Positions 1 through 64,000 of a DNA stretch of 64,000 nucleotides are shown here, one piece after another. The DNA is from an uncultured Alistipes sp. GTDB taxonomy: Bacteria > Bacteroidota > Bacteroidia > Bacteroidales > Rikenellaceae. The notes beneath the pieces are model-generated. The model had not been told where the DNA came from, searched no databases, and saw nothing but the letters and a program-made list of their open reading frames with translations. A program made the translations under genes and the position numbers. The stretch lies in the NCBI GenBank assembly GCA_944326855.1, contig CALVFO010000051.1, positions 60,863-124,862 of the forward strand. The letters run 5' to 3'. The first letter of the stretch is position 1. Each line of letters starts with the position of its first letter.

Positions 1-137
1 TTCCGCTGAACGATACGATCACCTATTATGTCCGTTACGGCGACCAGATAGCCCGACTGTGCGTCTATGTATTTCTGCTCGGACTGCTCTACTTCATGGC
101 CTACCGGGTTCGTAAAAAATTTCACATCGTCGACTAA
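1..137 (+). CDS. lnt: Probable apolipoprotein N-acyltransferase, C-terminal end only (partial)
   Basis: An open frame enters from the left edge (codons begin at base 3) and stops with TAA at 135-137. About 44 residues are visible: a YYVRYGD-type segment, one hydrophobic helix and a basic tail ending FHIVD. A 'T.Y.RYGD' stretch just before a last membrane helix is typical of the C-terminus of Lnt, which N-acylates lipoproteins at the inner membrane. This is family resemblance on a short fragment, so the name is tentative. It runs in the same direction as folC, about 105 bp downstream. Confidence 0.55.
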   Translation, partial: PLNDTITYYVRYGDQIARLCVYVFLLGLLYFMAYRVRKKFHIVD

Positions 138-242
138 GCGTTCGCCCTCCGACCCCGGAGCGGTCCTCCCCGGCGGGACCTTGCTCGCTAAGGGGATACC
201 GTTCTCCGGCTCGCAGGAGCGTGATTTCAAAGATTCCATACC

Positions 243-1532
243 ATGACTTATTCCGAAACACTCGATTTTCTATACCATTCGCTGCCGGTTTTCCAGCATG
301 TCGGAGGTTCGGCCTACAAGGCGGGACTGGACAATATCCTGAGTCTGGAAGCCGAATTGGGCGATCCGCATCGCCGTTTCGCCAGCGTCCATGTCGCAGG
401 CACCAACGGGAAAGGTTCGGTCTCTCACATGGTTGCCTCCGTCCTGCAGGAGGCCGGTTACCGGACCGGTCTGTTCACCTCCCCGCACCTGCAAGACTTC
501 CGGGAACGGATCCGGGTCAACGGAGAGATGATCTCTCAGGAAGCCGTGATCCGTTTCGTGGAACAGCATCGGGAAGCGATCGATCGGATCGGTCCTTCGT
601 TCTTCGAGGCCACCACCGCCATGGCGTTCGACCACTTCGCCCGGGAAGAAGTCGATGTCGCCGTAATCGAAGTAGGAATGGGAGGACGGCTCGATTCGAC
701 CAATGTGATTCGTCCCCGGGTGAGCGTCATCACCAACATCAGTCGCGACCACGCCCAGTTTTTGGGAAATACCTTGCCGGAGATTGCTGGCGAAAAAGCA
801 GGGATCATCAAGGAAGAAACCCCGGTGGTAATCGGACAGAGTCAACTCGAAACCCAGATGGTATTCATCAGCCGGGCCAAAGAGCTGCATGCCCCGATTC
901 TGTTCGCCGACCAACTCTATGAGGTGACGACCCAGACCCATCGCGATACGGACCAGTTGTTCACCGTCCGCAGCCGAATGGACGGCGAAGAATTTTCATT
1001 GCAGTTGGATTTACAGGGTGATTATCAACGGCTGAATCTGCTCACGGCCCTGACCACCCTGGATGTGCTCAACGGAGCCGGAGGATTACAGATCCCTCGA
1101 CAGGCTGTTCGTGACGGATTGGCTCATGCCGCCCGTTCAACCGGACTGAGAGGGCGCTGGCAGATTCTCGACCGCCAACCCCTGACGGTCTGCGACACGG
1201 GACACAACGAAGGAGGATTGCGCGAAACCCTGGCCCAGATTGCCCGTCAACCCTACCGGGAACTCTACATGGTTTTGGGGTTTGTTTCCGACAAGGAAAT
1301 CGACCGAGTCTTGCCGATGATGCCCCACAAGGCGCATTACCTGTTTACGCAGGTTTCCATCGAGCGCGCCATGCCGGCTCAGGAGTTGAGTCGATACGCT
1401 GCCGGTTACGGGCTGCATGGAGAAACCATCCCCGATGTAAAAAGCGCCGTTATTCGTGCCAAAGAATTGGCCGGTCCCGAAGATATGATCTATATCGGAG
1501 GCAGCACTTTTGTGGTGGCGGAATTGGGATAA
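243..1532 (+). CDS. folC: Bifunctional folylpolyglutamate synthase/dihydrofolate synthase
   Basis: A 429-residue Mur-ligase-family protein that adds glutamate to dihydropteroate or folates using ATP in the cytoplasm. The P-loop GTNGKGS lies at residues 53-59, followed by the FTSPHL folate-binding motif at about 77-82, EVGMGGRLDSTN (family block) at about 140-150 and CDTGHNEGG in the C-terminal ligase domain. Length is normal for FolC. The ATG at 243 is chosen because the N-terminus aligns with the family pattern 'Y.e.ldfLy..lp.fq..G..ayk.gL'. The next gene, tyrS, has its own promoter overlapping the 3' end of folC. Confidence 0.95.
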   Translation: MTYSETLDFLYHSLPVFQHVGGSAYKAGLDNILSLEAELGDPHRRFASVHVAGTNGKGSVSHMVASVLQEAGYRTGLFTSPHLQDFRERIRVNGEMISQEAVIRFVEQHREAIDRIGPSFFEATTAMAFDHFAREEVDVAVIEVGMGGRLDSTNVIRPRVSVITNISRDHAQFLGNTLPEIAGEKAGIIKEETPVVIGQSQLETQMVFISRAKELHAPILFADQLYEVTTQTHRDTDQLFTVRSRMDGEEFSLQLDLQGDYQRLNLLTALTTLDVLNGAGGLQIPRQAVRDGLAHAARSTGLRGRWQILDRQPLTVCDTGHNEGGLRETLAQIARQPYRELYMVLGFVSDKEIDRVLPMMPHKAHYLFTQVSIERAMPAQELSRYAAGYGLHGETIPDVKSAVIRAKELAGPEDMIYIGGSTFVVAELG

Positions 1533-1554
1533 AACGTTTTATTGACTACCTTTG
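1524..1554 (+). promoter_or_regulatory. Bacteroidota-type promoter for tyrS-asnA
   Basis: TTG at 1524-1526, a 20-nt spacer, then TACCTTTG at 1547-1554 match the -33/-7 consensus (TTG, TAnnTTTG) of the primary Bacteroidota sigma factor. The -33 element lies inside the last codons of folC. Transcription would begin near 1560, which excludes a longer tyrS reading frame opening at a TTG inside this box. Confidence 0.75.
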
Positions 1555-1620
1555 CGCGTTACGGGGATTCGCACGCCGGAAAAGCCGAAAACCCCGAACC
1601 TAAACACAAACTCTCATCCG

Positions 1621-2910
1621 ATGAATTTTGTAGAAGAACTCAAATGGAGGGGCATGATTCAGGACATGGTGCCCGGAACCGAAGAACAACTCGCCAAAGA
1701 GATGACCACCGCCTATGTAGGGATCGACCCCACGGCCGATTCGCTGCACATCGGCCACTTGGTGAGCATCATGATCCTGAAGCACTTTCAACGTTGCGGT
1801 CATAAACCCATCTTTCTGGTGGGCGGGGCCACCGGCATGATCGGCGACCCTTCGGGCAAATCGCTCGAACGCAACCTGCTGGACGAAGAAACCCTGCGTC
1901 GCAACCAGGAAGGTATCAAGGCTCAGTTGATGCATTTGGTCGATTTCACCTCCGAAGCTCCGAATGCGGCCGAATTGGTGAACAACTACGACTGGATGAA
2001 AAACTATTCGTTTCTGGAGTTCATCCGCGATATCGGCAAACACATCACCGTCAACTACATGATGGCCAAAGATTCGGTCAAGAAACGTTTCAGCGGCGAA
2101 GGCGACGGAATGTCGTTCACCGAATTTACCTACCAGCTGGTACAAGGGTGCGATTTTCTGCACCTGTACCTGCACAAAAACTGCAAATTGCAGATGGGCG
2201 GTTCCGACCAGTGGGGCAACATCACCACCGGCACCGAACTGATCCGTCGCAAAACCGGCGGTGAAGCGTTCGGGCTGACCTGCCCGCTGATCAAAAAGTC
2301 CGACGGCACGAAATTCGGAAAAACCGAATCGGGGAACGTTTGGCTCGACGCCCGCTACACCTCCCCCTATAAATTCTATCAGTTCTGGTTGAACGTCAGC
2401 GACGAAGATGCCGAACGCTACATCAAGATCTTCACCATGCTCGATCGGGAAACGATCGAAAAACTGATCGACGAGCATCGCCAGGCCCCCCACCTGCGCG
2501 TATTGCAGAAAACTCTGGCCAAAGAACTCACCTGCATGATCCACAGCGAAGCCGAATACGAAAAAGCGGTTGCCGCTTCGGGAATTTTGTTCGGCAACGC
2601 TACGGCAGACGCCCTGCGCAGTCTGGACGAACAGACCTTCCTGCAGGTATTCGAAGGGGTTCCCCGTTTCGACGTCTCCGCATCGGCGCTGGGAGGAGGC
2701 ATCAGCTTCGTCAATCTCTGTACCGAACAGGCCGCCATTTTTCCCTCTAAAGGCGAAGCCCGCAAACTGATCCAGGGCGGGGGTGTATCGCTCAACAAGG
2801 AAAAAGTGACCGGTGTCGATGCCACGGTCAGTGCTTCGGACCTGATTTCCGGCAAATACCTGCTGGTACAGAAAGGCAAAAAGAATTATTTTCTGATTAC
2901 CGTTCAATAA
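1621..2910 (+). CDS. tyrS: Tyrosyl-tRNA synthetase
   Basis: Class I synthetase of 429 residues that charges tRNA-Tyr. The HIGH signature (HIGHL, about residues 45-49) sits in the Rossmann fold, [12 protein letters not shown] and [10 protein letters not shown] mark the tyrosine site, and KFGKTESG is the KMSKS-equivalent loop. The C-terminal roughly 70 residues form an S4 RNA-binding domain. The start at ATG 1621 (MNFVEEL) is preferred over an in-frame TTG at 1552 because the latter falls in the promoter -7 box. asnA follows after 19 bp, so the two are probably cotranscribed. Confidence 0.96.
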
Positions 2911-2929
2911 TCGTAAAAACGTTCCGCCC

Positions 2930-3967
2930 ATGTCCCTGATCAAACCTGCCGGATATCGCAACCTGCTCGGCAATGTCGAAAACACCGAAAAAGCGATCAA
3001 GCATGTCAAAGACATGTTCCAGGCCAACCTGTCGGCCCAGTTGGCCCTGTTACGTGTGACGGCACCGATGGTGGTTCTCACCGGGACGGGGATCAACGAC
3101 GATCTGAACGGCATCGAACGACCCGTCACGTTTCCCATCCGGTCCATGGGGGAACGTCCGGCCGAGGTCGTCCACTCGCTGGCCAAATGGAAACGGCTCA
3201 AACTGGGCGAAATGGGGGTACCCGTCGGTCGGGGCATCTACACGGACATGAACGCCCTGCGTCCCGATGAGGAATTGGACAACCTGCACTCGATCTATGT
3301 CGACCAGTGGGACTGGGAAAAGGTGATCGCCAAAGAGGATCGGAACCTCGATTTCCTGAAACGAACCGTCCGTCGCATTTACGAAGCGATCAAGGTTACC
3401 GAAAACAAGCTGTACGTCGAATTTCCGCAAATCGTTCCTTCCTTGCCGGAAGACATTTATTTCATCCATGCCCAACAGTTGCTGGATCGGTATCCCGATC
3501 TCTCCCCCAAAGAGCGGGAAAATGCCATCGTAAAAGAACACGGAGCCGTATTCGTGATCGGGATCGGATACCCGCTCTCGAATGGAGAGTTGCATGACGG
3601 TCGGGCCGCCGACTACGACGACTGGAGTACGCTGAACAGTGACGGTTACCACGGTCTCAACGGGGATATTCTCCTGTGGAACCCGCTGCTCAACAGCGCA
3701 TTCGAAGTTTCCAGCATGGGAATCCGCGTGGATGAAACGGCCCTGAAACTGCAACTCGAAATGCGGGGGCAAAGCTACAAAAGCGAGCTGTACTTCCATC
3801 GCCGCTTATTGGCCGGGGAACTTCCCTACACCATCGGCGGCGGGATCGGACAATCCCGACTGTGCATGTACCTGTTGCGCAAAGCCCATATCGGAGAAAT
3901 TCAAAGCAGCATCTGGCCCGAAAGCATGTACCGGGAATGCCGGGAAGCGGGGATCGAACTGGTTTAA
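2930..3967 (+). CDS. asnA: Aspartate-ammonia ligase (asparagine synthetase A)
   Basis: 345 residues, close to the roughly 330 of the AsnA family. It makes asparagine from aspartate, ammonia and ATP, using ammonia directly rather than glutamine. It has the class-II-synthetase-like fold; visible family blocks are RVTAPM near residue 45, GINDDLNG.ERPV near 60-70, QWDWEK near 125 and the C-terminal GGGIGQSRLCM loop. It lies 19 bp after tyrS and ends before a clear hairpin terminator. Dependence on free ammonia fits an ammonia-rich gut habitat, which is inference. Confidence 0.95.
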   Translation: MSLIKPAGYRNLLGNVENTEKAIKHVKDMFQANLSAQLALLRVTAPMVVLTGTGINDDLNGIERPVTFPIRSMGERPAEVVHSLAKWKRLKLGEMGVPVGRGIYTDMNALRPDEELDNLHSIYVDQWDWEKVIAKEDRNLDFLKRTVRRIYEAIKVTENKLYVEFPQIVPSLPEDIYFIHAQQLLDRYPDLSPKERENAIVKEHGAVFVIGIGYPLSNGELHDGRAADYDDWSTLNSDGYHGLNGDILLWNPLLNSAFEVSSMGIRVDETALKLQLEMRGQSYKSELYFHRRLLAGELPYTIGGGIGQSRLCMYLLRKAHIGEIQSSIWPESMYRECREAGIELV

Positions 3968-3996
3968 CAACTCTCTTTTATCCTGCGATCAACACA

Positions 3997-4030
3997 AAGG
4001 GCGAACCATGACGGTTCGCCCTTATTTTAT
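3997..4030 (+). terminator. Rho-independent terminator after asnA
   Basis: An 11-bp stem (AAGGGCGAACC pairing with GGTTCGCCCTT) with a 5-nt loop is followed by a T-rich tract. It closes the tyrS-asnA unit. Between here and the facing terminator at 4206 I see no convincing gene. Confidence 0.8.
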
Positions 4031-4205
4031 AAGTCTGATCATGCCTGGATGGCGACCAACAGACCGAGCGGAGTGTACTGCCGGAAGGAAACAAAGACCG
4101 GGGCCGTTTTCTTCACCCTGAATTGCTCCATCCGGCCAGTTCCGGTTCTCCAGAAAAGCCATCCCGCTCCGCCGGGCAGCATTCGGCCCGTACAGTCGGA
4201 ACATC

Positions 4206-4241
4206 AACAAAAAAGAGGTGCCGAGACTCTCCCTGCACCTC
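4206..4241 (-). terminator. Terminator of the thioredoxin gene
   Basis: Read on the minus strand, GAGGTGC and GCACCTC enclose a 13-nt loop and are followed by a run of T (the A-run at 4209-4214 on the plus strand). It lies about 25 bp beyond the stop of the periplasmic thioredoxin gene. Confidence 0.7.
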
Positions 4242-4266
4242 TGACCCTTGATCCGGGAAGCGGCTC

Positions 4267-4689
4267 TTACTGAATGTTGGCGAGTACTCCGTCTACCTTT
4301 TTAATAAAGGCAGCGGCATCGTCTCCGCCCACAATGCGGCCCACTTCTTTCCCCTCTGCATTCAAGATCAGGAAAGTCGGATACCCTTCCACACGATATT
4401 TCCGGGCAATGTCGATTCCTTCCCCGCGTTCGGCATCGAACTTGGCATTCACAAACGTTTTATTGAAATAATCACCCACACTTTCCTGGGTAAAAACACG
4501 CCCGCTCATGTATTTGCAAGGTCCGCACCAGGTAGCATAGACATCTACGAACAGATATTTATCCTGCTCTCCGGCTTTGGCCAACAACTCTTTGAGCGTG
4601 CCCTGTTCGAACTTGACTCCTTTGTCCTGAGCCGAAAGGGTGGTAGTGGTCACCAGCGCCAAGAGCGCCATCATCATCCATTTTTTCAT
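4267..4689 (-). CDS. Periplasmic thioredoxin-family protein
   Basis: 140 residues: a signal peptide (basic start, hydrophobic 5-18, cleavage near LSAQ at 18-21), then one thioredoxin fold. The redox motif WCGPC is at residues 54-58 and the cis-proline GYPTF at about 102-106. The cysteine pair and export signal indicate a disulfide reductase or exchange role in the periplasm; the partner is unknown. It lies 149 bp downstream of rlmN on the same strand, and the gap holds no recognisable gene. TlpA/DsbD-like naming would over-specify it. Confidence 0.85.
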   Translation of the reverse strand: MKKWMMMALLALVTTTTLSAQDKGVKFEQGTLKELLAKAGEQDKYLFVDVYATWCGPCKYMSGRVFTQESVGDYFNKTFVNAKFDAERGEGIDIARKYRVEGYPTFLILNAEGKEVGRIVGGDDAAAFIKKVDGVLANIQ

Positions 4690-4838
4690 TTTTCTTTTCG
4701 TTTACCAATGAATATTCAGACAGGTACACCGATTCTTCGTCACCGGTTTCGCCATACTTTTCTTATAGAGAACGAAGAAGAGAGCGTCTTTATTTTTACC
4801 GTTTCCGTTCCACGAGGCATTTCCCTCTCCGAAACCGC

Positions 4839-5879
4839 TCATTTCTTCGCCTTCTGCTGTTCCAATGTAGACAGCAAACCACATGCCGCTTGGATATCTT
4901 CCCCCCGGGAAGCACGAATCGTCGTAATAATTCCTTTTCGGGTCAACGCATCCCGGAAACGGATCATGGTCGCCTCGTCCGATCCCTCCAGCGGCGCATC
5001 GGGAATCGCATGGAACCGAATCAGATTGACCCGGCACTTCAGCCCACCGAGCAGGCGACTCAAAGCCTGGATATGGGCCGGCGTGTCGTTCCACCCCCTG
5101 AACATGATGTACTCGAAACTTACCCTCCGCTGGTGGGAAAAATCATAATGGCGCAATACCTCCACCACCTCGGCAATAGGATACTTTTGTTCGACAGGCA
5201 TCAGTTCCCGACGCTGCTCCCCGATCGGATTATGCAGGCTGACCGCCAAATGTACCTTGCTTTCGGAGAGAAATTTATGCAGGAAAGGAATGATGCCCAC
5301 GGTCGAGAGCGTAATGCGGGTCGGGCTCCAGGCATATCCCCAGGGTGCGGTCAGCACCTCCAGGGAGTCCGCTACATTCGTCCAGTTATCCAACGGTTCG
5401 CCCATCCCCATGTACACCATATTGGTCAGGGTTTCACTTTCCGGGATGGAACGCATCTGATTGAGAATTTCTCCGCTGGTCAGGTGATGGGAAAAGCCCT
5501 GACGGGCCGTCATGCAGAAACGACACCCCATCCGACACCCCGATTGCGACGATACGCACAACGTAGCCCGATCCTTATCGGGGATATAAGCCGATTCGAT
5601 ATAAGCGCCTTGCAGTGTCGGGAAGAGGTACTTTTTGGTGCCGTCCGTCGAAGACTGTACGCCCACGAAATCGAACCTTCCTATTTGATAGTGTTCGGCT
5701 AACCGCTGGCGATTCCGTTTGGAGAGGTCGGTCATCTCCTCCCAGGAGGAAGCCGAACGTACATACAGCCACGAAGCCAACTGGGAAGCGGCATATCGCG
5801 GCATGCCCAGTTCGGCGACCACTTCGCCCAAACGGGCCAGCGTCATCCCGAACAACCAGGGTTTCATCGGTTCTTCCAT
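4839..5879 (-). CDS. rlmN: 23S rRNA (A2503-C2)/tRNA (A37) methyltransferase RlmN
   Basis: Radical-SAM methyltransferase of 346 residues. The [4Fe-4S] ligands are C115, C119 and C122 in a CX3CX2C motif, specific to this family. GMGEP is the SAM-binding block, and the conserved cysteine in RASRGEDIQAACG near the C-terminus is the second catalytic cysteine (the methyl-carrying one lies upstream in the chain). It methylates adenine C2 in rRNA and some tRNAs. The start is ATG 5879; M5 is an alternative. The tRNA-Ala and its terminator lie directly upstream on the same strand. Confidence 0.94.
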   Translation of the reverse strand: MEEPMKPWLFGMTLARLGEVVAELGMPRYAASQLASWLYVRSASSWEEMTDLSKRNRQRLAEHYQIGRFDFVGVQSSTDGTKKYLFPTLQGAYIESAYIPDKDRATLCVSSQSGCRMGCRFCMTARQGFSHHLTSGEILNQMRSIPESETLTNMVYMGMGEPLDNWTNVADSLEVLTAPWGYAWSPTRITLSTVGIIPFLHKFLSESKVHLAVSLHNPIGEQRRELMPVEQKYPIAEVVEVLRHYDFSHQRRVSFEYIMFRGWNDTPAHIQALSRLLGGLKCRVNLIRFHAIPDAPLEGSDEATMIRFRDALTRKGIITTIRASRGEDIQAACGLLSTLEQQKAKK

Positions 5880-5901
5880 ACGGTCAAAGGGTGATCATCC
5901 A

Positions 5902-5931
5902 ACAAAAAAGGGCTGTCTTGAACAGCCCTTC
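5902..5931 (-). terminator. Terminator of tRNA-Ala
   Basis: Minus-strand hairpin AAGGGCTG / CAGCCCTT with a 7-nt loop followed by a T-run, between the 3' end of the tRNA and the rlmN start. Confidence 0.8.
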
Positions 5932-5938
5932 TCTTCGG

Positions 5939-6012
<74 letters not shown>

Positions 6013-6097
6013 TCGATTGTGGATGCAAATGTATAAAAAATTTTTGGGATACAAAATTTTTCCGTCTCTTCTTTCCATTTTTTCGCGAGGGATTATT

Positions 6098-6126
6098 TTG
6101 TTTTGAAAATTTCTTTCTTAACTTTG
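6098..6126 (+). promoter_or_regulatory. Promoter for the TonB-like gene
   Basis: TTG at 6098-6100, an 18-nt spacer and a perfect TAACTTTG at 6119-6126. Transcription from here leaves an untranslated leader of roughly 75 nt before the ATG at 6210. Confidence 0.65.
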
Positions 6127-6209
6127 TCGTACTCTAAGCATGCCTTGGAGGGTATTGTTTTGGCTATACCGTTGAAATTATAAATAACCGAATAAAATAC
6201 TAACACAAC

Positions 6210-6893
6210 ATGGAAATCAAGAAAACCCCGAAAGCTGATCTTGAGAACAAGAAAGGCCTCTTTCTGGAGATCGGTCTGATCATCGCTCTGGGCGTGTGCA
6301 TTCTGATGTTCAGCTGGAGCCAGAAAGAAAAAGTCGTGGTGAAAATGACCGACGACGTGGCGATCGTAGAACAGGAAATCGTAGAAATCACCCGTCAGGA
6401 AGAGCCCCCCAAAGCGCCCCAAGCCAAAACGATTTCGGTAACCGCCGACATCCTGCGCGTGGTGAAGGACGACGCCAAGATCACGACCAACATCGACTTC
6501 AGCGAATTTAGCGAAGACCTCGGGGTTGAAGTAGCTCTTCCCGCTACGGTGGAAGAAGAAGTGGTGGAAGAAGAAGAAATCTTCTTGATCGCCGAAACCA
6601 TGCCGACGTTCGAAGGCGGCGATGTCAACTCTTTCCGTACGTGGGTACAGTCTCGTCTGAAATACCCCATCGTGGCCCAGGAAAACAACATTCAGGGTCG
6701 TGTAGTCGTGACTTTCGTAGTCGGGAAAGACGGTAGCGTGGGTCATATTCAGGTATTGGCCAGCCCCGATAAATCGTTGGCAGCCGAAGCCGTTCGCGTC
6801 ATCGAAAGCTCTCCCAAATGGACTCCGGGCAAACAGCGCGGCAACCCCGTACAGATCCGTATCAACCTGCCGGTTGACTTCCAGATCCAATAA
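6210..6893 (+). CDS. TonB-family energy transducer
   Basis: 227 residues with the TonB plan: a short cytoplasmic N-terminus, one membrane anchor at about 18-36, a charged periplasmic linker (acidic EEE-rich around 115-130), and a C-terminal TonB domain at about 145-227 with the Bacteroidota pattern 'PTFEGGD...F..WV...L.YP..A.....GRVVV.FVV..DGSV'. It transmits proton-motive force to outer-membrane receptors. No exbB or exbD is adjacent, so it must share a motor encoded elsewhere. Monocistronic: its own promoter upstream and a terminator 20 bp downstream. Confidence 0.9.
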   Translation: MEIKKTPKADLENKKGLFLEIGLIIALGVCILMFSWSQKEKVVVKMTDDVAIVEQEIVEITRQEEPPKAPQAKTISVTADILRVVKDDAKITTNIDFSEFSEDLGVEVALPATVEEEVVEEEEIFLIAETMPTFEGGDVNSFRTWVQSRLKYPIVAQENNIQGRVVVTFVVGKDGSVGHIQVLASPDKSLAAEAVRVIESSPKWTPGKQRGNPVQIRINLPVDFQIQ

Positions 6894-6912
6894 TCGGGAC
6901 CGTTTATCTTTT

Positions 6913-6946
6913 AAAAGGTGCTGCCCTCCGGCAAGCACCTTTTTTT
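6913..6946 (+). terminator. Terminator after the TonB-like gene
   Basis: AAAAGGTGCT pairs with AGCACCTTTT around a GC-rich tip, followed by a seven-T run. Confidence 0.85.
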
Positions 6947-7118
6947 ATCGGGGGAAATCCTGCCGATCCGAACCAACCGAGGACGCATTTTACACAGGAT
7001 TCCAGGACACCCAGGTTCCCACACCATTATATGATGACCGACTCGGTACGCATCCCGTCCGACAACGAATAATGTCATCCCGTATCCATTCTCAAAGCCG
7101 ATCCGGAATCTTATCGAC

Positions 7119-8303
7119 ATGAATACAGACACTTTGCAACAAACCGCCATTCTGATCGCCGTTATCCGGGATCTTCAGAGTGAAGCGCAAATCAAAGAAT
7201 ACCTCGACGAACTGGAGTTCCTGGCCGAAACGGCCGGGGTCCGCAGCGTCAAACGTTTCACCCAACGGCTCCCGGCCCCGCACAGCCGGACCTATGTTGG
7301 AGAGGGAAAGCTGGCCGAAATCGCCGCCTATGTCGAAGAGCACGAAATCGATTTCGTCATCTTTGACGACGAGTTGACTCCGTCCCAACTGCGCAACCTG
7401 GACAAAGTTTTTTCGCGCAAGATCTATGACCGCACCAGCCTGATTCTCGAGATTTTCATGCAGCGGGCCGCCACCGCCTATGCCAAAACACAGGTGGAAC
7501 TGGCCCATTGCCAATACCTGCTGCCACGGCTGACGGGGATGTGGACCCACCTCGAACGTCAGCGCGGGGGCACCGGAACCCGAGGCGGAGCCGGGGAACG
7601 AGAGATCGAAACCGACCGACGTATCGTTCGCCAGCGCATCAGCCGACTGAAAGAACAACTGCAAAAAATCGACCGTCAGATGGCCGTCCAGCGCAGCAAC
7701 CGGGGGCAGTTGGTACGAGTGGCCCTGGTCGGCTATACCAACGTCGGCAAATCGACCCTGATGAATCTCATCTCCAAAAGCGAGGTATTCGCCGAGAACA
7801 AACTCTTTGCCACGTTGGATACCACCGTCCGCAAAGTCGTGCTGGACAACCTGCCGTTCCTGTTATCGGATACGGTCGGTTTTATCCGCAAATTACCCCA
7901 CCAACTGGTGGAATCGTTCAAATCGACCCTCGACGAGGTACGCGAAGCCGATCTGCTGCTGCATGTGGTGGATATTTCTCACCCCGGTTTCGAGGATCAG
8001 ATCAATGTCGTCAAGGAAACCTTGCAGGAAATCGGAGCTGGAGACAAACCTGTATTTTTGATTTTCAATAAGATCGATGCTTACACTCACATCCCCAAAG
8101 AAGAGGATGACCTGACTCCCGCCACACGGGAAAACCGCACGCTGGAAGAACTCAAGCACAGTTGGATGGCCCGGGCCAATACGCCCTGCATTTTCATCTC
8201 GGCCAAAGAGCGTATCGGTATCGACAAGTTGCGTAAGGATCTTTACGGCATGGTACGTGAAATCCATGCGGGGCGCTATCCGTTCAACAACTTTTTATAC
8301 TGA
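7119..8303 (+). CDS. hflX: GTPase HflX
   Basis: 394 residues. The N-terminal HflX domain (about 1-190) carries the family GGTGTRGGAGE segment at 150-160 and a coiled coil. The G domain follows: G1 GYTNVGKS at 205-212, G3 DTVGF near 250 and G4 NKID near 320. HflX binds the 50S subunit and splits stalled ribosomes after stress. ATG 7119 fits the family N-terminus. The 170-bp upstream region holds no clear promoter box. Confidence 0.95.
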   Translation: MNTDTLQQTAILIAVIRDLQSEAQIKEYLDELEFLAETAGVRSVKRFTQRLPAPHSRTYVGEGKLAEIAAYVEEHEIDFVIFDDELTPSQLRNLDKVFSRKIYDRTSLILEIFMQRAATAYAKTQVELAHCQYLLPRLTGMWTHLERQRGGTGTRGGAGEREIETDRRIVRQRISRLKEQLQKIDRQMAVQRSNRGQLVRVALVGYTNVGKSTLMNLISKSEVFAENKLFATLDTTVRKVVLDNLPFLLSDTVGFIRKLPHQLVESFKSTLDEVREADLLLHVVDISHPGFEDQINVVKETLQEIGAGDKPVFLIFNKIDAYTHIPKEEDDLTPATRENRTLEELKHSWMARANTPCIFISAKERIGIDKLRKDLYGMVREIHAGRYPFNNFLY

Positions 8304-8390
8304 TCGGTACACCCTTTGCGATACAGTCGGCGCCTGTCGGCCTTGCATAAACCGAAAATAAACCGTATTTTGTAGAGAAATTCACAGCCG

Positions 8391-9044
8391 ATGGTAACTA
8401 TTTTCGAACGTCAGAATTCCATCATGAACCGTTTCATCGCCCAGATGCGCGACGTAAACGTTCAGGGAGACAGCATGCGTTTTCGCCGCAATCTCGAACG
8501 TGTGGGCGAGATCATGGCTTACGAGATCAGCAAAACGATGCACTACAAACAGACTTTGGTCGAGACTCCGCTGGGCGAGGCCGAAGTCATGATGCCCGAC
8601 GAGGATATCGTCATCGCCACGATTCTACGGGCGGGTCTGCCCTTTCATCAGGGATTTCTGAACTACTTCGACAACGCCCAGAACGCCTTCGTATCGGCTT
8701 ACCGCAAATACAGCAAAGACAACAGTTTCAATATCAAAGTAGAATACATCTCGACCTGCGAACTCAGTGGGAAAACCCTGATCATCGTCGATCCGATGCT
8801 GGCCACGGGCTCTTCATTAGTGCTCACCTATCAGGCCCTGATCGAAAAGGCCGGCATGCCGAGTTATACGCACATCGCCACGATCATCGCCAGTCAGGAA
8901 GGGCTCGAATACGCCCGTAAGCACTTTTCGGCTCAGAACACCTCGATCTGGTGCGGCACGGTAGATGCCGAAATGACGGTCAAATCCTACATCGTTCCCG
9001 GGCTGGGCGATGTGGGCGACCTGGCTTACGGCGAAAAGATGTAA
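8391..9044 (+). CDS. upp: Uracil phosphoribosyltransferase
   Basis: 217 residues. It makes UMP from uracil and PRPP (pyrimidine salvage). The PRPP-binding loop VDPMLATGSS (about residues 141-150) and the C-terminal uracil-contacting region around PGLGDVGDLAYG are intact. A TATTTTG segment near 8364 resembles a -7 element but is one base short. A bidirectional hairpin follows. Confidence 0.93.
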   Translation: MVTIFERQNSIMNRFIAQMRDVNVQGDSMRFRRNLERVGEIMAYEISKTMHYKQTLVETPLGEAEVMMPDEDIVIATILRAGLPFHQGFLNYFDNAQNAFVSAYRKYSKDNSFNIKVEYISTCELSGKTLIIVDPMLATGSSLVLTYQALIEKAGMPSYTHIATIIASQEGLEYARKHFSAQNTSIWCGTVDAEMTVKSYIVPGLGDVGDLAYGEKM

Positions 9045-9070
9045 GTCGCGTACACAAAGATCATTTCCAT

Positions 9071-9110
9071 AAAAAATCCGGACGCCTCTTGCGGAGACGT
9101 CCGGATTTTT
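9071..9110. terminator. Bidirectional terminator between upp and leuS
   Basis: AAAATCCGGACG pairs with CGTCCGGATTTT. There is an A-run on the left and a T-run on the right, so it can stop transcription from both convergent genes. Confidence 0.85.
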
Positions 9111-9137
9111 ATCGAGGGTTATCGACCTTTCAATCGG

Positions 9138-11900
9138 TTACAACACGACATTGACGATTTTCCCGGGAACGACAATCACCTTTTTAGGCGTTTTGCCTTC
9201 GAGGTATTTCCCGGTCATTGGATCGGACAATACGGCCTCTTCGATTTCCCGAGGTGAAAGACCGGCCGGTAGGCTCTTTTTGAAACGTACCTTGCCATTG
9301 AACGAAACCGGATATTCCACTTCGGATTCTACCAGGTATTTTTCATCACACTGCGGGTAGGAAGCATTGAAAATCGTTTCCGGGTGCCCCAACTGCGACC
9401 AAAGTTCTTCAGCCAAATGCGGGGCGAACGGGGCGATCAGTACCACCAACGGTTCGAGGATCTCCCGTTTGTTGCATTTCTGGTCGCTGAGTTCGTTCAG
9501 ACAGATCATAAAGGCACTGACCGACGTATTGAACGAGAAGTTTTCCACATCTTCGTTGACCTTTTTGATCGTCTTGTGCAGGGTTTTCAATTCGGCGGGC
9601 GTAGCTTTATCGTCCGTTACGATCAATCGGCCGTCCCGATCGAAGAACAGGCGCCAGAAACGACGCAGGAACTTATGCACCCCGTCGATCCCGTTCGTAT
9701 CCCAAGGTTTGCTCTGTTCGAGGGGACCCAGGAACATTTCGTACATACGTAGTGTGTCGGCCCCGTACTGTTCGACGATGTAGTCGGGATTGACCACGTT
9801 GAACATCGACTTGGACATCTTTTCCACGGCCCAGCCGCAAATGTATTTCCCGTCTTCGAGAATAAATTCCGCCGTTTCGAATTCGGGTCTCCAGGCCCGG
9901 AAGGCATCCAAATCGAGGATATCGTTCTTGACGATGTTCACGTCCACATGAATTTCCTGCGTCTGGTACTGATCTTTCAGCCCCAACGACACGAACTGGT
10001 TGGTCCCCACCACCCGATATACGAAATTGGAGCGGCCCTGGATCATACCCTGGTTAACCAATTTCTTAAACGGTTCCTCTTCGCAGACATAACCCAGATC
10101 GTACAGGAACATGTTCCAGAAACGGGAGTACATCAAATGCCCCGTGGCGTGTTCGATCCCCCCTACATACAGATCCACATTCCGCCAATATTCGTCTTCG
10201 GTCTTACCGACCAACGCATTGTGGTTGTGCGGATCCATATAACGCAGGTAGTAAGCCGACGATCCGGCAAAGCCCGGCATCGTGCTTGTTTCCAACGGAT
10301 AGCCTTCGGGGGTTTTCCAATCCGCCACCCGAGCCAGAGGGGGTTCTCCCTGTTCCGTAGGCCCGAAATCCTCGATGGGAGGCAACTTCAGCGGAAGTTG
10401 ATCCTCGCTCAGCGGATAGGCGATTCCATCCTTATAATAGATCGGGAAAGGTTCTCCCCAATAACGTTGACGGCTGAAAATCGCATCGCGCAGGCGGTAG
10501 TTGATCCGCCGCTTGCCGATGCCCCGTTTTTCCACCTCGGCGAACATCACCGGAATGGCCTCCTTGACATCCAATCCGTTGATAAAGTCTGAATTGATCA
10601 TCTTCCCGGCCTTGGCATCATAGGAACTTTCACTCAGATCACCTCCGTCGACCACCGGGATGATCGGCAGATCGAAATGTTTAGCAAAGGCGTAGTCGCG
10701 GCTATCGTGTGCCGGAACGGCCATGATGGCCCCGGTTCCGTAACCGGCCAGTACATAGTCGCTGATATAGATCGGAATCTCCGTGCCGTTGAAAGGGTTG
10801 ACGGCATAACTGCCGGTAAACTGTCCGCTCACCCGCTTGGTATCGGCCATACGTTCGCGTTCGGAGCGTTTCTTGGCCTGCGCCTGATAGTATTCGACGG
10901 CCTGCCGGTATTCGGGCGTCGCCAACCACGATACGTATTCGTGTTCCGGCGCCAGCACCATGAACGTCACCCCAAAAATCGTATCGGGACGGGTCGTGAA
11001 GACTTCCAGTTTTTCGTCCGAACCTTTGATCCCGAAGAAGACCTGAGCCCCTTCACTGCGGCCGATCCAGTTCCGCTGGATCTCCTTGAGCGATTCGCTC
11101 CACTGCAATTTTTCGAGTCCGGACAACAAACGTTCGGCATAAGCCGTGATACGCAGCGACCACTGTTTCATGCGTTTCTGTTCCACCGGATGTCCTCCGC
11201 GTTCCGAAAGCCCGTCTTTCACCTCGTCGTTGGCGAGCACGGTTCCCAGCGCCGGGCACCAGTTCACCAGGGTATCGGCCCGATACGCCAGTCGGTAATT
11301 CTGCAACACCTCTTCCCGGGCGCGTTCATCCATGGCCCCCCACTCAGAAGCCGTAAAACTCATCGGAGCGGTACAAGCCGCATTGACCCCTTCCGTCCCC
11401 GACTGTTCGAACCGGTGAACCAGCTCGGCAATCGGCCGTGCCTTCTGAAGGTCGTAATCATAAAAACTGTCGAACATCTTCAGAAAAGCCCACTGCGTCC
11501 AATGATAATAATCCGGATCGCAGGTACGAATCTCCCGATCCCAGTCATAGCTGAAACCCAGCTTATCCATCTGTTCCCGATAACGCTCGATATTGCGTTC
11601 GGTCGTCACGGCCGGATGTTGTCCCGTCTGGATGGCATACTGCTCGGCAGGCAGACCGAAAGCATCGTAACCCATCGGGTGCAGGACATTGAACCCCTTG
11701 AGACGTTTATAACGCGTATAGATGTCCGAAGCGATATACCCCAGCGGGTGTCCCACATGCAACCCGGCTCCCGAAGGATAGGGGAACATATCCAATACGT
11801 AGAATTTGGGACGACTCTTGTCCACCTCTACACGATAGACTTTGTCGGCGGCCCAACGGCTCTGCCACTTCTGCTCGATAGCCTTAAAATCGTATTCCAT
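9138..11900 (-). CDS. leuS: Leucyl-tRNA synthetase
   Basis: 920 residues, normal for bacterial LeuRS. It has the HIGH-type HVGHP at 48-52, the large CP1 editing insertion with its T-rich block (TTRPDTIFG) and the KMSKS loop (EKMSKSMFN). The anticodon-binding helical domain and a short C-terminal domain follow. It attaches leucine to tRNA-Leu and hydrolyses mischarged products. It lies 50 bp downstream of dxs on the same strand, so a dxs-leuS unit is likely. Confidence 0.97.
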
Positions 11901-11950
11901 ATCGTTTGATCGATTAATTACCTATTCATTTCGGAACGCACATTCGTCGT

Positions 11951-13858
11951 TCAACCCTTATTCTGTTCCGTCGGAAGGGGCTGCTGCTCCCCCCGGATGG
12001 CCTGCAAAATTCCTTCGGCATCGTAACCACACAAATGCCGCAATTCGCTTTGGCGACCATGGGTCACGAATTCGTCCCCGATTCCCAACATCCGTACCTG
12101 CGGAGAGTATCCTCGTGCATTCAGGAATGTCAATACGGCACTGCCGACTCCTCCCCGAACGACCCCGTCTTCGACGGTCACCACCCGGGTGAACTCCCGG
12201 CCTACCCGATCCAACAAGGCTTCGTCCAACGGTTTGGCATAACGTAAATCGATATGCAGCACCGAGATTCCTTCAGCTTCGGCCCGGGCCACGGCTTCCC
12301 GTGCCGGATGTCCCACCGTTCCCAGCGTCAACAAGGCCACATCGCGACCTTCGCGCAGAATCCGACCTTTCCCCACGGGCAACGCTTCGAAAGGTCGATG
12401 CCAATCGGAGATCGATCCGGCTCCGCGCGGATAACGAATCACGAAAGGTCCTCGCCCCAAAGAAGCCGTATACATCAGATTCCGTAATTCGATTTCATCC
12501 ATCGGCGCAGCGATCGTCAGTCCGGGAATCGGCAACATATAGGCCAGATCGAAAGCTCCGTGATGCGTAGGTCCGTCCTCGCCCACCAATCCGGCCCGAT
12601 CGAGACACATCACCACCGGAAGTCCCTGAAGCGCCACATCATGAATCACGTTATCATAGGCCCGTTGCATGAACGAGGAGTAGATGTTGCAGAACGGGAT
12701 CAGCCCCTGCGCTGCCAGTCCGGCCGAAAAGGTCACGGCATGTCCTTCGGCAATGCCTACATCGAAACAGCGTTCGGGCATCGCCTCCATCATGATGTTG
12801 AGCGAACATCCCGAAGGCATGGCCGGTGTGATTCCCACGATCCGTTCATTGGTTCGGGCCAATTCCAAAAGGCTCTCTCCGAACACCTCTTGATATAAAG
12901 GGGCTTCATCCGGCCGACGTTTGCTCATCCGGGTCCCGGTATCGGGATCGAACAGCCCCGGAGCATGCCAAATGCGCTGATGTTCCTCCGCCGGTTTATA
13001 GCCTTTCCCCTTGACCGTCAGCACATGCAGCAATTTAGGTCCCTGAATGTGCTTCAAATCGCTGAATACTTTCACCAACTGTTCCACGTTGTGTCCGTCC
13101 ACCGGCCCGAAATAGCGGAAGTTCAAACTTTCAAACAGATTGCTCTGACGCAGAAAGGTCAGTTTCAGCATATTGCCGGCATGTTGAATCAAGCGGCGCA
13201 AACGAGGAAAGCCCTCCAGGCGGGTCCACGTATGGTGTTTGAACAGGTTGTAACGTTTTGAGGTGGTCAGTTTGAGCAGGTATTCCTTGAGGGCCCCCAC
13301 ATTGGGATCGATCGACATCCGGTTGTCGTTGAGCACGACCAGCAGGTTGGTATTGGCCGCTCCGGCGTTGTTGAGTCCTTCGAAAGCCAGGCCTCCGGTC
13401 ATGGCCCCGTCACCGATCACCGCCACCACATCGCGCGTTTCACCCCGCAGGGCCGATGCCGTAGCGATTCCCAAGGCCGCAGAGATAGACGTAGAGGAGT
13501 GTCCCGTTCCGAAAGCATCATAAGGGCTTTCGCTCATTTTCGGAAAGCCGCTCAATCCGCCCAATTTCCGATTGGTCGGGAACAGATCCCGACGACCGGT
13601 AATAATCTTATGGGCATAAGCCTGATGGCCCACATCCCAAATCAATTTATCTTCAGGCGTATGATAAACATAATGCAGTGCAACGGTCAATTCGACCACG
13701 CCGAGGCTCGATCCCAAATGGCCGGGATTGGCCGAAAGTTGATCGATGATATAAGCACGCAACTCCTCGCAGTAAACTTTCAGTTCACTGATGTTCAACT
13801 TCTTAAGGTCGTCCGGTGAGTTGACGGCAAACAAATATTTGGGTTGAGAACGAATCAT
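11951..13858 (-). CDS. dxs: 1-deoxy-D-xylulose-5-phosphate synthase
   Basis: 635 residues, the full transketolase-like layout. The TPP/Mg site begins at GDGAMTGG (149-156) and continues to the paired asparagines about 13 residues later; the pyrimidine domain contains EGHAVTFSAGLA; a C-terminal transketolase domain follows. It condenses pyruvate and glyceraldehyde 3-phosphate, the first step of the MEP isoprenoid pathway that also supplies menaquinone side chains. A TATCTTTG box lies 18 bp upstream of the ATG. Confidence 0.96.
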   Translation of the reverse strand: MIRSQPKYLFAVNSPDDLKKLNISELKVYCEELRAYIIDQLSANPGHLGSSLGVVELTVALHYVYHTPEDKLIWDVGHQAYAHKIITGRRDLFPTNRKLGGLSGFPKMSESPYDAFGTGHSSTSISAALGIATASALRGETRDVVAVIGDGAMTGGLAFEGLNNAGAANTNLLVVLNDNRMSIDPNVGALKEYLLKLTTSKRYNLFKHHTWTRLEGFPRLRRLIQHAGNMLKLTFLRQSNLFESLNFRYFGPVDGHNVEQLVKVFSDLKHIQGPKLLHVLTVKGKGYKPAEEHQRIWHAPGLFDPDTGTRMSKRRPDEAPLYQEVFGESLLELARTNERIVGITPAMPSGCSLNIMMEAMPERCFDVGIAEGHAVTFSAGLAAQGLIPFCNIYSSFMQRAYDNVIHDVALQGLPVVMCLDRAGLVGEDGPTHHGAFDLAYMLPIPGLTIAAPMDEIELRNLMYTASLGRGPFVIRYPRGAGSISDWHRPFEALPVGKGRILREGRDVALLTLGTVGHPAREAVARAEAEGISVLHIDLRYAKPLDEALLDRVGREFTRVVTVEDGVVRGGVGSAVLTFLNARGYSPQVRMLGIGDEFVTHGRQSELRHLCGYDAEGILQAIRGEQQPLPTEQNKG

Positions 13859-13876
13859 TTCCCTGCGTTAAACGTA

Positions 13877-13884
13877 CAAAGATA
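13877..13884 (-). promoter_or_regulatory. -7 box for dxs-leuS
   Basis: Minus-strand TATCTTTG, a perfect TAnnTTTG. No TTG is present at the expected -33 spacing (TTTC is nearest). The predicted leader is only about 10 nt. Confidence 0.5.
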
Positions 13885-13986
13885 GGAAAAGATAGTCAGA
13901 AACCCGCCTGAAAGAGAAGCCCATGCCGGGAATCCAAAAACTTTTTCGTATCTTCGTGGCAACGAATGCATCCAAAACACGATACC

Positions 13987-14841
13987 ATGAGAAAAATTCC
14001 ATTCGCCATATTGACGGCTCTGATTCTGAGCGGTTGCGTATCGACCAAGAAATTCAACTCCATGAAGGCCGAGGCGCTGCGTCTGGACAACGAATTGACG
14101 CAAGCTCAGCAGCGCAACGAGGATCTGGCCCAGCGCAACGACGCGCTGACGATGGAAAAGCAGAAACTCATCGCCGACACCGTTCGTCTGCACGACCAAT
14201 ACGTCACGCTCCAGCAACGTTACCAGAAGTTGCTCGCCGATGGATCGGCCGAAGCTGCCCGCATGCTCAAAGAACTGGAAAACAACCAGTTGGAGCTCAA
14301 CGAACGGTCCCGTCGGGTGGATGAGCTGGAGGCCATGCTGCGCAGCCGCGAAGAAGCCATCAACAACATCCGCCGCAAAGTAGCCGACGCCCTGACCGGA
14401 TTCGAAGGCAAAGGCCTGTCGATCTCCATCAAAAACGGGAACGTGTATGTATCCATGGAAGACAAACTGCTGTTCCGTTCGGGCAGTTTCGAGATCGATC
14501 CCAACGGAGCCCGGGCCGTACGCGATCTTTCGACGGTACTGGCCCAGAATCCCGATATCAACGTGATGGTGGAAGGGCACACCGACGATGTACCCTATCG
14601 TCCCAACGGGCAGTTGAAAGACAACCTCGACCTGAGTGCCAAACGTGCCACGACGGTCGTGCGCCTGTTGCTGGAAAACAAAGCCATCCAACCCAGTCGC
14701 ATTATCGCGGCCGGTCGGGGCGAATCCCTGCCGGTAGATCCGGCCAAAACCGCCGAAGCCCGGGCCAAGAACCGCCGTACGGAAATCATCCTCACGCCCA
14801 AGTTGGATGAACTGATGCAAATCATGGAACCCACCCAATAA
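13987..14841 (+). CDS. OmpA-family lipoprotein (peptidoglycan-binding)
   Basis: 284 residues from ATG 13987; an upstream in-frame ATG at 13966 would place charged residues before the signal and is less likely. The lipobox is LSGC with the acylated cysteine at 17. A long coiled coil at about 20-125 (EL..AQQRNEDLAQRN and similar) is followed by an OmpA C-terminal domain with GHTDD, N.LS..RA and an NRRTEI end that binds peptidoglycan. It probably tethers the outer membrane to the cell wall. pyrH follows 27 bp later. Confidence 0.9.
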   Translation: MRKIPFAILTALILSGCVSTKKFNSMKAEALRLDNELTQAQQRNEDLAQRNDALTMEKQKLIADTVRLHDQYVTLQQRYQKLLADGSAEAARMLKELENNQLELNERSRRVDELEAMLRSREEAINNIRRKVADALTGFEGKGLSISIKNGNVYVSMEDKLLFRSGSFEIDPNGARAVRDLSTVLAQNPDINVMVEGHTDDVPYRPNGQLKDNLDLSAKRATTVVRLLLENKAIQPSRIIAAGRGESLPVDPAKTAEARAKNRRTEIILTPKLDELMQIMEPTQ

Positions 14842-14868
14842 TCTCTTAATCGACATACACCCAACACC

Positions 14869-15579
14869 ATGCCTGCATACAAACGCATACTTTTGAAATT
14901 GAGCGGAGAATCGCTCATGGGCGCTCAAAAATACGGTCTTTCCACCGAGGTATTGACCCAGTACGCCACGCAAATCAAAGCCGCAGCCGCAAGCGGCGTC
15001 CAAATCGGAATCGTGATCGGCGGCGGGAACATATTCCGCGGGCTGAGCGGTGTAAAACGCGGGTTCGACCGGGTGAAAGGCGACCAGATGGGCATGCTGG
15101 CCACGGTCATCAACTCCCTGGCCCTGCAGACCGCGCTGGAAGGAGAGGGTGCCCGAGCCCGGGTACTCACCTCCATCCGCATGGAACCTGTCGGCGAGTT
15201 GTACAGCAAAGACAAGGCTTTGGAACTGATGGCTTCGGGCGTGATCGTCATCATCGCCGGAGGGACCGGAAACCCCTATTTCACCACCGACACGGCAGCC
15301 GCCCTGCGAGGGGTCGAAATCGAAGCCGATGTTTTATTGAAGGGGACCCGCGTAGACGGTGTCTATACGGCCGATCCGGAAAAAGACCCCACGGCCACCA
15401 AATTCGACCGGATTTCGTTCGACGAGGTGTATCGGCGCCAACTCAAGGTCATGGACCTGACCGCTTTCACCCTGTGCAAGGAAAACGGTCTGCCCATTGT
15501 GGTTTTTGATATGGATACACCGGGCAACCTGGCGAAAGTAGTTGCCGGAGAACCGATCGGAACCCTGGTCAACAACTAA
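14869..15579 (+). CDS. pyrH: UMP kinase
   Basis: 236 residues of the amino-acid-kinase fold. It phosphorylates UMP to UDP. Visible blocks are KLSGESLMG near the N-terminus, the glycine-rich VIGGGNIFRG, a GTGNPYFTTDTAAALR nucleotide segment and GVYTADP(E)KDP. It is next to frr, the classical pyrH-frr pairing. Confidence 0.96.
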   Translation: MPAYKRILLKLSGESLMGAQKYGLSTEVLTQYATQIKAAAASGVQIGIVIGGGNIFRGLSGVKRGFDRVKGDQMGMLATVINSLALQTALEGEGARARVLTSIRMEPVGELYSKDKALELMASGVIVIIAGGTGNPYFTTDTAAALRGVEIEADVLLKGTRVDGVYTADPEKDPTATKFDRISFDEVYRRQLKVMDLTAFTLCKENGLPIVVFDMDTPGNLAKVVAGEPIGTLVNN

Positions 15580-15663
15580 TCGCCATACAAAGCGACTTAC
15601 AGACCGCGTCCCATACACGCGCTGAACGAATTTCAAATCAAGCCTCATAAAACCTTACTCCAT

Positions 15664-16224
15664 ATGATTGAATCCAAGACCATATTAGATGCGGCCCAGG
15701 CCAAAATGGAGCGATCCATCGAACATCTGGCCGATGAGTTGGCCTCGGTTCGCGCCGGTAAAGCCAGCACCAATGTATTGAACGGCATCACCGTAGAATA
15801 TTATGGCAGTGAAACGCCCGTTTCGCAAGTAGCCAGCGTCACCGTACCGGATGCCCGTACCGTACTGGTACAACCCTGGGAAAAGAAATTGATCCCGGTG
15901 ATCGAAAAAGCTATTTTGGTGGCCAACATCGGCCTCACGCCCTCCAACAACGGAGAACACATCCGGTTGAATATTCCGCCTCTGACCGAAGAACGGCGTA
16001 AAGATTTGGTCAAACAGATCAGAGCTTGTGCCGAAACCGCTCGTATCAGTCTGCGCAGCATTCGTCGTGATGCGGTAGAATCGTTCAAAAAAGCCCAGAA
16101 AGAAGGGATGCCCGAAGATGTATCCAAAGACGGAGAAACATCCGCTCAAAAACTGACGGACAAATACGCCAAGAAAGTAGAAGAGATGCTGGCCGACAAA
16201 GAAAAAGAGATCATGACCGTCTAA
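15664..16224 (+). CDS. frr: Ribosome recycling factor
   Basis: 186 residues, the standard RRF length. With EF-G it releases 70S complexes after termination. RAGKAS near residue 31, the V.VP..R.l.V.PW block at about 60-77 and the long C-terminal helix bundle are conserved. It lies 84 bp after pyrH, and a strong hairpin follows. Confidence 0.97.
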   Translation: MIESKTILDAAQAKMERSIEHLADELASVRAGKASTNVLNGITVEYYGSETPVSQVASVTVPDARTVLVQPWEKKLIPVIEKAILVANIGLTPSNNGEHIRLNIPPLTEERRKDLVKQIRACAETARISLRSIRRDAVESFKKAQKEGMPEDVSKDGETSAQKLTDKYAKKVEEMLADKEKEIMTV

Positions 16225-16250
16225 ATCTCTTTTCCTTCGACCGATACACA

Positions 16251-16292
16251 CCGAGAACGGGAAAACGGCTTCATCCGTTTTCCCGTTCTCGG
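16251..16292 (+). terminator. Strong hairpin after frr
   Basis: Two perfect 18-bp arms (16251-16268 and 16275-16292) around a 6-nt loop. There is no T-run directly after it, so it may act as a terminator or as an mRNA 3'-end stabiliser. Confidence 0.65.
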
Positions 16293-16401
16293 CTTTGGGT
16301 CCGTCGGGCATTTTCTCCGAAACGACTCGCGTTATCGGCGATTTCCGGGCCATACTGTCGCAAGCGGCCGACATTTCCCGACCGAACGGACCTCGCTGTG
16401 C

Positions 16402-16438
16402 AAAAAAAAGAGTCCGAGACAATCTCGAACTCTTTGAG
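16402..16438 (-). terminator. Terminator of initiator tRNA
   Basis: Minus-strand AAGAGTTCGAGA / TCTCGGACTCTT stem with a 3-nt loop, followed by an eight-T run, immediately 3' of the tRNA. Confidence 0.8.
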
Positions 16439-16511
16439 TAGCGGGGGCAGGACTCGAACCTGCGGCCTTTGGGTTATGAGCCCAACGAGCTACCAACTGC
16501 TCCACCCCGCG
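16439..16511 (-). tRNA. Initiator tRNA-Met (anticodon CAT)
   Basis: A 73-nt cloverleaf. The acceptor CGCGGGG pairs with CCCCGCT leaving C1-T72 unpaired, the hallmark of formyl-methionine initiator tRNAs. The anticodon stem TTGGG/CCCAA encloses CTCATAA, and the T-arm GCAGG/CCTGC encloses TTCGAGT. CCA is not encoded. It has its own promoter and terminator. Confidence 0.95.
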
Positions 16512-16522
16512 ATTTCGGAATG

Positions 16523-16554
16523 CAAATATAAGATAAAACTCGACAATTTGCAAA
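16523..16554 (-). promoter_or_regulatory. Promoter of initiator tRNA
   Basis: Minus-strand TTTG, an exact 20-nt spacer and TATATTTG, a full match to the Bacteroidota consensus. It lies 11 bp before the tRNA 5' end, as expected for a start at or just ahead of the mature end. Confidence 0.8.
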
Positions 16555-16717
16555 CAAATTTCCCAAAGAAGACATTTTTTCATACAACGATTCCCTTCCC
16601 TACCCGAGAAACGCTAAACCCGGCTCCGTCTGTAAAAGAAGAGTATCAACCTATATACCAGTATTTTTCACATTTAAGAATCGACGATTCCCACCCTAAA
16701 AACGATTTATCTGAAAA

Positions 16718-17785
16718 TCACAATTCGTAAATCACCAACACCGGATTGTCATTCTCCGAAAGATCCAATTCTTTCTCCGACTGAAACGATTCGAGATACT
16801 GCATAGCGGGAATCAACGTGATGAACGAATCTGCGTCGGTGGCATATATATCGCTTTGTATAAAAGAAGGCGTTTCATGTCGATGGGAACAACAATACTG
16901 TTCCCCGGAAGATTTGTCATAAACCCACGTATAACGTTCCGTTCCGAGGTTGAAACAGAGCGCGATTTGATGCGCAGTTTCATAAAAATCCAGATACAGC
17001 ACCTTTCCTTCATCCTGCAGACGCTGGATAATGGCCATCGAAGAAGGGATCCCATTGAGTTCTTCCGCCAAAGCATCGCTGATTCCGTGAGATCCGAAAT
17101 CGAACGAATAACGGGGCTTTGCCTCCAATCCGTCGAGTGTATATACAACATGTGAGAGGCTGGGTAGGTAATAGCAGGTATCCCCTCGTGTCTGGAATCG
17201 CTTTCGGGTTCTTAAATTGACTTTCAACTCCCAAGGTAGATCCCATTTGACTACTTCCCCCTTGAAATTACTGATAGCGAGCCTGTTGTTCTCGGCCACG
17301 CGAGCTCCTTGTACGTCGTTATACACGAAAGAGGGGGTTACTTGAAATTGTGTGCCATCGGCATTCAACGAAGTGTTGCCCTGAAAATTTCCGTCCAGAT
17401 CGAACCGCATGATCCGTTTGCGCATGGGGTCCAAAAGAAAGAGTGTGTCCTGAACAACGCAGACATCCGCCAACCGTATATATTCCCGATCGCTCCGGCC
17501 TTGAGCATGAATGACCCGATGGATTTTACCCGTGTTTTTCTCAAAAATTACGATTTTGTCCCAATCGTTGAGAACATAATAATCCGGTGTAACATTCACG
17601 GTGATGTAACTGCCCAACAGCGCATCGGGTCGGGTCTCCAACGGTACGACCTTAACTCGTTTCAGAGGAGGCAGCTCCGTTGGCTGCATCGAGATTCTAA
17701 TTTCGGAAGACGGTTGTTGAAACGTTTGACTTTGGCAGGAAAGACAGATTCCTGCCAGCAAAAGAGTCTGAAGATAAAATTTCAT
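16718..17785 (-). CDS. 6-bladed beta-propeller lipoprotein
   Basis: 355 residues from ATG 17785. A longer in-frame GTG opening at 17902 is rejected because the lipoprotein signal begins here. The signal ends at the lipobox with the acylated cysteine at 17. The body has repeated beta-strand units of the type 'Y.vln....I.iF...G.....', with 'I..F...G.f' blades, matching the Bacteroidota 6-bladed beta-propeller (DUF4934/5128-like) group. The function of this group is not established. It stands alone between the initiator tRNA and the Hdr-like operon. Confidence 0.75.
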   Translation of the reverse strand: MKFYLQTLLLAGICLSCQSQTFQQPSSEIRISMQPTELPPLKRVKVVPLETRPDALLGSYITVNVTPDYYVLNDWDKIVIFEKNTGKIHRVIHAQGRSDREYIRLADVCVVQDTLFLLDPMRKRIMRFDLDGNFQGNTSLNADGTQFQVTPSFVYNDVQGARVAENNRLAISNFKGEVVKWDLPWELKVNLRTRKRFQTRGDTCYYLPSLSHVVYTLDGLEAKPRYSFDFGSHGISDALAEELNGIPSSMAIIQRLQDEGKVLYLDFYETAHQIALCFNLGTERYTWVYDKSSGEQYCCSHRHETPSFIQSDIYATDADSFITLIPAMQYLESFQSEKELDLSENDNPVLVIYEL

Positions 17786-18000
17786 ATACAGGCTATTTAA
17801 CAGAAATTTCACGCTTTTCCCGGATACGACCGGTCCGTCCCATCCTTCGCGCCGGCAGCCTACAAAACCGCAACGGCTCCTGAGAGCAGCCTGCCATTTC
17901 ACCTCTCATCACAGAGCTGTCCCTGATTCGTCCCTTCCTGTTAAATAAATCGGCCGGATCCGAAACGGATACCCGACCCTCGAAATTGTATTCTCGTATA

Positions 18001-18032
18001 GAAAGATACGGTATTTCGGCCAAACAACAAAA
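18001..18032 (-). promoter_or_regulatory. Candidate promoter for the propeller lipoprotein
   Basis: Minus strand: TTTTG, 19-nt spacer, TATCTTTC (one mismatch to TAnnTTTG). It implies a leader of about 200 nt. The remainder of the gap 17786-18000 shows no gene or further structure that I can support. Confidence 0.45.
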
Positions 18033-18039
18033 TTCCCAC

Positions 18040-18067
18040 AAAAAAAGCGCCCGATGTTCGGACGCTT
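18040..18067 (-). terminator. Terminator of the Hdr-like operon
   Basis: Minus-strand AAGCG/CGCTT stem with a nested CCG/CGG pair, followed by a seven-T run, about 25 bp after the last stop of the operon. Confidence 0.7.
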
Positions 18068-18090
18068 ATTCGATATGCAGTCTAAAAAAC

Positions 18091-19941
18091 TCACAAGGCG
18101 CGCGCCACGATTTCAGCCAAATCGTATACCGGCAGAGTCGCCTCCCGAGCGATTCCCTTTTTGCAGAGCGGACAGGCCGTGACGATACTGTCGGCTCCGG
18201 TAGCCGCCAACGCCATGGCCACCTGCTCGCCGATCCGACGTTGACCTTCGTCGTCGATGGCCGTGTTGGCCAGGCTCGATCCGCAACACAACGCATGTTC
18301 ACGGGTTTCGGCCGGTTCTTTCAGGACCCCCAACGCCGCGATCACTTCCCGCGGGGCTTCGTAAATACCGCTTCCGCGCCCCAGTTCACAAGGATCGTGA
18401 TAGGTAAACGTTTCCGAACCGGAACGGAGTTTCAGGCGCCCTTCGGCGAGCAACCGTTGCAGGTATTCCGAATGGTGCAGCACTTCGATGCCTTCCAGAG
18501 CGTAATCTTCCTTGAAAACTTTCAAACAGATGGGACAGGAAGTAACCAGCGTGGTAATGCCGTGTTGACGAAAGAGATTCTTGTTGAAATCCATCATTTT
18601 GCGAGCCGCATCCACCTCGCCCGAAAGTTTCAATGGACGCCCGCAACATACGCCTCCGTTTTTGTCGGCCCACCAAACCTCTTCGCCGGCAGCCGTGAAA
18701 ATCTGTTCCATCGCCCGCAGAATTTTTGGGGTCAACAGCGTCATGCACCCGGCAAAATAACCCACCTTGCCTTCTCCGGTCGAAAGATCCTTCCCCTGAA
18801 TATAGGCATAACGATTCGGGGAATCGGGATAGGCCCGTTTAACCCGACTGTTGAGACGCAGCGTGTTCTGTTCGATTCCGACCGGGCAGGCCTGTTGACA
18901 ACGGCCGCACATCAGGCAATTGTCGGCCACAGCGTCGGTCAGCCGACCGTAACGACGGTCACGCAGGAAATAAACCGACTGTACTCCCTGAATACCCGCT
19001 CCGCTCTGCAACTGACAGGGATCGATACAGATGCCGCAACGAGAACAGGCATCGACCTGAAAATGATCGAAAGAGGATTCTTTCTCTGCCGCCCTCAAAC
19101 CGGCATTGCGCAGAAAGATCAACGGAATTTCGGTGAAGATGTGCATGTAGCGCGAAAACGGCAACGCCACAAAGAAAACGCCCAAGGCAATGGAATAAAT
19201 CCACCAGGCCGTTAACTCGACATGTTGGGCCTCGATGATACGAGCCGGTAAAAAATCGGCCAACCACTGCCCGAGGCTGCCGGTCAGGAAGCTGCCGCAA
19301 CCGATACCGGGCGGAATCAACTGCGTATTCTCGCTCAGCGTCCAGACATAACCGCCGAATCGCCACACCTCGGCGCTGGTCAGACTCTCCGCCAACAGTC
19401 GGGCAGGGAAAATCAGCCACAGAGCCGTCAGGGCCACGCGGTCGCCGAGCATATGTTTGGTCGTTCGTTTCATCCCCATGATCCTCGAATACAGACGCTT
19501 GAAAAGGGCCAACACGACTCCGACGAGGATCAGCAACAGCAAAGCGTCCTTAATGAGTGAAAAATTGAAATTCCGCTCGAAGATGGGATGGACGTAATAC
19601 GAAAAGAAAATATCGACATACAAAGGCACGCTTTCGCCTTTGAAATAGACGAAGGTTTCGAGCCAACCTACCGAAATCAACAAAAACCACCCCAAGGCAA
19701 AACTGGTATGCATGTAACCCAGCAGCGGGTTGGTGCGCCAGATTTTACGGTGCAACAGGGATTCGTTGAAGATTTCGACCACGGATTTCCACGTGGCACG
19801 GGTGGGCAGCGAACGCCAGAAGAGCCGTTTCTGTTCCCGACTCAGCCCGATGAACCAGTAGATATACTTGCACAGCAGGGTGATCAGCAGAAAAAAGGCT
19901 CCGGCATAGAACGGCAGAACGAATAGTCTGAAATGTTCCAT
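18091..19941 (-). CDS. HdrE-HdrD-like fused membrane Fe-S oxidoreductase
   Basis: 616 residues. The N-terminal half (about 1-280) has five or six membrane helices of the NarI/HdrE/DsrM type; H78, H240 and H267 (the last in a 'PFSRYMH' context) are candidate haem-b ligands. Two [4Fe-4S] motifs follow: C299/302/305/309 and C342/345/348/352. Then come two complete CCG domains, C399-CCG(432-434)-C469-C472 and C518-CCG(552-554)-C590-C593, which in HdrB/HdrD hold noncubane [4Fe-4S] clusters. It probably exchanges electrons between menaquinone and the soluble Hdr subunits. It overlaps the preceding ferredoxin gene by one base. The substrate is unknown. Confidence 0.82.
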   Translation of the reverse strand: MEHFRLFVLPFYAGAFFLLITLLCKYIYWFIGLSREQKRLFWRSLPTRATWKSVVEIFNESLLHRKIWRTNPLLGYMHTSFALGWFLLISVGWLETFVYFKGESVPLYVDIFFSYYVHPIFERNFNFSLIKDALLLLILVGVVLALFKRLYSRIMGMKRTTKHMLGDRVALTALWLIFPARLLAESLTSAEVWRFGGYVWTLSENTQLIPPGIGCGSFLTGSLGQWLADFLPARIIEAQHVELTAWWIYSIALGVFFVALPFSRYMHIFTEIPLIFLRNAGLRAAEKESSFDHFQVDACSRCGICIDPCQLQSGAGIQGVQSVYFLRDRRYGRLTDAVADNCLMCGRCQQACPVGIEQNTLRLNSRVKRAYPDSPNRYAYIQGKDLSTGEGKVGYFAGCMTLLTPKILRAMEQIFTAAGEEVWWADKNGGVCCGRPLKLSGEVDAARKMMDFNKNLFRQHGITTLVTSCPICLKVFKEDYALEGIEVLHHSEYLQRLLAEGRLKLRSGSETFTYHDPCELGRGSGIYEAPREVIAALGVLKEPAETREHALCCGSSLANTAIDDEGQRRIGEQVAMALAATGADSIVTACPLCKKGIAREATLPVYDLAEIVARAL

Positions 19942-20276
19942 CAGCGCGAACGGTTAACTAAATGTTTTTTGAGGGTCAGCACGATCTGGCGGGTATTGAT
20001 TCCCCGCGGACAGGCCAGCCGACATTTTCCGCAAAGCATGCATTTTTCGAGCTCTTCGGCCATGCCCTGATACTCGCCCCGACGCACCAGGGTGTGTACC
20101 TTACGCAGGCTGAACGAGGTGAGGTTGGCGGCCGTACAGGTCGCCGTGCAGTTGCCGCAGGCGATACAGGTCTGCAACTCCGGATACTCGCGCAGGAGTT
20201 CCTGAGAGTAGCTCATGTCGTTGCGATCGATGTCGATCGACCGGGGACGACTGATCGAATATCCCCACGTGGTCAT
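19941..20276 (-). CDS. HdrC-like bis-[4Fe-4S] ferredoxin subunit (small)
   Basis: 111 residues with two ferredoxin motifs, CIACGNCTATC and CMLCGKCRLACP, spaced as in HdrC/QmoC electron-transfer subunits. There is no membrane segment. It overlaps the HdrA-like gene by 4 bp upstream and shares one base with the HdrED-like gene downstream, implying translational coupling and a fixed stoichiometry. It likely wires the flavoprotein to the membrane subunit. Confidence 0.82.
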   Translation of the reverse strand: MTTWGYSISRPRSIDIDRNDMSYSQELLREYPELQTCIACGNCTATCTAANLTSFSLRKVHTLVRRGEYQGMAEELEKCMLCGKCRLACPRGINTRQIVLTLKKHLVNRSR

Positions 20277-21295
20277 GACTTGGCGGCATTAAGGGTTTGA
20301 GCCACCTGGTAGGCGGCGGCGATGCCTTCGTTGATCGACTCCCCGATGTTTTTGGGTGCTGTCACCGTGCCGGCATAGAATAACCGGGGCGAGGAGGAGC
20401 GTACATTGCCGGAGAATTGATTCAGCGGACGAAGGAATCCGCTGGGATAGAGGTCAATGTTGTTGTTGCGGCCGAAAGCCACGTTACTCGACCCGGCCTG
20501 CATGCCCACCGCCAGGATCAACATGTCGACACTCATACGCAAGGGCCGTCCGATGAGCGTATCTTCGGCTTTGATATGAATGCGGTGATCGATGGTCGGA
20601 GAGGCTTCCGAGATGCGGCCTCGCACGAAATGGATGTTATACTGTTGCTGGGCCTGACGGTAGAGTTCTTCATACCCCGGTCCGAACATGCGCATATCCA
20701 TGTAGAAACTGAATATCTCGGCTCCGGGAATCTGTTGTTTGACCTCGATGGCTTGTTTGACGCCCGTGATGCAGCAAACCCGCGAGCAGTGCCGCTGATT
20801 GACTTTTTCGTCCCGGGAGCCTACACAGTGCAAAAAGGCCACGGTCTTCGGTTCCCGACCATCGGCCATCCGGACCCCGCCTTCCCGAAACATCCGTTCG
20901 ACGTCGACCGTCGTATAGACGTTGTCATAGAGACCGTAACCGTACTCTTCTTTGCGTTCGGCCGGAAAAATATCGAAGCCCGAAGCGACCACCACCGCTT
21001 CGGCATCCAAACGGCTGCCGTCGGAGAGAGTCACGCCCCGTCCCTGTTCCTCGATCTCGGACACCGTGGTGGAGGTCCTGACCTCCGAAGCGGTTTTTTC
21101 CACCCGTTTCAGCAGATCGCCGAGTACTTCCTGAGCGGGCGTCATGGTGGGAAACAGACGATCCCAGCGGCACAGCTTACCGCCCAACGAGGCTTCTTTC
21201 TCGATGATCACCGGTTTGAATCCCAGTTCGTCCAGGGTGATGGCCGTCTGCATGCCGGCGACTCCTCCTCCGATAATGATTACACGTCCTGTCAT
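20273..21295 (-). CDS. HdrA-like FAD oxidoreductase (short, QmoA-type)
   Basis: 340 residues. The FAD-binding GGGVAGMQ is at 9-16 and the second nucleotide-binding half is about 100-340. The conserved HdrA cysteines are present: CVGSRD (C157), then C170 and C174/C175. Unlike methanogen HdrA (about 650 residues) it lacks the N-terminal and C-terminal ferredoxin domains, resembling QmoA. In this family the flavin mediates electron transfer and sometimes bifurcation. A C-terminal 'YAGTVTAPKNIGESINEG' segment closes the FAD site. It sits between the HdrB-like and small HdrC-like genes. Confidence 0.85.
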   Translation of the reverse strand: MTGRVIIIGGGVAGMQTAITLDELGFKPVIIEKEASLGGKLCRWDRLFPTMTPAQEVLGDLLKRVEKTASEVRTSTTVSEIEEQGRGVTLSDGSRLDAEAVVVASGFDIFPAERKEEYGYGLYDNVYTTVDVERMFREGGVRMADGREPKTVAFLHCVGSRDEKVNQRHCSRVCCITGVKQAIEVKQQIPGAEIFSFYMDMRMFGPGYEELYRQAQQQYNIHFVRGRISEASPTIDHRIHIKAEDTLIGRPLRMSVDMLILAVGMQAGSSNVAFGRNNNIDLYPSGFLRPLNQFSGNVRSSSPRLFYAGTVTAPKNIGESINEGIAAAYQVAQTLNAAKS

Positions 21296-21316
21296 AGGTT
21301 TGCTTGGTTGCGAAAG

Positions 21317-22375
21317 TTATTTCGTATAGCAGCCGATGATCGAGTCCTCGGGCTTGCCGATGAATTTTCCGTTTTTACCCAGATACTTGGCACCCGGATC
21401 ATATTCGATTCCCATCTTGTCGAGCAAAGGTTCGACCGCAACCTGATGCAGCTGCAGGCCCAAATCCCAGGGATCGTAGCCCAACACCAATCCGGCCATT
21501 TCTTCGTAAGTCAGCACCGGAATCCCGTGCCCGTCCTGCCCGTAAAGCGTGCCCTCCATCTCCGAAATGGCATACTGCCAGCGATCGAGAAACATGGTGC
21601 ATCCCGGACAGTTCGCCACAATAAAATCGGGTTTATAGGGAGCCATCGATTCCAGTTTTTTCTTGGAATTGGCGACCGGACAGCCCCGATTGGCCTGAAC
21701 CAGGTAGTTGCGAAACCCGAATCCGCAGCAATGACGCCGTTCGGGATAATCGATACACTCACCGCCCCAGGCTTCGACCATTCCCGAAAGAACATAAGGA
21801 AACTCCGAGCCGCCCACACCCACTTTCGGGAAAATCTTGGCATAATGACATCCGATATGATCGACCACTTTCAAGGGTTCACCCGTCTGAGCATTGATCA
21901 GTTTGTGTTTGGCCTGAGCCGCGATCTGATGGCGGTGGTGAAACATAACGTCCGACGTATGGGCCAGATTCTTGGGTTTCTTGAATTCGCGACCCGTCGC
22001 TTTATACAGGTATTCATGAGCCTTTTCTTCCTGTTCCGGGAAGTCGTGCCACATCTCCAGGGCCTCGGAATAGATCCCGAACGAGGTAATGCACGAAGAG
22101 ACGAAATTTTCGTATCCGGCCTCGGTCATCAGGGAAAACTGACGGGCCACGACGGTCATGATCGTATCCAGCGGCACAATATCGGAGTGATAACCGATCC
22201 CGGTACAGGAGGTATGGCGGGCGTCATCCAACACATCGCGACCGAGGTCGTTGCCCAGAATATGGAGAAAAGCCGCTTCGGAACCCGGGAAAAAGTTCTG
22301 ACGGATGCAACTGCGGGCATAGTAATAGTGGTCGTCCGCAATATCTTTCTGGTATTCTTTCCAAGTGATTTTCAT
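21317..22375 (-). CDS. HdrB-like CCG-domain protein with degenerate N-terminal site
   Basis: 352 residues with two CCG-type halves. The C-terminal half is complete (C176, C216-C217-G, C256, C259) and should bind a noncubane [4Fe-4S] cluster. The N-terminal half keeps C23, C57 and C95, but the CCG reads C57-T-G and the final CxxC reads C95-I-T-S98, so two of five ligands are missing. In methanogen HdrB both sites carry clusters and act on the disulfide. It is 9 bp from the HdrC-like gene upstream and 21 bp from HdrA-like downstream. Confidence 0.82.
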   Translation of the reverse strand: MKITWKEYQKDIADDHYYYARSCIRQNFFPGSEAAFLHILGNDLGRDVLDDARHTSCTGIGYHSDIVPLDTIMTVVARQFSLMTEAGYENFVSSCITSFGIYSEALEMWHDFPEQEEKAHEYLYKATGREFKKPKNLAHTSDVMFHHRHQIAAQAKHKLINAQTGEPLKVVDHIGCHYAKIFPKVGVGGSEFPYVLSGMVEAWGGECIDYPERRHCCGFGFRNYLVQANRGCPVANSKKKLESMAPYKPDFIVANCPGCTMFLDRWQYAISEMEGTLYGQDGHGIPVLTYEEMAGLVLGYDPWDLGLQLHQVAVEPLLDKMGIEYDPGAKYLGKNGKFIGKPEDSIIGCYTK

Positions 22376-22384
22376 AACTTCCGA

Positions 22385-23080
22385 TTATTGATGGGTTCCG
22401 TTGTCGGCCGTATAGATATGATGGAAATATTCATCGTCAGCCCCTTCGAAACCCATCTCGATGGCTTTCTGCTCGGAACATTTTTCCAGGTTGTCGAAGA
22501 ATTCGTCGCATCCGGTCACTTTCAGAATGCTGTGCAGTTCGGCCATACTCTGATCGTCGATTTTTCGTACGGCTCCCGGTCCTTCCTGACGATAGTTGTC
22601 TCCGAAGCGCTCGAAGACATCCCGATCATGTTCGTATATCCATTTCCAGACGGGCCCCTGTTCCGGATGCATTTCCGGATCGATCAGTTCAGGCATCAGA
22701 CAATACCCCGTATTGACGATATTGTGTCCGATGGTGCGTTTCAGGGCCAGTTGCTGGCGTCCCTTTTCGCTGTAAACGAAAAATCCCAGCCGCTGAGAGA
22801 GGCTTCGCAAGGATTGGATGATATAAGCCGGAGTATTGCCTCTCGGACAGCGAGGACGGCAGGACATGCACTCGCCGCAATACCAAATGGTATCGCTTTT
22901 GAGCAGTTCCTCGATGGCCCGATCATCCTGGGTTTGGACGGTATCGACGATCTGACGGGGATCGTAATTGTAAAATTCGGCCGACGGACACACTCCGGTA
23001 CAGATGCCGCAGTTCATACAGGCGGTCAGGCCCTCTTTCATGCGCACATCCTCCATCAGCATATTGAAATATTTCCCCAT
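22385..23080 (-). CDS. HdrC-like 4Fe-4S dicluster protein (large)
   Basis: 231 residues from ATG 23080. This start is chosen over an ATG at 23113 because an AAGGAG ribosome-binding site lies 6-7 nt upstream and the -7 box at 23116 leaves no leader for the longer form. The ferredoxin motifs CMNCGICTGVCP and CGECMSCRPRCP lie in the first 80 residues. The C-terminal 140 residues are a family-specific helical region rich in acidic residues with two isolated cysteines. First gene of the five-gene operon. A second HdrC-type protein occurs later in the same operon, so the two are not redundant copies of one gene. Confidence 0.8.
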   Translation of the reverse strand: MGKYFNMLMEDVRMKEGLTACMNCGICTGVCPSAEFYNYDPRQIVDTVQTQDDRAIEELLKSDTIWYCGECMSCRPRCPRGNTPAYIIQSLRSLSQRLGFFVYSEKGRQQLALKRTIGHNIVNTGYCLMPELIDPEMHPEQGPVWKWIYEHDRDVFERFGDNYRQEGPGAVRKIDDQSMAELHSILKVTGCDEFFDNLEKCSEQKAIEMGFEGADDEYFHHIYTADNGTHQ

Positions 23081-23115
23081 GGCGGTCTCCTTAATGGATA
23101 CAGTTTTCAACATAA

Positions 23116-23123
23116 CAAAAGTA
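23116..23123 (-). promoter_or_regulatory. -7 box of the Hdr-like operon
   Basis: Minus-strand TACTTTTG, a perfect TAnnTTTG, 35 bp before the chosen ATG. A TTG lies 12 nt upstream, closer than the usual 18-20. Confidence 0.55.
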
Positions 23124-23273
23124 CGAATCCCGTTCCAAGGTACGATAGGGATGAAGACGTATTTTGGATAAGTATAAATACGTATTCCCTGTCAGCAAGA
23201 AATTTTAAATCCTGATTTTCTGTCGGATAGCAAAACCTGTCCGAGACACGGCGAGAATCTGAAGGGATTTGCT

Positions 23274-23281
23274 TACCTTTG
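23274..23281 (+). promoter_or_regulatory. -7 box for folE
   Basis: TACCTTTG 19 bp before the folE ATG, without a good TTG at -33. The roughly 150 bp between this and the opposing box form a divergent promoter region shared with the Hdr-like operon. Confidence 0.55.
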
Positions 23282-23300
23282 TCTCTCCAACCTCGATACC

Positions 23301-23897
23301 ATGAAACCAAATTACGAGCTTCAAGAAAGCTACGATGCGGAAAAAATCGCCCGTCTGTCGGAGCACTACCGCGAGATACTGACCCTGCTGGGCGAAGATC
23401 CCACGCGGGAAGGATTGTTGAAAACGCCCGAACGGATGGCCAAAGCCATGTGTTTTCTGACGCAGGGTTATGTTCAGAATCCCGTCGACATTTTACTGTC
23501 GGCCAAATTCACCGAAGAATATAAACAAATGGTGGTCGTTAAAGACATCGAGTTGTACTCGATGTGCGAACATCATCTGTTGCCGTTTTACGGCAAAGCC
23601 CATGTCGCTTACGTTCCCAACGGCTATATCACCGGTTTGTCGAAAATCGCCCGGGTCGTAGAAGCCTTTGCCCGTCGGTTACAGGTACAGGAACGGCTGA
23701 CCGTTCAGATTCGCGACTGCATTCAGGAGGCACTCGATCCGCTGGGCGTAGCCGTCGTAATCGAGGCCAACCACATGTGCATGCAGATGCGCGGGGTGCA
23801 GAAACAACACTCGGTCACCACGACCTCGGCTTTCACGGGCATCTTCCTGTCTCAGATACAGACCCGTCAGGAATTCATGCACCTGATCGGACAATAA
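23301..23897 (+). CDS. folE: GTP cyclohydrolase I
   Basis: 198 residues. It converts GTP to 7,8-dihydroneopterin triphosphate, the first step of folate synthesis. [10 protein letters not shown] (C89, H91, H92) contains the zinc ligand and active-site histidine, and the second zinc cysteine is in the NHMCMQMRG block at about 157-165. [13 protein letters not shown] is the conserved substrate-binding helix. Divergent from the Hdr-like operon, with a strong bidirectional terminator downstream. Confidence 0.96.
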
Positions 23898-23925
23898 GAG
23901 CCGGACTCCCGTTCCGATGCCCTCT

Positions 23926-23973
23926 AACGAAAAGCGGATCGTCTCCTTCCGGAAATGATCCGCTTTTCGTTTT
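23926..23973. terminator. Bidirectional terminator between folE and the acetyltransferase gene
   Basis: AACGAAAAGCGGATC pairs with GATCCGCTTTTCGTT (15 bp) around a 16-nt loop, followed by T residues on the plus strand. Confidence 0.85.
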
Positions 23974-24487
23974 ATGGTTCCAGCATCAGCTGCCAATCAC
24001 CGACATCGAGCCAGGTTCCGAACTTTCGTCCGACCTCCCGGAAATGAGAAACCTGCTGAAAGCCCAAATGTTCATGCAAACGTACGCTGCGCGGATTGGG
24101 CAAGGTGATGCAGGCGATCAGAGCATGTACCTTCTGGCGATCGATCGAATGCAACAATCTCTCGTACAAGGCCATTCCCCGGCCTCCCGCCACATAGTCG
24201 GAAGCCAGATAAATGGTCGTTTCCAGGGTGGCTCCATAGGCGGCACGAGTTTTCCAGGGGTGCACATAGCAGAATCCGACGACCCGTCCGTTTTCCTCCC
24301 CCACCCAGAAAGGCAACCCGGCATCGAGCACCTCGACGATTCTCCGCTGCATCGCATCCGGCGACAACGGTTCGATTTCGAACGAGTACACCGTATGTTG
24401 TACATAATAATTATAAATGTCACAAAGGGCCGGTGCATCCTGCAACCCGACCGGACGAATTTTCATGGTCGTTGTATCGTTCATCAT
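23972..24487 (-). CDS. GNAT acetyltransferase, phosphinothricin acetyltransferase-like
   Basis: 171 residues of one GNAT fold. The N-terminal pattern 'IRP....D...L..IYNYYV..T...FE' and the mid-protein 'VGFCYVHPWK.R.AY..T.E..IY' are typical of the PAT/ArsN group that N-acetylates phosphinothricin, methionine sulfoximine or related amino acids. The acetyl-CoA loop is around residues 100-112. The real substrate cannot be read from sequence. The start may be M7 instead of M1. Confidence 0.82.
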   Translation of the reverse strand: MMNDTTTMKIRPVGLQDAPALCDIYNYYVQHTVYSFEIEPLSPDAMQRRIVEVLDAGLPFWVGEENGRVVGFCYVHPWKTRAAYGATLETTIYLASDYVAGGRGMALYERLLHSIDRQKVHALIACITLPNPRSVRLHEHLGFQQVSHFREVGRKFGTWLDVGDWQLMLEP

Positions 24488-24886
24488 TCCCGAAAATAAA
24501 CGTGATTTTTTCTATTTCCGATCCGCTTCGTTGTCCGCACGATTTTCCCCAAACAGACCCGATCACTCCACAAATCGCTCCCGGAGCGGCAAAAGGTCGA
24601 TAATCCGTCCCGCACAATCCATTTCTCCTTCCGACATCCGGTCTGCTTACCGAGACCACGGGCCTGTCGAAAACCCCGACGGTAAAACAAATCTCCATCA
24701 TGCCCCCGAATTTTTCCCGATCCGGTGGCACGAATGTAACCATTAATCGGCTCCGATGTATCATCTGCTCCCAATACCTCGAAAAAAATCGAAATTCTTT
24801 CGTTTCCTTCCCTCGATCGACATCCCGAACCCGAACTTTTTCGTACCTTTATCCGCATTTGTAATCCTTCTAACTGTTCGGACACC
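24488..24886. other. Intergenic region without a recognisable gene
   Basis: Divergent region between the acetyltransferase and the glycerophosphodiesterase. The only open frames are basic or cysteine/arginine-rich shadows without family resemblance. A TACCTTTA box at 24844-24851 (one mismatch) could serve the diesterase gene, and a minus-strand TATTTTCG at about 24490-24497 could serve the acetyltransferase. I see no RNA structure I can support. Confidence 0.4.
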
Positions 24887-25681
24887 ATGAAAATTCAGTC
24901 GCTATTGATTTTCGGTCTATGGGGTTTGCTCGGTTTCCATACTTCCCTCGACGCACAACCTCAAGTCATCGCTCACCGGGGTTATTGGCAATGCGACGGT
25001 TCGGCTCAAAATTCACTCGCCTCGTTGAAAGCGGCCGACCGTATCGGCGCATTCGGTTCGGAATGCGACATTTATTTATGCGCCGACGGAGAATTGATGG
25101 TATTCCATGATCCCGACATCACGATCGACCGCCAGAAAATAAGCCTCGAAAACTCTTCTTCGGCCATACTGAAAAATTACCCGTTGAAAAACGGAGAAAC
25201 GATGCCTTCGTTCGACCAATACCTCGCGACCCTGAAACAATGCCGAACGACCCGTTTGATCATTGAGTTGAAATCCATTGCCCTGACCGAAGCCCGGCAA
25301 ACCGAACTGGCCCGAAAAACCCTCGACAAGGTACGACAGGCCGGATTGGAAGATCGCGTCGAATACATCGCTTTCAGTCTTTATCTGTGCCAGGAGCTCC
25401 ACCGTCTGGATCCTCAGGCGCAGGTTGCCTACCTGAACGGTGATTTGAGTCCCCGGCAGATCAAGAAACGGGGGCTGACCGGTCTGGATTATCACATGGA
25501 TGTATTCCGATCCCACCCTCGATGGATCCGGCAAGCCCGAAAATTGGGTCTAAGAACCAACGTATGGACGGTCAACGAAACGGACGACCTGCGTTATTTT
25601 ATCGATCAACAAGTGGATTATATTTCCACCGACCAACCCGAACGGCTGCAACGCCTGCTCAAAGAGAGGCTTTCTCAATAA
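24887..25681 (+). CDS. Secreted glycerophosphodiester phosphodiesterase
   Basis: 264 residues with a signal peptide (hydrophobic 5-18, cleavage near LDAQ). The GDPD TIM barrel starts with the catalytic HRG (H30-R31), metal ligands E59 and D61 in SECDIYL, and H74 in FHDP. 'IIELKS' and the C-terminal 'NVWTVNE' and 'D.I.TD.P' blocks complete the fold. It hydrolyses glycerophosphodiesters to glycerol 3-phosphate and an alcohol in the periplasm or outside. A secreted phosphatase and a cyclophilin lipoprotein follow on the same strand. Confidence 0.9.
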   Translation: MKIQSLLIFGLWGLLGFHTSLDAQPQVIAHRGYWQCDGSAQNSLASLKAADRIGAFGSECDIYLCADGELMVFHDPDITIDRQKISLENSSSAILKNYPLKNGETMPSFDQYLATLKQCRTTRLIIELKSIALTEARQTELARKTLDKVRQAGLEDRVEYIAFSLYLCQELHRLDPQAQVAYLNGDLSPRQIKKRGLTGLDYHMDVFRSHPRWIRQARKLGLRTNVWTVNETDDLRYFIDQQVDYISTDQPERLQRLLKERLSQ

Positions 25682-25806
25682 ACAGGCTGCGCGCCGTATT
25701 CAGGGAAGCTGTTCTTGTCGATTTCCCTCATCCAAACGGGCCGACCTTTGAACCCCTGATGGAGGACTCAAAATAGACTTTGAAATTGAACCGATTACGA
25801 AACAAT

Positions 25807-26979
25807 ATGAAAAAACAACTGCTTTGCGCCATAGCGTTGCTGATGAGCGCACATCTTGTCGCGCAGGAAGAGTTTAAAATCATCTGCGGACCTTACCTGC
25901 AGAACATGCAGGAAGATGAAGTAACCGTCATGTGGATCACCAACCGCGATGCCGTCGGTTGGGTAGAGATCGCCCCCGACGATTCGGTCCACTTTTACGC
26001 CGAAACCCGTCCTGCTTTCTACCAAAGCATCAACGGGCGTAAAACGATCGGGCGGCTTCACCGGGTTCGGGTCAGCGGGCTCGAAGCGGGAACCAGCTAT
26101 CGGTACCGCGTCATCTCCCGGGAAGTAACCCGTAACGAAGACTATTTCGTTCAATACGGCCAGGCTGTCGGCAGCGACGTATTCCTTCACGCCCCCTATC
26201 GCTTCACCACGTTTGAATCCGATCCATCATCCGTCCGATGCACAATCGTCAATGACATCCACGGCAAAAACGACCTGCAAAAAGCGTTGCTGAGCCGTGT
26301 ACCCGATTCAGCAACCGATTTCGTCTTCTTCAACGGAGACATGGCCAACCACCTCTCTTCCGAACAACAGATCGTGGATGATTTTCTGAAAACCGCTTCC
26401 GAAACGTTTGCGGCCGAGACTCCGTTTTTCTTTTCGCGCGGCAATCACGAAACCCGGGGACGTCTCGCCTACGAATTTCTGAATTATTTCCCGACACCGT
26501 CCGGACGTCCTTATTATACGTTTCAGAACGGCCCGGCCTATTTCATCGTTTTGGACGGCGGGGAAGACAAACCCGACAACGACATCGAATACCACGGATT
26601 GGGAGACTATGACCGCTACCGGGACGAAGAAGCTCGTTGGTTGCAGGAGATCGTACAGAGCGAAGCGTTCCGGCAGGCTGCCTTCCGTATCGTTCTGATG
26701 CACGTCACTCCGGTCAACGACTCCTGGCACGGAGCGCTGGAGACCCGACAGAAGTTCGTACCGATCCTCAACGGACACGGCATCGATCTGATGCTCTGCG
26801 GGCACACTCATCAGGCCTATTATGCCCCGGCCGGAGAGAACGGTTGCGATTTTCCACTGCTGATCAACGCCCCCGACCAGGCGGTCGATCTCGACATTTC
26901 GGATCGACAATTAACGCTGACGGTCCGCGACTCTCAACACCGAACGATCAAAACCTTGAACTTCCCGACCAAAAAATAA
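25807..26979 (+). CDS. Secreted metallophosphoesterase (purple-acid-phosphatase-like)
   Basis: 390 residues from ATG 25807; an in-frame start at 25780 would precede the signal peptide. After the signal (cleavage near LVAQ), residues about 25-135 form an Fn3-like purple-acid-phosphatase N-domain ('GPYLQN....VMWIT'). The calcineurin-type site follows: NDIHG, NGDMANH, RGNHE, the MHVTP region and CGHTHQ. It probably releases phosphate from phosphomonoesters outside the cytoplasm. The gap to the diesterase upstream is 125 bp. The cyclophilin gene starts 4 bp after its stop, so those two are cotranscribed. Confidence 0.88.
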   Translation: MKKQLLCAIALLMSAHLVAQEEFKIICGPYLQNMQEDEVTVMWITNRDAVGWVEIAPDDSVHFYAETRPAFYQSINGRKTIGRLHRVRVSGLEAGTSYRYRVISREVTRNEDYFVQYGQAVGSDVFLHAPYRFTTFESDPSSVRCTIVNDIHGKNDLQKALLSRVPDSATDFVFFNGDMANHLSSEQQIVDDFLKTASETFAAETPFFFSRGNHETRGRLAYEFLNYFPTPSGRPYYTFQNGPAYFIVLDGGEDKPDNDIEYHGLGDYDRYRDEEARWLQEIVQSEAFRQAAFRIVLMHVTPVNDSWHGALETRQKFVPILNGHGIDLMLCGHTHQAYYAPAGENGCDFPLLINAPDQAVDLDISDRQLTLTVRDSQHRTIKTLNFPTKK

Positions 26980-26983
26980 AACC

Positions 26984-27568
26984 ATGACACACTCTTTACG
27001 TTATCTGAGTCTCCTGGGGGTCGTGCTGATTACGCTGGCATGCACCTCCTCGAAGAATCCCACCGTCATCATCGACACGGATCACGGGACGATCACGGCC
27101 GAAATTTACCTGCAACAGGCTCCCATCTCGGCTGGAAATTTTCTGAAACTGGTCGATGAAGGACATTACGATCAGGGAAATGCCGTTTTTTACCGGGTGA
27201 CCCGTGCGGATAATCAACCCCACAATGCGGTAAAAATCGACGTCATTCAGGGAGGTCTCTATCACGAAGCAAACGCCGAGGCCATCCCTCATGAGACGAC
27301 CCAGGAAACCAGGCTGCACCATGTGGACGGGAGCCTGTCGATGGCCCGGGCCGAACCGGGCACGGCTTCTTCGGAATTTTTCATCTGCATCGGCGACCAA
27401 CCCGAACTGGATTTCGGGGGTAAACGCAATCCAGACGGTCAGGGATTTGCCGTTTTCGGTCGGGTGACCGACGGCATGTCGACCGTACACGACATCCAAG
27501 CCCTGCCCGATCGGGGACAATACCTGATCGAACCGGTCAAAATCCGCTCTATCCGGCGCCTGCCATAA
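26984..27568 (+). CDS. Cyclophilin-type peptidyl-prolyl isomerase lipoprotein
   Basis: 194 residues. The signal ends at LAC with the acylated cysteine at 20. A cyclophilin domain spans about 27-190: 'G.I..EIY...AP.SAGNFLKLVDEG.YD', 'FYRV', 'IQGG', 'GSLSMAR..P.TASSEFFICIGD.PELDFGG' and 'FAVFGRV..GM'. It catalyses proline isomerisation in secreted proteins. It is coupled to the phosphatase gene by a 4-bp gap. Confidence 0.92.
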   Translation: MTHSLRYLSLLGVVLITLACTSSKNPTVIIDTDHGTITAEIYLQQAPISAGNFLKLVDEGHYDQGNAVFYRVTRADNQPHNAVKIDVIQGGLYHEANAEAIPHETTQETRLHHVDGSLSMARAEPGTASSEFFICIGDQPELDFGGKRNPDGQGFAVFGRVTDGMSTVHDIQALPDRGQYLIEPVKIRSIRRLP

Positions 27569-27662
27569 GGCCTTATCCGGTCGGCAGCCTCGATTCCGAC
27601 CGACAGCCCCGATTCCGGCCGTTCCGATACGCAGTAAGGGAGTTCCCCGACCGCGTTCTGAT

Positions 27663-28616
27663 TTACGGGATGGAACGTTTCAACGAATCGACGAACGTCA
27701 CGATCTCGCGCTCTAAATCCGGATGCAACGGTTTGGCGGGATCGGCGTAAGAAGACATGGGGGCCGACGGGTCGAACCGTTTCAGCAGGTGATCCATATC
27801 GGGGATCACGATTTTGCGCGCAGTCGGACGAGCTTCGGATAACAACGCGGCATCTATCGGCAAAAGTTGAATATCCTTGTCCCCCTGCAGAATCAGAACG
27901 GGAACGTCAACCCGAGCCATCTCTTCGACCGGATCGTAAGCCAGGACGGATGCCAGATAGGGTTGTATTCCGGGATGGAACAAAGCGGTCAGTTCCGGAG
28001 GTGCTGCCACCCCGACCCGACCGGTCTGCAAACTGTCGATCACCGCACAAGCTGCCCGGAACAAGGAATCCGGAAGTTGAACGGACAACTGCATTTTCAA
28101 GATATCGCCCATTCGGCGTCCCATTCCGCAGAGCGAGATCAGGGCTCCGACCCGCGCATTGTGCTGAGCCGCTACCGAGCCGATTAACGCTCCTTCGCTG
28201 TGACCGGCTATTACCATCTGTCCGAATCGGTCCCACGCCGCCAAGGTATCGACCCACAGGCACACATCCTCGATGTAGGTTTCCAGCCGCAAATCGACAC
28301 CCTGTGCCGCCTGCCGACTGGCTGCCACGCCCCTTTTATCGAACCGCAGGGTGGCGATTCCGGATTGGGCCAGAGTTTCCGCCAGTCGACGATAAACATG
28401 GGACTGTAATCCGCTTGGTGCATTCCCCTGACGGTCGACCGGACCGGATCCCGCCACGATAAGCACCAAAGGTATTTTCTCCGATACGTCCTCGGACGGA
28501 AGCTGCAAAGTGCCATACAAAACGCCCGTAGGCGTATGTAAGCTCACCTCCTGGGATTGAGCCTTCCCGCACAGGCAATACAGCAATCCTATACCAATCA
28601 GGATCAACCTTTTCAT
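27663..28616 (-). CDS. Secreted alpha/beta hydrolase
   Basis: 317 residues with a signal peptide (cleavage near GKAQS). The fold contains the oxyanion region VAGSGPVDRQGN, the nucleophile elbow GHSEG, the acid in QGDKD and the histidine in DMDHLLK. The 'G.L..P.....P.VLIVAGSGP.DR.GN' pattern matches exported acyl-peptidase/esterase-like hydrolases found in Bacteroidota. The substrate is unknown. Convergent with the cyclophilin gene. A short imperfect tandem repeat of about 18 bp lies in the gap before it (27582-27620). Confidence 0.85.
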   Translation of the reverse strand: MKRLILIGIGLLYCLCGKAQSQEVSLHTPTGVLYGTLQLPSEDVSEKIPLVLIVAGSGPVDRQGNAPSGLQSHVYRRLAETLAQSGIATLRFDKRGVAASRQAAQGVDLRLETYIEDVCLWVDTLAAWDRFGQMVIAGHSEGALIGSVAAQHNARVGALISLCGMGRRMGDILKMQLSVQLPDSLFRAACAVIDSLQTGRVGVAAPPELTALFHPGIQPYLASVLAYDPVEEMARVDVPVLILQGDKDIQLLPIDAALLSEARPTARKIVIPDMDHLLKRFDPSAPMSSYADPAKPLHPDLEREIVTFVDSLKRSIP

Positions 28617-28778
28617 AACCTCCTTATTTTCTATTAAAAATAGGCAAATTTTCCGACAATTTTCGTTTCATCCCGTTTCTATTCACCCCGAGCACTCTCC
28701 TTCGGGCGGCATTGATCGAATCTTTGAGCATGTCCCAAAAATTTCTTACTTTCGTTCACCCATCCAGCCATTGCAAAC

Positions 28779-29378
28779 ATGCCGGTATCCGAACTCCATC
28801 CGCTTCCCTTTTTTCTGCCGCCTGAGGCCCGGTTGCTGATGTTGGGCAGTTTCCCGCCCAAACCCAACCGCTGGTCGATGCCGTTTTTCTATCCCAACCT
28901 GCAAAACGACATGTGGCGTATCATGGGCGTACTGTTTTTCGGAGACAAAGACCATTTGCTGACCCCCGATCGCAAAGCATTCGACCAAAACCGTATCCAG
29001 GCATTCTGCACGGAACACGGTATCGCGCTGGGAGATACGGCCACCGAAGTAATCCGGCTGAAAGACAACGCCTCGGATCAGTTTTTGGAAGTGGTGGCAC
29101 GTATCGATCTGAAAGAGACATTGGCGCAACTACCCCGCCTGCAAGCCATCGTGACCACCGGACAAAAGGCCACCGACACCCTGCTTTCCCTGATCGACGC
29201 CCCGGAACCGGCCATCGGCTCCAGTACGACGTTCCGGTTCGACGGCCGCACCTTCACGTTGTTCCGCATGCCGTCCTCTTCCCGGGCCTACCCCAAGCCC
29301 CTGATGGAAAAAGCCGCCGTCTACAGAACCATGTTCGAAAAACTCGGCATGCTGCCCGCCCTCCCATCGGATCGCTGA
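28779..29378 (+). CDS. Uracil-DNA-glycosylase superfamily protein (family 6, hypoxanthine-DNA glycosylase-like)
   Basis: 199 residues. The N-terminal 'LLMLGSFPP' and 'FFYPNLQNDMWRIMG' are the signature of the UDG family 6 (HDG) group, which excises deaminated adenine (hypoxanthine) and sometimes uracil. 'ALGDTATEVIRLKDNASD' matches the family's middle block, and 'MPSSSRAYP' is the C-terminal active-site loop. TACTTTCG about 30 bp upstream is a near-match -7 box. Substrate preference needs biochemistry. Confidence 0.85.
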   Translation: MPVSELHPLPFFLPPEARLLMLGSFPPKPNRWSMPFFYPNLQNDMWRIMGVLFFGDKDHLLTPDRKAFDQNRIQAFCTEHGIALGDTATEVIRLKDNASDQFLEVVARIDLKETLAQLPRLQAIVTTGQKATDTLLSLIDAPEPAIGSSTTFRFDGRTFTLFRMPSSSRAYPKPLMEKAAVYRTMFEKLGMLPALPSDR

Positions 29379-29520
29379 TCCATCAGCCCGGACCGGTTTC
29401 TGCTACGCATCCCTGTCGTTTCCATTTCCCCGTCTCCAGGCGGATATTCCGAATTTTACACCTCCCCCGAACCGACCGAATCGGAGAGCTCGTCCGTTTC
29501 CAACAGCCCCTTCCCAAACA

Positions 29521-29548
29521 AAAAAGCCGCTCATATAGAGCGGCTTTT
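29521..29548 (-). terminator. Terminator of the fucosidase gene
   Basis: AAAGCCGCTC and its partner GAGCGGCTTT pair around a short loop, with an A-run on the plus side that becomes the T-run on the minus strand, 24 bp after the stop. Confidence 0.85.
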
Positions 29549-29571
29549 GATTGTTATCGAATCGTTTACGA

Positions 29572-30873
29572 TCAAAACTCCAGCGTCACCACATAGTCGA
29601 TATCGGTAGGCACTTCAGTCAGTTTCAAAACCACCCCGTCCTTGTCCTGGGTAAATTTCACCGGCGAACCATCCTTGAACAACGTGGCCTTTTTCACCTT
29701 CTTGTCCGTAATCGGCAGGAACAAACCGTTATCCTGCAAATTCAGGATATGCACGTAGAGTTTATTGTCCTTTTGGGTCGTCACCCCCCAGTCGCGCGGT
29801 TCGATCTCTCCGCCCCGGGTTCCGTACACGCTCTCTCCATACTGACGCAACCAGGCACCCATCTCCTTCATCCGTTCCAACGCCAGGGCCGGAATTTCGC
29901 CATTGGGTTGAGGGCCTACGTTCAACAACAGGTTCGCGTTGTTGCCGGCCGCCTGCACCAGGTATTGAATCAGGGTACGGGGATCTTTATAATCCTGATC
30001 GGTAATGCGGTATCCCCACATCCCATTCATGGTCTGACAGGTTTCCAAAGGCAGATCACCGATTTCGGAATCCGCCGAATGCCCGGCCGTATTCTGTCCC
30101 GGAAGGTCGCGTTCGAACATCTGGAAATCTTCACCGTCGAAGGGTTTGAGGTGATGGTTGTTCCCGATCAGACAGCCCGGTTGCAAACGGTGGATCAGCG
30201 CATACTGTTCATCCAACTTCCAGTCCACCTTGTCTTTCTGATCCCACCAACCGTCGAACCAGATCATGTTGATCGGACCGTAATCGGTCAGCAGTTCGGT
30301 CAGCTGATTGTTCATGAACTTCAGGTAATCGTTCCAATTCCCGTGTTCCGTACGACCCGTACCATGTCCGCTGCGCCCTAACGGATAATAATCCGGACGA
30401 CGCCAATCGAGGTGCGAATAATAGAAACCGAGTTTAATTCCCTGTTTCCGGCACTCTTCGGCCAATTCCTTGATCACATCGCGTTTGAACGGCGTGGCGT
30501 CCACGATGTTGTAATCGGACTGCTTGGTCCCCCACATCGAAAAGCCGTCATGATGACGCGAGGTGAAAACGATGTATTTCATCCCGGCATCCTTCACCGC
30601 AGCCACCCAAGCCGCCGCATCGAATTTCGAAGGATAGAAACCCGAAGCCAATTTGGCATATTCGTCGTAATGAATATTCTTCTGATCCATGATCCACTCT
30701 CCGTCGGCCATCATACTGTAAATCCCCCAGTGGATAAACAAGCCGAACTTATCGTCCTGAAAAGCCTCGCGATTTTTGAGGTTCTCTTCCGTCGGCTGAT
30801 ATTGGCCCTGTGCGGGAAGCTGCACGAGACATGCGACAGCCAGCATCAAAGCAACTAAAAAACTTCTTCTCAT
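29572..30873 (-). CDS. Secreted alpha-L-fucosidase (GH29)
   Basis: 433 residues from ATG 30873 (MRRSFLV), chosen because the promoter places transcription start near 30896, so an in-frame ATG at 30915 is not transcribed. A signal peptide is followed by the GH29 barrel: 'KFGLFIHWGIYS', 'YIVFTSRHHDGF.MW', 'GFYYSHLDW', the nucleophile aspartate in MIWFDGWW, and 'NLLLNVGP' near the barrel end. A C-terminal beta domain follows from about 345. It removes alpha-linked fucose from host or dietary glycans. Divergent from the GH92 gene. Confidence 0.94.
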   Translation of the reverse strand: MRRSFLVALMLAVACLVQLPAQGQYQPTEENLKNREAFQDDKFGLFIHWGIYSMMADGEWIMDQKNIHYDEYAKLASGFYPSKFDAAAWVAAVKDAGMKYIVFTSRHHDGFSMWGTKQSDYNIVDATPFKRDVIKELAEECRKQGIKLGFYYSHLDWRRPDYYPLGRSGHGTGRTEHGNWNDYLKFMNNQLTELLTDYGPINMIWFDGWWDQKDKVDWKLDEQYALIHRLQPGCLIGNNHHLKPFDGEDFQMFERDLPGQNTAGHSADSEIGDLPLETCQTMNGMWGYRITDQDYKDPRTLIQYLVQAAGNNANLLLNVGPQPNGEIPALALERMKEMGAWLRQYGESVYGTRGGEIEPRDWGVTTQKDNKLYVHILNLQDNGLFLPITDKKVKKATLFKDGSPVKFTQDKDGVVLKLTEVPTDIDYVVTLEF

Positions 30874-30902
30874 AATGAACATCTGTTTTGGTGTAGTATT
30901 TT

Positions 30903-30933
30903 CAAAGATAATCATTTGGCCGGGGAATACAAA
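30903..30933 (-). promoter_or_regulatory. Promoter of the fucosidase gene
   Basis: Minus strand: TTTG, exactly 19 nt, TATCTTTG. A full consensus match; the leader is about 23 nt. Confidence 0.78.
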
Positions 30934-30986
30934 CCCGGGTCCTCATTTTTCCGACAGACGCTTCCCTCCATTCACGCTTACCGATC

Positions 30987-31007
30987 CTTTCGGACCCGTT
31001 CGGAAAG
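30987..31007. promoter_or_regulatory. Imperfect palindrome between the divergent glycosidase promoters
   Basis: A 21-bp dyad with 8 of 10 positions paired (CTTTC/GAAAG outer arms). It lies between the GH29 promoter and the GH92 -7 box and could be an operator; this is inference only. The whole divergent gap, 30874-31188, holds no gene. Confidence 0.3.
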
Positions 31008-31071
31008 TCTCCGGCCAAGGCTCTCCCCATCGAAAGAGAGGACCCGATACTGGATTTTCCCGCAAAATCGT

Positions 31072-31079
31072 TATCTTTG
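31072..31079 (+). promoter_or_regulatory. -7 box of the GH92 gene
   Basis: TATCTTTG, a perfect TAnnTTTG. No TTG at the expected -33. It predicts a leader of about 105 nt. Confidence 0.55.
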
Positions 31080-31188
31080 GGGGTTAACTGCCGTATCAGG
31101 ATCTTTCGGCCGGGAAAAGACTTTCCGCCGAAAGCTCACCGAAGACCGCAGACACATTCCAAAGCCAATTCATTATTAATCCATCTCT

Positions 31189-33513
31189 ATGAAAAAACCC
31201 GCTTTTTTATCCTTGTTCCTGGTTTGCGCCACCATGGCCTCGGCCCAGGTCACCCCGCTCGACAGGGTGAATCCCATGATCGGGACCGCCAAAATGGGAC
31301 ACGTTTTTCCGGGAGCCTGTGTGCCCCACGGTATCGTAGCGCTGAGCCCCGACACCGACACCATTCCCCACAACATCGATGGGGTTTATCAACCGCGCGC
31401 TTATGAATACTGTGCCGGTTACCAATACAAAGACTCGACGATCGTCGGTTTCAGCCATACCCACTTCAGCGGTACGGGCCACTCGGATCTGGGCGACTTT
31501 TTGATCATGCCCACCACCGGCACCCTGAAACTCAATCCCGGCACCCAACAGGATCCCGACGACGGTTACCGTTCACGCTTCAACCACGCTTCGGAGGTGG
31601 CTCGTCCGGGCTATTATTCCGTCATGCTGGACGATTACGGCATCAAAGTCGAACTGACGGCCACGGAACGTACCGGTATGCACCGCTACACCTACCCCAA
31701 AGACGCCAAGGATCCGCGATTCATCCTCGATCTGAACCACGGTATCTATAACTACGACGGCAAGACCTTGTGGGCCAATCTGCGGGTGGAAAACGACACC
31801 ACCCTGACCGGTTACCGCATCACCAACGGCTGGGCCCGTACGAACTACACCTATTTCGCCATGCGTCTGTCGAAACCGATCAAAAACTACGGTTATATCG
31901 ACAAGGTGAAGCCACCGTATCTGGGTCAACTTCAGAAACTGGGCCTCAACCAGAACTTCCCGCATATCGAAGGCCGTCAGGTCGTTTCCTATTTCGAGTT
32001 CGACCTGGGGAACGATCCCACGCTGGAGATTCAGTTTGCCATCTCGGCCGTCAGCACCGAAGGTGCCCTGAAGAACCTGGAAGCCGAAGCCTTGGGCCGT
32101 TCGTTCGAACAACTCGAAAAGAGTGCCGCCTCGAAATGGGCCGAAGAGCTCCACGTGATCGAAGCCGAAGGAACGGACGACCAGCTCGACATGCTCTATA
32201 CGTCGCTGTACCACACCCTGATCAATCCGTCGGTCTACATGGATGTGGACGGACAGTACCGGGGTCTGGATCACAACATCCACACGGCCAAAGGGTTCAC
32301 CAACTACACCATCTTCTCGCTGTGGGACACCTATCGCGCCCTGATGCCTTTCTACACGATCATCAACCGCGAACGCAGCGCCGACATGATGGCTTCGATG
32401 CTGGCCCACTACGAACAGAGCGTACACAAAATTCTGCCGATCTGGTCGCACATGGCCAATGAAAACTTCTGCATGATCGGCTACCACGGGGTATCGGTGC
32501 TGGCCGATGCCATCGCCAAAGGGGTGAAAGTGGACAAAGAAAAGGCGCTCGAAGCCATGATCAGCAGTTCGACCAAACCCTATATCGTCTGCATCGGCGA
32601 TTACATGCAGCACGGTTATGTGACCGACGAGTGCAACCCGGCTTCGGCTTCGATCACCCTGGAATACTCCTACGATGACTGGTGCATCTACCGCACGGCC
32701 CTGTCGATGGGACGTCAGGATGTGGCCGACCGCTATCAAAAACGGGCCCAATACTATCGCAACGTATTCGATACCACGCTGGGCTTCGTGCGTCCGAAAG
32801 GTGCCGACGGGCAGTTCCGTGAAAACTTCAACCTGCTCGAAACCCACGATATGGGCTTTATCGAAGGCAACTCGTGGAACTATTCGTTCTACGTACCTCA
32901 GGACGTTCACTCGCTGATCGACATCATGGGCGGCGACAAGAGTTTCGTACGCAAACTCGATTCGTTGTTCACGATGTACCTGCCCGACGAGTTCTTCGAA
33001 AAGACCGAAGACGTGACCCGCGAAGGGATCATGGGCAACTACGTACACGGCAACGAACCCAGCCACCACATTCCTTACCTGTATGCCTGGACGTCGCAAC
33101 CGTGGAAAACCCAATACTGGGTACGCGAAGTGATGAACCGCATGTACAAAAACAACATCGAGGGGCTGTCGGGCAACGACGACTGCGGTCAGATGTCGGC
33201 CTGGTATCTGTTCACGGCCATGGGCTTCTATCCGGTATGTCCGGGGACCGACCAATATGTACTGGGGGCACCCTATCTGCCTTTCATGCAGCTCAACCTG
33301 GAAAACGGCAAAAAATTCGTAATCCGCGCCCCGAAAGTGAGCGATACCAACCGTTACGTACAGAGCGTAACCCTCAACGGCCAGCCGCTCAAACGGGCCT
33401 ATATCACCCAGGATGAAATCATGGCAGGTGGAGAGTTGAACTTCGTGATGGGTCCCAAACCCAACAAGAAACGGGTTTACACCGCCGAAGAACAACCCTA
33501 TTCCTTGAACTAA
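31189..33513 (+). CDS. Secreted GH92 alpha-mannosidase
   Basis: 774 residues: a signal peptide (cleavage near ASAQ), the N-terminal beta-sandwich starting 'VNPMIGT....H.FPGA..P.G...LSPDT', and the catalytic (alpha/alpha)6 domain. It has 'SLWDTYRA', 'HMANENFCMIGYH', 'NYVHGNEPSHH.PYLY' and 'GNDDCGQMSAWY', the calcium-dependent GH92 site. These enzymes are inverting exo-alpha-mannosidases acting on N-glycan or yeast mannan linkages; linkage specificity is not readable here. It is followed by a terminator and the GH109 gene. Confidence 0.95.
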   Translation: MKKPAFLSLFLVCATMASAQVTPLDRVNPMIGTAKMGHVFPGACVPHGIVALSPDTDTIPHNIDGVYQPRAYEYCAGYQYKDSTIVGFSHTHFSGTGHSDLGDFLIMPTTGTLKLNPGTQQDPDDGYRSRFNHASEVARPGYYSVMLDDYGIKVELTATERTGMHRYTYPKDAKDPRFILDLNHGIYNYDGKTLWANLRVENDTTLTGYRITNGWARTNYTYFAMRLSKPIKNYGYIDKVKPPYLGQLQKLGLNQNFPHIEGRQVVSYFEFDLGNDPTLEIQFAISAVSTEGALKNLEAEALGRSFEQLEKSAASKWAEELHVIEAEGTDDQLDMLYTSLYHTLINPSVYMDVDGQYRGLDHNIHTAKGFTNYTIFSLWDTYRALMPFYTIINRERSADMMASMLAHYEQSVHKILPIWSHMANENFCMIGYHGVSVLADAIAKGVKVDKEKALEAMISSSTKPYIVCIGDYMQHGYVTDECNPASASITLEYSYDDWCIYRTALSMGRQDVADRYQKRAQYYRNVFDTTLGFVRPKGADGQFRENFNLLETHDMGFIEGNSWNYSFYVPQDVHSLIDIMGGDKSFVRKLDSLFTMYLPDEFFEKTEDVTREGIMGNYVHGNEPSHHIPYLYAWTSQPWKTQYWVREVMNRMYKNNIEGLSGNDDCGQMSAWYLFTAMGFYPVCPGTDQYVLGAPYLPFMQLNLENGKKFVIRAPKVSDTNRYVQSVTLNGQPLKRAYITQDEIMAGGELNFVMGPKPNKKRVYTAEEQPYSLN

Positions 33514-33529
33514 TCGACGCCCGAATCTC

Positions 33530-33566
33530 AAAAACCCCTCCGTCCGACCGGGCGGCAGGGGTTTTC
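33530..33566 (+). terminator. Terminator after the GH92 gene
   Basis: AAAACCCCT and AGGGGTTTT-type arms (with a CCG/CGG inner pairing) end in a short T-run, between GH92 and GH109. Confidence 0.7.
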
Positions 33567-33594
33567 ATCCGGCATAACCTAAAACCCTACCGAA

Positions 33595-34995
33595 ATGACC
33601 AAAATCTCTCTGTTTTTCGCAGCCTGTACGATTCTGGGGGCGAGTCTGTTCACTACCTCTTGTTGCGAAAAGTCGACCCCACAAAGCGACATGATCGAAT
33701 TCGCAACCCCGGAACGACCCGCCGGACAAACCGACGTCTTGGGACTGCGTTGCGACCCCATCGATACCGTTCGTGTCGCTTTCATCGGATTAGGAGCCCG
33801 AGGAGGCAGTGCTGTGGAGCGTTTCACCCACATCGACGGCGTAAAAATCGTGGCTATTTGCGACCTGGTTCCGGCATACATCACCCGGGCCCAAAAGATT
33901 CTGACCGATGCAGCTCTTCCCGAAGCGGACGCCTACTGCGGGGAAGAAGAGTGGAAGAAAGTATGCGAACGCGACGACGTCGATCTGATCTATTGCTGCA
34001 CCGACTGGAAGTTGCACACCCCCATTGCCGTCTATGCCATGGAACACGGCAAACATGCCGTCAGCGAAGTTCCCGCCGCCATGAGCATCGACGAATGCTG
34101 GCAACTGGTCAACACGGCCGAAAAGACCCGTCGTCATTTCATGATGCTGGAAAACTGCTGCTATGATTTCTTCGAAATGGCGACACTGAATATGGCCCAA
34201 CACGGTCTGTTCGGAGAGGTTTTCCATGTCGAAGGCGCCTACATCCATGACTTGCGGGATTACCTGTTCAACGACACGACCGGTTACCACGACATGTGGC
34301 GTCTGAAATACAACGAAGTACACGACGGGAATCCCTATCCGACCCACGGTCTGGGCCCCATCTGCCAGATTCTGAATATCCACCGGGGAGACAAAATGGA
34401 ATACCTGGTTTCGATGTCTTCGGATCAGTTCAGTCTGACCCCTTCGGCCATCAAAAAACACGGTCCGGAAAGCGATTTTGCCAAACGTACTTATAAAAAG
34501 GGCGACATCAACACGACCCTGATCCGCACGGCCAAAGGCAAAACCATTCTTATCCAACACAACGTTTCGAGTCCGCGTCCTTACAGTCGGATTCACCTAG
34601 TGAGCGGCACCAAGGGCTTTGCCCAAAAATGGCCGACCGAAGTACTCTCGTTCGACTCGCTGGGCCATGAAGCCCTGGATCGCGAGGCCCGCGAACAGAT
34701 GTTGGCCCAATGGGAGCACCCCATCAGCAAGGAATACGGCGAAAAAGCCCGGGAAGTGGGGGGGCACGGAGGCATGGACTTCATCATGGATTCCCGCCTG
34801 ATTTACTGCCTGCGCAACGGTCTGCCGCTGGATCAGGACGTATATGATGCCGCTGAATGGTCTTCGTTGGTCGAACTGACCGAAACCTCCGTATTGAATG
34901 GCAGCAAGCCGGTTAAGATTCCCGATTTCACCCGCGGAGCGTGGAACAAAATCCAGGGATTTACCCTCGCCACCGCTCCGGGCGACAACCAATAA
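33595..34995 (+). CDS. GH109 alpha-N-acetylgalactosaminidase-like, Gfo/Idh/MocA fold
   Basis: 466 residues. The signal ends in a lipobox-like TTSC, so export as a lipoprotein is likely. The NAD-binding Rossmann motif FIGLGARGG is at about 64-72, followed by 'CDWKLH.P....AMEHGKHA..EVP' (dehydrogenase-like domain) and the GH109 catalytic region 'YPTHGLGP' with 'GGHGGMDF' later. GH109 enzymes remove terminal alpha-GalNAc (blood group A or mucin core) through an NAD-dependent mechanism. A phosphotransferase gene follows 13 bp later, so the pair is one unit. Confidence 0.86.
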   Translation: MTKISLFFAACTILGASLFTTSCCEKSTPQSDMIEFATPERPAGQTDVLGLRCDPIDTVRVAFIGLGARGGSAVERFTHIDGVKIVAICDLVPAYITRAQKILTDAALPEADAYCGEEEWKKVCERDDVDLIYCCTDWKLHTPIAVYAMEHGKHAVSEVPAAMSIDECWQLVNTAEKTRRHFMMLENCCYDFFEMATLNMAQHGLFGEVFHVEGAYIHDLRDYLFNDTTGYHDMWRLKYNEVHDGNPYPTHGLGPICQILNIHRGDKMEYLVSMSSDQFSLTPSAIKKHGPESDFAKRTYKKGDINTTLIRTAKGKTILIQHNVSSPRPYSRIHLVSGTKGFAQKWPTEVLSFDSLGHEALDREAREQMLAQWEHPISKEYGEKAREVGGHGGMDFIMDSRLIYCLRNGLPLDQDVYDAAEWSSLVELTETSVLNGSKPVKIPDFTRGAWNKIQGFTLATAPGDNQ

Positions 34996-35008
34996 ACAGT
35001 CGAATACG

Positions 35009-36091
35009 ATGGATCAGAAAAAAGAAATTGTCAGCCGTTTTGCCATTCGGGGAACCGTTGCGGAACTCGCTCCGGTGGGCAACGGTCTTATCAACGACAC
35101 CTATCGGGTACGTACCGCCTCGAAGGAGGATCCCGACTATATCCTGCAACGGATCAACCACCATATTTTTCAGGATGTAGACCTGTTGCAGACCAACATC
35201 CAACGCATTACCGATCACATTCGCGCCAAACTGATCGCTGCCGGCGAAACCGACATCGAACGCAAGGCCCTGCGCATCGTTCCGACTCATTCGGGCCAGT
35301 TGTACGATTTCGACGGGGAAAGTTACTGGCGGGTGATGGTCTACATCGCCGATTCCGTGACCTATGAGGCCATGGACAGCCATCTGGCCGAACTGACCGG
35401 TGAGGCTTTCGGTCGTTTCCAGCACCAGCTTTCGGACATGCCGGAAGGAGCCTTGCGGGAAACCATTCCCAATTTCCACAACATCGAATTCCGGCTGGAA
35501 GGATTTCGGCAAGCCATCGATGCCGATCTCAAGGGGCGGCTGAACGAAGTGCGTCCGCTGGTAGACGAACTCTTGGCACGAGCCGCCGAAATGTGCAAAG
35601 CCGAAGTGCTGCACCGGGCCGGCAAACTCCCCAAACGGGTCACCCACTGCGACACCAAGGTCAACAACCTGTTGTTTGACCAGGCTGGACAACCCTTGTG
35701 CGTGATCGATCTGGATACCACCATGCCAGGGTATGTATTGTCGGACTTCGGAGACTTCATCCGCACCGGGGCCAATACCGGAGCCGAAGACGATCCCGAT
35801 CTGAACAACGTAAACGTCAACATGGATGTCTTCCGTGCTTTTTCCACCGGATACATCCGTTCGGCCGGAGATTTTCTCACGCCTACCGAACGCGAGAATC
35901 TGCCATTCGGGGCCAAGATGTTGACTTACATGCAGACGATCCGTTTCCTGACCGACTACCTGGAAGGCGACACGTATTACAAGATCAAACACCCGACCCA
36001 CAATCTCCAACGCTCGTATGCCCAGTTCAAGCTGCTGCAAAGCATCGAGGCGCACGAAAAAGAGATGTCGGATTTCATCGCCGGACTATAA
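35009..36091 (+). CDS. N-acetylhexosamine 1-kinase-like phosphotransferase
   Basis: 360 residues from ATG 35009. Aminoglycoside-phosphotransferase fold: glycine-rich 'VGNGLINDTY', 'YILQRIN..IF.DV..L..N' and catalytic 'THCDTKVNNLL', then 'VIDLDTTMPG..L.DFGD.IR.GA'. Length, N-terminus and the last blocks resemble NahK (LnpB) of bifidobacteria, which phosphorylates GalNAc/GlcNAc at C1. It directly follows the GH109 gene, whose product is GalNAc, so the substrate inference is good but untested. Cytoplasmic. A strong terminator follows. Confidence 0.78.
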   Translation: MDQKKEIVSRFAIRGTVAELAPVGNGLINDTYRVRTASKEDPDYILQRINHHIFQDVDLLQTNIQRITDHIRAKLIAAGETDIERKALRIVPTHSGQLYDFDGESYWRVMVYIADSVTYEAMDSHLAELTGEAFGRFQHQLSDMPEGALRETIPNFHNIEFRLEGFRQAIDADLKGRLNEVRPLVDELLARAAEMCKAEVLHRAGKLPKRVTHCDTKVNNLLFDQAGQPLCVIDLDTTMPGYVLSDFGDFIRTGANTGAEDDPDLNNVNVNMDVFRAFSTGYIRSAGDFLTPTERENLPFGAKMLTYMQTIRFLTDYLEGDTYYKIKHPTHNLQRSYAQFKLLQSIEAHEKEMSDFIAGL

Positions 36092-36097
36092 GCCCTG

Positions 36098-36133
36098 AAC
36101 GAGCGGTCTGCGAAAACGCAGACCGCTCGTTTC
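36098..36133 (+). terminator. Terminator after the kinase gene
   Basis: A 15-bp perfect stem (AACGAGCGGTCTGCG) with an AAAA loop, followed by TTT. Confidence 0.8.
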
Positions 36134-36151
36134 CACACAAATCCTGCTGCC

Positions 36152-37069
36152 ATGACAGAAGCTCTTCCCTCCCTTTCGATTATCATCGCCACCTACAACC
36201 GAGCCGACTATTTAGTCGGGACCCTCGAAAGCCTGGCGGCTCAGACGCTCGACCCGAGCCGCTGGGAAGCGGTGGTCGTCGACAATAACTCCCGCGACAA
36301 CACTCAAGCGGTTTTCGCGGCTTTTGCCGAGGCGCATCCCCATTTGCAACTCTCGATCGTCACCGAAACCCGCCAGGGTCTCTCTTATGCCCGCAACTGT
36401 GGCATCCGAAACAGTCGGGGTCCGTACATTGCCATCATCGACGACGATGAGAAAGTCAATCCGGGTTTTGCGACCAGCTACGTGGACTTTTTCAATCGTC
36501 ACCCCGAAGCGGCCGGTGGCGGTGGCGTCGTCGTTCCCATTTACGAATGCGATCCGCCCCGCTGGTTATCGCCGATTGCAGCCCGTCCCATCGCAGGCGC
36601 CCTCTATCTGGGCGACCGGATTCGGCCTTTCCCGGCCCGGAAATATCCTCCGGGAGGCAATATGGGCGTGCGACGTACGGCTTTGGAACATTACGGCCTG
36701 TTCAATACGAGTTTGGGACGTACCGGAGAAAAACCGATGGGCGGAGAAGAGAAAGAGCTGTTCGCCCGCCTGAGAGCGGCCGGAGAGCCCATTTACTACC
36801 TCCCCGGAGCGGTCATCTACCACCTGATTCCCGCCAGCAAACTCACCCCGGCCTACTTCGACCGGGTCAACCACATGGGGGGCATGAGCGAACGGGTCCG
36901 CACCCTCGAACTGGGACGATGGGCCTACCTTCACCGCCTGATCGTCGAAGGAGTCAAATGGATCGGAGCGCTGGTCTATGCATTAGGATATACCCTGACC
37001 TTGCGACCCGCCAAAGGATGGTTCCTGCTGCGTATGCGCTGGCAGATCAGCCGGGGATTGGTCGGATAA
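36152..37069 (+). CDS. Family 2 glycosyltransferase
   Basis: 305 residues. GT-A fold: 'LSIIIATYNRADYL' at 8-21, 'VVDNNSRDNT', then the metal-binding IDDDE near residue 95. A C-terminal hydrophobic pair of helices around 265-290 suggests membrane association. It transfers an activated sugar to an unknown acceptor in the cell-envelope glycan. It stands alone between two hairpins, facing the operon at 37191-41063. Confidence 0.88.
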   Translation: MTEALPSLSIIIATYNRADYLVGTLESLAAQTLDPSRWEAVVVDNNSRDNTQAVFAAFAEAHPHLQLSIVTETRQGLSYARNCGIRNSRGPYIAIIDDDEKVNPGFATSYVDFFNRHPEAAGGGGVVVPIYECDPPRWLSPIAARPIAGALYLGDRIRPFPARKYPPGGNMGVRRTALEHYGLFNTSLGRTGEKPMGGEEKELFARLRAAGEPIYYLPGAVIYHLIPASKLTPAYFDRVNHMGGMSERVRTLELGRWAYLHRLIVEGVKWIGALVYALGYTLTLRPAKGWFLLRMRWQISRGLVG

Positions 37070-37088
37070 AACGGCCATCCATTACACC

Positions 37089-37126
37089 AAGAGGGCGACT
37101 TACCGATCGTAAGTCGCCCTCTTTTT
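37089..37126. terminator. Bidirectional terminator between convergent glycosyltransferase genes
   Basis: A 14-bp stem (AAGAGGGCGACTTA / TAAGTCGCCCTCTT) and a T-run on the plus strand. Confidence 0.85.
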
Positions 37127-37190
37127 ATGTTTGCGCCGTGATCCCGTCCGCAGCACTCCTGGCGCCCACCCATGACGAGACACGCAACCA

Positions 37191-38120
37191 TCAGAGTCCC
37201 TTTTTCGCCCATTTCCAGGCCAGCCGGTTGTATTGCCGAAACACCCAGGCCCGTAGCGGCATGGGAATCCGATTCAACACCCACAGCTTGCACCAAGCCC
37301 GACGATTGCAACGCGTATAACGGTAGAAACGTTCCGCAGAACGACCCTCCTCAGTGCCGCCTTTGGCCGAAAGAGTCAGCGCTTTGCCGAGTTCTACCCG
37401 AGCCAGGTATTCGTTCAAATAGGGGTTGCCCTGTGGATCGTAAAAATCGCGAAACGAATAAGAGGTCTTCTCCGGCGTATAGATGGCTGCCGAACGGTTG
37501 GAGGCCACCACGCTGTAATTGAGCAACCGCTTGGGCGAAAAGCACACCGGATAACGTCGGGCGATCTTCACCCACATGTATTGGTCGCCTCCCAAACGCA
37601 TCCCTTCCGGGAAGTCCCCCACTTCCCTGAATACAAAGGCCGGAATGGTCGAAGCCGAAGGAATGCTGACATAGCAGGTCAACGACCGCCGGAAGAAATC
37701 ATCCACCACCCCTTCTTCTTTCGGAGAATGACTCGGGAAAATACCCTCCCGGCTCACGATATTAAAAGCTGTGCTGTACAGCCCGCAACCGGGATAGGTT
37801 TCAATCAGTCGGGCGATCTCCTCCAGATAACCCGGTTCCCAGGCATCGTCCGCATCCAACAGCGCCAGGTACTCGCCCCGGGCCTCGGCAATGGCCCGGT
37901 TGCGGGCTGCACACTCTCCGGCATTGGGTTGCGGGATCAGCCGGATAAGCGGGCTGTCGAACGAACGCACCACATCGGCACTGCCGTCCGTACTGCCGTC
38001 ATCCACCACCACGATTTCCAGCGGAGGGTAGCTCTGCGCCAGGATCGAACGGATCGTATCGCCGATCTCGTTCTGTTTATTATACAACGGCACAATGACC
38101 GAAAAGGTACAGGTTTTCAT
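37191..38120 (-). CDS. Family 2 glycosyltransferase (second)
   Basis: 309 residues. 'FSVIVPLYNKQNEIGDTI' at 6-23, 'VVDDGSTDGS' and a DADD metal motif near residue 90, with the C-terminal basic region typical of cytoplasmic-face envelope glycosyltransferases. Last gene of the trxB, LuxE-like, pyruvyltransferase-like unit, 18 bp after the previous stop. Sugar donor and acceptor are unknown. Confidence 0.88.
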   Translation of the reverse strand: MKTCTFSVIVPLYNKQNEIGDTIRSILAQSYPPLEIVVVDDGSTDGSADVVRSFDSPLIRLIPQPNAGECAARNRAIAEARGEYLALLDADDAWEPGYLEEIARLIETYPGCGLYSTAFNIVSREGIFPSHSPKEEGVVDDFFRRSLTCYVSIPSASTIPAFVFREVGDFPEGMRLGGDQYMWVKIARRYPVCFSPKRLLNYSVVASNRSAAIYTPEKTSYSFRDFYDPQGNPYLNEYLARVELGKALTLSAKGGTEEGRSAERFYRYTRCNRRAWCKLWVLNRIPMPLRAWVFRQYNRLAWKWAKKGL

Positions 38121-38138
38121 AAACGGCTCAAAGTTGGG

Positions 38139-39131
38139 TTACACGCTTTCAGGCCCACACAAACGTACGGAAGGCACATTTTGCAGCCAAGTCGTATAAA
38201 AAGATGAATTCTTTCCGTAATTATTATCGATCAACACGACTTCGGGTTTATGCAACAACACGGCCAGAATGGCTCCATGCAAACGAGTCGTATAAGGAGT
38301 CCCATAGGAAGTCAGGAAACGGACTCCCGTCCGGATATTTTCTTCACGCAGGCTGCCGAAGGCCACCGCATCGGCCAAACGGGCCATTGCCCAACGCAAC
38401 GGTCTCCCCGCCTCGCTTCCCGACAAACGATCACAGAGCCCGCTGAGTTTATAGACCAACCAGGTTGCCCGGGTCGTTCGTTCGAGGGTCGGCCAGTCAT
38501 GCTGAACGGCCTTCTCGGGCAGCCTCTTCGGACGCGACTCCGAAGCCAACTCCTGATCGGTGCGCTTGAGCCACAGGGACGTTTCCGCATCCGATCGGAC
38601 GGCATAACGCATCAACCGCTCCGGGGGAATGCAGAAAGCCATATCCGGCAACAACAATAAATGGTTTCGGAACGCAGTTTCCAATCGTGACCATGACTGC
38701 CGGTCCCGGGCACAGATCGTCAGATTCGGGTGTCGGGCCATCCGCTCGGCATCCGCCCGCATCCGCTGCTCATCCCGATAATAAACCGTCTGCGGAAAGA
38801 TCACGATCGGATGATCAGCATAGGCCTCAATTACCCGAAGGCGAAAATCCTGCACCCCGGCCCACAGATCTCCGAAATTGCCGCCGCCATGCAGCAAAAC
38901 CACCGTACCGGGTTTCAACCGGGGAAACATCCAGGTCGACATCGACCCATAACCCAACATGCGGTAAGGTAGCCCGCTCAGAAAGGACAACTCTCCCTCC
39001 CAGATTAACGTATCGCCGATATTGGCATGATACGGACAGTCCAACAACACATAATCGTCCGTAATCAACGGAGTGAGCTGTTCGCGCAACAGGCCTTGCA
39101 GTACTTCGATCGGATCGGCGGAGGTCGTCAT
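38139..39131 (-). CDS. Polysaccharide pyruvyl transferase family protein
   Basis: 330 residues. 'NIGDTLIWEGEL' near 37-48 and 'VLLHGGGNFGDLW' near 78-90 are the family's two glycine-rich blocks. 'RLHGAILA....KP.V..D..YGKN' near the C-terminus is the CsaB/ExoV-type donor-binding segment. Such enzymes add pyruvate ketals from phosphoenolpyruvate to envelope polysaccharides. It is 10 bp after the LuxE-like gene. Substrate unknown. Confidence 0.82.
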   Translation of the reverse strand: MTTSADPIEVLQGLLREQLTPLITDDYVLLDCPYHANIGDTLIWEGELSFLSGLPYRMLGYGSMSTWMFPRLKPGTVVLLHGGGNFGDLWAGVQDFRLRVIEAYADHPIVIFPQTVYYRDEQRMRADAERMARHPNLTICARDRQSWSRLETAFRNHLLLLPDMAFCIPPERLMRYAVRSDAETSLWLKRTDQELASESRPKRLPEKAVQHDWPTLERTTRATWLVYKLSGLCDRLSGSEAGRPLRWAMARLADAVAFGSLREENIRTGVRFLTSYGTPYTTRLHGAILAVLLHKPEVVLIDNNYGKNSSFYTTWLQNVPSVRLCGPESV

Positions 39132-39141
39132 ACGCTAAGAT

Positions 39142-40125
39142 TTATTGTACCAACAGATTGCAACCCCGGATTTCACTGCCGGAAATCCGTCCCAGAATAC
39201 GGAAGCCCTCATCGGGCCGTGTAACCCCCAAATCGGCCGTCTGCAGGAAACTGCACGAATAGAGATTGGCCAGATCGATAAGGTTCACTCCTCCGGTACG
39301 TCCCGGAGGCAAAATTTCGAACGGATCGTTCAGATCCCGGATCAGCACCCGCATCCAACTCGGGGCATAAAACAGACCCTGCCCCGACGAATAGGCCTGA
39401 GACATCAGCTCGGCCATACCGTATTCGGAATGAATGGAAGAAACCCCGAAGGCCTTTTGTAACAGGTCGTGAAATTCTTCCCGAGGCAATTCCCGGCGTT
39501 TGCCCTTCATACCCCCGGTTTCCATCACAATGGTATCACGCAAGGGGCCGGGATGCTGTTCGGCCAAGTCCCACAAGGCGTAGCTGACCCCCAACAAAAT
39601 CTTTTTCTTGTGACAGGAGGCCAAATCCTGCAACAGTTTTTCATGATCGTGCAGATAAAAGCCTCCACCCCCACGGGCAATCAACCGATCGGCCATATAG
39701 ATCAACGACGAGCCTTCGCGTTCCAGGTAACTGGGCAGCAGGGCAAACAGCGCCACCTGCTCGGCCGGACCGTAAAAATGTTCGAAAGCCCGCGTAAAAG
39801 CCTCCTCGTACAGGGCCAAAGAAGCCACATAATGTTTCGAAGGTTCCTGTCCCGAAGTACTGCTGCTGGTAAAGATCTGTTCCGGTTCGCTTTCGGCAGC
39901 ATAGATCCGGCAGGTTTTGAAAAGTTCCACGGGCAAAAAAGGGATCTCTTCCAGAGAGTGTATTCCGGAAGGATCGACACCCAACAGTTGCAGATACTCG
40001 CGATAGGGTCCGCAATGAACTGCCTGATAGCGAAAGATCGTCAGCGCCAAACGGGTAAACGACTCGTCGCCATCGACCTCGAATATCGTTCGGGGATCCA
40101 CCATATCGGTCACACCTTCACCCAT
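39142..40125 (-). CDS. LuxE-like acyl-protein synthetase
   Basis: 327 residues from ATG 40125, which shares bases with the trxB stop (TAATG), so translation is probably coupled; M8 is an alternative. The body has the acyl-adenylate family hallmarks: 'FTSSSTSGQ.PSKH' as the P-loop-like AMP site, 'METGGMKGKRRELPR', 'IHSEYGMAEL.SQAY' and a C-terminal 'DLAN..SC.FLQTAD.G' region. LuxE activates fatty acids as acyl-AMP. In Bacteroidota related proteins occur in envelope-polysaccharide loci, where they may activate an acyl or amino-acid group. The activity here is inference. Confidence 0.8.
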   Translation of the reverse strand: MGEGVTDMVDPRTIFEVDGDESFTRLALTIFRYQAVHCGPYREYLQLLGVDPSGIHSLEEIPFLPVELFKTCRIYAAESEPEQIFTSSSTSGQEPSKHYVASLALYEEAFTRAFEHFYGPAEQVALFALLPSYLEREGSSLIYMADRLIARGGGGFYLHDHEKLLQDLASCHKKKILLGVSYALWDLAEQHPGPLRDTIVMETGGMKGKRRELPREEFHDLLQKAFGVSSIHSEYGMAELMSQAYSSGQGLFYAPSWMRVLIRDLNDPFEILPPGRTGGVNLIDLANLYSCSFLQTADLGVTRPDEGFRILGRISGSEIRGCNLLVQ

Positions 40126-41063
40126 TATTGCTCCATCAACAGAAAACGTTCCGCCTCGATGGCCGCCATACATCCCGATCCGGCAGCCGTAATGGCCTGT
40201 CGGAAATGGGGATCCTGTACGTCCCCGGCTGCAAACACCCCTTCGATGTTCGTGCAGGCCGAACCGGGACGGGTTTTGATATAACCCTCTGTATCGAGAT
40301 CCAATGCTCCGACGAACAGTTTCGTATTGGGGGTATGTCCGATTGCCACGAAAAATCCGTAGGCATCCACAACGCGTTCCGTCCCGGATTCGTGACGAAC
40401 CCGTGCCCCGGTCACGCCGTTGTCATCGCCCAGCACTTCCACCGTATTATATCCGAACAAGACTTCGATATTGGCAGTTTCCATCACCCGCTTTTGCATG
40501 TGTTTCGAGGCTCGCAGGTAGTTCTTACGCACGACCATATAGACCCGGTTGCAGATCGAGGCCAGATACAGGGCCTCTTCGCAGGCGGTATCTCCGCCGC
40601 CTACCACGATCACATCCTTCTTCCGGTAGAAAAATCCGTCACAGGTGGCGCAGGCCGAAACCCCCATGCCCCGGAATTTCTGTTCCGATTCCAGTCCCAG
40701 GTAGCGGGCCGAAGCCCCCGTGGCAATAATCAACGAGGCGGCTTCGATTTGTTTTTCCCCATCGACCGTCACCCGGAAAGGTCGTTGCGAAAGGTCCACG
40801 CCGGTTACGACTCCGAAACGGACATCGGCCCCGAATCGCTGGGCCTGCTTTTTCATCTCCTCCATCAACTGCGGACCGGCGATTCCCTGCGGGAATCCCG
40901 GGAAATTTTCGATATCGGTGGTGGTGGTCAGTTGTCCGCCGGGTTCCATACCCTCATACACTATGGGGGAAAGATTGGCCCTTGCGGCATATATGGCAGC
41001 GGTATACCCGGCCGGGCCGCTCCCGATAATCAAGCATTTTGTAGTTTCGATATTCATGGTCAT
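40125..41063 (-). CDS. trxB: Thioredoxin-disulfide reductase
   Basis: 312 residues. FAD motif GSGPAGYTAA near 14-23, 'GGQL' near 42-45, the redox-active C138-A-T-C141, NADPH motif VVGGGDTACEEA and C-terminal 'AGD...' FAD contact. It uses NADPH to reduce thioredoxin in the cytoplasm. The promoter box lies 18 bp upstream. It is the first gene of a four-gene unit with envelope-glycan genes, an unusual setting for this housekeeping enzyme. Confidence 0.95.
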   Translation of the reverse strand: MTMNIETTKCLIIGSGPAGYTAAIYAARANLSPIVYEGMEPGGQLTTTTDIENFPGFPQGIAGPQLMEEMKKQAQRFGADVRFGVVTGVDLSQRPFRVTVDGEKQIEAASLIIATGASARYLGLESEQKFRGMGVSACATCDGFFYRKKDVIVVGGGDTACEEALYLASICNRVYMVVRKNYLRASKHMQKRVMETANIEVLFGYNTVEVLGDDNGVTGARVRHESGTERVVDAYGFFVAIGHTPNTKLFVGALDLDTEGYIKTRPGSACTNIEGVFAAGDVQDPHFRQAITAAGSGCMAAIEAERFLLMEQ

Positions 41064-41080
41064 TATGTTGACGATTTGAA

Positions 41081-41088
41081 CAAAGATA
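41081..41088 (-). promoter_or_regulatory. -7 box of the trxB operon
   Basis: Minus-strand TATCTTTG. A TTG lies 12 nt upstream, shorter than usual. On the opposite strand a TACCTTTA at about 41120 could serve the peptidase gene. Confidence 0.5.
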
Positions 41089-41252
41089 CGTTTATTTATT
41101 CAATTTCGGGTAAAAATGACTACCTTTAGCCTGCCAAAAACCGAAAAGCAGGCGGTCGCCACCGCGAACAACCGGCCTTTGCCTTCCGATCGCGCGACAG
41201 AACTTCCGACCGGCCTATTTTTCACCGATAAGAGATTCTTAAATTCGATCCC

Positions 41253-42320
41253 ATGCTGAGACGACCGTTTTCCCTGTGCCTGCTTCTCCTGTTTCTGTTA
41301 CCGGGTTGCTCCATCCTAAAACCTTCGGTCCAAAAGAAAAAGAAGGCAGACTCTCAGCAAACTACCCCCGTTATTCCCTCCCAACCGATTCCTGCCGAGG
41401 AAGTTTTTCCGGAAACAGACCAAGAGGAATCGGAAGGTATCGACGACACCGCCATGTCCGATTCGTTGCCTTCGCTACGCAAACACAAGGAAAAATTACA
41501 ACCGCAACCTGCGGTCAAAACCCCGGTCATCCGCTTCTCGGACGACGAAAGCCAGCATGTCCGTTTACCGGCCAACCGCAACAATCCTTTCCCGTCGTCC
41601 GGCGAGTTGGAAATCGATCTGAATGCTCTGCAGGATCAGTTCTATTACCCCTATCCGGGTAAACTGATCTCCCCATACGGATACCGGGGCCGATCCATGC
41701 ACACCGGGATCGACATCAAAGCCATTCCCAACGACACGATCCGGGCGGCCCTGCCGGGTGTCGTACGCATGGCCAAACCCTATAGCGGATACGGCAACAC
41801 CATCGTCATCCGCCATTATAACGGAATCGAAACGGTGTATGCTCACAACAGCCGCAATTTGGTCCGGGTCAACGACGTCGTGCAGGCCGGCGAACCGATC
41901 GCCTTGGCCGGACGTACCGGACGGGCGACCACCGAGCATCTGCATTTCGAACTGAGGGTGTCCGGGGAACACCTCAACCCCACTCTGATGGTCAATCCGG
42001 AATCCCGCACCCTCAAGGATGGCACGCTCTATCTTTCCAACCGGGGCGGGCGGATCCGCGGTTCCAACAAACCCTTGCCTTTGTATGCCGAAAACAAGGA
42101 AGATGCCGAGAAAACCTCTTCCGACAGCCGATCGTCGGTTTCGAAAAGTTCCTCACCGAACTCTGGGAAAGGATCGCCTCAATATCATATCATCCGTAAA
42201 GGCGACACCTTATCGGCTTTGGCCAAACGATATGGCACCACTGTTTCCAAAATCTGTGCCCTGAATGGCATCAAACCGACCAAGATTTTACAGATCAAGG
42301 AACGGATTCGGGTGAAATAA
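41253..42320 (+). CDS. M23 peptidase lipoprotein with C-terminal LysM
   Basis: 355 residues. Lipobox LPGC with cysteine 19, a charged low-complexity linker at about 25-110, then an M23 endopeptidase domain at about 130-245 with the zinc motif H150-TGI-D154 and a second HLH block near 229. A serine-rich linker leads to a LysM domain at about 310-355 ('Y.I.KGDTLSALAKRYGTTV..IC.LNG'). It probably cleaves peptidoglycan crosslinks, anchored in the outer membrane. The zinc residues are intact, so it is likely active rather than a regulatory pseudo-enzyme. Confidence 0.92.
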   Translation: MLRRPFSLCLLLLFLLPGCSILKPSVQKKKKADSQQTTPVIPSQPIPAEEVFPETDQEESEGIDDTAMSDSLPSLRKHKEKLQPQPAVKTPVIRFSDDESQHVRLPANRNNPFPSSGELEIDLNALQDQFYYPYPGKLISPYGYRGRSMHTGIDIKAIPNDTIRAALPGVVRMAKPYSGYGNTIVIRHYNGIETVYAHNSRNLVRVNDVVQAGEPIALAGRTGRATTEHLHFELRVSGEHLNPTLMVNPESRTLKDGTLYLSNRGGRIRGSNKPLPLYAENKEDAEKTSSDSRSSVSKSSSPNSGKGSPQYHIIRKGDTLSALAKRYGTTVSKICALNGIKPTKILQIKERIRVK

Positions 42321-42352
42321 TCCGAATCGCACACTCCTCCCGACAACACACC

Positions 42353-42381
42353 AACGGACTGCCCGCGAAAGGCAGTCCGTT
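42353..42381 (+). terminator. Hairpin after the M23 gene
   Basis: AACGGACTGCC pairs with GGCAGTCCGTT around a 7-nt loop; the T-tract is weak. The gap to gtrA (to 42547) shows nothing else. Confidence 0.6.
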
Positions 42382-42547
42382 GATGTTTCAACCCCTCGGC
42401 ATGAGTCGTCTTTCCCGGATCATCGAATCGGGGAAACGCCGACCACACCCTATCCGGATACCTCCGGGGCGGTCAGGCAGAAGGCGGTCTGTCAGACGGG
42501 AATTTTCGGACTCAATCTTTGCCAGAGTGGGCTCCATTCCGATCGGT

Positions 42548-43036
42548 TCAATGTTCCTGACAACCGCGGAATGTGAAGTATTTCTGCATCAGATAACTGT
42601 ATGCGATGGAGATCAGCGAGGTCAGCACCTGAGAAGGGGTCGGATAAATCCGGGTGACTTCCACAAAGAATTTCAGCAGCAAGTAATTGAGCAGGATGGA
42701 ACCCAATACGCTCAACAGATAACGAAACAGTTGCGTTCCCCACATGAGCGGCGAATATCGAAAAGCGATGTTTTTCTGCAACCAGAATCCGGTCAAAAAC
42801 GTAATCGGGAATACGACGATAAACGCCGCGATATAGGGCGAAATCGCCACGAACCCCAACTCAACAACCTCCTTGTCGAATACAAAGTTATAGAGCACGG
42901 CGTATAACACCCAGTTCAAAAGCAGATTGGCACCCCCACAGATCGCATAACGAAACGTTTGCAACGGCATGATCCGAGACAGGGGAACGAAATAGAAACG
43001 ATCGATCAGACGAATCAGTCCATGAGCCAGTGTCAT
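42548..43036 (-). CDS. GtrA-family membrane protein
   Basis: 162 residues with four predicted membrane helices. 'FRYAICGGANLLLNWVLY' starts the first and 'NYLLLKFFVE' and 'YLMQKYFTFR' close the protein, typical of GtrA. The family is thought to flip undecaprenyl-phosphate-linked sugars, feeding envelope glycan modification. It overlaps the uvrB stop by 4 bp, so it is likely cotranscribed with uvrB although functionally unrelated. Confidence 0.88.
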   Translation of the reverse strand: MTLAHGLIRLIDRFYFVPLSRIMPLQTFRYAICGGANLLLNWVLYAVLYNFVFDKEVVELGFVAISPYIAAFIVVFPITFLTGFWLQKNIAFRYSPLMWGTQLFRYLLSVLGSILLNYLLLKFFVEVTRIYPTPSQVLTSLISIAYSYLMQKYFTFRGCQEH

Positions 43037-45054
43037 ACCTTTTCCAGATTTCGTTGTTTTTCCTGTAGGGCGTACATCTGGTCGCGATACTGGGCGGCAG
43101 CCGCAAAATCCAGCTCCCGGGCCGCGCTTTCCATGGCTTCCCGGGCCAGTTTGATGGCTACATCCAGGTCTTTGTCGGTCAGATAGGCCGCTACCGGATC
43201 GGCCGCCATACCCGGCTGAACCGCTTTCAGATCATAGGTAACGCCGGAAGCCGACAGATTTTCACCGCTGATAATTCCTTTACTGCTCTTGACCGCCTGT
43301 CGGGGCATGACCTGATGCAGCGCATTGTAATACAACTGCTTTTCTCGACGACGGTTGGTATCCTGAATCGACAACCGCATCGAATCGGTGATCGTATCGG
43401 CATACATGATAACCCGTCCGCCCACATTTCGGGCCGCCCGCCCCGACGTCTGGGTCAGGGAACGCGCACTGCGCAGGAAGCCCTCCTTGTCTGCATCCAT
43501 GATCGCCACCAGCGACACTTCCGGCAGGTCGAGTCCCTCGCGCAGGAGGTTCACCCCGATCAATACATCGAACAGCCCTGCCCGCAGATCGTCCAGAATC
43601 TGAACCCGTTCCAGCGTATCCACATCGGAATGGATATACCGACAACGGATTCCCATATGGTCGAAATACTTGTACAGCTCCTCGGCCATTCGTTTGGTGA
43701 GAGTCGTTACCAGCACCCGCTCATCCCGCAGGGCCCGTTTTTCGATCTCTTCCACCAGGTCGTCGATCTGATTCACCGTCGGTCGGATTTCCACCGACGG
43801 ATCGATCAAGCCCGTCGGCCGGATGAACTGTTCGACAATAGAGCCTTCCGATTTGATCAGTTCGTAATCGGCCGGGGTGGCGCTCACATAAATCACATCG
43901 TTCTCCAACGCCTCGAACTCCTCGAAACGCAACGGACGGTTATCCATGGCGGCCGGCAAACGATAGCCGTATTCCACCAGATTGTGTTTACGGGAAGCAT
44001 CCCCCCCGTACATGCCCCGAATCTGGGGAATGGTCACATGACTTTCGTCGATAATCAGCAGATAGTCTTTCGGAAAATAGTCGATCAGACAGAAAGGACG
44101 GCTACCGGGCGACCGGCCGTCGAAATAACGGGAATAGTTTTCGATCCCCGGACAATACCCCAGCTCCTTGATCATTTCCAGATCGTATTCCACCCTTTGT
44201 TTCAGGCGGCGGGCCTCCACGGAACGTCCGGCCTGCTCGAAAAACTCGCATTGTTTCCCCAGGTCGATCTGGATCTGCCGAATGGCACGTTCAACCCGTT
44301 CCTTGGTGGTAACGAACAGATTGGCCGGGTAAATTTTTACCCGTTCCTGATGATCGATCCGTTGTCCGGTCGTCGGATCGATCACGTAGATCATCTCGAT
44401 CTCGTTGTCATACGAAATAATCCGGTAGCAGACATCCCCATAGGCGGCATAAATATCCACCGTGTCGCCGTTCACCCGAAAGGTTCCGGGCCGGAAATCC
44501 GCCTCGCTACGGGTATACAGCGCATCGACCAGGGCATACAACAATTTGTTGCGGCTGATGATATCCCCCACGTGCAATTCGATGGAGGTCGCGTTGAAGT
44601 CTTCGGGATTCCCGATTCCATAAATACACGACACGCTCGACACCACGATCACATCATTGCGACCGCTGAGCAGAGCCGACGTGGCACTCAAACGCATCTT
44701 TTCGATTCCTTCGTTGATCGAAAGATCCTTCTCGATAAACGTATCGGTAGAGGGGATATAGGCTTCGGGCTGGTAGTAATCGTAATAAGAGACGAAATAC
44801 TCCACGGCATTCTCCGGGAAAAAGTTTTTGAACTCCCCGTACAGCTGTGCGGCCAGCGTTTTGTTGTGACTCATGATCAGGGTCGGCTTGTTGAGCCGGG
44901 CGATGACGTTGGCCATGGTAAACGTCTTGCCCGATCCGGTTACCCCCAACAACGTATTGTGCTTGCATCCGCTGCGGAGCGACTCGGTCAGCCGTTCGAT
45001 CGCCTCGGGCTGATCGCCCGTAGGCTGGTATTCCGATACGAGTTTGAAATCCAT
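43033..45054 (-). CDS. uvrB: UvrABC system protein B
   Basis: 673 residues from ATG 45054. The start is chosen because MDFKLVSEYQPTGDQP is the family N-terminus and the -7 box is just 4 bp upstream, leaving little or no leader. Helicase Walker A GVTGSGKT at 37-44, the beta-hairpin 'YYDYYQPEAYIP', DESH Walker B and a C-terminal UVR domain. It verifies damage in nucleotide excision repair. Longer in-frame starts upstream are not part of the family sequence. Confidence 0.97.
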   Translation of the reverse strand: MDFKLVSEYQPTGDQPEAIERLTESLRSGCKHNTLLGVTGSGKTFTMANVIARLNKPTLIMSHNKTLAAQLYGEFKNFFPENAVEYFVSYYDYYQPEAYIPSTDTFIEKDLSINEGIEKMRLSATSALLSGRNDVIVVSSVSCIYGIGNPEDFNATSIELHVGDIISRNKLLYALVDALYTRSEADFRPGTFRVNGDTVDIYAAYGDVCYRIISYDNEIEMIYVIDPTTGQRIDHQERVKIYPANLFVTTKERVERAIRQIQIDLGKQCEFFEQAGRSVEARRLKQRVEYDLEMIKELGYCPGIENYSRYFDGRSPGSRPFCLIDYFPKDYLLIIDESHVTIPQIRGMYGGDASRKHNLVEYGYRLPAAMDNRPLRFEEFEALENDVIYVSATPADYELIKSEGSIVEQFIRPTGLIDPSVEIRPTVNQIDDLVEEIEKRALRDERVLVTTLTKRMAEELYKYFDHMGIRCRYIHSDVDTLERVQILDDLRAGLFDVLIGVNLLREGLDLPEVSLVAIMDADKEGFLRSARSLTQTSGRAARNVGGRVIMYADTITDSMRLSIQDTNRRREKQLYYNALHQVMPRQAVKSSKGIISGENLSASGVTYDLKAVQPGMAADPVAAYLTDKDLDVAIKLAREAMESAARELDFAAAAQYRDQMYALQEKQRNLEKV

Positions 45055-45058
45055 GACA

Positions 45059-45066
45059 CAAAGATA
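45059..45066 (-). promoter_or_regulatory. -7 box immediately before the uvrB start codon
   Basis: Minus-strand TATCTTTG whose last base lies 4 nt before the ATG. If used, transcription starts at or within a few bases of the start codon (leaderless or nearly so). Confidence 0.55.
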
Positions 45067-45237
45067 GACGATTTCCTGCAAACTTCTGCATGCCTCCGGC
45101 CGGGGAGCCCGCATAAATCCAGACTCCGGGCCGGAGATATTTTCCAAAGACTCCCGAAAATTTTCCCGAGAACCATCACAAAGTGATCCTCTTCCAAATA
45201 AATGGATGAAAACGCCCAATATATATCCGGCAAATTG

Positions 45238-45245
45238 TACCTTTG
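45238..45245 (+). promoter_or_regulatory. -7 box for mntP
   Basis: TACCTTTG 21 bp before ATG 45267. It overlaps a TTG that could otherwise be read as an upstream start, which supports the ATG. Confidence 0.55.
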
Positions 45246-45266
45246 CGGAAACCTTTTACTCGATTT

Positions 45267-45854
45267 ATGGGCTTCATCTCCATCCTGCTGCTGGGCGTCG
45301 GGCTCAGCCTCGATACGTTTGCCGTTTCACTGACCCTGGGTTTCGCCGCGGAACGCACCTCCCGGGCTCAAAAAATTCGTTTTCTGGCGGTCATCGGGTT
45401 ATTCCACTTTCTGATGATCCTGGGAGGTTGGCTGTTGGGCGAAAATGTCAGTCGGCTGATTGCCGCCTACGACCACTGGATTGCTTTCGGGCTGCTGGCT
45501 TTCCTGGGCGTACGCATGATCCGATCGGGGCTCTCCGGGCAGGACAACGACGAGGTAGATTGTGACCTGCTTTCTCTGCGCAACACCCTGATGTTCGGCA
45601 TCGCCCTGAGCATCGATGCCCTGATCAGCGGATTCAGTCTTGGCTTGGTCAAAGTCGCCCTGCTCGAAAGCAGTCAGTGGCTCAACATTCTGTTGGCCGC
45701 CGCTCTGATCGGCCTGACGGCCTCGACACTGTCAACCGTCGGGATCCTGCTCGGCAAAAAAGTCTCTTCGCATTTAGGGTCCAAAGCCGAAATTTTCGGA
45801 GGAATCATTCTCATTCTCATCGGTCTGAAAGTTCTGGCCGATCACCTGCTCTGA
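45267..45854 (+). CDS. mntP: Manganese efflux pump MntP-like
   Basis: 195 residues, six predicted membrane helices in two internal DUF204 repeats. 'GLSLDTFAVSLTLG' and 'ALSIDALISGFSLG' are the paired motifs with membrane aspartates (the candidate Mn sites). It exports excess manganese. It is divergent from uvrB. ATG 45267 is used because the promoter box occupies the earlier TTG. Confidence 0.88.
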   Translation: MGFISILLLGVGLSLDTFAVSLTLGFAAERTSRAQKIRFLAVIGLFHFLMILGGWLLGENVSRLIAAYDHWIAFGLLAFLGVRMIRSGLSGQDNDEVDCDLLSLRNTLMFGIALSIDALISGFSLGLVKVALLESSQWLNILLAAALIGLTASTLSTVGILLGKKVSSHLGSKAEIFGGIILILIGLKVLADHLL

Positions 45855-45891
45855 TCCATTCCAAACACCGAACAGAGTCGAAAAATTTCCG

Positions 45892-45899
45892 TATCTTTG
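45892..45899 (+). promoter_or_regulatory. -7 box for dnaG
   Basis: TATCTTTG 63 bp before the dnaG ATG; no matching TTG at -33. Confidence 0.5.
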
Positions 45900-45962
45900 A
45901 GAGATCGTTTCCCGACCGCTTGGCTTTGAGTATCGGCCAGCCCGACGATCTCCGAACGCTGT

Positions 45963-47918
45963 ATGATAGATCAAGCCACCATAGACCGCATATTCGCCGC
46001 CGCCAACATCGTGGAGGTAATCGGTGATTTCGTTTCCCTCAAACGAAAAGGTATCAACTATCAGGCTTGCTGTCCTTTCCACAACGAAAAGACCCCTTCG
46101 TTCGTAGTCTCCCCCAGCAAGGGCCTCTTCAAATGTTTCGGTTGCGGCAAGGGAGGGAATGCCGTCACGTTCGTCATGGAACACGAACACATGACCTACC
46201 CCGAAGCCCTGAAATATGTCGCCAAGAAATACAACATCGAGGTGGCGGAACGGGAAATGACTCCCGAAGAGCAACGCCACAACGACGACCGGGAGAGCAT
46301 GATGGTGGTTTCGTCCTATGCGGCGGACTATTTCACCCGCATGCTGCACGAAAGCCCCGAAGGACAAAACATCGGACTGGCCTACTTCCGGGAGCGGGGC
46401 TTCTCCGACGCCACCATCCGCAAATTCGGATTGGGTTACTGCCCCGGAGGCGGCGACACCTTCACCCGTCAGGCCCTGACCGACGGGTATCAGGAACAGT
46501 TTCTGATTGCCACGGGACTGACCATCAAACGGGAAACCGGCGGATATTACGACCGCTTCAGCACCCGCGTCATTTTCCCCATCCACAGCGTGAGCGGCCG
46601 GGTGACGGCATTCGGGGGGCGCACCATGCGCACCGACAAGAAAACGGCCAAATACCTCAACTCACCCGAATCGGAAATTTACCACAAGAGCGACGTTCTC
46701 TACGGGCTTTATTTTGCCAAACGGGCCATCACCCAACAGGACTGCTGCATTCTGGTGGAAGGTTATACGGACGTAATCTCCATGCATCAGTCGGGGATCG
46801 AAAACGTGGTGGCCTCTTCGGGCACCTCCCTGACCGAAGGTCAGATACGGCTCATCAGCCGCTTTACGCGCAACGTCACGGTGATCTACGACGGGGACGC
46901 CGCCGGTATCAAAGCGTCGCTGCGGGGAATTGACATGATTCTTTCGGACGGGCTCAACGTACGGGTAGTACTGCTGCCCGACGGGGACGATCCCGACTCG
47001 TTTGCCCGCCGGCACAACGCCACCGAATTGCGCGACTTCATCCTGACCCACGAAGAGGATTTTATCGGCTTCAAGACCCGGCTGTTGTTGGATGAGGCAC
47101 AGGGCGACCCGCTGAAAAAAGCTGCCCTGATTACGGACATCGTCCAGAGCATTTCGGTCATTCCGAATGCCATCACCCGGTCGGTATATACCCGCGAGTG
47201 CGCCCGGACCATGGAGATCGACGAACAGATTCTGCTGCGGGAAATCGCTCTCAAGCGCGTCGAACGTTCGGCCGGCAGCGAGGCCAAGGAGTTCGTCCGC
47301 AAACAGGAGATCATTCATCAACAGACCCGGACGGAAACGCCTCTGCCCCAACGCCACATCACGGCAGGAAGCAGCGCTGCGGAACTGGAACGCGAACTGA
47401 TCAAATACCTGCTCAAATACGGCCATACGGATTTCGAATACCAGGAAGGGAAACAGTTCATCCCGCTGAATGTCGCCGAGGTGATTATCAACGACCTGGA
47501 CAGCAACGGTATTGTCATGCGCAATCCGGTCTACCGCACCATCTACGAAGATTATAAAAAGCTGAGGGCCGAGGGGCGCCCGATCGAGATGAGTCATTTC
47601 ATCAACCACCCCGATCCGGAAGTAGCCTCCGCCGTTGTGGATCTGCTGACGCATGACGACCTGTACACCCCCAGCAAGTTGTGGCAGAAACACGATATTG
47701 CCATTCACAGCGAACAGGAACTGCTGCCGGAGGCCCTGCCCCGGGCGGTCATCCTCTACAAGTCCAAGGTGATCGAAGGAATCATCCAGGAATTGCAGCA
47801 TCGGCTGAGCGCTCCGGACCTGAGTGAAGAGGAGGAGATCCGACTGGCGTCCCAGATTTCGGCCCTCAACCGCGAACGTATCCTCATCGCCAAGAAGCTC
47901 GATCGTTCGATCCTCTGA
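45963..47918 (+). CDS. dnaG: DNA primase
   Basis: 651 residues. The N-terminal zinc site has C37, H40, C58 and C61 (C-H-C-C), followed by the catalytic TOPRIM core (LVEGYTDVIS at about 262-271, then 'YDGDAAG'), and a helical C-terminal region that would contact DnaB helicase. It makes RNA primers for replication. Followed by a repeat-rich non-coding stretch rather than the usual sigma-factor gene. Confidence 0.96.
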   Translation: MIDQATIDRIFAAANIVEVIGDFVSLKRKGINYQACCPFHNEKTPSFVVSPSKGLFKCFGCGKGGNAVTFVMEHEHMTYPEALKYVAKKYNIEVAEREMTPEEQRHNDDRESMMVVSSYAADYFTRMLHESPEGQNIGLAYFRERGFSDATIRKFGLGYCPGGGDTFTRQALTDGYQEQFLIATGLTIKRETGGYYDRFSTRVIFPIHSVSGRVTAFGGRTMRTDKKTAKYLNSPESEIYHKSDVLYGLYFAKRAITQQDCCILVEGYTDVISMHQSGIENVVASSGTSLTEGQIRLISRFTRNVTVIYDGDAAGIKASLRGIDMILSDGLNVRVVLLPDGDDPDSFARRHNATELRDFILTHEEDFIGFKTRLLLDEAQGDPLKKAALITDIVQSISVIPNAITRSVYTRECARTMEIDEQILLREIALKRVERSAGSEAKEFVRKQEIIHQQTRTETPLPQRHITAGSSAAELERELIKYLLKYGHTDFEYQEGKQFIPLNVAEVIINDLDSNGIVMRNPVYRTIYEDYKKLRAEGRPIEMSHFINHPDPEVASAVVDLLTHDDLYTPSKLWQKHDIAIHSEQELLPEALPRAVILYKSKVIEGIIQELQHRLSAPDLSEEEEIRLASQISALNRERILIAKKLDRSIL

Positions 47919-47979
47919 TCCCGACACCGTGCGCGAACCCGGCCCCAACCTCAGATCCGAGCCCGCACACCGACCCTCT

Positions 47980-48013
47980 CCCGGCCCCAGACCCGGCCCC
48001 AGACCCGGCCCCG
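47980..48013 (+). repeat. 12-bp tandem repeat (about 2.8 copies)
   Basis: The unit CCCGGCCCCAGA is repeated twice exactly and then truncated, within the 346-bp gap (47919-48264) between dnaG and the nitroreductase gene. The stretch is far richer in C than the surroundings. Confidence 0.7.
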
Positions 48014-48030
48014 CCTCGAAATCGGCTCCG

Positions 48031-48150
48031 GAGTTTTGCGGAAAGTCTAAGGGAGTTTTACAAGAGCTCCGCGGGAGCTCTAAGAAAGTTCTACACGAGG
48101 TCTGCGGGCAAGTCCGAGAAAGTTTTGCGGGCGGGCTGCGCATAAACAGG
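48031..48150 (+). repeat. Imperfect tandem repeats of about 33 bp
   Basis: Three to four degenerate units start with AGTTTT/AGTTCT and carry GAG.TC.GCGGG and an AAGTC-type 3' part (for example units beginning near 48055, 48087 and 48121). One plus-strand frame reads as weak 11-residue repeats, but it has no start, no family and no codon signal I trust. A TTCCGG/CCGGAA dyad near 48193-48215 may be the dnaG terminator. Confidence 0.5.
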
Positions 48151-48264
48151 GATTTTGCAGGGAATACGGATTATCCGCTTCCCCCGACTAATTTCCGGAA
48201 CCCTGTTTTTCCGGAAAGTTTTGGAAATACGCGAATGCTTTAAATGTTTTAAACGACAAACAGT

Positions 48265-48789
48265 ATGGAAAAAGAGTTGTTGCAAACGATCAAAACCCGT
48301 CGCAGCTGCCGTCGTTACCAGCAGAAACAGGTTCCGGACGAACTGCTGCAGCAAGTATTGGAGGCCGGCACGTATGCCCCGACGGCCCGGGGGCTTCAAT
48401 CCCCTTACATCGTGGCGGTACAACAGCCTGAACTGCTCCGCAAACTGGCCGACATGAATGCCCGGATTATGGGCGTCAGTTCGAATCCCTATTACGACGC
48501 TCCGACCTATGTATTGGTTTTCGCGCCCGACGAAGGCAAAAACTCGTTACAGGACGGAAGCTGCGTTTTGGAGAACATGATGCTGGCAGCCCACGCTCTG
48601 GGATTGGGAAGCTGTTGGATCAACCGCGAACGGGAAATGTTCGCCACCGAAGAAGGAAAGGCACTGATGAAAGAGTGGGGATTACCGGATGGATTGATGG
48701 GCGTCGGGGCCCTGGCTTTGGGATACCCTGCCGTGGCACCGGGCGAAGCCAAACCCCGTAAAGCCGACTACGTCCGCCTGATCCGGTAA
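48265..48789 (+). CDS. Nitroreductase-family FMN protein
   Basis: 174 residues. 'RRSCRRY' at 12-18 (FMN-phosphate contact), 'APTARGLQSP' at about 38-47, 'ENMMLAAHALGLGSCWI' and a C-terminal 'LGYP' end. These match the small Bacteroidota nitroreductase group of NADH/NADPH-dependent flavin enzymes. The natural substrate is unknown. It is monocistronic; no clear promoter box is visible in the repeat-rich upstream region. Confidence 0.9.
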   Translation: MEKELLQTIKTRRSCRRYQQKQVPDELLQQVLEAGTYAPTARGLQSPYIVAVQQPELLRKLADMNARIMGVSSNPYYDAPTYVLVFAPDEGKNSLQDGSCVLENMMLAAHALGLGSCWINREREMFATEEGKALMKEWGLPDGLMGVGALALGYPAVAPGEAKPRKADYVRLIR

Positions 48790-48890
48790 ATCGCACGCTG
48801 CGGACCGTCTTCCTTCGACCGGAAGAGCGGAATCGATCCCCCGGCATATCTTGACTTGGTTTCCCGGATCGGGGAAACAAAAACCCAAAC

Positions 48891-48923
48891 GAAATCGGCC
48901 TACCTTTGTGGCAGGCCGATTTC
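48891..48923. terminator. Hairpin with embedded -7-like box
   Basis: GAAATCGGCCT and AGGCCGATTTC (11 bp) enclose an 11-nt loop, so it can end transcripts from either side. The sequence TACCTTTG at 48901-48908 overlaps the loop and matches a -7 element, but no -33 TTG is present. Confidence 0.6.
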
Positions 48924-49022
48924 ATAAGCGGGCGCCGGTTCCGCTCCAAAAAATTCGCTTTTGAAACTCAAAGTCTCCGCACGTTTCCATCTCCTTTTCC
49001 CGAACCGATTTCCCGCCTACTG

Positions 49023-49277
49023 TCATGGAACCGGATCATACCCGCTTCCTCCCCACGGATGACAACGCAACAAGCGTTTCAGAGCCATCCAACCGCCCTT
49101 GAAAAGGCCGTATCGGCGCAATGCTTCCAAGGCATATTGGGAACAGGTCGGCACATAACGACACGAGGCCGGCGTAAAAGGCGAGATTCCGTATTGATAG
49201 AAACGGATCAACCATACCCACGGTGCGATGGCCGCCTTTCGGAGCCACTGTTTACGAGAAGTGGGATTCCTTTCCAT
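49023..49277 (-). CDS. yidD: Membrane protein insertion efficiency factor YidD
   Basis: 84 residues from ATG 49277. A TTG at 49349 would overlap the rnpA stop and add a tail not seen in the family. The YidD pattern is complete: '[50 protein letters not shown]'. It assists YidC at the inner membrane. It lies after rnpA, its usual neighbour, and ends the nine-gene minus-strand block. Confidence 0.92.
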
Positions 49278-49345
49278 ACGATACGGTAAAAAATGACAAC
49301 TCTCTACGGGAGAACACGTCCGGAAGAGGAGAAAATCGGTCCTGC

Positions 49346-49735
49346 TCAATGCCGATATTCGGCCAGCAAGGTTTCCAATATTTTACAGACCGTGGTTTCG
49401 ATCAACGCATAATCCGCCACCCGATCCGTCGTATACAACAAGGCCAGGCTGAGACGCTCTCCCTGTCGCGACACCTCCTCGCGCAAAGGTTCCTTATGCA
49501 AACGATAGGCTTCCCGCAAACGCCGTTTGAGCAAATTTCGCGTATGAGCCCTTTTATGATGTCGTTTGGGAACCGATATCAATAAACTGACTTCAGAAGA
49601 CGAAGCCGCTTCCCTCAACGCGACATAACGAATCGGATAGACGAAACCGCCCTTCCCTGCGCCGAACAAAGCATCGATCCGACGTTTGGAACAAAGTCGT
49701 TGTTCCTTCGGGAACGTATATCGGTTTTCAGACAC
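49346..49735 (-). CDS. rnpA: Ribonuclease P protein component
   Basis: 129 residues from GTG 49735, 4 bp after the hemD stop. A GTG at 49771 would overlap hemD by 32 bp and add a family-foreign tail. The start reads '[17 protein letters not shown]', as in Bacteroidota RnpA. The RNR signature is [13 protein letters not shown] near residue 70. It is the protein subunit that supports tRNA 5' processing. Confidence 0.9.
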
Positions 49736-49739
49736 CGGT

Positions 49740-50630
49740 CTATTTTTTAACGACGACCGCCGATTTGACACTGCTGTCGGAAGAGGCTTTCATCGCTGCC
49801 GGACGACGTTTCGAGGCCCGCACCTCGCGCGACTGGATATAAGCCTGGTCGGGAGAATCGCCTTCGAGCATCACGGTCGGCACCTCTTCGCCCGCTTCGA
49901 TCTTCTGGATGTACAATTCCAGTGCCTTGGTCATCGACGGTGCTTCGGGAGTCGGGGCCATCACACTGACTGTCAATCCTTCTTTCAGAGCGGCTTTTGT
50001 CGTTCCGTGTCCGAACGTGGCGATACGGGGCAGAACGGCTCCCGGAAACCTGGAAACCAAAGTGGCGATTTCGGACGGACTGTAAAAAACCAACATATCG
50101 TATTGGTCGAGATTCACGTCCGACAAATCGGCCCCTACCGTACGAGCCAGGATAACCTTGTCAAATTTCAGCTTCAGTTTTTCCATGGCCATCGGCATTT
50201 CCGGTTTGTGCGGTTCGGAAAGCGTCAGCAGGAACTTCTCGGTCTTATGCTTGAGGATCAACTCCATGAAGTTGGCAAATGACCCGTCGGCAAAGAAGAT
50301 TTTACGTTTACGATACACGATATATTTTTGCAAATAGAGCGCCACGGCCTCCGTATTGCAAAAATATTTCATGGTTTCGGGGATATTGATCCGAGCTTCT
50401 TCACACAAGCGGAAAAAACTGTCGATGGTGGTTCGGCTGGTAAAAATCACGGCGCTGTGTTCCAGAATTTCGATTCGTTGGCTTCGGAATTCTTTGAGGG
50501 AGACGCCTTCCACCTTAATGAAGGGATGGAATTGAATATCGACGTGATGTTTGAGAATAATCTCGTTGAACGGTGATTTTTCAACCTGGGCCGGAGCCGG
50601 CTGAGAGATTAAAAGATTTTTGATTTTCAA
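49740..50630 (-). CDS. hemD: Uroporphyrinogen-III synthase family protein
   Basis: 296 residues from a TTG start (MKIKNLLISQP). There is no earlier in-frame ATG before a stop. HemD-like blocks: 'ILISQPAP...KSPFNEI', 'FRSQRIEILEHSAVIFTSRTTIDSFF', 'SEI' and 'IATFGHGTTKAALKEG'. The last roughly 40 residues are a basic, low-complexity tail. Real HemD makes uroporphyrinogen III, needed for haem b. Here it sits with DUF4271 and rnpA, a Bacteroidota-specific arrangement, with no other hem gene in view, so the enzymatic role is not certain. Confidence 0.78.
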   Translation of the reverse strand: MKIKNLLISQPAPAQVEKSPFNEIILKHHVDIQFHPFIKVEGVSLKEFRSQRIEILEHSAVIFTSRTTIDSFFRLCEEARINIPETMKYFCNTEAVALYLQKYIVYRKRKIFFADGSFANFMELILKHKTEKFLLTLSEPHKPEMPMAMEKLKLKFDKVILARTVGADLSDVNLDQYDMLVFYSPSEIATLVSRFPGAVLPRIATFGHGTTKAALKEGLTVSVMAPTPEAPSMTKALELYIQKIEAGEEVPTVMLEGDSPDQAYIQSREVRASKRRPAAMKASSDSSVKSAVVVKK

Positions 50631-50694
50631 AACAATAACTTTTAACGTTCAGTTGTTCCCTCTCTGAACCGGCATTCCGGGTTGGCATTTCGGT

Positions 50695-51543
50695 TCAGGC
50701 TGTATAGCGCAATCCCGCAAACAACAGGAGACTGAGCGGGAAAATTTCGACGGTACAAAGGTACAAAATCCATTGCAGAATTGAAACATTTCGGACGACA
50801 AAGAATCGGTAACTGCTTCCGAGATATCCCCCGAAGATTAGAGCTATCATCCCGATCATCAAATAGATAATCCATCGCGCACCCTCTCCGTCGTACAATG
50901 CACAAAGTAAAAAAAGCGGTGTCAGCAACACCCCTCCAAATGCGGAAAAAACCCGATTCATAAAACGATAGCGATCGAAAAACTGTCGGTTTCGCGTCAC
51001 TCCTCCGATCACGAGATTGGCCAGGTAACGATACAACACCACCCCGGCAAAAGCAGCCAATATCACCGGAACCATCCAGTTCACGTCCCGATGGGAAAGA
51101 GCGGGCAACCAGTCGCCCCAATGCCAGAAATCGCCCAGACGAATCACGATACCCACCCCCAACAGCGCCATCAGAACCAAAGCGATACGCAAGAAATTTT
51201 TAAAAAACAGGGTTTGCTCTTCGTAGATTTTTTCCAGGGGCACCCGATGAGTTTGCATTTTAAACAGCACTCCAATGCTGTTCCGATAACGACACAACAG
51301 GTAACAGGCCAGGATAAACACCCCGATCACCAAGGCTTCATACGCATACGTATCGATCCAGGGAAGATGATCGACCAGGCGGGGTAGGGCTTCCGTCTGC
51401 CCGAGCAATCGGCTGGAAGAGCCGAAAAAATAATCCGCCGCCGGGCCCGAAACCTGAAGGGTATCCACGACATCCTCTCCAAAAGGCTCCAGCAGGGAAT
51501 CGCAATCTGTACAAAAGGGAACGTTCATCATCGGGCCTCCCAA
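50695..51543 (-). CDS. DUF4271 membrane protein
   Basis: 282 residues with about seven hydrophobic helices (the first at about 70-85), the Bacteroidota family DUF4271 of unknown function, usually next to hemD. The N-terminal 60 residues are soluble or periplasmic with two cysteines. It starts 2 bp after the histidine kinase stop and precedes hemD by 64 bp, a tight grouping that suggests a shared process at the membrane. No catalytic residue can be proposed. Confidence 0.8.
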   Translation of the reverse strand: MGGPMMNVPFCTDCDSLLEPFGEDVVDTLQVSGPAADYFFGSSSRLLGQTEALPRLVDHLPWIDTYAYEALVIGVFILACYLLCRYRNSIGVLFKMQTHRVPLEKIYEEQTLFFKNFLRIALVLMALLGVGIVIRLGDFWHWGDWLPALSHRDVNWMVPVILAAFAGVVLYRYLANLVIGGVTRNRQFFDRYRFMNRVFSAFGGVLLTPLFLLCALYDGEGARWIIYLMIGMIALIFGGYLGSSYRFFVVRNVSILQWILYLCTVEIFPLSLLLFAGLRYTA

Positions 51544-51545
51544 GA

Positions 51546-52715
51546 TTAAGAATCCACTTTTTTAAGCGCGATACGAATCGTGGTTCCCTGGTCGATTTCC
51601 GACTCCAGCACGAAAATTTTCCCGTTGTGATAATCTTCGATGATCCGTTTGCTGAGCGAAAGGCCCAACCCCCAACCGCGGGTTTTGGTGGTAAATCCCG
51701 GTTCGAATATGCGTTTGAAGTTTCCTTTTGCGATACCTTTCCCGCTGTCTTTCACGTCGATATAAATCCAATCGGAATCATCCGAGAGTTTCACGTCGAT
51801 ATGGCCGACCCCCGACAAGGCATCCAGGGCATTTTTCAACAGGTTTTCGATCACCCATTCGAACAGGGCTTCGTTGACCATCGCTTTCTGGCGGGCCATG
51901 GCCAAGCCGTTATAACTGATCGTCACATTCCGGGGCACCCGTGTCCGAAAATAAAGCACACTGCCGCCCACGATTTCATTGATAACTCCTTCACTGAGCA
52001 GGGTAGCCGAACCGATTTTCGAAAACCGATCCACCACTTTCGACAGGCGCGTAACATCTTTACTCATCTCGTCCACAGCCTGTTGATCGATCGGCTGAGC
52101 CCGCAGATACTCCACCCATCCCATCAGGGACGAGGTCGGCGTACCCAATTGATGGGCCGTTTCCTTCGCCAGACCGATCCACACCCGGTTCTGTTCATCC
52201 TGCTTGGAGGAGCGGAACGTGATGTAACCGAAGATGGCAAAGACGAAAATAATCGTCAACTGAACGTATGGAAAATAAACCAGACTTTTGAGCAGATTCG
52301 ACTCGTCGTAGAACAAATAGTAGGTATCTCCCACCAACGTCTTGATTTCCAACGGGTGGTTGGCGGCCGACATCTCTTCGAGTTTTTGGCGCAACAGGGT
52401 GGGGTTTTTCAGAATGCGGTCCGGAATCAGATGGCTCTCCACCACCTGCAACACCCCGGTCGTCACGATAAACGGAATATTGGTATTGGCGTTGATGATA
52501 AAGAGCAGAAGCTGGTTATCCGGCCCGACCTCGCCCATTTTGCTCATGGCCCACGACCACATGGCCACCTCGTTCTGCTCCTTGATGCGCAGCTGACGGG
52601 CCATCCGGTTGGTAAAGATCAGCGAGGTGGTTCCGATAATCAGCCCCAGGGCGATAATCACCACCCGGTTGCGAAACGAAAACACCCGACTCAGAATCTT
52701 TTTACGATTGGGCAT
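51546..52715 (-). CDS. Membrane sensor histidine kinase (orphan)
   Basis: 389 residues: a membrane helix at about 18-35, a periplasmic domain (40-145), a second helix at about 148-166, then HisKA with AHQLGTP (phosphorylatable H188) and HATPase with N-box NLLKNALDAL, 'DSGKGI' and 'GLGLSLSK'. No response regulator is in the window, so the partner is unknown. It lies between the S41 protease and DUF4271 in the operon. Confidence 0.92.
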   Translation of the reverse strand: MPNRKKILSRVFSFRNRVVIIALGLIIGTTSLIFTNRMARQLRIKEQNEVAMWSWAMSKMGEVGPDNQLLLFIINANTNIPFIVTTGVLQVVESHLIPDRILKNPTLLRQKLEEMSAANHPLEIKTLVGDTYYLFYDESNLLKSLVYFPYVQLTIIFVFAIFGYITFRSSKQDEQNRVWIGLAKETAHQLGTPTSSLMGWVEYLRAQPIDQQAVDEMSKDVTRLSKVVDRFSKIGSATLLSEGVINEIVGGSVLYFRTRVPRNVTISYNGLAMARQKAMVNEALFEWVIENLLKNALDALSGVGHIDVKLSDDSDWIYIDVKDSGKGIAKGNFKRIFEPGFTTKTRGWGLGLSLSKRIIEDYHNGKIFVLESEIDQGTTIRIALKKVDS

Positions 52716-52738
52716 AGGCTATAATCCGGTCGAAAGAC

Positions 52739-54421
52739 CTATTTACGTTCGGTATCTTGAGAGCTCAGTATCTGCTGGTAACGGACCCTGTCATTCAGCA
52801 ACTTGAGGGCTTCCACCACGCCCGGATCTGTCGGCAGGTTATGGCGTGCCACTCCGTCCTTGTAGTGGTAACGCAACAGGATTTCGCTCTCGATCAGGCG
52901 GGTAATATCTTCCCGGAACGATTCCAAGTCGGCCTGTTTGTCCTCCTGAATCTTGTTTTCGATGGCCGTCAATTCGTCTCCGATCCGATCGAGGTATTTG
53001 TCCCGTTCCGCCTTTTTCCGCAACTGATCGAGCGCCTCTTTGGTTTCGGATTCGAAATCGACCGTCTTATCGTTCATGAAATGTACGAAATCCCGGTATT
53101 CCTCCTCGGAGAGCTTGAACGTATCGACATCGATTCCTTCCCGATGTTTTTTATAATATTCGTTGGCGAAATCCTCGATAAATCCGTTGTTATACAAGGC
53201 GATGGCAAAATTGCTGTAATACGTGGTCGGGATCCGGATATCCGGCATGATCCCGCCTCCGTCATACACTTTGCGGCCCCGTGCAGTCGTATACTCCCGA
53301 ATCAGAGAGTCGGGTACCACACCCACACTGCCATCTTCCGCCCGATGGGTATAGTCGATCGCCTGGATGCAGCGTCCACTGGGAATATAATATTTGGCCG
53401 TGGTCAATTTCACATAGGCATTATATCCCAACGGGAGGGTGGACTGCACCAGCCCCTTCCCAAACGTACGCTGCCCGATCAGCACGGCTCGATCCAGATC
53501 CTGAAGGGCTCCCGCCACGATCTCCGAAGCCGACGCCGAGGTGCTGTTCACCAAAACGATCAGCGGAATTTCGGTATCGATCGGATCGTTTTGAGTGATA
53601 AACGTGGCATCGGACTGTTTCTGACGGCCCTGCATCCGCACCACTTCCGTACCTTTGGGCACGAACATCGACAGAATCTTGACCGCTTCCTGCAGGATTC
53701 CGCCCCCATTGCCGCGCAAATCGAGAATCAACGCTTTCATTCCCTGCTTTTGGAGCGACATGAATGCATTGCGGATATCGCTGCTGCAATCTTCGGTAAA
53801 ATCGCTGTGGGCGATATAACCGACGCTGTCGGACACCATTCCCGAATAGGTCACTCCGGAAATCGTAATCCGTTCCCGTTTCACAACGACCTCTTCGACA
53901 TTCCCCGAAAGGAGTTTTTTGACTTTCAGGCGGACGGAAGTACCCGGAGCTCCCTTGAGCAGGGCACTCACATCGGCCACATCCATACCTTCGAGATTCT
54001 TGCCATCCACCTCCTGCAACAAATCGCCGATAATCAATCCCGCCTTATCGGCCGGGAATCCGCGATAGGGCTGAGCGATCATGACATAATCGCCGCTTTT
54101 ACGAATCAGGGCCCCGATTCCTCCGTATTTGCCGGTCGTCATGATTTCGAAATCGGACATCTCGCTTTCGGGAATCAACTCCGTATAAGGATCGAGCCGC
54201 GAGACCATCCCTTCAGCGGCATCCTCGAGCATTTTGTCCGGATCGACAGGATCCACATACATCAGATTCAGTTCCCGGAACAGGTTGAACAGAATCTGCA
54301 AGTTGCGGCCCAAGGCGAAATCGGGATTGGCGGCAGCCATCCACAAGCCCCCCAACACCACGACAAGGCCTGAAATCAAAATATAACGAACGCTTTTCTT
54401 TCCTTTTATTTTCTCTCTCAT
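52739..54421 (-). CDS. C-terminal processing (S41) peptidase
   Basis: 560 residues. One N-terminal membrane helix (about 12-29) anchors a periplasmic protease: PDZ at about 90-175, then the S41 catalytic core with the serine in NSTSASASE (292-300) and the lysine K322 in GQRTFGKG. The C-terminal 150 residues are helical and charged (a Bacteroidota extension). It degrades or trims periplasmic proteins. It begins 30 bp after the small membrane protein gene. Confidence 0.94.
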   Translation of the reverse strand: MREKIKGKKSVRYILISGLVVVLGGLWMAAANPDFALGRNLQILFNLFRELNLMYVDPVDPDKMLEDAAEGMVSRLDPYTELIPESEMSDFEIMTTGKYGGIGALIRKSGDYVMIAQPYRGFPADKAGLIIGDLLQEVDGKNLEGMDVADVSALLKGAPGTSVRLKVKKLLSGNVEEVVVKRERITISGVTYSGMVSDSVGYIAHSDFTEDCSSDIRNAFMSLQKQGMKALILDLRGNGGGILQEAVKILSMFVPKGTEVVRMQGRQKQSDATFITQNDPIDTEIPLIVLVNSTSASASEIVAGALQDLDRAVLIGQRTFGKGLVQSTLPLGYNAYVKLTTAKYYIPSGRCIQAIDYTHRAEDGSVGVVPDSLIREYTTARGRKVYDGGGIMPDIRIPTTYYSNFAIALYNNGFIEDFANEYYKKHREGIDVDTFKLSEEEYRDFVHFMNDKTVDFESETKEALDQLRKKAERDKYLDRIGDELTAIENKIQEDKQADLESFREDITRLIESEILLRYHYKDGVARHNLPTDPGVVEALKLLNDRVRYQQILSSQDTERK

Positions 54422-54451
54422 GACTATTTACCTATCACATTCAATCCGCTT

Positions 54452-54916
54452 TTATTCCCGAAGCAGAGGCCGGAGCCGGAATTCGACTTTAACGGCCTCT
54501 CTGCGCAGGCCTTCCAGGGTAAAACCCGTCGGAGTCGGCACCACCCGAATGGTATCTTCCCACAGGAGCAACGCCCGTTTCAAACCGCTGGTGACCCGAA
54601 ATACCCACTCTGACTCGCTCTCTGACACCAAACGGTAACCACTGCGAGAAAAAGCTGTCAGCAGAGCCTCCCGGTTTTCATACAGGTCGGCCGCCACTTC
54701 CCGACGCACGAATCCGTAACGCGGATACAACAGCGCCAAAAAGACAATGGCGCAAATCATAATCGTTCCCCGAGAACTACCGAAGAGCAGATCCAGGCTT
54801 TCGGCCGGTCCCACTTGCGAGCCTCCCGTCAGGATCATCAACAAAAAAACCACCACGAAAAGCAAAAATAACCACACGAGGTATTTGGCAGAACGAATCA
54901 AATATTGTTTCATCAT
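54452..54916 (-). CDS. Small membrane protein of unknown function
   Basis: 154 residues from ATG 54916 (MMKQYLIRS). The promoter at 54940 excludes an in-frame start at 54964. Two membrane helices (about 12-33 and 53-70) are followed by a cytoplasmic domain of about 80 residues with a beta-like pattern 'RLVSESESEWVFRVTS...ALLLWEDTIRVVPT..GF.LEG.R'. I recognise no named family. It is encoded between 5-formyl-THF cyclo-ligase and the S41 protease, in the same direction. Confidence 0.7.
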   Translation of the reverse strand: MMKQYLIRSAKYLVWLFLLFVVVFLLMILTGGSQVGPAESLDLLFGSSRGTIMICAIVFLALLYPRYGFVRREVAADLYENREALLTAFSRSGYRLVSESESEWVFRVTSGLKRALLLWEDTIRVVPTPTGFTLEGLRREAVKVEFRLRPLLRE

Positions 54917-54939
54917 GTTATGTAAAGTCGGATTTGGTG

Positions 54940-54947
54940 CAAAGATA
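54940..54947 (-). promoter_or_regulatory. -7 box before the small membrane protein gene
   Basis: Minus-strand TATCTTTG, inside the operon and ahead of the small membrane protein, so the S41 protease group can be transcribed from here in addition to the pfkB promoter. Confidence 0.55.
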
Positions 54948-54964
54948 ACGATTTTGCCCGGCAT

Positions 54965-55636
54965 TTAGTCTTTCCGCTGCGGATTATGCAGATACACGCC
55001 CCGCAAAGATCCCACCATCACCCGATCCACCGCCACGTCATGGTTCTCCCGGGGCAGGCGTTCGTACCATTGAAACTCGAAACACACACCCAATGTTCGA
55101 CAAGCTGCGGCCTCCGGCTTCGTCAACAATCGATCATAAAACCCTTTTCCGTAACCGAGACGCCCGCCTTCCGTATCGAAAGCGGCGCCGGGCGTAACCA
55201 CCAGGTCCACTTCCCGGATCGAAACGGACTTCCCGGAAGCCGGTTCCCACACCCCCCAGGGGTGGCACACCAAATCGTTCTCTCCCGCATAAGGTTTCAA
55301 CAGCAGATCATTCCCCTGCATGACCGGCAACAAGATGCGTTTCCGATCGGCCCAGCGCCGTATCAGGGGACAAGTATCAACTTCGGAAGGCATCGCCCAA
55401 TACAACAACACCGTCCGTGCCTGCACAAATTCGGCGTCCCGTTCCAAAGCCTCCATCATACGGGCCGAAACGGCAGTCCGTTCTTCAGGCGGACAGGCGG
55501 CCCAGGCCTCCCTGACTCGCCGACGCACCGTCTTTTTATCGGCCTCGGGCGGCAGGTTCTGCGGCCATATCGGCTCCATGCCATTCATCGACAGTTCATA
55601 ATTTATAAACGTTTCCAACCCCTTCTTTCTCGACAA
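54965..55636 (-). CDS. 5-formyltetrahydrofolate cyclo-ligase
   Basis: 223 residues. It converts 5-formyl-THF to 5,10-methenyl-THF with ATP. The 'GGRLGYGKGFYDRLL' loop and the 'VTPGAAFDTEG' block are diagnostic, and the RRRVR at about 37-41 opens the ATP-site helix. The N-terminal roughly 20 residues before M20 may be extra. It starts 9 bp after pfkB. Listed by function because fau/ygfA/mthfs naming is inconsistent. Confidence 0.92.
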   Translation of the reverse strand: MSRKKGLETFINYELSMNGMEPIWPQNLPPEADKKTVRRRVREAWAACPPEERTAVSARMMEALERDAEFVQARTVLLYWAMPSEVDTCPLIRRWADRKRILLPVMQGNDLLLKPYAGENDLVCHPWGVWEPASGKSVSIREVDLVVTPGAAFDTEGGRLGYGKGFYDRLLTKPEAAACRTLGVCFEFQWYERLPRENHDVAVDRVMVGSLRGVYLHNPQRKD

Positions 55637-55645
55637 AGCCCGGAC

Positions 55646-56542
55646 TTATTGCAATCGCTGCGTCAGATCGGCGGGCATCGGAGGCATGCCTCCCGCCTGC
55701 GTACACACATAGGCCGCCACATCCACGGCCAGGGCATGTGCATCGGGGATGGATTTTCCCCGCAACAAGGCCGCACAGAAACTGCCCGTGAACGAATCTC
55801 CGGCCCCGACCGTATCGACCACGTCGACCCGAGGCGTATCCCGATAGGAAGATTCCTCCTCCGTAAAAACATAACTACCCCGGCTGCCGCAGGTCAAGAT
55901 CAAAGCCCGCAGCGGATAAAGCGCCATGATCCGGCGGCAAAGGTCTTCCTCCGCTCCCGTACCCAATGCCAGCATCCGGGTCAGAACGACCAATTCCTCG
56001 TCGTTAATCTTCAAAATATTGCAACATTCCAACGAGCCACGAATCACCGCTTCCGTATAAAACTGCTGGCGCAGGTTGATATCGAAAATCCGCAGGGCCT
56101 CTGTCGGCATACTCTGCAAAAAACGCCGGATACTCTCCCGCGAGGCCTCTTCACGTTGGGCCAAAGAACCGAAACTCACCGCCGCACATTCCGACGCCGT
56201 TTTGAGCAACGCCTCATCGAAAAGGATATAATCCCAGGCCGCATGCTCACGAATGGTGTATTGCGGGATTCCCTTCGCATCCAATTCCACCAACACGCTG
56301 CCGGTCGGATAGTCATTACGCTGCAAAACGGCATCGACCCCACGAGACTCCAACAGCGTTTGCAATTCGTCGCCCCCACTGTCCCGTCCGACAGCACTGA
56401 CCACCACGCCATGCAGTCCGAACTGCGATACATGATACGCAAAATTGGCCGTTGCCCCGCCCGGTGTTTTCCCTTCAGGCAACATATCCCACAACAATTC
56501 GCCGATTCCGACGACAAGGGAGCGATCTTTTGGAGTTTCCAT
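55646..56542 (-). CDS. PfkB-family sugar kinase, fructokinase-like
   Basis: 298 residues from ATG 56542 (METPKDRS); the promoter at 56567 rules out an in-frame start at 56590. 'GIGELLWDMLPEGKTPGGATANFAYHVSQFG' is the N-terminal substrate-binding block and 'VDTVGAGDSFTGSF' is the PfkB signature with the catalytic aspartate. The N-terminal sequence matches Bacteroidota fructokinases. It phosphorylates a hexose in the cytoplasm; fructose is the best guess. First gene of the nine-gene block. Confidence 0.88.
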   Translation of the reverse strand: METPKDRSLVVGIGELLWDMLPEGKTPGGATANFAYHVSQFGLHGVVVSAVGRDSGGDELQTLLESRGVDAVLQRNDYPTGSVLVELDAKGIPQYTIREHAAWDYILFDEALLKTASECAAVSFGSLAQREEASRESIRRFLQSMPTEALRIFDINLRQQFYTEAVIRGSLECCNILKINDEELVVLTRMLALGTGAEEDLCRRIMALYPLRALILTCGSRGSYVFTEEESSYRDTPRVDVVDTVGAGDSFTGSFCAALLRGKSIPDAHALAVDVAAYVCTQAGGMPPMPADLTQRLQ

Positions 56543-56566
56543 GGCAATAATTGAATGTATGAATGT

Positions 56567-56574
56567 CAAATTTA
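56567..56574 (-). promoter_or_regulatory. -7 box for the pfkB operon
   Basis: Minus-strand TAAATTTG, perfect TAnnTTTG, 24 bp before the pfkB ATG. Between here and the sdh promoter (about 56575-56855) I see no gene or structure I can support. Confidence 0.5.
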
Positions 56575-56855
56575 ACGAAAATACCGACACGACGCACCCT
56601 CTTCGCGAGTCGATGCATCGTTTTTTCAGCCATTCCCGGCTCTCTCAAAATTCTTCCCCAGGAAGATCGTCCGACCCGGACGTCACCCCGCGACACCGTT
56701 TCGGTCACACGCCCTGACAACCGGTCCCGATCCTGCCGCAACCGCACTCCACCCAAATCCGGACGAAAGTCGTCCCTTTCCTTCCCAAAAGTTCCCGACA
56801 AACGAAAAAAAAGGTTTTTTTTGCTAAAATTTTGCCGACAAAGAGGCTTTAAGGA

Positions 56856-56886
56856 TTGTTATTTCAAAAACAATCAGATACCTTTG
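56856..56886 (+). promoter_or_regulatory. Promoter of sdhCAB with overlapping dyad
   Basis: TTG at 56856-56858, a 20-nt spacer and TACCTTTG at 56879-56886. A dyad GATTGTT (56854-56860) / AACAATC (56869-56875) covers the -33 region and spacer and could be an operator for redox or respiratory control. The leader is about 95 nt. Confidence 0.7.
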
Positions 56887-56987
56887 TGGCACGGGAAAAA
56901 GTTCGGGGCACTCCCAGGCCCGGGTTGATGCATTTTCCCTTTCCCGCATTTTAAATTGATGACATAAATTTTCTAACAAACTTACTT

Positions 56988-57674
56988 ATGGGCAATTTGT
57001 TCTCTTCCTCAATCGGCAGAAAGTTGATTATGAGTATCTCGGGTCTCTTTCTGATCCTGTTCCTGCTGTTCCACATGTCGATGAACCTTGTGGCCGTCTT
57101 CTCTACCGAAGCCTATAACATGATCTGCGAATTTCTCGGAGCTCACTGGTATGCTTTGGTCGGAACCCTGGTACTGGCAGCCGGATTCCTGTTCCACATC
57201 ATCTACGCCTTTATCCTGACCATCAAAAACCGTCAGGCCCGCGGCAATCAGCGTTATGCCGTTTCCAAACACGAACAAGGCGTCAGCTGGGCCTCGAAAA
57301 ACATGTTCGTCCTGGGGCTCATCGTCGTATTGGGATTGCTTCTGCACTTCTACAACTTCTGGTACAACATGCAATTCGCCGAACTGATCGGTGAACAGGT
57401 CGGTCCTTACGGTCCGGCCGACGGCGCAGCCTACATCACCAGCCTGTTCAGCAATCCGGTCTTCGTGATCCTCTACCTGGTATGGTTCGCCGCTCTGTGG
57501 TTCCACCTCACCCACGGTTTCTGGAGTGCCTTCCAGACCCTGGGCTGGGACAACCAGATCTGGATCAAACGCTGGAAATGCATCGCCAACATTTTTGCCA
57601 CGGTGGTCATGCTGTGCTTCGCCCTGGTAGTCGTGGTATTCTTCCTGCGCAGCCTCTGCGGGGGAGCATGCTAA
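56988..57674 (+). CDS. sdhC: Succinate dehydrogenase/fumarate reductase cytochrome b subunit
   Basis: 228 residues, five membrane helices in one polypeptide (Type B, Bacteroides/Wolinella-like). H29, H70, H120, H173 and H176 are candidate ligands for the two b haems. It exchanges electrons between menaquinone and the flavoprotein. It starts the sdhCAB operon, 37 bp before sdhA. Confidence 0.93.
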
Positions 57675-57711
57675 TCCCTTCCTGAATCGTAAAATAAGAC
57701 AATACAAGATT

Positions 57712-59655
57712 ATGGCAAAGTTAGATTCGAAAATTCCGGCCGGCCCGTTGGCCGAGAAATGGAGCAAACACAAAGCTGACATCAAAGTGGTCAGCCCGGC
57801 TAACAAGCGCAAACTGGATATTATCGTCGTAGGTACCGGTCTGGGGGGTGCATCCGCAGCCGCTTCGCTGGGTGAACTGGGCTACAACGTCAAGATATTC
57901 TGCATCAGCGACTCGCCCCGCCGCGCACACTCGATCGCCGCACAAGGGGGGATCAACGCCGCTAAAAATTACCAGAACGACAACGACTCGGTATTCCGTC
58001 TGTTCTACGACACCATCAAAGGGGGTGACTACCGCGCCCGCGAAGCCAACGTATACCGTCTGGCCGAAGTGTCGAACAACATCATCGACCAGTGCGTCGC
58101 TCAGGGGGTTCCCTTCGCCCGTGATTACGGCGGGTTGCTCGACAACCGCTCTTTCGGGGGTGCTCAGGTATCGCGTACCTTTTATGCCCGCGGCCAGACC
58201 GGTCAGCAGTTGTTGTTGGGTGCCTATGCCGCCCTCAACCGTCAGATTGCCAAAGGTAGCGTGAAAAGCTATCCGCGTCACGAAATGCTCGACCTGGTAT
58301 TGGTAGACGGCAAAGCCCGCGGGATCATCACCCGCAACCTGATCACCGGGGAAATCGAACGTTTCGGGGCTCATGCCGTGGTAATCGCCACCGGCGGTTA
58401 CGGGAACGTATTCTTCCTGTCGACCAACGCCATGAACTCCAACGGTTCGGCCGCCTGGCAGTGCTACAAGAAAGGCGCCTGCTTCGCCAACCCCTGCTTC
58501 ACGCAGATCCACCCGACCTGTATTCCCGTACACGGGACCCAGCAGTCGAAACTGACCCTGATGTCCGAATCGTTGCGTAACGACGGTCGTATCTGGGTAC
58601 CCAAGAAAAAAGAAGACGTGGAACTGATCCGCGCCAAGAAGAAAAAAGCATCCGACATCCCGGAAGAAGACCGCGACTACTACCTCGAACGCCGCTACCC
58701 GGCCTTCGGGAACCTGGTACCGCGTGACGTGGCTTCGCGTGCCGCCAAGGAACGCTGCGACGCCGGTTACGGTGTGAACGAAACCGGTCTGGCCGTATTC
58801 CTCGACTTCAAGACCGCCATCGACCGTCTGGGTGAAGACGTGATTCGCGCCCGCTACGGCAACCTCTTCCAGATGTACGAAAAGATCACCGACGTGAACC
58901 CCTATCACGAACCGATGATGATCTATCCGGCCGTACACTATACCATGGGTGGTATCTGGGTGGACTACAACCTGATGACCACCATCCCGGGTCTGTACGC
59001 CATCGGGGAAGCCAACTTCTCCGACCACGGAGCCAACCGCCTGGGGGCTTCGGCGCTGATGCAGGGTCTGGCCGACGGTTACTTCGTACTGCCTTATACC
59101 ATCGGGGACTACCTCTCGCATGAAATCCAGTCGCCGAAAGTCAATACCGACACGCCCGAATTCGCCGAAGCTGAAAAAGCGGTCAAAGAAAAGATCGCCA
59201 AACTCTTCTCGATCCAAGGAGCAGAATCGGTGGACGACATCCACAAGAAGCTGGGTCACATCATGTGGGAAAACGTCGGCATGGGCCGAACCAAAGAGAG
59301 TCTCGAAAAGGCCATCGTGGAAATTCAGGCTCTGCGCAAGGATTTCTGGAAAAATGTCCGCGTGACGGGGACCAACGAAGAGTTCAACCAGGAACTGGAA
59401 AAAGCAATTCGTTTGGCCGACTTCCTGGAACTGGGCGAACTGATGGCCCGCGACGCCTTGCATCGTCAGGAATCCTGCGGCGGTCACTTCCGCGTGGAAT
59501 ACCAGACTCCCGAAGGCGAAGCCTTGCGTGACGACAAACACTTCGCATATGTGGCCGTATGGGAATATCAGGGTGCCGATCAGGAGCCCAAGCTCGAAAA
59601 AGAACCGCTGGTATTCGAAGCCGTACACCTGGCACAACGCAACTACAAAGACTAA
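57712..59655 (+). CDS. sdhA: Succinate dehydrogenase/fumarate reductase flavoprotein subunit
   Basis: 647 residues. FAD-binding [10 protein letters not shown] near 43-52, the covalent flavin region '[15 protein letters not shown]', and the substrate site 'IHPTCIP' then '[23 protein letters not shown]' with '[13 protein letters not shown]' for FAD. Bacteroides-type long form. It interconverts succinate and fumarate. In an anaerobe the direction is usually fumarate reduction, but the sequence does not fix this. Confidence 0.96.
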
Positions 59656-59685
59656 CGCCGGATTAGGACTTTAAAATTAACGAAC

Positions 59686-60429
59686 ATGAATTTGACATTA
59701 AAGATATGGCGTCAGAAGAACGCCAAGGCCCCGGGAAAATTCGTAACCTACAAGGTGGAAAACATCTCCCCGGATACTTCTTTCCTCGAAATGTTGGACA
59801 TTCTGAACAACGACCTGATCCACAAAGGCGAAGATCCCGTCGTGTTCGATCATGACTGCCGCGAAGGTATCTGCGGGATGTGCTCGCTGCATATCAACGG
59901 TTTCGCTCATGGGCCCGACACGGAAATCACCACCTGCCAGCTGCACATGCGTAAATTCAAAGACGGCGACACGATCACCATCGAACCGTGGCGTTCACAC
60001 GCCTTCCCGGTAATCAAGGACCTGGCCGTCGACCGTAGCGCATTCGACAAGATTCTGCAAGCCGGCGGATTCATTTCGGTCAACACCGGCGGGGTTCCCG
60101 ATGCCAACTCCATTCCCATTCCCAAGGCTGACGCCGACGAAAGTATGGATGCGGCTGCCTGCATTGGTTGCGGGGCTTGTGTGGCCACTTGCAAGAACGG
60201 TTCGGCCATGTTGTTCGTAGCTGCCCGCGTATCGTCGCTGGCCAAGCTGCCGCAGGGTCGTGTAGAAGGCGCCCGTCGTGCCAAAGCGATGGTGGCCAAG
60301 ATGGACGAACTGGGCTTCGGCGCCTGCACCAACACCGGTGCCTGCGAAGCTCAATGCCCAAAAGGCATTTCGATCGCCCACATCGCCCGCCTGAACCGCG
60401 AATTCCTTTCAGCCAAACTGAAAGACTAA
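59686..60429 (+). CDS. sdhB: Succinate dehydrogenase/fumarate reductase iron-sulfur subunit
   Basis: 247 residues. The [2Fe-2S] ligands are C58, C63, C66 and C84. A [4Fe-4S] motif [11 protein letters not shown] follows at about 152-162, then [14 protein letters not shown], where the second cysteine position is T, the usual [3Fe-4S] pattern. It passes electrons between SdhA and the haem subunit. It is followed by a large bidirectional terminator. Confidence 0.95.
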
Positions 60430-60490
60430 GACAGACTGAGTCAAGAGGGGCTGATCTTCCAAAAGCCAGACGCTCAGAGACACTCCTCTT

Positions 60491-60536
60491 CTCCATAAAA
60501 AAAGCGTATCGAAAACGATACGCTTTTTTTATGGAG
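60491..60536. terminator. Long perfect bidirectional terminator
   Basis: Two arms of 21 bp (CTCCATAAAAAAAGCGTATCG and its exact complement on the right) around an AAAA loop, with A-rich and T-rich ends. It stops the sdhCAB operon. Confidence 0.88.
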
Positions 60537-60611
60537 TGGAGTTGCCTCGTCAGCCTCCTCCTGATGCACCAAACGCTCCTTCAAAAGCCGAATCCGGCAC
60601 CATCGGCAGCC

Positions 60612-60645
60612 TAAAAAAGGAGGTGGAATTCAAGTATCCACCCCC
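60612..60645 (-). terminator. Terminator of galE
   Basis: Minus-strand GGTGGA / TCCACC stem with a 10-12-nt loop followed by a T-run, about 45 bp beyond the galE stop. Confidence 0.6.
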
Positions 60646-60691
60646 TCGCAGTCTCGTCGGATTTTATAACGTCTTGTCGACTATTATGTGA

Positions 60692-61717
60692 CTACTGGAT
60701 TCCGCGCAACTTCTTTTCCCAGGCCCAGGCCGAAGCCAGGGTATCCTCGAGTTTACGCTGGGCCTTCCAACCCAACTCCTGATTGGCGAACGTGGTATCA
60801 GCCCAAATCTTTTCGATGTCCCCGGCACGACGCCCGACAATGCGATGGTTGACCTTGACGCCGGTCGCCCGCTCAAAAGCGGCAATCAGTTCCAGCACCG
60901 ACACGCCCCGACCGGTTCCTACGTTGAAGAACTCGTAATGGCTCTTGCTCTTGCCCTGCACCATGCGGTCTACGGCCACGACATGAGCCCGGGCCAGGTC
61001 GGTAATGTCGATATAGTCCCGGATAGCCGACCCGTCGGGCGTATTGTAATCATCCCCGAAAACGCTCAGACATTCGCGCAAACCGGCAGCCGTCTGGGTC
61101 ATATAGGGCACCAGATTGCCCGGAACTCCTTTGGGCAGCTCGCCGATCAAGGCCGAAGGATGAGCCCCGATGGGGTTAAAATAACGCAAAGCAATCCCAT
61201 ACAAAGCCGGATAAGCTGCTACGGTATCCCGAATAATGTCTTCGCTGATCTGTTTCGTATTCCCATAGGGTGAGGTGGCCGGCTGGCGAGGCGTCTGTTC
61301 GGTCACCGGCAACACTTCGGGCTGACCATACACCGTACACGAAGAAGAGAAGACCAGGTTGCGCACTCCTTTATCCCGCATCAGTTCCAAGACGTTAATC
61401 AACGACCCGAGGTTATTGCGGTAATACAACAACGGTTTTTCGACCGACTCGCCCACCGCTTTCGAGGCGGCAAAATGGATGATCGAATTGAATTTATACC
61501 GATCGAACACCCGACCCAAGGCCTCTTTGTCGCCGCAATCGACCTGTTCGAAGGGGATATCCACTCCGGTAATGGTACGCACCCCTTCGACGGCTTTGAA
61601 TTCCGAATTGGAGAGGTTATCCACGATCACCACATCATAACCCGCAGCGATCAATTCTACGGTCGTATGCGAGCCGATATAGCCCGCACCTCCGGTTACC
61701 AAAACACATTCTTTCAT
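60692..61717 (-). CDS. galE: UDP-glucose 4-epimerase
   Basis: 341 residues of the SDR fold. GGAGYIGSH at 9-17 is the NAD site, 'SSSCTVYG' and YGNTK (catalytic Tyr and Lys) follow, then 'LRYFNPIGAHPS' near the substrate pocket. It interconverts UDP-Glc/UDP-Gal and possibly the N-acetyl forms. It could link the GalNAc 1-phosphate expected from the NahK-like kinase to UDP-GlcNAc, although a uridylyltransferase would be needed and is not visible here. Confidence 0.95.
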   Translation of the reverse strand: MKECVLVTGGAGYIGSHTTVELIAAGYDVVIVDNLSNSEFKAVEGVRTITGVDIPFEQVDCGDKEALGRVFDRYKFNSIIHFAASKAVGESVEKPLLYYRNNLGSLINVLELMRDKGVRNLVFSSSCTVYGQPEVLPVTEQTPRQPATSPYGNTKQISEDIIRDTVAAYPALYGIALRYFNPIGAHPSALIGELPKGVPGNLVPYMTQTAAGLRECLSVFGDDYNTPDGSAIRDYIDITDLARAHVVAVDRMVQGKSKSHYEFFNVGTGRGVSVLELIAAFERATGVKVNHRIVGRRAGDIEKIWADTTFANQELGWKAQRKLEDTLASAWAWEKKLRGIQ

Positions 61718-61839
61718 AGTTCTGATTTATAAACGCGTTCTTACTGTTTTCGTTTCTGGATCCTCACGCCAACGTACCGTTCCCCCTCACTGACCGACTC
61801 TCTGTCACAACCTGTGATCCCGCTGTCCGTACCATTCCA

Positions 61840-63144
61840 TCAAGATCGGTAGCTCAGCCACTTATAGATTTCCCGGAAACCCGGTCGTTTGCCGTACATA
61901 AAAATTCCCACCCGGTAAATTTTTCCGGCCAGATAGACCATTCCCAGAAATGTTGCATACAGCAATCCCACGGAAAGAGCGATCTCCCAACCCGGCACTC
62001 CGTACGGAATGCGAGCCATCATGATGATGGGAGACGTAAAGGGGATGATACTCAGCCAGACGGCCAGCGAACTGGACGGTTCCCGCATGACAAAGGTCAG
62101 GGCCACCAGCGCGAAAATCATCGGCACCATAATCGGGATCTGCAGTTGTTGGGTGTCCTGCGCATTGTCCACCGCACTGCCTATGGCCGCGAACATGGCG
62201 GCATACAGCAAATAACCGCCGATGAAATAGAGCAGGAAACTGCCGAAAAGTTCGAACAGGAACCATGGATCGGTCACCCGGCTCAATAGGGCTGCGGCTT
62301 GCGGGTCGAGATGGCCCCAATCCTGGGGAAGCATACCTCCGGAGGCCGCCTGAGCGATCGCCTCTCCGCCCAGCAGGGGCAACAGCACCAGACTGAGCGA
62401 AACGATCAACACCACCCAGATAAGCACCTGGGCCAAGGCCACGGCCGCAATACCCAGAATTTTCCCGAGCATCAGTTCGAAAGGTCTCACCGAGGAAACA
62501 ATGATCTCCAGCACCTTGGAACTTTTCTCCTCAACGACGCCCTGCATGACCATCGCCCCGTACATAAAGACGAACATATAGATCAGCAGTCCGAACAGAT
62601 AGGCTGTTCCCATGGACAGAGCCCCCGACGAGGCAGTCTCTTTTCCCGACTCATCCAGTTGATACACTTGCAGGGCAACATCCGTCTGAATCTCTTCCAG
62701 AATCTGCGGCAAGTTTTCGATCCGATACGATCTCAATTTTTCGGTTTCGATAATTCGTCCGATCCGTTCGCCGATCTCCGTTTCCAGATCGAGCGTCACC
62801 GGCTGTTCGGCATACAGACGCACATCGGACGGACGGGTCATCACGTCGGCTCCGATCCACAAATAGGCATACCCCTCACGCAGAGAGTCTCGCCACTGCT
62901 CCGGTGAGTAGGAAACCGGCAGGAAAGCGATGCGGGCATCGTCCTGCAAGGCCGGAGCAATCATTCCGCTACGGTCGCAGACCACAATCTCCTTCCGTTC
63001 GTCGTGTTGCATGCGGCTGAGCCACAACGGAGCAAACACCACTCCGAGCATCAACAAGGGAACCAACAGGGTCGTCAGGATAAAAGTGCGTTTGCGGACC
63101 CGTTGGTTGAACTCACGCGATATGATCAGTCCGATTCGATTCAT
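61840..63144 (-). CDS. ABC transporter permease, NatB/ABC-2 type
   Basis: 434 residues from ATG 63144 (MNRIGLII). One N-terminal helix (about 22-43), an extracytoplasmic domain of about 130 residues, then five or six helices from about 180 with the 'MQGVVEEKSSKVLEIIVSS..P.ELMLGKILG' block typical of NatB-like exporters. It forms the membrane channel for the ATPase encoded 10 bp upstream. The substrate (sodium, drug or lipid) cannot be inferred. Confidence 0.9.
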   Translation of the reverse strand: MNRIGLIISREFNQRVRKRTFILTTLLVPLLMLGVVFAPLWLSRMQHDERKEIVVCDRSGMIAPALQDDARIAFLPVSYSPEQWRDSLREGYAYLWIGADVMTRPSDVRLYAEQPVTLDLETEIGERIGRIIETEKLRSYRIENLPQILEEIQTDVALQVYQLDESGKETASSGALSMGTAYLFGLLIYMFVFMYGAMVMQGVVEEKSSKVLEIIVSSVRPFELMLGKILGIAAVALAQVLIWVVLIVSLSLVLLPLLGGEAIAQAASGGMLPQDWGHLDPQAAALLSRVTDPWFLFELFGSFLLYFIGGYLLYAAMFAAIGSAVDNAQDTQQLQIPIMVPMIFALVALTFVMREPSSSLAVWLSIIPFTSPIIMMARIPYGVPGWEIALSVGLLYATFLGMVYLAGKIYRVGIFMYGKRPGFREIYKWLSYRS

Positions 63145-63154
63145 CGTATTCCAT

Positions 63155-64000
63155 TTACAGAGACTCACCCTCCGCAGAGGCGTTTCGGTTTACCGGGGTC
63201 GTTTCACCGACCACCCGAATAAAAATATCGTTCATGGAGGGAATCTGTTCCACGAAATTGCGAACTTCCACCCGTTCGTTGACCTGAGAGAGCAGATCCC
63301 GCAACCGGGTCTGTTCGGAAAGTTGAACACTCAGGGAACGATATACCGAATCCTCCTTTGCGGGTCGGGAAATCGTTCCATAGCGGGCAAGCAGACGTTC
63401 CACCTCTTCCGTCTCCGGATCACTCCCGAGAAAATCGATCCGATACAACCGCTCCCCGTAACTGCGCCGGATCTCATCCACCGAGCCGCTGAGCACATTG
63501 TGTGAACGGTTAATCAGGGTGATATGGTCACAGATTTCCTCCACGGAAGACATGTTATGGGTCGAGAAGATGATGGTCGCCCCCCTGCGTTTCAGTTCCA
63601 GAATCTCTTCTTTGAGCAGATTGGCATTGATCGGGTCGAAGCCACTGAAAGGCTCGTCGAAAATCAGCAATTCGGGCTCGTGCAACACCGTGATGATAAA
63701 CTGCACCTTCTGGGCCATCCCCTTGCTCAGTTCCTCCACCTTCTTGTTCCACCAGCCCTCGATCCCGAACTTTTCGAACCACGCTTTCAGACGCCGGGTC
63801 GCCTCCGAACGGCTCATCCCCTTGAGACGGGCAAAAAAAAGCGCCTGTTCGCCCACCCGCATTTTCTTATACAAGCCCCGCTCTTCGGGCAAATACCCGA
63901 TACGATTCACATCTTCGGGAGCCAGTTCCCGATCCCCGAACCATACCCGTCCCTGATCGGGAGCTGGCTCCCGAAGATGTGAATCGTATCGGGTATTTGC
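63155..64000 (-). CDS. ABC transporter ATPase, NatA-like (N-terminus lost)
   Basis: From the reading frame running to the window edge, about 265 residues are true family sequence, starting near 'PDQGRVWF' (about 63954). Visible: the Q-loop region 'IGYLPEERGLYKKMRVGEQ', signature ELSKGMAQK (the normal NatA variant of LSGGQ), Walker B 'LLIFDEPFSGFD' and H-loop 'STHNM'. A C-terminal domain follows. Walker A and everything before it are replaced by an inverted copy of a downstream segment (63955-64000), so the 5' end of the gene is not genuine here. An in-frame GTG at 63910 is not the real start. Confidence 0.85.
   Translation of the reverse strand, partial: ANTRYDSHLREPAPDQGRVWFGDRELAPEDVNRIGYLPEERGLYKKMRVGEQALFFARLKGMSRSEATRRLKAWFEKFGIEGWWNKKVEELSKGMAQKVQFIITVLHEPELLIFDEPFSGFDPINANLLKEEILELKRRGATIIFSTHNMSSVEEICDHITLINRSHNVLSGSVDEIRRSYGERLYRIDFLGSDPETEEVERLLARYGTISRPAKEDSVYRSLSVQLSEQTRLRDLLSQVNERVEVRNFVEQIPSMNDIFIRVVGETTPVNRNASAEGESL
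63889..64000. repeat. 46-bp inverted repeat ending at the window edge
   Basis: Bases 63889-63934 and 63955-64000 are reverse complements at 45 of 46 positions (mismatch 63926 with 63963), separated by 20 nt. The right arm interrupts the ABC ATPase reading frame with a non-homologous stretch. The join has a short CCCGATC-like microhomology. Confidence 0.9.

Follow-up and report, generated by a model that had tools for sequence, protein, structure and literature searches.

Bacteroidales are abundant anaerobes of gut and sediment whose known menaquinone-linked respiration is short and leads chiefly to fumarate. An operon found in the genome of an uncultured Alistipes sp., with parts that resemble sulfur-oxidising and methane-making enzymes and that are apparently linked to the membrane quinone pool, raises the question of which electrons it carries and in which direction. 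The operon, C1-B1-A-C2-ED, runs on the minus strand from position 23113 to 18091 of the window (the whole 64,000-nucleotide stretch of DNA that was analysed), and all five reading frames are intact:

22385..23113, minus strand: C1, HdrC1-type ferredoxin, 242 aa
21317..22375, minus strand: B1, HdrB/sHdrB1-type CCG protein, 352 aa
22082..22309, minus strand: N-terminal site of B1, C23...S56-C57...C95-x-T-S98, by alignment to 5odc_B
21599..21850, minus strand: C-terminal site of B1, C176, C216-C217, C256 and C259, an intact noncubane-type ligand set
20273..21295, minus strand: A, short HdrA (sHdrA-like) FAD protein, 340 aa
20756..20827, minus strand: conserved C157, C170, C174, C175 and K180 of A, by alignment
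19941..20276, minus strand: C2, second HdrC-type ferredoxin, 111 aa
18091..19941, minus strand: ED, HdrE-HdrD fusion, 616 aa
19105..19941, minus strand: membrane part of ED, residues 1-279, helical in the predicted structure
18874..19056, minus strand: 2x[4Fe-4S] ferredoxin domain of ED, residues 296-356, by motifs and alignment
18094..18771, minus strand: HdrD part of ED, residues 391-616, two complete CCG motifs with ten cysteines

Gaps of 9 and 21 bp separate C1 from B1 and B1 from A, while A overlaps C2 by 4 bp and C2 overlaps ED by 1 bp, in agreement with the overlaps of 1-4 bp described among the last three genes in the first-pass annotation. That annotation had also recognised the five-gene operon and its content (two HdrC-type ferredoxins, HdrB, a short HdrA and a fused membrane/Fe-S/double-CCG subunit), all of which holds; of its span, 18091..23080, the lower end stands, and 23080 falls on an ATG inside C1, whose reading frame starts at 23113.

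The arrangement is widely shared. In a contig scan with A as query, which kept the best 80 of 133 loci and is biased to A-bearing operons, all five genes lie together on one strand at 76 of the 80 loci; the remaining four are interrupted by contig ends, and at a few loci (e.g. L102, L108 and L123) frames are extended or split. A search based on B1 across the window's taxonomic order gives a fairer count. B1 is present in 90 of 295 Bacteroidales genomes. Of the 100 B1 loci that lie outside the window, 80 carry the full operon, defined as B1 with A and ED nearby on the same strand, with C1 and C2 not required. Together with the window's genome, the full operon is thus found in 81 of the 295 genomes sampled (about a quarter; one full locus per genome); its carriers are Alistipes and numerous relatives from gut and sediment. 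The five-gene arrangement is far from chance, and the joint conservation on which the initial interpretation had been staked beforehand is borne out by both searches. Among the literature matches listed, none appeared to describe this complex, a weak test of its absence from print.

The two ferredoxins retain their cluster ligands. C1 has two CxxCxxCxxxC [4Fe-4S] motifs (C32/35/38/42 and C79/82/85/89) and C2 likewise has two [4Fe-4S] motifs; with matches covering less than 80% of the query dropped beforehand, the eight ligand cysteines of each protein are conserved in 97% or more of the aligned rows (76 rows for C1, window included). In the N-terminal site of B1, serine or threonine replaces two of the five HdrB ligand positions, a loss common to sHdrB1 (81 operon-borne and 14 lone copies compared with sHdrB1 relatives), and the eight remaining ligand cysteines are kept in 95 of 95 rows. 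Bacteroidales B1 and sHdrB1 also group together, apart from two HdrB-like rows, in a tree of 33 of the 80 full loci and the window, with just two outgroup rows, both long branches.

The flavoprotein A consists of a single FAD fold and lacks the additional ferredoxin domains that methanogen HdrA has. Its four conserved cysteines, which we take to be cluster ligands by homology, are invariant in the 110 aligned rows, and so are K180 and E133 (20897-20899), which the alignment maps to K409 and E356 of methanogen HdrA. At the lysine position 6TJR, presumably an sHdrA (its PDB title names another family, and the assignment comes via citation of Ernst et al. 2021), has N, and type II sHdrA (L135, L136) also has the lysine. 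In the portion of PMC12054007 available, K409 and E356 are proposed to tell bifurcating from non-bifurcating HdrA, and A carries the bifurcation-type pair. In a midpoint-rooted tree, from which one HdrA row without match was dropped, three sHdrA rows, which do not span sHdrA diversity, fall on one side (99/93) and the Bacteroidales with a cyanobacterial row on the other (100/98). A would accordingly be sister to sHdrA, which is the flavoprotein in the Hdr-like system of sulfur oxidisers. The label "QmoA-like" originally given to A is excluded by this tree, in which A groups with sHdrA and falls outside the QmoA/QmoB rows; for L170 and L173, NCBIfam qmoC scores of 497 and 510 bits (cut-off 300) confirm that these are Qmo loci, and the Qmo labels of L171 and L172 are taken from gene arrangement and the tree.

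The fusion of HdrE and HdrD recognised earlier in ED is supported by both motifs and structure. The structure predicted for ED alone (mean pLDDT 89.7) aligns with the EtfD fold across the whole length and also shows the fold of HdrB. H64, H78 and H267 of the membrane part, invariant in 72 of 72 rows, are candidate heme b ligands, and the 18 ligand cysteines are kept in 70 to 72 of these rows, the rest being gaps. All ten CCG cysteines are present, as in catalytic HdrB/HdrD, and the CCG clusters look catalytic. At the level of motif and fold, ED therefore combines the two complete CCG motifs and the membrane part of an HdrDE, with heme b itself predicted.

Since A groups with sHdrA and B1 shows the cysteine losses of sHdrB1, the closest relative whose pathway has been assigned appears to be the sulfur-oxidising Hdr-like system. 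As defined in PMC11582611, sHdr type I is shdrC1B1AHC2B2, and in type II shdrC1B1AHB3 forms a single syntenic cluster together with etfAB. The Alistipes operon has the same C1-B1-A order, a short HdrA without ferredoxin domains, the sHdrB1 N-site pattern and a sister A. However, no hyp (sHdrH) lies between A and C2, C2-ED replaces B2/B3 and brings a membrane HdrDE fusion whose CCG motifs are intact, and etfAB lies on another contig of the window's genome whereas it is linked in type II; moreover, sHdrB1 of L135/L136 has Asp where Bacteroidales B1 retains C256. Full sHdr membership is excluded by this gene content and by the lack of any LbpA found in the 93% complete genome, LbpA being described as inevitably associated with sHdr in the part of PMC6067878 available. 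The sole GcvH-family gene of the genome adjoins a lactate/malate-dehydrogenase-family gene; across the family's 61 genomes, GcvH-family matches number one in 52, none in 5 and two in 4, and, where there are two, the second is in three cases a low-scoring stretch (about 20-22 bits) within a long frame.

A plasmid cluster of Picosynechococcus PCC 7003 (L168), C1-B1-A-C2-B2-SQR-like, has a B1 43.4% and an A 43.8% identical to those of the window, but where the Bacteroidales have ED it has B2 as a soluble protein and a flavoprotein with weak similarity to type III SQR (83 bits, cut-off 525). The A and B1 trees conflict over this lineage, and with it over the history of the C1-B1-A core: cyanobacterial A lies within the Bacteroidales A rows (unstarred support), whereas cyanobacterial B1 diverges before sHdrB1, outside sHdrB1 and Bacteroidales B1 (91/69, long branches). 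Mycobacterial EtfD/EMO resembles ED in joining a membrane part, a ferredoxin domain and an HdrD part in one chain. However, EtfD has the substitutions T539 and H583 where ED retains C433 and lacks a His at 471, and the EMO of L135/L136 lost N-site cysteines that ED did not. The operon is akin to methanogen HdrDE/HdrABC in the ten-cysteine double CCG of HdrD and in its HdrC and HdrB homologues. It departs from them in the fusion of HdrD and HdrE, separate in methanogens, in the degenerate N-site of B1, intact in HdrB, and in the size of A, since the solved HdrA chains are 643-671 aa long; a quinone would take the place of methanophenazine, used by methanogen HdrDE.

The absence of sulfate-reduction and hydrogenase genes nearby, claimed at the outset, extends for Dsr/Sir (PF01077) and for hydrogenases (PF02906 and PF00374) to the operon's own genome, rated 93% complete, where each family gave 0 matches. 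The sdhCAB genes in the window (56988-60429), suggested at the outset as a possible working partner, are real and only imply a quinone shared with the operon. Clustering of neighbours at the 80 loci gave no conserved adjoining partner, the commonest cluster being a small lipoprotein (15/80), suspected of being a rhodanese, an impression that its full sequence did not give. Single-sequence queries of the flanks of the 80 full operons found no TusA, YeeE, rhodanese, DsrE, LbpA, SQR-like or EtfA match. The same flanks hold a Cys/Met PLP gene at 1 locus, MinD-ferredoxin genes at 2 and 1, and OsmC at 1; CoADR matches (38/80) were disregarded because the query probably matches A itself. Among 14 lone C1-B1 loci, one has a sulfur gene context, at least 9 of the other 13 stand beside genes of NifX/MinD/DUF134 type, which have no clear connection with sulfur, and two lack all of the queried genes.

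From the genes, their order, motifs and family placement, we tentatively infer, at somewhat less than even chance, that the operon encodes a membrane-attached thiol/persulfide:menaquinone oxidoreductase with the path B1-C1-A(FAD)-C2-ED-heme b-menaquinone, or its reverse. The one intact CCG site of B1 would be the reaction site for a disulfide or persulfide, C1 would wire B1 to the FAD of A, and C2 would connect A with ED. Within ED, the [4Fe-4S] chain and heme b would lead to menaquinone, and the two CCG motifs of ED itself look complete for catalysis. The complex may represent a branch sister to the sHdr core (C1-B1-A), in which an HdrDE-type quinone module takes the place of B2/B3, EtfAB and EMO, and it would operate without the lipoate carrier LbpA. 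In the likelier direction, sulfane or thiol sulfur would be oxidised and the menaquinol re-oxidised by fumarate reductase. What survives of the initial interpretation is that the redox complex is conserved and includes an HdrE-HdrD fusion in the membrane; the QmoA-like A does not. Against the proposed oxidoreductase count the lack of sulfur genes and of a conserved partner in the flanks, the sulfur context of just one of the 14 lone C1-B1 loci, the conflict between the A and B1 trees, and the retention by A of both proposed bifurcation residues, needless in a plain relay.

The same parts could run the other way, although this seems rather unlikely: ED as an HdrDE-like, menaquinol-driven disulfide or persulfide reductase that regenerates thiols or produces sulfide, while B1-C1-A-C2 would serve as regulator or as a further site. 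Such a reductase is favoured by the complete catalytic-type cysteines of HdrD in ED, by its HdrB fold and by the usual direction of HdrDE-type enzymes, from membrane carrier to disulfide. Most low-molecular-weight disulfides, however, are poorly reduced by menaquinol as donor, and the nearest C1-B1-A relatives with an assigned pathway are oxidative systems. The potential given for menaquinol in PMC10734219 is about -74 mV. Somewhat less probable is that the FAD of A bifurcates or confurcates electrons between C1-B1 and C2-ED-menaquinone, with unlinked NADH, ferredoxin or ETF as donor. The invariant K180 and E133, where 6TJR has N for the lysine, the two separate HdrC-type wires on either side of A in the operon and the etfAB genes elsewhere in the genome are consistent with such a hub, but A lacks the ferredoxin domains that bear the low-potential branch in HdrABC, neither a conserved partner nor EtfA adjoins the full operons, and the lysine of type II sHdrA makes that residue weak evidence by itself.

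Two further readings take ED or A as the guide. The EtfD fold along all of ED, in a host that has EtfAB, suggests an ETF:menaquinone oxidoreductase in which EtfAB or another flavoprotein would feed ED and the Hdr-like genes would be accessory. This is improbable given that etfAB is not in ED's operon, that ED stands with B1 and A at most B1 loci, and that it has the catalytic-type cysteines lost by EtfD and EMO, which also disfavour a plain EtfD/EMO identity. A Qmo-like complex, in line with the original label, would hand menaquinol electrons on to a reductase of the cytoplasm, for instance AprAB; it would likewise have an HdrA-like flavoprotein and membrane-linked Fe-S parts, and QmoC is also an HdrC-type/membrane fusion (the qmoC matches of L170 and L173 also match HdrC models). 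It is very improbable, with A outside the QmoA/QmoB rows, no QmoB-like long HdrA in the operon and no Dsr/Sir match in the genome.

If the thiol/persulfide:menaquinone oxidoreductase reading is taken further, the operon might define a third, lipoate-free Hdr-type sulfur-oxidising branch wired to menaquinone, by which gut Bacteroidales would respire sulfane sulfur or thiols with fumarate; we regard this as speculative and rather doubtful. Were it true, fermentative Alistipes, Odoribacter and Butyricimonas would gain sulfane sulfur or thiols as electron donors. The sHdr-like core is here separated from the lipoate carrier described as inevitably associated with it (PMC6067878, in the part available), so that the role of C1-B1-A by itself becomes directly testable. 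A quinone-linked Hdr complex would add to the respiration of these bacteria an undescribed point at which electrons, probably those of sulfur compounds, enter or leave, and would so bear on the balance of sulfide and thiols in the gut.

The five genes of the Hdr-like operon, C1, B1, A, C2 and ED, are intact and densely packed on the minus strand from 23113 to 18091, with overlaps of 4 bp between A and C2 and of 1 bp between C2 and ED. According to Pfam and NCBIfam, the HdrC-type ferredoxins C1 and C2 each contain 2x[4Fe-4S], B1 has one CCG match, A has an FAD fold, and the HdrE-HdrD fusion ED, whose fold was also established, combines two CCG domains with 2x[4Fe-4S]. Among the matches listed, the named record most similar to the operon comes from an Alistipes MAG (L054), with identities of 93, 97, 89, 95 and 91% for C1, B1, A, C2 and ED, respectively.

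In a tree of the HdrA core (29 rows, midpoint root), the Bacteroidales A proteins group with a single cyanobacterial plasmid protein (100/98). Three sHdrA rows (99/93) from the sulfur-oxidising Hdr-like system (sHdr) stand next to this group, and both are apart from HdrA and Qmo (99/96). The gene set and domains described in the first-pass annotation are retained, but not its label of A as QmoA-like, which this tree rejects. The Qmo loci L170 and L173 harbor qmoC genes above the NCBIfam cut-off. In a 54-row tree, B1 falls with sHdrB1, away from two HdrB-like rows (100/100), both on long branches; the cyanobacterial B1 lies outside sHdrB1 and Bacteroidales B1 (91/69), which disagrees with the A tree. 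A plasmid of Picosynechococcus PCC 7003 (L168:11218-16958) carries C1-B1-A-C2-B2, after which comes a gene for a flavoprotein with weak similarity to type III SQR; compared with the Bacteroidales operon, this arrangement is the core in soluble form. On an Acidithiobacillus ferrooxidans plasmid (L169:787-4490), a GcvH-annotated protein is encoded close to hemerythrin-domain proteins and an sHdrB1-type protein of 446 aa, with no further annotated Hdr genes in the 13 kb fetched.

A is present at E <= 1e-40 in 74 of 101 sampled genomes of the family, the own genome counted. A contig scan with A as bait (one genome per species) gave 133 loci, and the best 80, which include Alistipes, Odoribacter, Butyricimonas and Lentimicrobiaceae, were kept; 76 of these 80 have the complete set of five genes on a single strand, the remaining four being cut by contig ends. 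Among the best 80 loci, 15 (for example L083:11487-12041) have a small lipoprotein-like gene 3' of ED, in the orientation of ED; none of these 15 loci comes from a named Alistipes. A search with B1 found it in 90 of 295 genomes of the window's order, judged to be Bacteroidales by the named loci, 11 of them with two copies. All 100 B1 loci besides that of the window were examined: 80 harbor the A-ED operon; C1-B1 occurs in 12, one of these being B1 alone at a contig end; five are cut by contig ends; and three, from three genomes of one family (L236, L255 and L256), have B1-A, and neither C1, C2 nor ED was found in the vicinity.

In the phylum-wide sample, A was matched at 1e-40 in 24 of 395 genomes, only three of which (the own genome, G005 and G087) have an A that is both short and full-length, the remaining 21 matches lying in frames of at least 595 aa. 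The clusters of G005 and G087, an outgroup within the phylum, encode C1, B1 and A together with a fused B3, EtfBA, an EMO-type membrane protein, a GcvH-like LbpA and DsrE; that of G005 has in addition a lipoate ligase and, between A and B3, a gene without assignment. They read as type II sHdr, passages of PMC11582611 giving shdrC1B1AHC2B2, and shdrC1B1AHB3 with etfAB, as the criteria for the sHdr types. The type II sHdr-like clusters L135 and L136 belong to two genomes of this phylum that fall outside the window's class; in L136 the cluster is followed by a molybdopterin oxidoreductase gene.

C1-B1 is a separable module, since it stands without A and ED in 14 loci, namely the 12 above and two second copies at contig ends:
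L178, L179, L182, L184, L185, L188, L190, L192, L197, L199, L200 (B1 only, at a contig end), L234, L238, L252

Thirteen of the 14 lone B1 form one branch of the 54-row tree (94/94, unstarred). Their neighbours are NifX-like (9 loci), DUF134 (8), two MinD-ferredoxin types (6 and 7), Mrp (6) and a Cys/Met PLP enzyme (3), whereas at the 80 full operons the corresponding counts are 0, 0, 2 and 1, 0, and 1. NifX-like, MinD-ferredoxin, Mrp, DUF134 or CGGC genes are close to the lone pair in at least 10 of 14 loci. In one case, C1-B1 is placed near sulfur carriers: L190:4083-9339 encodes TusA, the sulfur transporter YeeE/YedE and two proteins with rhodanese domains, all within about 4 kb of B1; a Crp-type gene lies between B1 and the sulfur genes, and B1 is separated from C1 by a TonB-receptor gene. 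However, the fetched flanks of the 80 full operons contain no TusA/YeeE/rhodanese-type neighbours, which counts against a sulfur-carrier context.

At its N-terminal CCG site, B1 keeps three of the five HdrB cysteines (C23, C57 and C95). In all 81 operon-borne and all 14 lone Bacteroidales rows the other two are replaced, position 56 by S or T and position 98 by S, or by T in one row; both are S in the four other B1-type rows and C in the two HdrB-like rows. C256 is kept in 95/95 Bacteroidales B1 rows and the cyanobacterial row, whereas D stands there in sHdrB1 of L135 and L136 and in the plasmid protein of Acidithiobacillus. In A, E133 and K180, equivalent to E356 and K409 of methanogen HdrA, are kept in 110/110 rows. 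Such residues are proposed in passages of PMC12054007 as marks of bifurcating HdrA, and an electron-bifurcating HdrA-type flavoprotein is a live rival reading of A, kept as a rival because A does not have the ferredoxin domains of HdrA. Both type II sHdrA rows retain the lysine; the solved structure 6TJR has the glutamate and N in place of the lysine.

The own genome, 93% complete and 2.48 Mb long in 55 contigs, encodes a single GcvH-family protein, whose gene adjoins one of the lactate/malate-dehydrogenase family, and therefore offers no LbpA candidate. Among 61 genomes of the family, 52 have exactly one GcvH-family match, five none and four two, three of the four second matches being weak stretches inside long frames. 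PF01077, PF02906 and PF00374 have no match in the own genome, and EtfAB is encoded on a contig other than that of the operon. The presence of sdhCAB in the window, indicated by the first-pass annotation, was confirmed; it implies menaquinone use, not a direct link to the operon.

Among the open-access papers listed, at most 15-20 per search, we found no description of the operon in Bacteroidales, nor in passages of PMC12345210, PMC10266427, PMC6085437 and PMC13384644. The parts and principles are already known; their combination appears not to be. According to PMC10332631 and PMC6067878, the sHdr-LbpA pathway of Hyphomicrobium oxidises the sulfur of thiosulfate and forms sulfite. Because of its kinship with sHdr, the operon may likewise work on sulfur compounds. 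B1 would most likely react with a thiol, disulfide or persulfide, and in an assembled complex electrons would pass through C1, the FAD of A, C2, the ED clusters and a putative heme b to menaquinone, or in reverse. The cell itself probably handles sulfane sulfur, since its genome encodes an 821-aa pyridine nucleotide-disulfide reductase/rhodanese/TusA/DsrE fusion (L280:4396-6858) beside a thioredoxin-family gene.
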